A DNA stretch of 15,653 nt, taken from Rodentolepis nana. Lineage: Eukaryota; Platyhelminthes; Cestoda; Cyclophyllidea; Hymenolepididae. Numbering within the stretch: position 1 is the first letter of the stretch; each line of letters starts with the position of its first letter. Shown here in pieces: positions 1-15,653 of this stretch. The notes beneath the pieces were generated by a model. That model was not told where the DNA came from. It searched no databases and was given only the letters and a program-made list of their open reading frames with translations. The stretch is taken from assembly GCA_900617975.1 (NCBI GenBank), contig UZAE01014255.1:1-15653 (forward strand), given 5' to 3'. Made by a program: the position numbers and the translations under genes.

Positions 1-35
1 TGGGCAACGTACACTCATACGGCAAAAAAGTCTAT
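1..35 (+). ncRNA. HDV-like ribozyme, 3' half (copy A)
   Basis: GGGCAAC joint, P4 hairpin CGTA..TACG, J4/2 GCAAAA and P2' AAGTCTAT are present. P1, P2 and P3 5' strands lie outside the window. Confidence 0.6.
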
Positions 36-290
36 AAACCAGCAGTTGATTTCTATCTTCAAACTGCCATGACCCCACGGTATGTCATTTTCGTCTACTT
101 CCACAGTGCTTAAACAACCTTTATCTCTAACTTTTGTCTGTCTACTTTACATCTATGAATCACTCTTCTGTTCCCTCTCTCGACTTTTGTGACTTTGATG
201 TTCTTCCCCTCTGCGAAACCCGAAGTCAGCTAAAGGGCTAATAATATCTATCAAAACGCCTGGCATTGGAAATAAATAAATGAATAAATC
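1..290 (+). mobile_element. Short ribozyme-headed retroelement, copy A (5' cut by window edge)
   Basis: Begins inside the ribozyme head (GGGCAAC joint at 2-8) and runs through the pyrimidine-rich body (acttttgtctgtc, cactcttctgttcc, ctttgatgttc) to the family 3' end CGCCTGGCATTGGA followed by AATAAATAAATGAATAAA. Coordinates are set by comparison with copies F, G and H in this window. No coding capacity. Confidence 0.85.
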
Positions 291-871
291 TTCTCAAACA
301 TCGTCCTTATCAATAAGACAAGAATATAACCACGTTCTGTTAATTCCTTTTCTGCTTGATTTTTCAGAAATATTTATCCAGTTTAAAGTTTTGTAAATAA
401 ATATTTTGTATATTTAAGTATTATTTACGAAAATATATTATAGTTAGATGACTATCGACATCTAAATGTTTAATAACTTTTTTCTTGCATAAAAATTGTG
501 CACAACAAATCTAAATGAGCGGCAAATAAAAGGGAATATTGAAACACATAAATTTTGAGCAGATTTAACATTGGTAGGGTTTTATTAAACCCTCCGCTTC
601 AACTCTACCCTACAATTATTGAATATATTATCTTTAAAATGCTGCCTACTAAACAGGAATATATTGTTATGATATTTGCGGCATGTTCATCTAGTTTGGT
701 AAAGCTCATGGAATTAGTTAAGCTGCCTCCATGGTATAGACGACACAGTAGTATAGTGAATATTGCGTTTATTGATTTTATGCTTTCAGCAGACATGATT
801 AGTAATTGGATCTATTTGTCATAGTTTGAATGAACACTAAAAACCTGATTAATTGAAATACCCTCTGCACG
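291..871. other. No gene recognised
   Basis: AT-rich spacer. Short open frames on both strands (about 555-824 plus, 605-796 minus) have no recognisable family or splice support. Confidence 0.6.
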
Positions 872-1100
872 CACTATTACTTCCCACTGTATGTCATAGT
901 CCATCACTTTCACAGTACTCATCTTACCCTACCTTTTCTCCACCTTTGCGCCTGTCTCTTCTACTTCTTTGAAACACTCTTCTGTTCCACCTCTCAAATT
1001 TTTCTCACTTCTATGTTCCTCCGCTCTGTGAAGATCGAAGTCAACTCAAGGGCTAATGATAATTATTAAAACGTCTGCCATTTGATGAAAATAAATTTTT
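872..1100 (+). mobile_element. Short retroelement, copy B (5'-truncated)
   Basis: Starts in the middle of the family body (actattacttcccactgtatg) and has the body motifs and the family tail GGGCTAATGATAATTATTAAAACG..GCCATTTGA. It lacks the ribozyme head, as expected from incomplete reverse transcription. The start is approximate. Confidence 0.8.
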
Positions 1101-1376
1101 TAATACAAAATAAATTTATAAGTCGTTATCAAATAAAACGAAGCATCATTAGCACACACAAAAAATATCTTTCCTTAAAGGGATTTTACTGGCATCTTTT
1201 AAAGCACTATACCACAATTTCTTGTAATTCCATTCATTTTATGAAATGGTGGTGGGGGTCTTTTAATTTGGCGGATTCACAGAAGAATAACCTTACCCAG
1301 GGCAAGAAGTGCATTTAGACCTCTCTGAATTACAACCTACCGCATCCTGAACTTTTGACACTATCTCAATCCTCAA
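1101..1376. other. No gene recognised
   Basis: AT-rich, no supported gene. An open frame at 1082-1318 begins inside copy B and resembles nothing. Confidence 0.6.
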
Positions 1377-2265
1377 GATACTTATATCTTTTTCAAAGTT
1401 ACTCCCTTCCGGCATATTGAACTAGGCTGCTTTCCCGATTGGGGAGAGGCTGTCTCTTAAACTCTAAGCAGATATTAAATATCAACTAATGTTTACCTCT
1501 TTTCTAATGTGGTTGCAATATTTACTTATTTCAAATGGTAGGCGTTTTGATAGTTATCATTAACCCTTCAGCTGACTTCGGGCTTCACAGAGAGGATGAG
1601 CAGATAAAGTCACAAAAAAAGTCGAGGGGTGGGGAACAGAAGAGCGATTCACGGATATGAAGGAGACAAACAGACACAAAGGTAAAGAGGAAAAGGTAAG
1701 GTGAGTATTGTGAAAGTAGTCGAATATGACATACAGTGGAGTGATGGTAGTTTGAAATCAGAAGTTAACTGCCTGTTTACAGACTTTTTCTGCCGTATGA
1801 GTATACATTGCTCAGGGTGCNGATACTTATATCTTTTTCAAAGTTACTCCCTTCCGGCATATTGAACTAGGCTGCTTTCCCGATTGGGGAGAGGCTGTCT
1901 CTTAAACTCTAAGCAGATATTAAATATCAACTAATGTTTACCTCTTTTCTAATGTGGTTGCAATATTTACTTATTTCAAATGGTAGGCGTTTTGATAGTT
2001 ATCATTAACCCTTCAGCTGACTTCGGGCTTCACAGAGAGGATGAGCAGATAAAGTCACAAAAAAAGTCGAGGGGTGGGGAACAGAAGAGCGATTCACGGA
2101 TATGAAGGAGACAAACAGACACAAAGGTAAAGAGGAAAAGGTAAGGTGAGTATTGTGAAAGTAGTCGAATATGACATACAGTGGAGTGATGGTAGTTTGA
2201 AATCAGAAGTTAACTGCCTGTTTACAGACTTTTTCTGCCGTATGAGTATACATTGCTCAGGGTGC
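1377..2265. repeat. 444-bp direct duplication around a single N (probable assembly artefact)
   Basis: 1377-1820 and 1822-2265 read as identical base for base and are separated only by the N at 1821. Other family copies in this window differ from each other at many sites, so zero divergence over 444 bp points to an unmerged contig overlap rather than a real tandem duplication. Confidence 0.85.
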
Positions 2266-2297
2266 ACCACGTGGAGGTAAGTCTATCACACACCCCC
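1521..2297 (-). mobile_element. Short retroelement, copy C (split and doubled by the assembly duplication)
   Basis: Reading minus: ribozyme head from 2297/2296, then the body and the tail CGCCTACCATTTGAAATAAGTAAA. The tail and body appear twice (1521-1820 and 1966-2265), while the 5' end appears once (2266-2297); the real genome most likely has one copy of about 330 bp. Candidate target-site duplication TGTGGTTGCAATATT (1508-1522) versus TGTGGAATATT (2300-2310), allowing a 4-bp gap. Confidence 0.8.
2224..2296 (-). ncRNA. HDV-like self-cleaving ribozyme (copy C)
   Basis: On the minus strand from 2296: P1 GGGGTGT/GCACCCT (7 bp with G.U at the first pair), P2 ATAGACTT/AAGTCTGT (one T.G), P3 ACC/GGT with loop TCCACGT, P4 GTAT-ACTC-ATAC, J4/2 GCAGAAAA. 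The GGGCAA joint reads GAGCAA. Fold made by hand. Confidence 0.7.
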
Positions 2298-2368
2298 TTT
2301 GTGGAATATTGAAGAGATTGATTTTTAAATAATAAACACAATGAAAACTCTAGTTGTAGTGTCTACTG

Positions 2369-2617
2369 AGTCTATCTATTTATTACTGGCAGTTGACTTT
2401 TCACTACAAACTACCATAACCCCACTACTACTTCCACAGTAATCACCTCACCTTACCTTTTTCTCCACCTTTGCGCCTGTCTCTTTTGCAACTGCAAATC
2501 ACTCTTCTGTTCCCCCCCCCCTCGACCTTTTGTGGCTTTGATGTACCTCACCTCTGTGAAGCCAGAAGTGAACTAAAGCGCTATTGATAACTATCATAAA
2601 GCCTGCTATTTAATATG
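2369..2617 (+). mobile_element. Short retroelement, copy D (5'-truncated)
   Basis: Begins at the P2' segment (AGTCTAT) of the ribozyme head, keeps the CAGTTGACTT body start and the pyrimidine body with a C9 run, and ends TGATAACTATCATAAAGCCTG. That ending (ATAAAGCC) is the LINE-type tail variant rather than the AAACGCC seen in most short copies. Confidence 0.8.
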
Positions 2618-2744
2618 ATTAATTTTTCTTTCAAAAAGGCAGTGCCGCTCTTTTTATTCAATCTTCATGTAAACACTAGAATATCCTATTTACAGATCTA
2701 TATCACTCCAAATCAAAATCGAAGTCAAATCGAAATGCCGAGTG

Positions 2745-2811
2745 ATAGACTTTTTGTCGTACAAAGATACGTTGTCCAGGGTGCACCACGTGGAGGTAAG
2801 TCTATCGCACA
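2745..2811 (-). ncRNA. HDV-like ribozyme remnant, inverted (copy E)
   Basis: On the minus strand: P2 ATAGACTT/AAGTCTAT intact, P3 ACC/GGT, loop TCCACGT, P1' GCACCCT, joint GGACAAC, P4 CGTAT-CTTT-GTACG, J4/2 ACAAAA. The 5' strand of P1 has lost its G run at the join with the coding fragment, so it should not self-cleave. Confidence 0.6.
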
Positions 2812-2812
2812 A

Positions 2813-3217
2813 TGCATGGACCGGCCGATGTCTTTGCACACAATGAAGGCCTTAATCAGAAGAGAATTCCAGACCTCAAGGTGCAACGAACTTAAAGCTC
2901 GAACAAATTAGAAACAGTGGGCAGTGGCACTCTCCGATATAGCCGACTGGCCAAGAATCGAAGCCGTTGCTGAGTTTAGACTACGTACCGGACACGATTG
3001 CTTGGCTAAACAACTTCACAGATTGGGAGAATACACTCAACCCACATGCTCCCTATGTAACCTACAGGAGGAAATGGAGAAGACCCACCTGATTCGATGT
3101 CCTGGCCTAAAGAAAAGGACGGAAAGCCAGAGATACTGGGAAGCAAGAAGACAGCTAATGAATTGCTATCAATTAACTGCTATAAATATACCCCCCTCCA
3201 ACCTTGGGGGAAGCTGA
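2813..3217 (+). pseudogene. C-terminal fragment of a non-LTR retrotransposon reverse transcriptase
   Basis: Decayed end of the pol-type ORF of a LINE-like element. One frame reads CMDRPMSLHTMKALIRREFQ, then a TAG at 2909-2911, then on in the same frame through ADWPRIEAVAEFRLRTGHDC and LAKQLHRLGEYTQPTCSLC to RYWEARRQLMNCY. It contains a C-x2-C-x9-H-x3-C cluster (TCSLC..THLIRC), the zinc-knuckle-like C-terminal motif of many non-LTR elements. The second copy suggests the natural stop follows QLMNCY and that this copy reads on to TGA 3215-3217. The catalytic reverse-transcriptase core is absent. Clade assignment (I/Jockey/R1-like) is a guess from the motif style, common in arthropod elements. 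Confidence 0.8.
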
Positions 3218-3335
3218 AGTCAAAGTTTAAGGGCTAATGATAAATATCATAAAGCCTGCCATTTGAAAAAATATCACTTCATCCATTATTGCATTTTCTT
3301 AAAGGAGACATGACGAAGAACAAGCCTTACAGCCG

Positions 3336-3341
3336 TTTATT
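3336..3341 (-). terminator. Candidate polyadenylation hexamer AATAAA
   Basis: TTTATT on the plus strand reads AATAAA on the gene strand. It is the first canonical signal seen downstream of the Go-alpha stop, with a GT-rich stretch (antisense of the CA-rich tract) upstream of it. Position only; no transcript evidence. Confidence 0.3.
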
Positions 3342-3415
3342 ACCAACCTCAACATCAATATTATTATTATCTCAGCCATTAATAATCGTAGAATTAATTT
3401 TCATATTAAGTGGTG

Positions 3416-3455
3416 TCACACACGCACACGCACGCACGTACACATACAAACACCC
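3416..3455. repeat. CA-rich microsatellite
   Basis: Imperfect (CA)n with CG and TA interruptions on the plus strand, just upstream of the polypurine tract. Confidence 0.7.
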
Positions 3456-3479
3456 ATTCAACTTGATTCAAAATCACCG

Positions 3480-4150
3480 TCGTCATCGAAGCAAGGGTGG
3501 GAGGAAGGGCGTGGGGGGAGGGGGAGGGTAGGGGGGGGGGTTGGTAGGTTTCGCGAAGNGGGGGGGGGGGGTTGGTAGGTTTCGCGAAGTGTACGACGCA
3601 CCTGCTTGCGCGTAGCGGAAGGACCAATTCACCACGGTGCGAGTATGCGAATTAAAAGAGAACACTAAAAGGGGGGGGGGATGGAGGGGATGGTGGCGCG
3701 TAACAGGTGCAAGAAAAGTGAAAGGCGATAAAATAGAGAAAGATGAGGAAATTGGATGGAGATTGAAGGAAGATGAAAGGTGAATGGAGAATGGGGAATA
3801 TTAAAGCGGCTTCGAAATATTTCAGACTGGGCGGACACACAAACAGCTTCGAGTTAAACACAAACGGACACATTCAAACGAGTAAAGAGGTTCAAGCGGA
3901 GAAAGAGGAGTAAGGGGGGGGAGGGGGGAGGGGGGAGGGGTAGTTTCAAATGAACAAAAGAGTGTTCGATAAATAAGACTTAGGGAGGCCGAATTCGAAC
4001 TAGCAGGTACGTGAGGTGAAGGAGTTCGGAAAGTTTGGAGGGAGAAACATCACGAAGCTAAGAGCGTTTCATGGCGCGCAGCGTCTGGGTTGCAGAGTGA
4101 GTGTTTTGGAGGAAGGAGGGGGGAGGGGGAAGAGAGTTTGAGATCAAGAA
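3480..4150 (+). repeat. Polypurine, G-run tract (G-quadruplex prone)
   Basis: About 670 bp of strong A+G asymmetry on the plus strand, with G runs of 5 or more near 3512-3540, 3560-3571, 3671-3680, 3914-3939 and 4108-4127. The stretch at 3914-3939 has four closely spaced G runs, the standard quadruplex pattern. The gene strand is correspondingly pyrimidine-rich. Confidence 0.7.
3531..3589. repeat. 28-bp direct duplication around the second N
   Basis: G run plus TTGGTAGGTTTCGCGAAG occurs at 3531-3558 and 3560-3589, split by N 3559. Same pattern as the large duplication: probably an unmerged overlap in a homopolymer-rich stretch. Confidence 0.8.
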
Positions 4151-4205
4151 TGGACATTAGGAGGGACTGTGAAAGTGACCTACAAACTTTGGTGGCTAAT
4201 TAGAT

Positions 4206-4393
4206 TTAATAAAGACCACAGCCTCGAAGATTGTTCGCAATGATAACATCGGTCACTGCATCGAAGACGAATTGGATGTTATTGGTATCCGTGGCACAGG
4301 TCTGGTGACAGTAGATCTCCTTGTTCTGAGATCGATTCTTAGCCTCGAAGGAAGCTTGAATATAGATTGCCGCTTCCTCGTAAGTTTGCTTTC
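4206..4393 (-). CDS. GNAO1 (ortholog): Go-alpha coding exon 7 (C-terminus, stop)
   Basis: 188 nt, acceptor tttctag. It completes Gly294 and encodes residues 295-355, ending in TAA at 4208-4206. It carries [13 protein letters not shown] (base-binding loop) and the alpha-5 helix, which inserts into receptors, ending [12 protein letters not shown]. The Cys at -4 is the pertussis-toxin-type ADP-ribosylation site. The Tyr end and NNLRGCG are diagnostic of Go. Confidence 0.96.
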
Positions 4394-7300
4394 CTAGAAA
4401 AAAACCATTCATTTTAGCGATATGATCCTTTTGGTAGTACTGCATCCGGTGGAAAGGAATCTCAACCCCAGGAACAAGGATATCGAACATCAGAATCAAT
4501 TTATAAACTAAGTCTATACAATATCCACCTTTTTTCCAAAAAAAACCACCATTTATCCAACTTTAAAAATGTGGTGCCTATATATGCAATCAATTTTGTG
4601 TTCTTAATATGTTGAAAGTCCTCCTGGCATTTTGGAATAGGGTTTCAAGACGATTTCAGGATGCCATTAAGGAATCAAGAAAGTTAAAATTTCCACTTCA
4701 TTTTCTTTAGTTACTCGGTACATAAGGCACTCTTGAACAGATTGCGAAATGAGGCAATCTAGGTAAAGTGTTCAATTAATTTTTTTGAAGGAGGTGTGCG
4801 AAAACTATTCTGTCAATCGTATAAAAAATTAATTCCATTTCAATTCGTCATTATAATTTCATGGTTATTATCAAAGGGCAAAAAATTTCCAAAGCCCTCC
4901 ATACGTTCTCCAGTTTAAGTAATTTAAAAGTATCTGAAACTGCACATGAGCATAACCCCTTTGGAGTTGTAGTAGTGTTTGTTTAAAAGAAGGGACATTT
5001 CTAATTAACTCCAAACACTAGGACACTCCGCCCCAGATGGCTATTCATTACTTAAACGCGCCAATTTACAACTACACTTTACTGTCTCGCGATTATGTCT
5101 CCGTTGGCAGTTAAACAAACACACATTGAACGGTGAAGGTGAATTTGGTTGAAGCGCAGAGAATCATTGGACCTACACACACCTACTATTAAAATAACGC
5201 TAGTTAAACAAGCAAAATTCTACTGGCATAACCAACTAATTAATGAAGTTGGCAAGTCAACTTTGAAACAGACAACTTGTAGGCAATGGAGATATTATTT
5301 TACAGTGTGAACATTCGGAGGACATGTAATATTCTTTATTCGCTACTTTTAAATAAAAATATCACATTAATCTGTCCTTACGTATTCACATGGAGACTTT
5401 TCCAACTTAGCCAACCTGCATTATAGGCCTAGAGCCAGATAGCAAAATCGATCGTTCAGGTTAATATTGGCATTTCAAATACGAGTTACCTGGCCCTCAT
5501 AATAATGGTAAAAGCGCAACATTTCAGAAATATTATCTTTGTGTAGATTAGGCAATAAAAGATTCTTCATAGTAATCTTGCTATGGTTATTGACTCATAA
5601 TAATTAATTTAACCAGTATGTTGGCGAGTCAATCTGAGCCTAAAGCTTTAGGTAATTGCGCAGTTGAAAGATTGGTTTTGACCAATTATATGCTCAAACG
5701 CCTTGTCTAAAGTTAAAAAAAAATTGCGTGTGCTTGTGAATTAGCAAATCATTATTTCGATCGATATAAAGCCATGCCTTGAGGGCAAATGGGGGTCTCG
5801 TAACTCCAACGTGTTATACTATATATAGACATCGAGGGGTGTGCGATAGACTTACCTCTACGTGGTGCACCCTGGGCAAGGTATATTCATACGGCAAAAA
5901 ATTCTATTACCTAGCAGTTGACTCTCACTTCAAACTACCACGACCCCCCTGGTTGTCATATTCGACCCCTATCACAGTACTCACCTTACCTTTTTCTCTA
6001 CCTTTGTGCCTGTCTGCCTCTTTTACATCTCTCAATCGCTCTTCTGTTCCCCACCCCTCGATTTTCTGCTACTTTGATGAACCTTCTCTCTGTGAAGCCC
6101 GAAGTCAGCTAAATGGCTAATGATATCTATCAAAACGCCTGCCATTTGATATAAATATATAGATATCGATCATGTGCAATGATGCAAGTAAGGATTCAAG
6201 CTAATCTTGAGTAACAAAGCCAGCATTTGGATATCCCATTTGATGGAAAATGGTAAGAGCTAGATTCCATTCTATTACCTTGGAATTCCTTAGATTTGAT
6301 ATTTAAGATTGGTAAATTCCGTTAGAAAGTACTTTGAAAGGCCGTGTGAAATACAGTGCTTCACGAATTCATGTTTGATTTACTGTATCCACTAACCCCA
6401 TCACATATTTCAATATCTAACCCCAATCCATTATTTTAAATTATCAAAACAATCGTGCATTCCGAGTTTAATAGACTGGGTGGCATTCTGATGCCTAGGC
6501 ATCGAGGTTCAGGACCCAGTGAAATCCTTCTATTTGGATAATCCATTCTAATAGGGTATTTGTATCGATATCCTTGATCTCAATTGATTACGACATAATA
6601 AAACGTAAGGTTCCTGTGAATATTTCACTAAACATCACTGTCATGAAGGCAGATAAATTGAAATAAACATTTAGAGCATCCAGATTAACAGGTGATTAGT
6701 CTGTATACATAAATTCAACACTACATCATCCACTAATTTTTTTGATCCAGTACCCAATTTTACTAATTGGATGTAATATAAAGATAATACTAACATTACT
6801 TTGGCCTTAACTCACCAGGATACTCTGGGAAGCAGACAGTGAGAGGCGAGCGTTTGATTTTCTCAGCAAAGAGATCCTTCTTGTTGAGGAAGAGAATTAT
6901 GCTGGTGTCGGTGAACCACTTGTTATTGCAGATGGAATCGAAGAGTTTGAGGGACTCCTGCATTCGATTGGTGGTCTCGTCCTCGTGAAGTACCTGGTCA
7001 TATTCACTCATGGCGACGCAGAAAATGATTGCTGTCACATCCTCGAAACAGTGAATCCACTTCTTTCGCTCCGAGCGCTGACCCCCCACGTCAAAGAGTC
7101 TAGAAAGGCAAGTATATATATACAGGAATGTGCGACAAATCTCCATTTTACATCCCAAATTTTAACTATTTTAATGAACCCGAACATGTCTTGAAAAAGA
7201 CTAATCATACGCACTTCGTATACTACTCAGAGTCATTTTAGTAGCTAACACATGATTATTGACAATCTTAATAAGACTTACTTGAAGTTCATATTCTTAA

Positions 7301-10300
7301 ACTGGAAGTGAACCTCCACAATGCCAGTAGTCTTAACACGTGTTCGAAGGATATCTTGTTCTGTTGGACGGTAGTCTTTCGCTCCCAGTCGATCAATATC
7401 GTCAAGGAAACTGGAGAAAAAGTAATCAACAAGAGAATTAAAAATTTACTATTTAGCAGAGTCGTTGAGCTGATATTCGTTGGATCGGACGAAGCATTGT
7501 TGCACCCCAGGATCGGCCCATAGGCGTTTCATAGCCTCTAAAAGCTCTTCTGAGAACGGTTCTGTATCTTGCATGGCTTGGATGACATCACTCACCACTC
7601 TTGCATCCTCGGGCTAGATGAAGACAAAATATCTCGGTCAACCAATCGAATTGCTTGGCAAATCAGAACTTACGCATTGGATGGGATCGCCAAACGGAAT
7701 GCCCAGAGTATTCATAGCACGTAGAATGGCGGCCATGGATTGGATGGTATTACTATAGACAACAGGTTTATGCTGCTTGTTATCTTCCTGCGTGAAACCA
7801 CCCTCATGAATAATCCTAAAGTAGAGTGGAATGGAAATTAATACAGGTGAATCTGAGGTTTATTGTCTTGCCTAAACAACTTCTTTCACAAGAAACACCG
7901 TATATTGCTCACTATTGCAGAAAATGGTTAAATCAACATGACATAACGAAGCAGAGAGAAAAAGAGGAACGATTTTAAGGGCAAATCAAATTTACTATTA
8001 AGAGAATTAAGTAGTATCTAATACAAACGAATTTGGAATATCTCTCTTCTAAACTTTAGTTGTCTAACAATCATTATTCCTCTGTTCGTAGCTTCACCTG
8101 CATGCTTTTAACTTGCCACACCTGAAAATGGATAACTTTCTTAACTCCAGATTTCGAATTTGTTAAAGTAACAGTCAAGTTATTTCGATAATAAGTAATG
8201 ATATGGTAGCTAAAATCAGTGATAGTAAAGAGAGAATTAAAAATTCGCCTTATGAGGGAATCATTTTTCTGAAATACCATTTCATACTCCCCCCCCCCCC
8301 CCCAGAGGACGCTTTAAGAAGTGTAACGGTCCTTTAGTCTATGCCCGCATATTTTCCCTCAACTACAAACTTATACCACAATGAGCAGAGTTTAGAATTA
8401 ATTGATTAATATGAAGTGTGTGCGCGATGGAAAATATTGCGACTTTGTTCTAATTATCTGCCTAATTGAGTTAGAGTCATTATTATATGAAGCGTCAAGT
8501 AATGGATACTTTACCCTCAGGGTGATTTCTTATTTATGTCCAAAAATATTCTGATTGGTGGTCAAATTAAATCCATTCGGCAGTGACTGACCTTCAGTTA
8601 TCGATCTGATAGGTAAATCTGCAAAGCGCTGTAAAGCATAAACAATCCTTATTGTTCTATTTAATATACTGTAGCTAATCATATAAACTGAGTAGACCAA
8701 TCATTTGCATTGAAAGTACAACGAATCCAGAATTCGCACGTTCAATATTTATCCGCACATTCATCACTAGGCTCAACTATGGAAACACTATTGGTAATTT
8801 ATACCAATTTCACTTGAATGTGGCGCGTTGAGAAGATATACTTTGGACAGAAATAAACAAGGAAATAATATTCATTAATCACTGTATTCAATATAATTTC
8901 CATTGAGTGGGAGGGGAGACGCGAATCGGAGACGTCTACGAAGGGCCTCCACACATCAAACTCTCATTTCTTGAAAATGTTGCGATGATTTAATCGGAAC
9001 TTTGGTTATAAGTTAGGTGGATAAAATAACATGTAGGTTGTAATTGGAGAGTGTGATTTGCATATAAATTTACGCTTGATTGCTCAATTTTCAAATATTC
9101 AACATGCCAATGGAACGATTGCTCCAATCCACTCGAAAATGGCAAAAGATTAAGCGTTGTTGATAGGATTAAAAGAGATGAGCTGTTCGTTGAATTGTAA
9201 TGAGTTTAAAACGTTTACGATTCCTTCCACCGCAGCCCTCTTCATCTACAATAATTTACTTTGTTCTCAAAAAGCTATTTGGCTGATTAATTTTGACTCG
9301 AGATAAAATTGTACCTAATTAATAGCTACATGGCTGTAGATAGAATCTCATTAATGTTTTTAGGTTTAATGGAGACAAACCCTAAAAATGAATTCTCCCA
9401 ACAATTTAAATGGTAAGATACAATTATCTTTAACTGTCACTGGACTTATTACAGTAGATTTAATCTAAGATCAAAATGTAAAGAGAACACCTTTATCTTC
9501 CATCTCCAATGTTAGTTTTTCACCGATCAATGATGATCTTTACAAATTCCGGATAAAAGTTGAATCACGAGTCTGTTTCTTCGCCCCTACTTAACAGGCA
9601 GAATAAAGAATGTGCAGTAAATCACAATAGGTATTTGGGATGAGTGGATGGAATTCCATTTCGGGATGCAAGTCCCACATCACTACCCACTCTAAGGGAA
9701 GAGAATGCATTTAATGCAAAGCGTGCGTGCGTGCATGCCTCCTTTCTCACTTCCTAATTGGTTGGCGTTGGTCCTATTTTTTAATCCCATGTCCTCTAAC
9801 TCTCCTCGCCGTGGTAACACCCGCGCGCCTGATCTATGACGCTAACACACGTTCAAGTTAACTCCCATACGGACTACCAGCTTACTCTTTCTGCCCAACC
9901 CCGAATGAGCCTTGAAACCACTTTGTTAAACCAGGCTCTTAGATCCGCAGTGTTTACATGTTTAAAAATGTCCCCAAATGAGGTCAAATTATTTGGTTAA
10001 TCTCCTTTTGAGAAAGTCATATGAGATATGGTGGGAAAAAATCACTTACTTCATTTGTTTCACTATAGTACTTTTGCCTGATTCACCAGCGCCTGAAATT
10101 GGGAGAGAAATTATGGATTATTGATTATTTTAACCGCAATCAGCCAATCAATAACTTGTTAAACCTAATTATTGATTAATTATAGAATAATTAATAAGTA
10201 TAGATCAATAATAATAATTATTATTATCATAGAATAATTACAATCGGGAATTCAGGGATATCTGAAATCGATTTCTCTATGTGTTTGCCTGAAATATCAT

Positions 10301-11553
10301 TCGCTTTTCTTTGCCTCACAGAGATGACTGCGCAGAAATGAGATGACAACAAACCGCTAAATATTCCTAACTTATTCAGGTGTTGAATTAGCATCGGGCA
10401 CAATGACGTAAGCAAATGAAATATGAGGTCGCTTTCGGGGATACCAATTCCAATTTTATTTCTAACCAACCAAACTAATAACAGGCGCTTAATTTAAATC
10501 TAAAGGAAAGACACACACAACTGTTATTTAGTGGGTAAGCTGAAAATAAGTTTCTCCGTTGATTTTCCACGTTAGATTTGAAGAGAAAGCGGGTATTTAT
10601 GGCTTTCGATTTTTCGAATTGCCTCCCGTTTACTAAGCCTCAGTATTAAAAACTAATTAAGTTTGCTTTTGAAGTGAAATGTTAATGTATTTAAATGAAC
10701 ATTAATGCGAAATAAATAGGTCAAAAACAGTGCATTTCAAATATGTGGTCGACTAGTTCCACCAAACTGTTTTGCAAAATCGCTATCGAAATGCAATCAA
10801 AAAAACCTGGGTGGTTTATTTGCCCACCTTGGGGGATAGGAAATTGCTAAGTCACTCTCTAGCATAACAAGTCCTGAAAATCTTGCCTCCTTCTGCTTAC
10901 CTATGCAAACACGTTGTCAAAACTTGAAGGAAAAATTATCGATGGTTCACATCAGACACACAAAGGTGAAAATTTTGCGCTTTAAGTTCTTACTCCACCT
11001 CTTGACTAGTTTAGAAAGTTGCTACACGATATTTGCCCGAAAGTGATTGGCTCCTAAATTGGTTAAAATAACAATATTGTTTGGAAATCGCAATCTTAAT
11101 TAGTTAATAATGAGGCGTCAATTTAATAGAATTAGTTAATCTGTTAAATCAACAGTAACGGTAACAATTAAAGTTGGTCAATATAGAATCCTAGAAGATT
11201 AGTCATAATGTAACCAACGATCGACTTGATGCATTGCGTAATTGACTAATTAACCTATTGGATTACTTGTGAACTGGCCTATGTCCACAGTGAATATATA
11301 CTTAAGAAATCGATTTGCTATATTATTCAAAGTTTAACTGTAGCTGATGTAATTTCTATCGCATTACTAAAACCAAACGACTTGTTTTAATAAGCACGAT
11401 GCAATCAGGAAGTTTAATATTTGTAACCGACGTACCAAGGAGCAAGAGTTTAACATCCTTAGCAGCCTGCATCCCATCTTCCTTGAGTTTTTTGTCAATA
11501 TTGCGACTCTGTTCTAAAGCGTCGCGTTCCTCCTTCGACAGCGTACATCCCAT
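4206..11553 (-). CDS. GNAO1 (ortholog): G protein alpha subunit, Go class (7 coding exons, complete)
   Basis: Alpha subunit of heterotrimeric Go: a membrane-anchored GTPase switch that couples seven-transmembrane receptors to ion channels and other effectors, mainly in neurons. Seven exons on the minus strand (11436-11553, 10050-10092, 7674-7815, 7450-7613, 7282-7410, 6816-7099, 4206-4393) join in frame through GT..AG introns to 355 residues (family about 354). Visible: Gly2/Cys3 lipidation signal in MGCTLS; P-loop GAGESGKST at 40-48; helical domain about 60-175; switch I RTRVKTTG with Arg180 (the conserved catalytic, cholera-toxin-type Arg); DVGGQ with catalytic Gln206; NKKD at 271-274; TCAT at about 325-328; C-terminal NNLRGCGLY with the pertussis-toxin-type Cys352. 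The tail separates Go from Gi, Gs and Gq. One extra residue lies near GDPIQCPEDA in the helical domain. No disabling mutation is seen. The gene is alone in the window. Exon coordinates were derived by hand from reading frame and splice consensus. Confidence 0.96.
5836..5907 (+). ncRNA. HDV-like self-cleaving ribozyme (copy F)
   Basis: Hand fold: P1 5836-5842 GGGGTGT with 5867-5873 GCACCCT; P2 5846-5853 with 5900-5907 (one mismatch); P3 ACC/GGT (5854-5856/5864-5866) with 7-nt loop TCTACGT; joint GGGCAAG 5874-5880; P4 GTAT-ATTC-ATAC 5881-5892; J4/2 GGCAAAA with the expected catalytic C at 5895. The nested double-pseudoknot layout and 72-nt length fit the family. The predicted cleavage site is immediately 5' of 5836, exactly at the end of the target duplication. 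Confidence 0.8.
5836..6154 (+). mobile_element. Short ribozyme-headed retroelement, copy F (full length, in intron 6)
   Basis: The clearest copy. Flanked by ATATATAGACATCGA (5821-5835) and ATATATAGATATCGA (6155-6169), a 15-bp target duplication with one mismatch. It begins exactly at GGGG of the ribozyme and ends GCCATTTGATATAA. The pyrimidine-rich body (about 5910-6090) has no coding capacity and no recognisable pol III A/B boxes. Orientation is opposite to the host gene. Length 319 bp. Confidence 0.9.
6475..6520. repeat. Nested inverted repeat in intron 6
   Basis: Outer 7-bp perfect stem ACTGGGT (6475-6481) / ACCCAGT (6514-6520). Inside is the 14-bp palindrome GATGCCTAGGCATC (6490-6503), whose left half can alternatively pair with GGCAT at 6482-6486. 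GGTTCAGGACC resembles a pol III B box, but no well-placed A box was found and the unit is too short for a tRNA. Confidence 0.6.
6816..7099 (-). CDS. GNAO1 (ortholog): Go-alpha coding exon 6 (switch II, NKKD)
   Basis: 284 nt, acceptor tttctag, donor gtgagt. It completes Lys199 and encodes residues 200-293. It contains switch II ([14 protein letters not shown], catalytic Gln206), switch III ([11 protein letters not shown]) and the guanine-specificity motif LNKKD. In vertebrate Gi/Go genes this stretch is two exons of 130 and 154 nt; their sum is exactly 284, so one ancestral intron is absent here. The next intron is 2422 bp. Confidence 0.96.
7282..7410 (-). CDS. GNAO1 (ortholog): Go-alpha coding exon 5 (switch I)
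   Basis: 129 nt, acceptor ctccag, donor gtaagt. It encodes residues 157-198 ([20 protein letters not shown] to HFQFKNMNF) and two bases of Lys199. It holds linker 2 and switch I (RTRVKTTG) with the catalytic Arg180 and the magnesium-binding Thr of that motif. The size matches the vertebrate exon. The next intron is 182 bp (7100-7281). Confidence 0.96.
7450..7613 (-). CDS. GNAO1 (ortholog): Go-alpha coding exon 4 (helical domain)
   Basis: 164 nt, acceptor catctag, donor gtaaat. It encodes residues 102-155 ([10 protein letters not shown] to [11 protein letters not shown]) and two bases of Tyr156. It contains the helical-domain core with the family motifs [10 protein letters not shown] and [13 protein letters not shown]. 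The following intron is 39 bp. Confidence 0.95.
7674..7815 (-). CDS. GNAO1 (ortholog): Go-alpha coding exon 3 (start of helical domain)
   Basis: 142 nt, acceptor ctttag, donor gtaagt. It completes Lys54 and encodes residues 55-101, from [11 protein letters not shown] to [10 protein letters not shown]. This is linker 1 and the first part of the all-helical domain. The size equals the vertebrate exon. The next intron is only 60 bp (7614-7673). The one-residue length difference from other Go proteins lies at the junction with exon 4. Confidence 0.95.
7816..10049 (-). other. Intron 2 of the Go-alpha gene
   Basis: 2234 bp, GT..AG. It contains a 15-base C run (8289-8303), a GCGT-type run with a CG-richer patch around 9720-9850, and otherwise AT-rich unique-looking sequence. 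No short-element copy, exon or RNA gene was recognised. Confidence 0.88.
8289..8303 (+). repeat. C15 homopolymer in intron 2
   Basis: Fifteen consecutive C on the plus strand (G on the transcript strand). Confidence 0.9.
10050..10092 (-). CDS. GNAO1 (ortholog): Go-alpha coding exon 2 (P-loop)
   Basis: 43-nt micro-exon with acceptor tttcag and donor gtaagt. It completes Gly40 and encodes [13 protein letters not shown] plus two bases of Lys54. It carries the phosphate-binding P-loop with Lys46 and Ser47. The same 43-nt exon occurs in vertebrate Gi/Go genes, which supports conserved gene architecture. It is too short to appear as an open reading frame of its own. The next intron is 2234 bp. Confidence 0.95.
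10093..11435 (-). other. Intron 1 of the Go-alpha gene
   Basis: 1343 bp, donor gtacgt, acceptor tttcag. AT-rich, with a perfect 20-bp AT palindrome at 10208-10227. No mobile element or exon was recognised. Confidence 0.88.
10208..10227. repeat. 20-bp perfect AT palindrome
   Basis: ATAATAATAATTATTATTAT equals its own reverse complement. It sits in intron 1 and is likely just a low-complexity cruciform-prone site. Confidence 0.8.
11436..11553 (-). CDS. GNAO1 (ortholog): Go-alpha coding exon 1 (N-terminal helix)
   Basis: 118 nt: 39 codons plus the first base of Gly40. It starts at ATG 11553-11551 ([10 protein letters not shown]) and ends CTT G before donor gtacgt. It encodes the amphipathic N-terminal helix, which binds G-beta-gamma and carries N-myristoyl (Gly2) and palmitoyl (Cys3) sites, and then beta-1 (KDVKLLLLG). 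The start is secure because MGCT is the universal Go opening. No alternative first exon of the kind known in fly Go was found by eye. The following intron is 1343 bp. Confidence 0.96.
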
Positions 11554-11558
11554 GATGT

Positions 11559-11585
11559 CTAAGGAGATTGGGAAAAGAAGGCCAC
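11559..11585 (-). promoter_or_regulatory. 3' splice acceptor 5 nt before the start codon
   Basis: Reading the minus strand, a pyrimidine-rich run (cttcttttcccaatctccttag) ends in AG at 11560-11559, and only ACATC separates it from the ATG. It matches a strong 3' splice site. An upstream 5'UTR intron or spliced-leader trans-splicing would both explain it. If the source is a flatworm, trans-splicing is a real option. No upstream non-coding exon can be proved here. Confidence 0.6.
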
Positions 11586-11708
11586 GACAAAAGTCGGAAT
11601 TGAAGGAAAAGAAAGTATGGAAGATAAATCCGAAAGGATAGGTGAGTTAAGCAGTAAATCGATGAATGAGTTAGCCACTCTTTCAAACTCGTGTTTTTCG
11701 TCAGAATG

Positions 11709-11744
11709 TACACACTCACACACTTGCACACGCACACACACACT
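11709..11744. repeat. CA-rich microsatellite upstream of Go-alpha
   Basis: Interrupted (CA)n on the plus strand, about 160 bp upstream of the start codon. It reads GT-rich on the gene strand, within the presumed outron or 5'UTR. Confidence 0.7.
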
Positions 11745-11829
11745 CTATTCCGTTCTCGTCCTCTTATTACGCACACGTCAGTTTTTGCCTTAAGTTAGGA
11801 AATACAGAATTCTCCCCACTCTTTACAAC

Positions 11830-12120
11830 TCCGAGCTGATTGGTCAACGATTCATTTGCAATAACACTCACGCACTTCGGGACGGCCGCATGAAATGGCT
11901 GAAGTGCAGAGGTGCAATCTCTACTTAATCGTTTATTGGCCAACCCAAAAGCGTTCAATACATAATGCTAGCACAGGATTGGCCGCAAACGGAAGAAAAG
12001 CAGGCAATTTCAGGGCCTTGTGTGTTGTACACGTATGTCGCGCGTGAGATCGTTGCCGCGGTAACGAACGTGCGGTTGTGTGTGAGCGTGCATAAGAGCA
12101 TTGGGACATGCAGCGCATAG
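11830..12120 (-). promoter_or_regulatory. Candidate promoter: CG-richer patch with three CCAAT boxes
   Basis: This patch, 280-570 bp upstream of the Go-alpha start codon, is visibly richer in CG than its surroundings. It has ATTGG on the plus strand at 11839-11843, 11935-11939 and 11978-11982, meaning three CCAAT boxes in the sense orientation of the gene. No convincing TATA box was seen. The role is inferred from position and motif clustering. Confidence 0.4.
12052..12065. promoter_or_regulatory. RFX-type X-box
   Basis: GTTGCCGCGGTAAC fits the RFX-factor X-box: two inverted half-sites, GTTGCC and GGTAAC, with a 2-bp spacer. It lies about 500 bp upstream of the Go-alpha ATG, beside the CCAAT cluster. 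RFX factors drive ciliary and neuronal genes, which would suit Go. Binding is inferred. Confidence 0.45.
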
Positions 12121-12169
12121 ACCCCTTTTGCCAGGATGATGTTGACAGCACTGATCATCCAACGGCTAC

Positions 12170-13276
12170 TCATTTTGAAAGTTTTTGTTCTTCTTTTAAG
12201 CTTCTTTCCAAGATGTAATAGTATCTATTAGTTCCTGTAAATACAGCTATTGGATATATGTAGCACTTTGCATGTACTCATTGAAATTTCTCATCAAAAG
12301 AATGCCCAACGAACTAATACTATTACAGTGGAATACTTCAATATATCTCCTTTCATTGGTATTGCTAACAATGGAAATATTGCCTCTGTTTAAAATTGGG
12401 AAGATAATTTAGTCAAGGAGGGGTTGAAGAGAGAAGAAAGGGGAATATTCGTACAATTTAATAATAATTGAATGGGCATATTTGAGTCAACCATCAGTAA
12501 ACTAAATGAGCTCTCATGTGCTAAAATCGTATTATCTGAGATCATTCAGCTTATAGTGGAACATCACTGATCTAGGCAGTAACAAAGATTAAAACGTTTC
12601 ATCAAATCGAGCAGGATTTCCCCCGAATAGATCGAATGGTTTTCCTAACAGCTTCTGGGACACCGAAGCTTTTGGATAAATGAGAAGTAAATGAGAGAGG
12701 ATGTAGTGGGAATGGGAATCGGTGGAGACAGCGAGTAAAATAAAGTAAATTTAGATAAGTTGGGCGGTTTATTTGCCCTGTTGGTGCAATTACGGGAGTA
12801 TTAAGATTCAGTAAATATAATTAAAACTCTCCAGTACCATAATGTTAATCAAACGATAAACGAGGTCTAGTGATTGCAAAAATGAATTCACCCAGAAGAA
12901 AAACTTTGAAAAGTGAGTATTGGAGCATGTATACAAATTAGTTAATATTAAACCCACCGATCGAAAAAGCTCCGATTAATTTAATGAAGGTTTGGTGTCT
13001 GGCGAACAGGGCCCCATGCTGAATTTTACCAATTCATGCAGTTGTTCATAAGTCATCTGTCATTCAAGTCCATGCGTGGGTGCAAGTGGGCCCGGACAGC
13101 TTGAAAGTTACTAAAACTGCTATCCGACCTACGGTGTTTTGAATTCCGAACATTAAAACATACAGAGGCAGCTTGTGTTTGCAGATTATGACCCCGTTGG
13201 GCTAAAAAAGACTGAATTAATCTAACGGAGTGATTTAGTTAAGCAATAGAATTAGATCTTCTTGAGCTACTGGCAG
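12170..13276. other. No gene recognised
   Basis: AT-rich upstream sequence between the candidate promoter and copy G. No exon, RNA gene or known repeat recognised. GGCGGTTTATTTGCCC at about 12764 resembles GGTGGTTTATTTGCCC at about 10810 in intron 1. Confidence 0.55.
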
Positions 13277-13291
13277 TTATATTCAACAAAA

Positions 13292-13591
13292 GGGGGTATG
13301 CGATAGACTTACCTCCACGTGGTGCACCCTGGGCAACGTATACTTGTACGACAAAAAAGTCAATTAACCGGCAGTTGACTTCTGGCTTCTAATTACTATC
13401 ACCCACTGTATGTCATATTTGATTACTTCCACAGTACTCACCTCACATTTTTTCTACCTTTGTGTCTGTCTCTTTTGCATCTTTGAAACATTCTTCTGTT
13501 CCCCCTCTCGACTTTTTGTCACTTTGATGTTCCTTCTTCTCTCTGTGAAGCCCCGAAGTCAACTAAGAGGCTAATGATAACTTATATAAAT
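13292..13591 (+). mobile_element. Short ribozyme-headed retroelement, copy G
   Basis: Full head, body and a tail decayed after GGCTAATGATAACTTATATAAATAA. Candidate target duplication TTATATTCAACA (13277-13288) versus TTATAATTCAACA (13609-13621). The 3' boundary is approximate. It lies about 1.7 kb upstream of the Go-alpha start, antisense to it. Confidence 0.85.
13293..13364 (+). ncRNA. HDV-like ribozyme (copy G, lightly decayed)
   Basis: P1 GGGGTAT/GCACCCT (one A-C mismatch), P2 13303-13310 with 13357-13364 (one mismatch), P3 ACC/GGT with loop TCCACGT, joint GGGCAAC 13331-13337, P4 CGTAT-ACTT-GTACG, J4/2 ACAAAA with C at 13352. Confidence 0.75.
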
Positions 13592-13621
13592 AACTCTTCA
13601 AAAAAAGTTTATAATTCAACA

Positions 13622-14119
13622 GATACAATAATAGTGGATTCTTTCAGTTTACCTTAAGATTGAACTTCAAAGAATATTGATTCTGAGAGAAGTCAACCAT
13701 TTATCTTCCTTAATAGTGATCGTATGGCGGGTGAACGCGGTTCACAGCTTTAGAACTCGTGTCGTTTGATGGGCAAGGTACTTACAGTCATTGTTCACGT
13801 TCATATTGAAATAGTTCTAGTGAGCTCTGCGGCTGAATTTTAGTCAATCGAATAAAATATATCTCGAGAGGCTGACCAAGTAACCGAATTGATCAATTTA
13901 CCAATGAATATTGATTTCTACTAAGGTGAACGCATTCAGCTAATGGGAGACAGATCCCATACTTCAAATTTAAAAAAATAGTATTAAAATACTTTGCAAT
14001 ATGCATTAGGAAATCATGATTGATGGGTGAAATTTTACAGTTATGCCTCCATTTTCTCGATTTACCCAACCCTCGTATAGTAGGTAATATAGATTTTCTT
14101 CGATTTTCAAGGCTTCCTT
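13622..14119. other. No gene recognised
   Basis: Spacer between copies G and H. AT-rich, no supported frames. Confidence 0.6.
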
Positions 14120-14131
14120 ACGATGTCAAAT

Positions 14132-14466
14132 CTTTATTTATTTATATCAAATAGCAGGTGTTTTGATAGTTATCATTGGCCCATTAGCTGGCTTCGGGAT
14201 TCACAGAGAGGAGGAGGAACATCAAAGTGGGAAAAATTCGAATGGGGGGGGGGGGAACAGAAGAAGGATTCACATATGCGAAAGAGACAGACACAAAGGT
14301 AGAAAAAAAGGTGAGGTGAGTACTGTGGAAGTAGTCTAATATGACAGACAATGGGGTGATGGTAGTTTGAAGTGAGAAGTCAACTGCCAGTTAATAGACT
14401 TTTTTGCCGTATTAGTATACGTGGCCCAGGGTGCACCACGTGGAGGTAAGTCTATCGCACACCCCC
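14132..14466 (-). mobile_element. Short ribozyme-headed retroelement, copy H (full length)
   Basis: Reading minus: GGGGGTGTGCGATAG head at 14466, body with a C11 run, tail TGATAACTATCAAAACACCTGCTATTTGA then TATAAATAAATAAAG (motifs listed separately in order). Candidate target duplication ACGATGTCAAAT (14120-14131) versus ACGATGCAAAAT (14467-14478), two mismatches. No coding capacity. Confidence 0.88.
14394..14465 (-). ncRNA. HDV-like self-cleaving ribozyme (copy H, best preserved stems)
   Basis: P1 GGGGTGT/GCACCCT, P2 ATAGACTT/AAGTCTAT (8 of 8), P3 ACC/GGT with loop TCCACGT, joint GGGCCAC, P4 CGTAT-ACTA-ATACG (5 bp), J4/2 GCAAAA. All stems pair. The only departure from the other copies is A to C in the joint. 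Confidence 0.8.
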
Positions 14467-14478
14467 ACGATGCAAAAT

Positions 14479-14750
14479 TAAAACTTGATTTCAAATGCAA
14501 GAAAATAAATGGAATTTCGATAGAGCACATTAGATAGATATCCATAATTAACACAATTATATCATCCAGTGGCCATAGATACTATGCCTCTAATTAAACA
14601 AATCTGTCGAAAGCTCATGATTAAATTTTTATTAGTTTCCAAAAAAAGTGTTTACGGTGGTGTCTCAGCCACCTTCTGAACCTCACACCCATCGCACATT
14701 AATAGGGCGCATTTTTACTTAAAAAACTATCACATTTAGGTCCTATAGAT
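14479..14750. other. No gene recognised
   Basis: Short AT-rich spacer between copies H and I. Nothing supported. Confidence 0.6.
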
Positions 14751-14856
14751 TAATATTTATTTATTTCAAATGGCAGGCTTTATGATATTTATCATTAGCC
14801 CTTAAACTTTGACTTCAGCTTCCCTCATGGGTGGGGGGTATATGTATAGCAGTTAA

Positions 14857-15651
14857 TTAATAGCAGTTCATTAGCTGTCTTCTTGCTTCCCAGTATCTCT
14901 GGCTTCCCGTCCTTTTCTTTGGGGCTGGACATCGAATCAGGTGGGTCTTCTCCATTTCCTCCTGTAGGTTACATAGGGGGCATGTGGGTTGAATGTATAC
15001 TCCCATTCTGTGAAGGTGTTTTGCCAATCAATCGTGTCCGGCGCATAGTCTAAACTCAGCAACGGCTTCGATTCTTGGCCAGTCGGGTATATCGGAGAGT
15101 GCCACTGTCCACTGTTTCTCATTTGCTATATCGAAGAGTGCCACTGTCCACTGTTTCTGATTCTTGGCTAGTCGGCTATGTCGGAGAGTGCCACTGTCCA
15201 CTGTTTCTCTTTTGTTCGAGCTTTGAGTTTGTTGTATGGTCTGGAATTCTCTCCTGATTAAGGCCTTCATTACATGAATTCTCTCCTGATTAAGGCCTTC
15301 ATTGTGTGGACTGTCCGATACGTAGTCTAAACTCAGCAACGGCTTCGATTCTCGCCAGCCGGGTATGTCGGAGAGTGCCACTGTCCACTATTTCTCCTCT
15401 ATGTGGTAGAGTGCCACTCTCCACTGTTTTTCCTTTGTTCGAACTTTAAGTTCGTTGCAATCGGAGAGTGCCACTGTCCACTGTTTCCCCTTTGTTTCCA
15501 CTGTCCACTGTTTCTCCTTTGTTCGAGCTTTGAGTTCGTTGGTAACATGAATTCTCTCCTGATTAAGGCCTTCATTGTGTGGATTCTGGAATTCTCCCCT
15601 GATTAAGGCCTCCATTGTGTGGTAAGACATCGGCCGGTCCATACATTGCAA
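14857..15651 (-). pseudogene. Non-LTR reverse-transcriptase C-terminal remnant with internal repeats
   Basis: From the 5' side: QCMDRPMSYHTMEALIRGEF, then several repeats of NELKARTKEKQWTVALSD interrupted by stops and frame changes, then DIPDWPRIEAVAEFRLCAGHD, a TGA where copy E has the TGC of HDC, then LAKHLHRMGVYIQPTCPLC and a CCHC-type ending, stopping after QLMNCY (TAA at 14859-14857). Clearly not functional. Homologous to 2813-3217; motif C-x2-C..H-x3-C retained in part. Confidence 0.75.
15090..15615 (-). repeat. Scrambled direct-repeat array inside LINE copy I
   Basis: Plus-strand units: CACTGTCCACTGTTTCT (seven exact or near copies between 15103 and 15515), GAATTCTCTCCTGATTAAGG (four, at about 15244, 15277, 15550, 15589) and CAGCAACGGCTTCGATTCT (two, about 15057 and 15334). 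All derive from adjacent parts of the normal coding region but occur in altered order and number. Confidence 0.85.
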
Positions 15652-15653
15652 AA

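Follow-up and report, generated by a model that had tools for sequence, protein, structure and literature searches.

The DNA analysed in this study, referred to as the window, is a contig of 15,653 bp (C4227) in the Rodentolepis nana assembly, and the genome searched was that assembly as a whole (107.1 Mb in 4,701 contigs). Hymenolepis nana is taken here to be a synonym of the host name. Cox1, on contig C1797, reads in the flatworm mitochondrial code, with AAA giving the N of its conserved DRN motif. A gene for a G-protein alpha subunit is situated at positions 4209-11560 of the minus strand, with two exons that match PF00503 (E values of 2e-55 and 2.5e-12). Between these exons, in a G-alpha intron and antisense to the gene, lies a complete short element (5836-6154, plus strand), composed of a ribozyme head, a body and a tail like that of a LINE. 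Elements of the same family were observed both inside and around the G-alpha gene.

On either side of the element at 5836-6154 lies a 15-bp target-site duplication, the two copies of which differ at one position (score 12.5). The 5′ copy, ATATATAGACATCGA (5821-5835, plus strand), ends at G1, the first base of helix P1, and the 3′ copy is ATATATAGATATCGA (6155-6169, plus strand; both in locus L001). The distance between the duplications, 319 bp, bears out the preliminary description of this DNA, in which a family of about 320 bp with a ribozyme at its 5′ end had been proposed. Two further elements, both on the minus strand, could be followed from G1 as far as the tail match extends. That of copy H (14147-14465) is 319 nt long with a weak duplication (score 7.5, against a threshold of 9), and that with its ribozyme at 2224-2296 (1976-2296) is 321 nt long with no clear duplication (score 6.5). 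On the plus strand, an element cut by the window edge retains the 3′ half of the ribozyme, the body and the tail (1-275; 49.3 bits with covariance model R1), and a headless body and tail are found at 883-1085.

The sequence at 1377-1820 is repeated as 1822-2265 across a single N at 1821 (300 nt are listed at 100% identity), and this repeat around a one-N gap is an assembly duplicate. A partial ribozyme match at 1765-1856 was created by that duplicate and was not counted as an additional copy. The N at 3560 is flanked by a repeat similar to the one around the N at 1821.

Four HDV-like ribozyme copies with the same nested double pseudoknot had been recognized in the preliminary description, and all four were aligned in register by the Rfam model RF02682 (HDV-F-prausnitzii). 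They are copy F in the element of the G-alpha intron (5836-5907, plus strand; 34.9 bits, E value of 0.0023, aligned over 5838-5907), a copy at 13293-13364 on the plus strand (36.3 bits, 0.0011), copy H at 14394-14465 on the minus strand (41.1 bits, 8.9e-5, aligned over 14394-14463) and a copy at 2224-2296 on the minus strand (32.4 bits, 0.0088). The layout given for them was likewise confirmed: a P1 that opens with a G.U pair, P2, a 3-bp P3 closing a 7-nt loop that starts with a pyrimidine, a GGGCAAC-like joint, P4, and a C in J4/2. The same description overstated the fold, as each of the four was found, on reading the sequences, to have a core defect. Copy F has a C.U mismatch in P2 and a G.G at the base of P4, and the copy at 13293-13364 has A.C in P1 and A.A in P2. 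Copy H has all of its helices complete, with GGGCCAC in place of GGGCAAC in the J1.1/4 joint, and the copy at 2224-2296 has the joint GAGCAAU and has lost one P1.1 pair. The count of four was also too low, as a fifth ribozyme, of the LINE type and with an eroded P1, had been missed at 2745-2813 on the minus strand (29.2 bits, 0.051), where the LINE leader follows it.

The consensus fold is as follows. In P1, GGGGUG(U/C) pairs with GCACCCU; in P2, AUAGACUU pairs with AAGUCUAU; and in P3, ACC pairs with GGU around the loop UCCACGU. P1.1 consists of CC with GG, and P4 of CGUAU with AUACG or GUACG. The joint reads GGGCAA in the short element as against GGACAA in the LINE, and P4 is followed by a G, the catalytic C and a run of A. 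Positions such as G38, G39, C41 and A42 are named according to a mapping onto the HDV numbering that we assume.

In a cmscan comparison of the window with Rfam, the RF02682 alignment covered model positions 1 to 74 in register. None of the five window copies reached the RF02682 gathering score of 44 (E values from 8.9e-5 to 0.051). RF00094, the model of HDV itself, aligned weakly with two of the four copies first recognized, copy H among them, with E values of 0.13 (copy H, 33.4 bits) and 1.1. No Rfam match other than to ribozyme models was obtained in the window. Covariance model R1 gave copy F a score of 102.9 bits, copy F being itself among its training rows. When the genome was searched with RF02682, 61 of 25,212 first-look candidates were scored, 59 matched and 37 exceeded the gathering score. 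The best match had 54.5 bits, and E values went down to 1.1e-7. All of the best 12 of these 59 matches, which were read individually, belong to the present retrotransposon family, and the same search gave no match in any of 14 control genomes. The preliminary description had proposed a covariance-model search of window and genome as a check; matches were obtained in both, those in the window all falling below the cut-off.

For comparisons among copies, 80 distinct ribozyme cores were collected by a fuzzy search of fetched loci, with copies identical over 90 nt counted once (L088 with L086, for example). A strict structural descriptor was passed by 19 of these 80 copies and by six of the 12 RF02682 genome matches read. 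No window copy passed it, and neither did any shuffled sequence (300 made from the window and 100,000 from the common 72-nt form). A loose descriptor was rejected as too permissive, having given two window loci as against 49 matches in 100 shuffles (65 of them without any). The exact core pattern had no match in the prokaryotic or viral contigs searched. An Rfam run on 19 loci, with E values up to 0.5, gave HDV-like matches only in L009, L069 and L074, all from this family; that run also missed family copies known at those loci, and it says little about other LINE families.

The short element has its 3′ tail in common with a LINE family. A near-full-length copy of this LINE (C2663:19477-23603) starts with the ribozyme and, its own frames being broken, still matches PF14529 (endonuclease, 9.2e-16), PF00078 (reverse transcriptase, 1.6e-24) and PF00075 (RNase H, 2.9e-7). 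Another copy matches RVT_1 at 1.2e-32 and RNase_H (PF00075) at 1.1e-14. Judged by these domains, the LINE is an APE-type non-LTR retrotransposon with APE, reverse transcriptase and RNase H domains. The best named homologues of its reverse transcriptase outside tapeworms are spider proteins (Trichonephila, Caerostris) with 36-48% identity, named in their sources as transposon BS or X-element. Nameless ENA and JGI proteins are up to 68% identical to it. Close LINE proteins are also found in Hymenolepis microstoma.

A genome search with the LINE leader listed 40 places among 2,286 candidates, plus four second pieces. Besides the C2663 copy this gave 39 places, or 38 after L088 was dropped as a duplicate, all of them fetched because they match the leader. 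In all 38 heads the ATG region lies 99-104 nt from G1 (at 103, counted from zero, in 29 of them), and 28 remain open for 45 codons after it. Intact heads continue into ...LQWNAGG..., a motif that we take to be the start of the endonuclease. The ribozyme thus occupies about 72 of the approximately 103 bases of the leader.

Parts of the LINE are also present in the window. A 3′ part, comprising the RNase H/C-terminal end and the 3′ tail (2810-3271, plus strand), belongs to the same insertion as the inverted head at 2745-2813. Together they are situated between ATATCACTCCA (2700-2710) and ATATCACTTCA (3271-3281), with a duplication score of 8.5. Since an inverted head and a 3′ part between two repeats is the form expected from twin priming, the insertion at 2700-3281 looks twin-primed. 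A similar inverted head stands beside a LINE in L072, and inverted heads are found farther away in L070 and L071. A second, rearranged 3′ part runs off the window (14761-15653, minus strand); its own pieces are repeated and shuffled several times.

In comparison with the C2663 LINE, the short element at 5836 matches over nt 4-96 (80.6%) and in the tail over nt 259-312 (77%), while the body between them (approximately nt 97-258, about 160 nt) gave only chance-level matches to this LINE copy, the one compared. As read from these alignments, the short element joins three parts: the 5′ leader of the LINE, a body of some 160 nt unrelated to it, and the LINE 3′ tail. Derivation from the LINE by internal deletion alone does not account for the body, for which the one LINE copy compared offers no convincing counterpart. 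Nor is the element a SINE in the strict sense, in which a tRNA, 5S or 7SL head supplies an internal Pol III promoter. A B box is absent from the three short-element copies inspected, one of which has a weak A-box-like match, no tRNA was found in the window, and the body contains runs of four to seven T that would stop Pol III. Of the earlier term 'SINE-like', the interspersed family of about 320 bp therefore stands, but the element is better read as LINE-derived and similar to R2 SIDEs and NARTc, with pieces of the LINE in the same window.

The exact 62-nt core allele of the short element (P2 to P2′) occurs 548 times in the 107 Mb, and the corresponding LINE allele 14 times; reversed controls gave no occurrence of either. 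Total copy number can be estimated only roughly, at about 5,200 (548 x 19/2) or, from 22 heads in 182 kb, at about 12,900, the latter figure being biased because the loci were chosen for LINEs.

The element boundary is visible in the conservation of the copies. In the numbering used, positions -16 to -9 immediately precede P1 and positions -8 to -1 run from G1 on. In the larger of two groups (57 copies), information content was 0.04-0.26 bits at -16 to -9 versus 0.88-1.63 at -8 to -1; in the smaller (20 copies), it was 0.01-0.28 versus 0.81-1.71. The group labels, which serve this count alone, were loose, and three of the 80 copies were unlabelled. Still farther from G1, between -17 and -26, individual positions rise to 0.5 and 1.0 bits, an effect of A/T richness. 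As many of the 80 copies had been fetched for matching from G1 onward, the count was repeated with 22 copies that were met incidentally, and these gave the same step in weaker form (0.02-0.46 versus 0.44-1.3 bits).

Target-site duplications were scored in 36 head-tail pairs, all of which were kept although some include spurious tail matches, and a flank repeat score of at least 9 was taken as clear. A clear duplication was found in 14 of the 36, as against 2.2% of mismatched flank pairs, and the other 22 had none. The duplication ends exactly before G1 in ten of the 14 clear cases; the offset of L055 was counted as 2 and not as zero, its core match having started two bases early. One of the two LINE copies tested also has a duplication ending at G1. 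A 22-of-22 duplication at a LINE copy on C4476 was discarded, the same stretch having been found twice; the true tail of that copy gives none. Because the clear duplications mostly stop exactly before G1, the RNA that underwent reverse transcription usually had G1 as its first base wherever the junction is readable, and G1 is also the base with which the predicted cleavage product starts.

Of the 80 copies, 76 were aligned; a broken copy in L046 and three tandem-array copies in L062 were left out. The catalytic-C column is C in 71 of the 76, the cleavage pair at G1 is GU in 65, and the joint nucleotides are retained in 72 (G38), 71 (G39), 73 (C41) and 73 (A42). Over 25 pairs and 1895 cells, 92.3% are paired versus 31-50% with slid partners, a result that is favoured by the structure having been drawn from the same sequences. 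Shuffling within the columns gives as high a share (92.4%, 76 copies). Two-sided, compensatory changes were seen in three cells, as against a shuffle mean of 3.1, the 76 near-identical copies affording little power. The preliminary description had looked to compensatory changes in P1-P4; no excess of them was found, and the copies are too alike for the test to have power. Double-sided changes being no commoner than in shuffles, covariation was rejected as proof of the fold. A compensated P2 pair had been suggested by a single copy, L107, and was rejected in turn: exact genome counts for one P2 pair, in the commonest background, were 548 for the parent, one and six for the single changes and none for the double. 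In these alignments covariation lends no support to selection on the fold, and its absence is what would be expected of copies that descend from few recent sources and are eroded without selection. Forty-one exact core matches have in common an A-to-G change on the 5′ side of P2 and may form a subfamily; it was this group that L107 had made look like a compensated pair.

Taken together, these data make it highly probable that a 72-nt HDV-like self-cleaving ribozyme makes the 5′ ends of two linked retrotransposons, and that the LINE protein copies the short element in trans. Copies would be transcribed by read-through inside longer host transcripts, where the ribozyme would fold and cut just before G1 (GGGGUG...), freeing an RNA that starts with the ribozyme. 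In the LINE RNA, about 103 nt of leader would precede an ORF that encodes endonuclease, reverse transcriptase and RNase H. The LINE protein would recognize the common 3′ tail and insert the RNA of either the LINE or the short element by target-primed reverse transcription. The ribozyme would be retained in the product, each full-length copy carrying its own 5′-end maker, so that such copies would need no Pol III promoter. The basis of this reading is the fold, the model match, the position, the common head and tail, the duplications ending at G1 and the copy number. The reading is made less secure by the absence of covariation, a paired share no greater than that of column shuffles, the core defects and below-cut-off Rfam scores of the window copies and the 22 of 36 pairs without a clear duplication.

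The strongest rival to the ribozyme reading is transcription starting at G1 from an internal promoter in the conserved head, with the HDV-like fold inactive or secondary. Transcripts initiated at G1 would leave the boundary just as sharp and the duplications unchanged, and the trypanosome Pr77 sequence is reported, in the portion of PMC8190864 consulted, to activate transcription, and in that of PMC4035085 to hold a ribozyme as well. We nevertheless consider this improbable; it leaves unexplained why the full HDV-like architecture, core nucleotides included, is located exactly at G1, and promoter and ribozyme functions may in any case coexist. The ribozyme might instead have worked in an ancestor, with present copies amplifying without cleavage. 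The core defects in all window copies, the small number of sampled copies that pass the strict descriptor (19 of 80) and the lack of covariation are what such a relic would leave. Decay after insertion is expected, however, and the 548 identical, intact-looking 62-nt core alleles, with the 14 LINE alleles, point to recent spread of unbroken forms, so that a relic also seems unlikely.

That the helices are a by-product of conserved repeat sequence is, in our view, extremely improbable. All copies are homologous and hence amount to one observation, their pairing does not exceed that of column shuffles, and the loose descriptor found its 49 matches in 100 shuffled windows. Against this stand the Rfam E values (as low as 8.9e-5 for the window and 1.1e-7 for the genome as a whole), the absence of any strict match in 100,000 shuffles and the coincidence of the fold with the first base of the element. 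An ordinary Pol III SINE that merely took a LINE tail would have the length, the copy number and the common LINE tail observed here, all of which are SINE-like. Such an origin is nonetheless very improbable for an element whose head is the leader of the LINE, given three copies without a B box, a single weak A-box-like match, T runs of four to seven in the body and no tRNA.

A broader interpretation of the ribozyme reading is possible, though we think it less likely than not: the short element may represent a promoterless, genome-wide class of short retrotransposon in which a ribozyme borrowed from a LINE replaces the Pol III promoter, and several thousand insertions may form self-cleaving switches across tapeworm genes. 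If so, any transcribed insertion site would feed new copies, and intact sense copies in introns would cut host pre-mRNAs.

The tapeworm pair can be compared with several known systems. According to the sections of PMC3414825 that were consulted, Drosophila R2 SIDEs are rare elements that combine a 5′ ribozyme with a LINE 3′ end. They resemble the tapeworm element in their HDV-like 5′ ribozyme and LINE 3′ end, and are stated there to be moved in trans by the LINE from read-through transcripts. The same sections place them in rDNA and treat them as internal deletions, whereas the tapeworm copies are scattered and one allele alone accounts for 548; unlike in R2 SIDEs, head and tail are separated by a body of about 160 nt. 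Among trypanosomatids, L1Tc/NARTc and SIDER have one Pr77 ribozyme head common to LINE and short elements, and several of these cleave, as given in the portion of PMC4035085 consulted. A LINE and short elements with one ribozyme head in common are likewise present here; the trypanosomatid elements are those of a protist, in the ingi/L1Tc clade.

The ribozymes of R4, Dong, baggins, L1Tc and RTE cut at the 5′ end of the element, and planarian R2 is placed in the R2 ribozyme series, in the part of PMC3774820 consulted. Like R2, R4, Dong, baggins and RTE, the tapeworm LINE is a non-LTR element headed by a ribozyme, with the cut predicted at that 5′ end. R2 is stated in that part of PMC3774820 to cut inside 28S rRNA in most species, in contrast to the tapeworm LINE, an APE/RNase-H element at scattered sites. 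HDV-F-prausnitzii (RF02682), the best covariance-model match over all 74 positions, is a bacterial ribozyme, and the window copies lie under its cut-off. The schistosome hammerhead SINE is a ribozyme-bearing non-autonomous retroelement. Retrozymes with hammerhead ribozymes are described as such elements of animals in the section of PMC7229834 consulted; both bear a ribozyme, as the tapeworm short element does, but of a different class.

In the open-licence literature, a scope outside which most subscription papers and Repbase fall, no paper was found that combines 'ribozyme' with 'Hymenolepis' or 'HDV-like ribozyme' with 'flatworm', and no tapeworm case of such a ribozyme was among the matches listed there. 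The preliminary description had considered a SINE with an HDV-like ribozyme to be new for a flatworm; within the literature covered, this stands for the tapeworm short element and not for flatworms at large, a planarian R2 ribozyme having been published (in the part of PMC3774820 consulted). In relation to the known pairs of ribozyme-bearing LINEs and SIDEs, two features are unusual: the scale on which the family occurs, and a head and tail that are separated by an unrelated body. The partnership of a ribozyme LINE with a ribozyme SIDE, known in trypanosomes and fly rDNA, would thereby be extended to a parasitic flatworm, in a form that has multiplied widely, in contrast to the rare SIDEs of flies. 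The sites of hundreds of identical natural alleles, and of many decayed alleles, are known, which offers a means of testing whether loss of cleavage stops amplification, and the same set allows one to ask what intronic ribozymes do to the genes that carry them.

Departures from the standard form of the short element were seen at two loci. Several ribozyme heads stand in tandem, joined within the element, at 2465-2785 of L062 (minus strand). In L124 (C2412:26440-26560), the ribozyme of a short element is followed immediately by part of another ribozyme head, as a template jump would produce.
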